NCBI GenBank assembly: GCA_013362835.1
Contig: JABFVJ010000036.1
Location: forward strand, 1-6,922
Source: Nonomuraea sp.
GTDB taxonomy: Bacteria; Actinomycetota; Actinomycetes; Streptosporangiales; Streptosporangiaceae
DNA length: 6,922 nt
Direction of reading: 5' to 3'
How positions within the stretch are numbered: position 1 is the stretch's first letter; each line of letters begins with the position of its first letter. Below, piece after piece: positions 1 to 6,922 of this stretch. The notes below the pieces were generated by a model. The model saw only the letters and a program-made list of their open reading frames with translations, searched no databases and was not told the origin of the DNA. Both the position numbers and the translations under genes were made by a program.

Positions 1-1
1 G

Positions 2-658
2 TCCGAGCGCGACGTCGAGCTGGTGGCCAGCCCGCCGCGCCAGGTGCTCGACCGGCTGCTGAACGCCCGCGCCAAGCGCCACAGGCGTGGCCGTCTCCTG
101 ATGGCCGTGGCGGCCTCCGTGGCCGTCATCGCCGTGGGCGGCACGGTGTGGACGACGACGCGGCAGGACGCGGGGCAGGGGAACGCCTCGGCGCCCGTGG
201 CCGCCTCCCAGTCCTCGGCGTCCGCCGGGAAGGCGGAGGAGAACTCGCCCCTCCTGGCCAGGGACGCCGCGCCTGACACCTCGTTCAAGGCCGCCCCCAC
301 GCCGAGCGCCATGGCCACCAGGGCGAGGAAGCGCCCGGTCGACGGCCAGGTGTTCAGGGGCGAGAACAAGGTCAGGGACTACTACGCGACGGTGTCGGCC
401 GTGCCCGGCGAGAGCGGCACCGAGCTGCTGGTGAGCGTACGGAACATCCCGGTCGGCACCACCTGCGGCCTGGCGGTCTACGACGACGCGGGCGGGCGCG
501 AGGTCACGGGGAGCTGGACCGTCACCCGCGACACCTACCGCAAGGAGTCCGTGTTCGGCCTGGAGACGGCGGTGCCGATGGGGGACATCGCCCGGTTCGA
601 GGTCGTCGACCGGGCCGGACGCGTGCTGGTCAAGGTCGAGGGCCCGGCGCGGAAGTAA
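2..658 (+). CDS. Membrane-anchored protein, probable anti-sigma factor C-terminal part (5' partial)
   Basis: The reading frame is open from the left edge, so the gene starts outside the window; the in-frame GTG at 23 is only an internal Val. Visible order: about 30 residues with a basic stretch (ARAKRHRRGR), one hydrophobic helix (LLMAVAASVAVIAVGGTVW), a low-complexity Ala/Ser/Pro linker of about 60 residues, then a roughly 100-residue beta-rich C-terminal domain starting near VFRGENKVRDYY and ending VEGPARK. The basic-then-hydrophobic order predicts a cytoplasmic N-terminus and an extracytoplasmic C-terminal domain. Actinobacterial zinc-finger (zf-HC2) anti-sigma factors have this layout, with the HxxxCxxC finger in the N-terminal part that is missing here, so the assignment rests on architecture only. 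A generic single-pass sensor or secreted-domain protein is the alternative. The thioredoxin gene follows after 39 bp and could be co-transcribed. Confidence 0.55.
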   Translation, partial: SERDVELVASPPRQVLDRLLNARAKRHRRGRLLMAVAASVAVIAVGGTVWTTTRQDAGQGNASAPVAASQSSASAGKAEENSPLLARDAAPDTSFKAAPTPSAMATRARKRPVDGQVFRGENKVRDYYATVSAVPGESGTELLVSVRNIPVGTTCGLAVYDDAGGREVTGSWTVTRDTYRKESVFGLETAVPMGDIARFEVVDRAGRVLVKVEGPARK

Positions 659-697
659 TCGCGGCCGCCGGCGGTTGCACGTGTTCGACGAGCGGGG

Positions 698-1069
698 GTG
701 GATGCGGTGGCGCGGCTGAGCGCGGACGTGCTGGGCGCGGCCATGGGCGAACGCGCCACGCTGGTGCAGTTCTCGACGGCGTTCTGCCAGCCGTGCCGGG
801 CCACGCGGCGGATCCTGGCCGACGTGAGCGCGCTCGTGCCGGGGGTGGCCCATGTCGAGATCGACGCCGAGTCCCGGCTGGACCTGATGCGGCGGCTCGA
901 CATCAGGCACACGCCCACGGTGCTCGTCCTGGATTCGTCGGGAAACATCGTCAAAAAGGCTGCTGGCCAGCCACGTAAGGCCGACGTCCTGGCCGCGCTG
1001 GCGGGCGCGCTCCCCACCGATCGGTCACGGCTGTCTCACGAACTGTCTCAGAACCCGGACGAGATGTGA
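698..1069 (+). CDS. Thioredoxin-family protein (CQPC active site)
   Basis: A 123-residue cytoplasmic thioredoxin-fold protein, expected to carry out thiol-disulfide exchange. The active site is FCQPCRATRR with Cys30 and Cys33, and the cis-proline loop is HTPTVLVLD (Pro73). The beta strand before the active site (TLVQFST) and the C-terminal strand (NIVKKAAGQP) are in the normal places. There is no signal peptide or membrane segment. The chosen GTG at 698 has only a weak G-rich stretch upstream (AGCGGGGG), and GTG at 707 is equally possible. The CxPC dipeptide differs from the CGPC of housekeeping TrxA, and the FxxxFCxPCRATRR pattern is typical of a small actinobacterial subgroup often found beside DUF4395 and sulfurtransferase genes, as here. 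The last codons overlap the promoter of the next unit. The final residues, after about 105, are a polar tail outside the fold. Confidence 0.85.
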   Translation: MDAVARLSADVLGAAMGERATLVQFSTAFCQPCRATRRILADVSALVPGVAHVEIDAESRLDLMRRLDIRHTPTVLVLDSSGNIVKKAAGQPRKADVLAALAGALPTDRSRLSHELSQNPDEM

Positions 1070-1094
1070 CAGATGGCGAGACGACGAGTAGTGT
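1066..1094 (+). promoter_or_regulatory. Sigma-70-like promoter of the sulfur operon leader
   Basis: A -35 element GTGACA (1066-1071, 5 of 6 to TTGACA) and a -10 element TAGTGT (1089-1094, keeps TAnnnT) are separated by exactly 17 bp. Seven bases after the -10 is the ATG at 1102, so the predicted transcript starts at or within a base or two of that codon. The -35 overlaps the thioredoxin stop codon. Within it lies a dyad GACGAC (1080-1085) / GTCGTC (1093-1098) that brackets the -10 and could be an operator. Predicted by eye only. Confidence 0.5.
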
Positions 1095-1101
1095 CGTCGC
1101 C

Positions 1102-1185
1102 ATGAACCCATCGACAGAGCTGCTCACGAAGCGGCGCGCGGTTGATTTCTGCCGCGTGGCCACCGCGCTCTGTCGCGCTGCCTGA
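1102..1185 (+). CDS. Putative cysteine-operon leader peptide (27 aa, leaderless)
   Basis: A small ORF of 27 codons with core RRAVDFCRVATALCR and stop TGA at 1183. The RRxVDxxRVAxAxCR pattern matches the short actinobacterial leader peptides found upstream of cysteine and sulfur genes. It has two Cys codons, residues 17 (TGC, 1150-1152) and 24 (TGT, 1171-1173), which is rich for 27 residues. There is no Shine-Dalgarno, and a -10 element ends 7 bases upstream, so it is probably translated from a leaderless mRNA. In mycobacteria, leaderless Cys-rich short ORFs act as cysteine-responsive attenuators of the downstream operon; the same role is inferred here. Stalling at the Cys codons when Cys-tRNA is scarce would change folding of the 59-base stretch before the next gene. 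The peptide itself probably has no separate function. Confidence 0.72.
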   Translation: MNPSTELLTKRRAVDFCRVATALCRAA

Positions 1186-1235
1186 GGACGGTCTCCGCGG
1201 ACCAAGCGTCCGCCTCACTCGACCCCCTTCAGGAG
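1186..1235 (+). promoter_or_regulatory. Candidate attenuator hairpins between leader peptide and DUF4395 gene
   Basis: Just after the leader-peptide stop there are two mutually exclusive pairings. GGACG (1186-1190) can pair with CGTCC (1207-1211). Alternatively GCGGAC (1197-1202) pairs with GTCCGC (1208-1213) across a 5-base loop. CTCC (1193-1196) is also complementary to GGAG (1232-1235) in the Shine-Dalgarno AGGAG of the next gene. A ribosome held at the second Cys codon would cover the first arm. There is no U-run, so any control would be on translation or through Rho. The stems are short and found by eye, so support is modest. Confidence 0.3.
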
Positions 1236-1244
1236 CATCCCGCG

Positions 1245-1532
1245 ATGCCTGACGATCCCGGAGTGCCGCGTTTCCGCGCGGCTGTCATCACCCTCGTTCT
1301 CGCCGCCGTCCTGGTGCCGGCGAGCGCGTCCGTGATGCTCCTGGCGCTGGTCCCGCTGTCCACGATGCTTTTCACGGCACTCCACAAGAGCGCCCCGAAG
1401 GAGACCGCGCCCGCCCGCCCGCAAAGGGCCGGGCTGGTCCTCAACGCAGCCTTCGGATTCCGCCTCGGCTGCGAAACGTACCTGCTGAACCGCCGTCTAC
1501 TGCCCGCCGCCAACATGGAGGTTTCCCAATGA
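1245..1532 (+). CDS. Shortened DUF4395-family membrane protein
   Basis: A 95-residue membrane protein. The ATG has a good Shine-Dalgarno, AGGAG at 1231-1235. The start (DPGVPRFRAAVITLVLAAVLV) and the end (NAAFGFRLGCETYLLNRR, residues 67-84) match the two conserved ends of DUF4395. As remembered, that family is about 130-150 residues with about four membrane helices and ends NAAFGFCLGCEMYLL. Here hydrophobic residues 11-45 are followed by a Lys/Pro/Arg-rich stretch (HKSAPKETAPARPQR) and then directly by the C-terminal motif, so about 45 central residues are missing. The first Cys of the family's CxxC is Arg73, and only Cys76 remains. The frame is intact, with an ATGA overlap to the sulfurtransferase and good codon use, so it is translated at least for coupling. 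The family's role is unknown; neighbours suggest sulfur transfer or membrane redox. It may be a decaying copy. Confidence 0.7.
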   Translation: MPDDPGVPRFRAAVITLVLAAVLVPASASVMLLALVPLSTMLFTALHKSAPKETAPARPQRAGLVLNAAFGFRLGCETYLLNRRLLPAANMEVSQ

Positions 1533-2368
1533 GCCGCTCCGCCGCACTGGTGGACGCCGACTGGGTCGAGGCCAACCTCGACACCCCTGGCGTCGTACTC
1601 GTCGAGGTCGACGAGGACGTCAGCGCCTATGACAAGGGCCACATCCGTGGCGCCGTGAAGGTCGACTGGCAGCAGGACCTGCAGGACCCGGTCCGCCGCG
1701 ACTTCGTGGACAAGACCGGTTTCGAGGCCCTGCTGTCGGACCGCGGCATCTCCAACGACGACACCGTCGTGCTCTACGGCGGCAACAACAACTGGTTCGC
1801 CGCCTACGCCTACTGGTACTTCAAGCTCTACGGCCACCAGGACGTGAAGCTGCTCGACGGCGGCCGCAAGAAGTGGGAGCTCGACTCCCGCGAGCTGGTC
1901 CGCGACGTGCCCGAGCGCGCCAAGACCCAGTACGCCGCCCAGGAGCAGGACAGCGCGATCCGCGCCTTCCGCGACGACGTGGTCTCCGCCATCGGCAAGC
2001 TCAACCTGGTCGACGTGCGTTCGCCCGACGAGTTCACCGGCAAGCTGCTCGCCCCGGCCCACCTGCCGCAGGAGCAGGCCCAGCGCGGCGGCCACGTGCC
2101 CACGGCCCGCAACATCCCGTGGTCCAAGGCCGCCAACGACGACGGCACCTTCAAGTCCGACGACGACCTGCGCTCGCTCTACGGCGCGGCCGGGGTCGAC
2201 TTCGGCAAGGACACCATCGCCTACTGCCGCATCGGCGAGCGCTCGGCGCACACGTGGTTCGTGCTGCACGAGCTCCTCGACCAGGCCAACGTGAAGAACT
2301 ACGACGGTTCGTGGACCGAGTACGGCTCGCTCGTGGGCGTGCCGATCGAGCTGGGGGAGGCCCGCTGA
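1529..2368 (+). CDS. cysA: Thiosulfate sulfurtransferase, two-domain rhodanese
   Basis: A 279-residue cytoplasmic tandem rhodanese of the mycobacterial CysA2/CysA3 (SseA) type. It moves sulfane sulfur from thiosulfate or a similar donor to an acceptor thiol or cyanide through a Cys persulfide. The N-terminal rhodanese domain (about 1-125) is inactive and structural, with VEVDEDVSAYDKGHIRGAV and LLDGGRKKW (108-116). The C-terminal domain (about 140-275) has LVDVRSPDEF and the active-site loop CRIGER at 233-238, with catalytic Cys233, followed by NYDGSWTEYG (257-266). Length is normal for the family and no key residue is lost. The ATG overlaps the DUF4395 stop (ATGA), with GGAGGT at 1517-1522 as ribosome site, and the stop overlaps the next ATG (TGATG), so the three genes are translationally coupled. 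Expected regulation is through the upstream leader peptide. The symbol follows the mycobacterial homologue; sseA is also used. Confidence 0.95.
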   Translation: MSRSAALVDADWVEANLDTPGVVLVEVDEDVSAYDKGHIRGAVKVDWQQDLQDPVRRDFVDKTGFEALLSDRGISNDDTVVLYGGNNNWFAAYAYWYFKLYGHQDVKLLDGGRKKWELDSRELVRDVPERAKTQYAAQEQDSAIRAFRDDVVSAIGKLNLVDVRSPDEFTGKLLAPAHLPQEQAQRGGHVPTARNIPWSKAANDDGTFKSDDDLRSLYGAAGVDFGKDTIAYCRIGERSAHTWFVLHELLDQANVKNYDGSWTEYGSLVGVPIELGEAR

Positions 2369-2670
2369 TGACCACTGCACAGGGTTGCGGAGCGCCGGAG
2401 CAGACCATCGCGCTGCCGGCCGGGATCGATCTGTCCAACCAGGCCGTCATCCAGGGCGTGGTCACGGGCGCCAGCACGGCCTACGCGCGGCTGCTCGACC
2501 ACTCCGGCGAGTTCACCGGCGAGGTCGTCGTCTCCGACGACGGGGTCTTCCGCTTCTTCGCCGCTCCCGGCGACTGGACCGTCCGCATCATCGCGGGCGG
2601 CGGCGTCACCAGAGACGTTCAGGTCGAGGCCAAGCTGGGCGAGGTCTCCCAGCTCGCGGTCGCCGTCTGA
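2368..2670 (+). CDS. sseC: DUF1416 / SseC-like protein
   Basis: A 100-residue soluble protein of the DUF1416 family, called SseC in mycobacteria, where it also lies next to the CysA-type sulfurtransferase. The N-terminus has a short Cys motif (QGCGAPEQ, Cys7) conserved in the family. The rest is a small beta sandwich (VIQGVVTGAS, AYARLLDHSGEFTGEVV, GVFRFFAAPGDWTVRII) resembling carboxypeptidase-regulatory or transthyretin-like folds. The biochemical role is not established; tight linkage to the sulfurtransferase suggests sulfur transfer, perhaps as persulfide acceptor or regulator, which is inference. The ATG overlaps the sulfurtransferase stop by one base, and GGGGGAGG (2353-2360) is an excellent ribosome site 7 bases upstream. 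Longer upstream starts in this frame would run through the sulfurtransferase gene and are not credible. A strong terminator begins 15 bases after the stop. Confidence 0.9.
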   Translation: MTTAQGCGAPEQTIALPAGIDLSNQAVIQGVVTGASTAYARLLDHSGEFTGEVVVSDDGVFRFFAAPGDWTVRIIAGGGVTRDVQVEAKLGEVSQLAVAV

Positions 2671-2685
2671 GCCAGACGTTTCACG

Positions 2686-2726
2686 CAGGGCCCGTGTCCG
2701 CTACGGACACGGGCCCTGTGCCTTTT
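2686..2726 (+). terminator. Rho-independent terminator of the sulfur operon
   Basis: A perfect 14-bp stem, CAGGGCCCGTGTCC (2686-2699) with GGACACGGGCCCTG (2705-2718), closes a 5-base loop GCTAC. It can be extended by a G-U and a C-G pair at the base. It is followed by TGTGCCTTTTCC with a short T run at 2723-2726. It separates the sulfur unit from the sigma factor gene. Confidence 0.9.
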
Positions 2727-2772
2727 CCGGCCTTGACGCAACCGATCGCCGCGTGGCGGTGTTGTACTGGAC

Positions 2773-3333
2773 GTGAGTGAAACCGACTGCCTCGACCCGG
2801 TGCGCAAGGCGCTGCTCGACGACCTCGACGAGGGCTTCGCCGAGCTGTACGCCGCCCACCGCGGCCTGGTCTTCTCGACCGCGCTGCGGCTGAGCGGGCG
2901 CTGGGCCGACGCCGAGGACCTCACGGCCGAGACGTTCCTGCGCGCCTACCGGGCGTTGTCCGGCTACGAGCGCGACCGGCTGGCCGCGTTGCAGCCGCGG
3001 GCCTGGCTGATGACGATCCTCATGAACATCTGGCGCAACTGCGCCCGCGCGAAATCCCGCAAGCCGCCTCCCGACCTGCGTGACGAGCCCGTCGAAGAGC
3101 CCGACCCCGCCCAGGACGTCGAGGAGGCCGCCGTACGCAGGGAGACCGGCGACGAGCTGTCGGAGCTGCTCGGCCTGCTGCCCGACGAGCAGCGGGCCGC
3201 GGTCGTGCTCCGGCACGTCGTCGACCTGCCGGTCAGCGAGATCGCCACCGTGCTCAAGATCCCGCAGGGCACGGTGAAGTCGCACGTGTCGCGGGGACTG
3301 CGCCGGCTGCGCGCACTGGGAGGTGCCCGATGA
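2773..3333 (+). CDS. ECF-type (sigma-70 family) RNA polymerase sigma factor
   Basis: A 186-residue sigma factor with only regions 2 and 4, as in the ECF group. Region 2 spans about residues 18-92, with the core-binding and -10 recognition segment WADAEDLTAETFLRAYRAL (44-62) and WLMTILMNIWRN (78-89). An acidic Pro-rich linker (about 98-125) follows. Region 4 is at about 128-183, with LLPDEQRAAVVLRHVVDL and the helix-turn-helix VSEIATVLKIPQGTVKSHVSRG. Start GTG 2773 lies 47 bases after the terminator; no clear Shine-Dalgarno precedes it, so a leaderless mRNA is possible. TTGACG (2733-2738) and TGTACT (2763-2768) are seen upstream, but their spacing of 24 is too long for a standard promoter. The stop overlaps the methyltransferase ATG (ATGA), so the two are coupled. 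No zinc-finger anti-sigma gene follows. Confidence 0.92.
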   Translation: MSETDCLDPVRKALLDDLDEGFAELYAAHRGLVFSTALRLSGRWADAEDLTAETFLRAYRALSGYERDRLAALQPRAWLMTILMNIWRNCARAKSRKPPPDLRDEPVEEPDPAQDVEEAAVRRETGDELSELLGLLPDEQRAAVVLRHVVDLPVSEIATVLKIPQGTVKSHVSRGLRRLRALGGAR

Positions 3334-4082
3334 ACGACGACGCACTGCTGGCCGGACTCGCCGCGCTCGCCACCGACGCGCCGCCAGGACTGCTCGACAG
3401 GATCGCCGCCCGCTGGGTGAGCGTGCCCGCGCCGATCGGCGAGCTGCGGGTGGCCTTCACCGACCGGGGCGTCGCGTACGTGCACGCCGGCGACGACTTC
3501 GCCGCCGCGTTCAGGAAGCGCTTCGGCCGGCCGCTGCTGCCCGCCGAACGGCCGCCCGCCGGGCTGGTGCCCGCGCTGCGCGACGGCCGGCCGGGCAAGG
3601 TGCCGCTGGACCTGCGCGGGGTGAGCGACTTCCAGCGCGACGTGCTGGACGCCGTCAGGACGATCCCGAGGGGCGAGATCCGCCCGTACGCGTGGGTGGC
3701 GGCGCAGATCGGCCGGCCCAGGGCCGTACGGGCGGTGGGGACGGCGCTCGGGGCCAACCCGGTGCCGCTGCTGATCCCGTGCCACCGCGTCACCAGGTCC
3801 GACGGCGAGGCCGGCGACTACGTGTTCGGCCGGGCGGCCAAGGAACGGCTGCTGCTGGCCGAGGGCGTCGACCTGGACCGGGTGCGCGAGCTCGCCGGGG
3901 AACGGGTGTTCTACCTGGCGAGCGACACCACGGGCGTGGTGTGCTTCCCGACCTGCCACAACGCCCGCCGCATCACGCCGAAGCACCGCCACGGCTTCCG
4001 CAGCCTCGCGCAGGCGCGGGCCGCCGGTTACCGGCCCTGCCGCACGTGCCGGCCGGCTCAGGCGGACGGCTTGGTCGGGTAA
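3330..4082 (+). CDS. Methylated-DNA-protein-cysteine methyltransferase with C-terminal Ada Cys4 domain
   Basis: A 250-residue cytoplasmic suicide DNA-repair protein. Residues 1-30 are an Ala/Leu-rich helix-prone extension. Residues about 30-95 are the Ogt N-terminal ribonuclease-like domain (PIGELRVAFTDRGVAYVHAG), and 100-185 the alkyltransferase domain: FQRDVLDAVRTIPRGEIRPYAWVAAQIGRP, then the RAVG helix (132-137) and NPVPLLIPCHRV with acceptor Cys151. Residues 193-242 match the Ada metal-binding domain: VFYLASDTTGVVCFPTCHNARR ends with Cys205 and Cys209, and YRPCRTCRP gives Cys237 and Cys240, the Zn-Cys4 set in which the first Cys accepts methyl from phosphotriesters in E. coli Ada. The order is reversed relative to Ada (Zn module first there), and no AraC helix-turn-helix is present. 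GGGAGGT (3318-3324) precedes the ATG, which overlaps the sigma stop. It probably repairs O6-alkylguanine; a sensor role is inferred. Ogt- and Ada-like names both fit only in part, so no symbol is given. Confidence 0.93.
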   Translation: MNDDALLAGLAALATDAPPGLLDRIAARWVSVPAPIGELRVAFTDRGVAYVHAGDDFAAAFRKRFGRPLLPAERPPAGLVPALRDGRPGKVPLDLRGVSDFQRDVLDAVRTIPRGEIRPYAWVAAQIGRPRAVRAVGTALGANPVPLLIPCHRVTRSDGEAGDYVFGRAAKERLLLAEGVDLDRVRELAGERVFYLASDTTGVVCFPTCHNARRITPKHRHGFRSLAQARAAGYRPCRTCRPAQADGLVG

Positions 4083-4612
4083 CGCATCAGGAGCGTCGCG
4101 CGTACGACGTCGGGGCCGTGCGCGCGGTAGCCGTGGGGCACGTCGGAGCGCCACGAGATGTGGTCGCCGGGCCCCGCGGTGAGCGGTTCGTCGAGCGGGC
4201 CCGCGCTGAGGGTGCCGCTGAAGACCGTGACGTGCTCGCTCACGCCCTCGTGGTGGGCGGGCGAGGTCTGGGTGAGGCCCGGGGGCACGCGGACGCGGTA
4301 GAGCTCGTAGGTGACGCTGTCGTCCTCGAACACCTCCAGCAGGTCGGCCTCGATGGCCGTGCCGCGCATGGTCTGGGGCTCGGGCGGCAGGTCGAGGATG
4401 GCGCCGATGGGCACGCCGAGCTGCGCGGTGATCGCCCACAGCGTCTCCAGCGTCGGGTTGCGGGTGCCGGTCTCGACGCCGGACAGCGTGGCCTTGCCGA
4501 TGCCGGCCCGCCTGGCGAGCTCGGACAGCGAGACCCCGCGCGCCTGCCGCAGCCGCCTCAGTCGGTCTCCCACCACGGCGGGGTCCTGGTCGAACGCGGG
4601 CAGTGGCTCCAT
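4058..4612 (-). CDS. XRE-family transcriptional regulator with C-terminal cupin
   Basis: A 184-residue regulator. The N-terminal XRE helix-turn-helix (about 13-72) reads VVGDRLRRLRQARGVSLSEL, then ARRAGIGKATLSGVETGTRN and PTLETLWAITAQLGVPIGAI. A cupin_2-type barrel (about 100-180) follows, with HHEGVSEHVTVFSGTL (120-135) and GPGDHISWRSDVPHGY (147-162) supplying the His/Glu pocket residues. XRE-cupin proteins usually sense a small molecule through the cupin and control neighbouring transport or metabolic genes; no ligand can be named here. The frame extends to an ATG at 4672, but residues before the ATG at 4612 do not look conserved and the domain begins normally from 4612, so the shorter start is chosen. 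No strong ribosome site is seen. Its 3' end overlaps the convergent methyltransferase gene by 25 bp, and the divergent neighbour is the membrane protein at 4746. Confidence 0.9.
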   Translation of the reverse strand: MEPLPAFDQDPAVVGDRLRRLRQARGVSLSELARRAGIGKATLSGVETGTRNPTLETLWAITAQLGVPIGAILDLPPEPQTMRGTAIEADLLEVFEDDSVTYELYRVRVPPGLTQTSPAHHEGVSEHVTVFSGTLSAGPLDEPLTAGPGDHISWRSDVPHGYRAHGPDVVRATLLMRYPTKPSA

Positions 4613-4745
4613 ACCGCCATCGTGCCGCACTCCTCGCCCTGTGTGGTCGCGATTTCGTCCCCGATAATTCATTTGTCACTGCTCAGGGACAGGCGATGCC
4701 GGGTTGCGGCTGCGGCAGATGGGACAGACCGCTACGATTCAGCAG
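4613..4745. promoter_or_regulatory. Divergent promoter region with dyad and AT-rich island
   Basis: The spacer between the XRE regulator and the membrane-protein gene holds the only clear AT-rich island of the area (ATAATTCATTT, about 4664-4674). Read on the minus strand, AATTAT (4669-4664) could be a -10 for the regulator, with CTGTCC 17 bases before it. On the plus strand GATAAT (4663-4668) is 5 of 6 to the -10 consensus but lacks a good -35. An imperfect 18-bp dyad TGTCACTGCTCAGGGACA (4674-4691, arms 7 of 8 complementary) lies beside the island and is a candidate operator, perhaps autoregulatory. All by eye. Confidence 0.35.
4733..4738 (+). promoter_or_regulatory. -10 element of a leaderless transcript
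   Basis: TACGAT (4733-4738) keeps the essential T1, A2, A5 and T6 of the -10 consensus and is followed by 7 bases and then ATG at 4746, the spacing expected for a leaderless mRNA. The -35 is poor (CTGCGG at 4710-4715, 17 bp away). It supports the start chosen for the following gene. Confidence 0.42.
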
Positions 4746-6065
4746 ATGTCCGGATCGACAGGTGTGATGGCGCCGCCCCGACCTGGGCCTACGCCGGGTC
4801 AGCGGATGCCGTCGCCGTACTCGCTGCCCCTGCACGCCCTACGGCTGGCGGGCAAGTGCGCGCTGCCCCTCATCCTGTGGTTCTCCGCCGGAGAGCTGCT
4901 CCGCTGGGGGCTGCTGTACGCGGCCACCGAGCTCTCGCACGGATCCTGGTGGCAGGCCCGCCTGGTCGTGACGCTGGTCCTGGTCACCCTGGTGATCCTG
5001 CTGTCGATGACGATCGTGACGGGCATGTTCCTGTCGCTGCGCCGGGTGTTGTGGGAAGGCCGGGCCCGCGCGGCGGACGGGCAGGAGGACGAGAAGTTCT
5101 GGGTGTCGCTCAACCGGGTCGCCCCCGCCTTCGCGGTCATCTACCTGGCGTGGGAGCTGTACCTCAAGGACGCCGGCGACTTCTACCAGATGGACATGTT
5201 CCACAATCTGGACGACGAGCTGTACGTCCCCCTGCTGAACAACATCGCGAACGGCACCGACGACAAGGTCACCTACGGCCTGGGCCTGGTCGGCCTGGAC
5301 TGGAAGGTCTCGCTGGGGGCCATGGTCGTGACCTTCGGGCTCCGCATGCTCTTCGGCAAGATGGTCGAGAAGGGATCCGGCAGGTACGCCGGGATCGCGG
5401 CCGCGTTCGCCGAGTTCTCGTTCATGTTCTGCGGCCTGAACGCCATCTTCACCTTCACCAAGTTGCGCGGGGACTGGGCCGAGCACCGCCAGGTCGTCGG
5501 GGGCGCGACGGACGCCTGGAAGCACGCCAAGGAGAACATCCCCGGCTGGGAGGCGTTCTGGAACTGGGCGGGTGACGTCTGGCCGCACGTCGTGGACGCG
5601 CTGGCCGTGCCGCTGACGTGGCTGGCGGTCGCCGTGCTGATCTTCGGCGGCACCATCGACGACGCCCGCAGGGCGTTGCGCGGCACCAGGCTGGAGTCCG
5701 GGGTCGACCGGCTGGAGAAGAGCCACGACGTCACCCAGCGGGCGACGGACCGGCTCATCGGCGGCTTCGTGGAGCGCTGGGTGCCGGTGGCCAACGCGTT
5801 CAGGATCACGATCAGGGGCGGCGCCATCCTGTTCGGGCTGATGTGCCTGCTCTACGTCGGGCTGCACGTGGGCGGCGACTATCTCGACCGGACGGTCAGG
5901 ACGCTGATCGGCTCCGACGTGCCGTTCATGTGGCTGGTCGTCAGCTGGCCGGTCTCGTTCCTCAAGGATCTGCTGGTGACGTGCCTGAGCTACTGCGTGC
6001 TGGCCGCGGCGTTCGACATCGCGGCGACCAGGGCGCGGCTGCGCGGCGAGGACATCACCGCCTGA
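4746..6065 (+). CDS. Multi-pass membrane protein of unknown function
   Basis: A 439-residue integral membrane protein that I do not recognise. The N-terminal 30 residues are Pro-rich and cytoplasm-like. Hydrophobic segments lie at about 37-60, 70-98, 120-140, 180-204, 213-238, 280-302, 357-377 and 392-425, so about eight helices. Between helices 3 and 4 is an acidic loop with DAGDFYQMDMFHNLDDELY (142-160). Between 5 and 6 is a Trp-rich loop (WKHAKENIPGWEAFWNWAGD, 258-277), and between 6 and 7 a charged, helix-prone loop (305-345). The two Trp/Asp-rich loops are the best candidates for a functional site. The frame extends upstream to 4704, but ATG 4746 is preferred because a -10 element lies 7 bases before it and no Shine-Dalgarno is seen. 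No transporter or enzyme signature is visible. Its 3' end overlaps the convergent gene by 11 bp. Confidence 0.82.
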   Translation: MSGSTGVMAPPRPGPTPGQRMPSPYSLPLHALRLAGKCALPLILWFSAGELLRWGLLYAATELSHGSWWQARLVVTLVLVTLVILLSMTIVTGMFLSLRRVLWEGRARAADGQEDEKFWVSLNRVAPAFAVIYLAWELYLKDAGDFYQMDMFHNLDDELYVPLLNNIANGTDDKVTYGLGLVGLDWKVSLGAMVVTFGLRMLFGKMVEKGSGRYAGIAAAFAEFSFMFCGLNAIFTFTKLRGDWAEHRQVVGGATDAWKHAKENIPGWEAFWNWAGDVWPHVVDALAVPLTWLAVAVLIFGGTIDDARRALRGTRLESGVDRLEKSHDVTQRATDRLIGGFVERWVPVANAFRITIRGGAILFGLMCLLYVGLHVGGDYLDRTVRTLIGSDVPFMWLVVSWPVSFLKDLLVTCLSYCVLAAAFDIAATRARLRGEDITA

Positions 6066-6922
6066 ACACCAGCACGTCCTTCTTCTTGTTCTTCTCCTCG
6101 TCCTCCGGCTTGATCTCGAAGAGCTTCTCCGTCGGGGTGTCGGACCGGTAGGTGGTGTCCGGCCTGAGGTGCAGCTCGACCTCCCCTGCGACCGCCTTGG
6201 GCACCACCGCGACGGCCGTGTAGGTGTACGGCCTGCCGATCTCGCCCTTCTCGGGCGGCACGCTGTCCTCCATGTACTCCACCTGCCAGGTGCGGTCCTG
6301 CTTGTCGTGCACGCGCAGCTCGGGCTTGGCGGTGAGCACGGTGCCCGTGTCGTCGGTGGCCTTCCTGGTGATGACGATCTTGAGCCACTGGCGGTCGGGA
6401 GCGGTGGTGCGCGTGGAGCTCTGCGGCGTGGCCATGTTCTCGATCGTCGACTTCCAGGCGACGTGCTCGAACGCGAGTTCCTGGCCGCGCGGGACCACGT
6501 GCACGATGTCGTCCGGCTGGCCGCTCTTGTAGAACAGGTAGCGGTCGGCCGACGGCACGCCCACGGCCAGGACGAGCGCGACCACGGCGCCCACGCCCAG
6601 CAGCAGCGTCCTCGGCCTGCGGGGCGGCGGCGTGGCCTGCTCGTTCTCCGGGGCCGCGGGCGGGCGAGGCGGCGGGGTGAAGGCGGGGGCGGGCTGTGGC
6701 GGCCCGCCGGCCGGGACGACGGGGATCGGCTGCGTGGAGCCGCCGGCGGGCTCGTACGAGGCGGGCGGCCATACCTGCTGGTCAGGGTAGATGTCGGGGC
6801 CGCGGCGCGGCGGCATCATGGGGCCCTGCGGCGGCTGCCTGTGCTGGGCGTGGCGTTCACCCGACGCCCGGCCCGGCCGGGCGGGGGGCCTGCCCGGGGA
6901 GCCCGGATACCCCGGCCCGCCC
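6055..6922 (-). CDS. Pro-rich single-pass membrane protein of unknown function (5' probably outside window)
   Basis: Not assigned to a family. The first Met pair in frame is at 6819/6816, giving 254 residues. The frame stays open to the right edge with the same Pro/Gly/Gln-rich composition and high G/C at third positions, and 6819 has only a weak AGGG upstream, so the true start is probably beyond the window. Counting from 6819: a Pro-rich cytoplasmic tail (1-69, many PP and QP), one membrane helix (TLLLGVGAVVALVLAVGV, 71-88), then an extracytoplasmic domain of about 165 residues. That domain has alternating beta-like segments (AFEHVAWKSTIE, WLKIVITRKATDD, KPELRVHDKQDRTWQVEYME, YTYTAVAVVPKAVAGEVELHL) and a Lys-rich tail (EEKNKKKDVLVFRR). 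The beta pattern vaguely recalls DUF4352-type domains, a weak impression. It is convergent with the multi-pass membrane gene; a shared envelope role is possible but unproven. Confidence 0.75.
   Translation of the reverse strand, partial: GGPGYPGSPGRPPARPGRASGERHAQHRQPPQGPMMPPRRGPDIYPDQQVWPPASYEPAGGSTQPIPVVPAGGPPQPAPAFTPPPRPPAAPENEQATPPPRRPRTLLLGVGAVVALVLAVGVPSADRYLFYKSGQPDDIVHVVPRGQELAFEHVAWKSTIENMATPQSSTRTTAPDRQWLKIVITRKATDDTGTVLTAKPELRVHDKQDRTWQVEYMEDSVPPEKGEIGRPYTYTAVAVVPKAVAGEVELHLRPDTTYRSDTPTEKLFEIKPEDEEKNKKKDVLVFRR

Follow-up and report, generated by a model that had tools for sequence, protein, structure and literature searches.

The Ada response of E. coli (Ada, AlkA, AlkB, AidB) is built on a suicide alkyl acceptor with Ogt and Cys4 domains, which acts as an activator contacting RNA polymerase and exerts positive feedback on its own gene (available part of PMC4437013). 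A related logic is found in the SigH/RshA system, where a soluble zinc anti-sigma factor with metal-binding cysteines serves as a cytoplasmic chemical sensor for its ECF sigma partner and is modified by oxidation (available part of PMC8999054). According to the same source, ECF sigma factors without an anti-sigma factor are also known, and ECF122, of which a member from Cellulomonas sp. Root930 is named, lies beside 6-O-methylguanine DNA methyltransferases, its mechanism being listed as unknown. The suspicion of the first-pass annotation of our locus that such pairs might already appear in ECF surveys was thus well founded as regards methylguanine methyltransferase neighbours. None of the papers listed by a literature search reaching few subscription journals dealt with an ECF sigma factor with an Ogt-Ada partner, with the regulon of such a pair or with an Ogt protein acting as anti-sigma factor, and the available parts of PMC8103513 and PMC7406223 likewise hold nothing on an ECF sigma factor with an Ogt-Ada partner.

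The window, a stretch of 6,922 nucleotides from Nonomuraea sp., encodes an ECF sigma factor whose gene overlaps that of an Ogt-Ada fusion protein (Table 1). In the sigma protein, Pfam finds only Sigma70_r2 and r4, with a short linker between them, as is characteristic of ECF sigma factors. In its partner it detects DNA_binding_1 (2e-28) and Ada_Zn_binding (5e-11): the PCHR acceptor together with the Ogt fold (PF01035; match of the structure model to 1sfe) identifies an Ogt/MGMT protein, and PF02805 corresponds to the Cys4 phosphotriester domain of the Ada regulator. An AraC-type DNA-binding domain is absent, PF01035 and PF02805 being the sole Pfam domains, and the best stretch of the protein against the NCBIfam Ada model (residues 25-178) is its Ogt part. 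The arrangement thereby differs from E. coli Ada in that the Ogt part precedes the Cys4 module, the AraC domain is missing, and a separate ECF sigma factor replaces the DNA-binding half. Downstream lies a convergent HTH-cupin gene (4058-4672, minus strand) that overlaps the end of ogt, and no anti-sigma domain was detected by Pfam in nine translated stretches of the window, one of which (2385-2670) was in the wrong frame. On these points the first-pass annotation was accurate: its gene coordinates, overlap and cysteine positions all agree with the sequence, and the gene that follows the pair is not one for an anti-sigma factor.

Table 1. Features of the sigma-ogt operon in the window
Feature	Position	Strand	Description
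ECF-type promoter of sigma-ogt operon	2738..2763	+	GCAACC 2738-2743, 14 bases, GGTGTT 2758-2763
ECF sigma factor gene	2773..3333	+	186 aa; Pfam PF04542 + PF08281/PF04545
Sigma stop/Ogt start overlap, ATGA	3330..3333	+	four-base overlap kept in 83/92 distinct pairs
Ogt-Ada(Cys4) fusion gene	3330..4082	+	250 aa; PF01035 + PF02805
Ogt N-terminal leader, residues 1-28	3330..3413	+	candidate sigma-contact segment (putative role); conserved L10, L13, L21
PCHR alkyl-acceptor motif, Cys151	3777..3788	+	92/92 pairs
Ada Cys4 module, Cys205/209/237/240	3900..4055	+	PF02805, residues 191-242

Like ECF122, the window sigma factor lies beside a 6-O-methylguanine methyltransferase and without an anti-sigma factor, whereas neither a Cys4 fusion nor a regulon is mentioned for ECF122 in the available part of PMC8999054. 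This neighbour feature does not decide membership in ECF122, because a second, unrelated ECF-Ogt family described below also has it; that family may itself be ECF122, and it is as good a candidate as the window sigma factor. The likeness to SigH/RshA, in turn, is one of logic only. Neither Pfam nor the best 50 of 364 fold matches of the Ogt-Ada model connect it to the Class I anti-sigma factors (ASDI/ZAS), no anti-sigma fold of any kind occurs among those 50, and the modification would here be an irreversible alkylation instead of an oxidation.

Conservation of the sigma-Ogt pairing

The sigma-Ogt pair is a real and widespread module. Short peptide patterns of the Ogt protein, which reach close relatives only, were run against 84,980 species genomes and retrieved 42 loci. 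In 40 of these, a sigma match of nearly full length lies immediately upstream, so that the pairing cannot be ascribed to chance. The remaining two are a locus at which both genes have decayed to a remnant (L040) and an unrelated Ogt (L042). Within an even sample of the class, the Ogt protein was present in 9 of 394 genomes (E 1e-45 or better), with the sigma gene adjacent at 10 of 10 places, and more distant versions reside on Rubrobacter and Streptomyces plasmids, where the Ogt gene stands behind an annotated sigma gene. Named hosts of the pair include Nonomuraea, Bailinhaonella, Streptosporangium, Sphaerisporangium, Amycolatopsis, Solihabitans and Pseudonocardia. An adjacency restricted to close relatives, which the first-pass annotation had said would speak against its proposal, is therefore not what is seen: the pair extends far beyond them. 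Two Streptomyces plasmids (L330, NZ_CP107901.1; L331, NZ_CP107856.1) carry a sigma factor, an Ada metal-binding-domain protein and ogt. These adjoin SARP regulators as well as metF, which is accompanied by metK or metH, a cluster that possibly provides self-protection in a methylation-rich pathway.

Altogether we compared 92 distinct pairs, 41 from the named loci and the window and 51 from further genomes. In 83 of them, the Ogt start codon coincides with the four-base overlap (ATGA 75, GTGA 7, TTGA 1), a count that leans towards overlap because the script took the start nearest the sigma stop, the start codon at this place being real in all 83. The PCHR cysteine is present in every pair and the Cys4 motif (C-x3-C-x(24-30)-C-x2-C) in 87.

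The two genes are also rarely found apart. Of the 65 genomes with the sigma factor in two samples of 200 each, 64 have the Ogt. In the first sample, from the order of Streptosporangium carneum (G002, L035), 37 genomes carry the sigma factor and 40 the Ogt, and all 37 fall within the 40; two of the three Ogt genomes without a sigma match are incomplete in sequence (G628, G692) and the other has a large deletion (G750). In the second, from the family of Pseudonocardia asaccharolytica (G004, L037), each protein occurs in 28 genomes and both in 27. Here, G415 apparently represents the decayed type seen at L040, while G425 (L357/L372) has an open sigma gene and no Ogt match, neither in the 6 kb fetched nor genome-wide at E 1e-45. 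The G425 sigma gene also lacks the motif of its own promoter (partly judged by eye), and we take this genome to be a rewired orphan and the single case against a strict dependence of the sigma factor on Ogt.

The overlap itself is not essential, because a transposase gene (IS110-like by eye) separates sigma and Ogt-Ada in G535 (L187), a natural uncoupling, and because the Ogt start in G613 lies several hundred bases past the sigma stop. The row of genes in G535 reads sigma, transposase gene, Ogt-Ada, small Cys4-like protein (by eye), AlkB and second Ogt. The opposite extreme, a natural fusion of the two proteins, was sought with a joined sigma and Ogt query; the candidate P0139, one among the 120 matches listed, proved to be a frameshift that leaves sigma region 4 out of frame (by eye), and L155 (G750) and L040/L077 are deletions joining the remains of both genes, which we treated as decay.

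The membrane-looking protein encoded at 23-658 of the window was considered as the anti-sigma factor of the window sigma factor, given that 29 of the 42 loci contain a further ECF sigma match upstream, and was rejected since 11 more loci have the pair but not this match in the flank fetched. The protein, in which no Pfam domain was found, is located downstream of that other ECF sigma match, which falls outside the window (window 23-658 and L001 845-1282), and it may be the own anti-sigma factor of that other ECF sigma factor.

A different ECF sigma factor, 28% identical to that of the window, is joined by a four-base overlap to a 207-residue Ogt without Cys4 at L048 (G003). This second-family Ogt was found in 41 of 296 genomes of the class sample (E 1e-45), and its loci comprise L048, L299-L328 and L332, a Tsukamurella plasmid (NZ_LR134464.1) that supplied some of the queries. 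A sigma match lies upstream at 30 of the 30 loci fetched, including that of the query, one of these matches being cut by a contig end. PF09859-like genes are neighbours at 10 and AlkB-like genes at 3 of 31 loci, the Tsukamurella plasmid counted, and the row on this plasmid reads ogt, sigma, Ogt, 2OG-Fe(II) oxygenase and AlkB. Two unrelated ECF lineages are thus tied to alkylation repair.

The promoter and its recurrence at other genes

A promoter of the form GCAAC-N14/15-GGTGTT or GGGGTT is found upstream of the sigma gene in 79 of the 92 distinct operons, with a 15-base spacing in 68. Seven of the 13 operons without the motif have GCCAC for GCAAC (by eye), and in at least three of the 13 (L150, L173, L177) the motif stands instead before a PF09859-type gene that precedes sigma. 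Because an ECF-type promoter is kept at its own gene in most sigma-bearing genomes, the sigma gene is probably autoregulated, as established ECF biology would have it; the positive feedback suggested by this promoter would parallel that of E. coli Ada (PMC4437013). In the window, the promoter ends nine bases before the GTG start of sigma, and the sigma transcript is thus probably leaderless. The GCAA within the -35 element GCAAC (2738-2743) also occurs in the Ada B box of E. coli (PMC4437013), a likeness that is probably a coincidence.

We searched whole genomes for the pattern TGCAACS-N13-15-GGKGTT, with the reversed pattern as control. In 50 genomes with the pair, 123 sites were found against 24 of the control, and seven of the 50 have zero sites. 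Among 200 genomes of the order, the 40 with the pair contain 87 sites (control 10) and the 160 without it 108 (control 83). The motif excess is largely confined to pair-bearing genomes, and background matches exist.

Within the fetched loci, the genes following 108 distinct sites, a subset of all sites, were read. Apart from the sigma operon, these include a recurrent SDR oxidoreductase, PF09859 oxygenases (L148 and L150 by Pfam, L173 and L177 by likeness), MFS transporters (L221 by Pfam, L126 and L163 by eye), SnoaL proteins (L206, L222) and, in one genome each, AlkB (L187; NCBIfam AlkB 2e-30), a second Ogt (L151) and an Fpg glycosylase (L188). PF09859 proteins act on damaged DNA according to their Pfam description. 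Because most motif matches are single and many are without a gene start close behind, we do not take single matches for regulon members and claim only targets that recur or that belong to repair families.

The sole near-universal target beyond the operon is the SDR. Its orthologues, defined by an identity of 63% or more, are present both in genomes with and in genomes without the pair, and the motif accompanies 31 of 32 in pair-bearing genomes versus 1 of 44 in the others. In the former, it lies within 200 bases of the start in 28 of 29 automatic and 3 of 3 by-eye starts; in G648, which deviates, a single base of the motif is altered, and the lone SDR with the motif but without the pair belongs to G681, in which no close sigma factor was found. 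With the strict pattern and automatic starts, the counts are 21 of 29 versus 1 of 44 (Fisher p = 7e-11, uncorrected for kinship). One place per genome was used where there were two, G692 (partial match) and G610 (without the pair) are left out of the comparison, and 7 of the 40 pair-bearing genomes lack an SDR match at E 1e-60.

The neighbourhoods of the pair, with flanks mostly of 1.5 to 5 kb, hold PF09859-like genes at 12 and AlkB-like genes at 11 of 91 loci. AlkB is also a target of the E. coli Ada response (PMC4437013), a likeness that rests here on one genome by promoter and on those 11 loci by neighbourhood. The occurrence of the motif before SDR, AlkB, PF09859, second Ogt and Fpg genes points to an alkylation-damage regulon driven by the sigma factor. 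The first-pass annotation had anticipated an alkylation-response regulon, and the repair genes behind the shared promoter bear it out.

How Ogt-Ada might control its sigma factor

From the operon, its overlap, its promoter and the sharing of this promoter with genes elsewhere, all of which are seen in the comparison, we infer that the sigma factor is held, released and shut off again by its partner. We envision a scenario whereby the ECF sigma factor would drive transcription of the operon that encodes it and of a limited set of further genes. Its regulon would comprise Ogt-Ada, the SDR wherever present, with few exceptions, and in certain genomes AlkB, PF09859, second Ogt, Fpg or an MFS exporter. 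Ogt-Ada, translated together with the sigma factor, most likely keeps this partner inactive, and irreversible alkylation of the acceptor cysteine of Ogt-Ada, Cys151 in all members, would make it let go, a trigger to which Cys205 of the Cys4 module may add. The freed sigma factor would then give rise to more sigma factor and to fresh Ogt, which, being unalkylated, would end the response. Ogt-Ada as both anti-sigma factor and sensor is our best reading of the locus, and we lean, by a narrow measure of confidence, towards the pair being a sigma-factor version of the Ada response of this kind. Several observations speak against it: beyond the operon only the SDR is a near-universal target, most motif matches are single and many are background, with AlkB, Fpg and the second Ogt following the motif in a single genome each, and in G535 and G613 the two genes lie apart.

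Which parts of Ogt-Ada might mediate such control? The first-pass annotation pointed to the activation of E. coli Ada by methylation of its Cys4 module and proposed that irreversible self-alkylation changes sigma binding. As a general switch, methylation of Cys4 is not supported: it is out as the sole or universal switch because five of the 92 pairs are without Cys4, and of all parts of the protein Cys4 follows the sigma distances least. As every pair has the PCHR motif but some lack Cys4, Cys151 would be the likelier trigger, and Cys4 could add phosphotriester sensing.

The proposal that the N-terminal leader contacts the sigma factor fared better in part. Its leucines L10, L13 and L21 are conserved (98%, 93% and 96%), and it is the least rigid segment of a structure model built from 77 sequences (mean pLDDT 91, pTM 0.85; an earlier model from 13 sequences had reached 71.4), with block pLDDT values of 67-72 against 73 for the C-terminal tail and 84-97 for the rest, and a low-confidence helix at residues 5-14. 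In the same model, the Ogt half matches 1sfe (E 3e-12), and the Ada Cys4 half has a weaker match to 1u8b (E 0.02, probability 1.00). On the other hand, the leader, taken over its full length, is less conserved than any other part of the Ogt protein (mean 0.63 versus 0.67-0.75 elsewhere), and covariation does not favour it. Mutual information was computed over the 92 pairs, equivalent to an effective number of 42 sequences; at this depth, its maximum between sigma and Ogt was not above the largest of 100 shuffles, and the leader took part in 4 of the top 40 pairs versus 6.2 expected, while the Ogt N-domain, with 20 versus 12.3 expected, was somewhat over-represented. We consider the leader a fair candidate for the sigma-contact segment. 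In one Ogt-Ada protein (P0051), the leader segment is present as a tandem repeat at the N-terminus.

Could Ogt-Ada be a mere product of the operon? The sigma factor might then be controlled by transcription, by proteolysis or by an anti-sigma factor encoded elsewhere, and switch on repair genes. The position of such genes behind the shared promoter is just as compatible with this reading, the existence of ECF sigma factors without an anti-sigma factor (PMC8999054) provides precedents, and the covariation maximum stays within the range of the shuffles at 42 effective sequences. A mere operon product would, however, leave unaccounted for the four-base overlap kept in 83 of 92 pairs, the company of Ogt in 64 of 65 sigma-bearing genomes although other repair targets vary between genomes, and the presence of a non-rigid leader with conserved leucines, and we hold this alternative to be rather unlikely.

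It is conceivable, too, that the signal is a reactive natural product or electrophile and not DNA alkylation, with Ogt as one protective target among several, next to exporters and the SDR. No target is more constant than the SDR, MFS and SnoaL genes follow the motif in some genomes, and a related sigma-Ogt pair lies beside metF with metK or metH on two Streptomyces plasmids; given that AlkB, PF09859, second Ogt and Fpg genes stand behind the same promoter in some genomes, and that the Ogt acceptor cysteine is kept in 92 of 92 pairs, such a signal nevertheless strikes us as quite improbable. A positive role, whereby the methylated protein would help the sigma holoenzyme at the promoter in the manner of methylated E. 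coli Ada, could build on a Cys4 module that matches methylated N-Ada structures by sequence and fold, and on the contact of E. coli Ada with RNA polymerase (PMC4437013). The module is missing from 5 of 92 pairs, however, and the AraC half of Ada is absent, which makes a positive partner highly improbable in our estimation.

Returning to Ogt-Ada as anti-sigma factor and sensor, the second family suggests a broader formulation, for which we see a little less than an even chance: a DNA-repair enzyme would itself serve as anti-sigma factor, and an Ogt, whether or not it carries Cys4, would free an ECF sigma factor on its suicide alkylation. This would amount to an Ada response without an Ada activator, an arrangement reached in at least two unrelated actinobacterial ECF lineages. 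The promoter, its targets and the presence and absence test on the SDR turn a type of pair listed with unknown mechanism into a concrete model of a sigma-based alkylation response, and the clear DNA motif makes this model testable with one reporter. If Ogt is indeed the inhibitor, anti-sigma factors would gain a new class, one that doubles as a one-shot chemical sensor, and the coupling of repair capacity to transcription in these actinobacteria would have an explanation.
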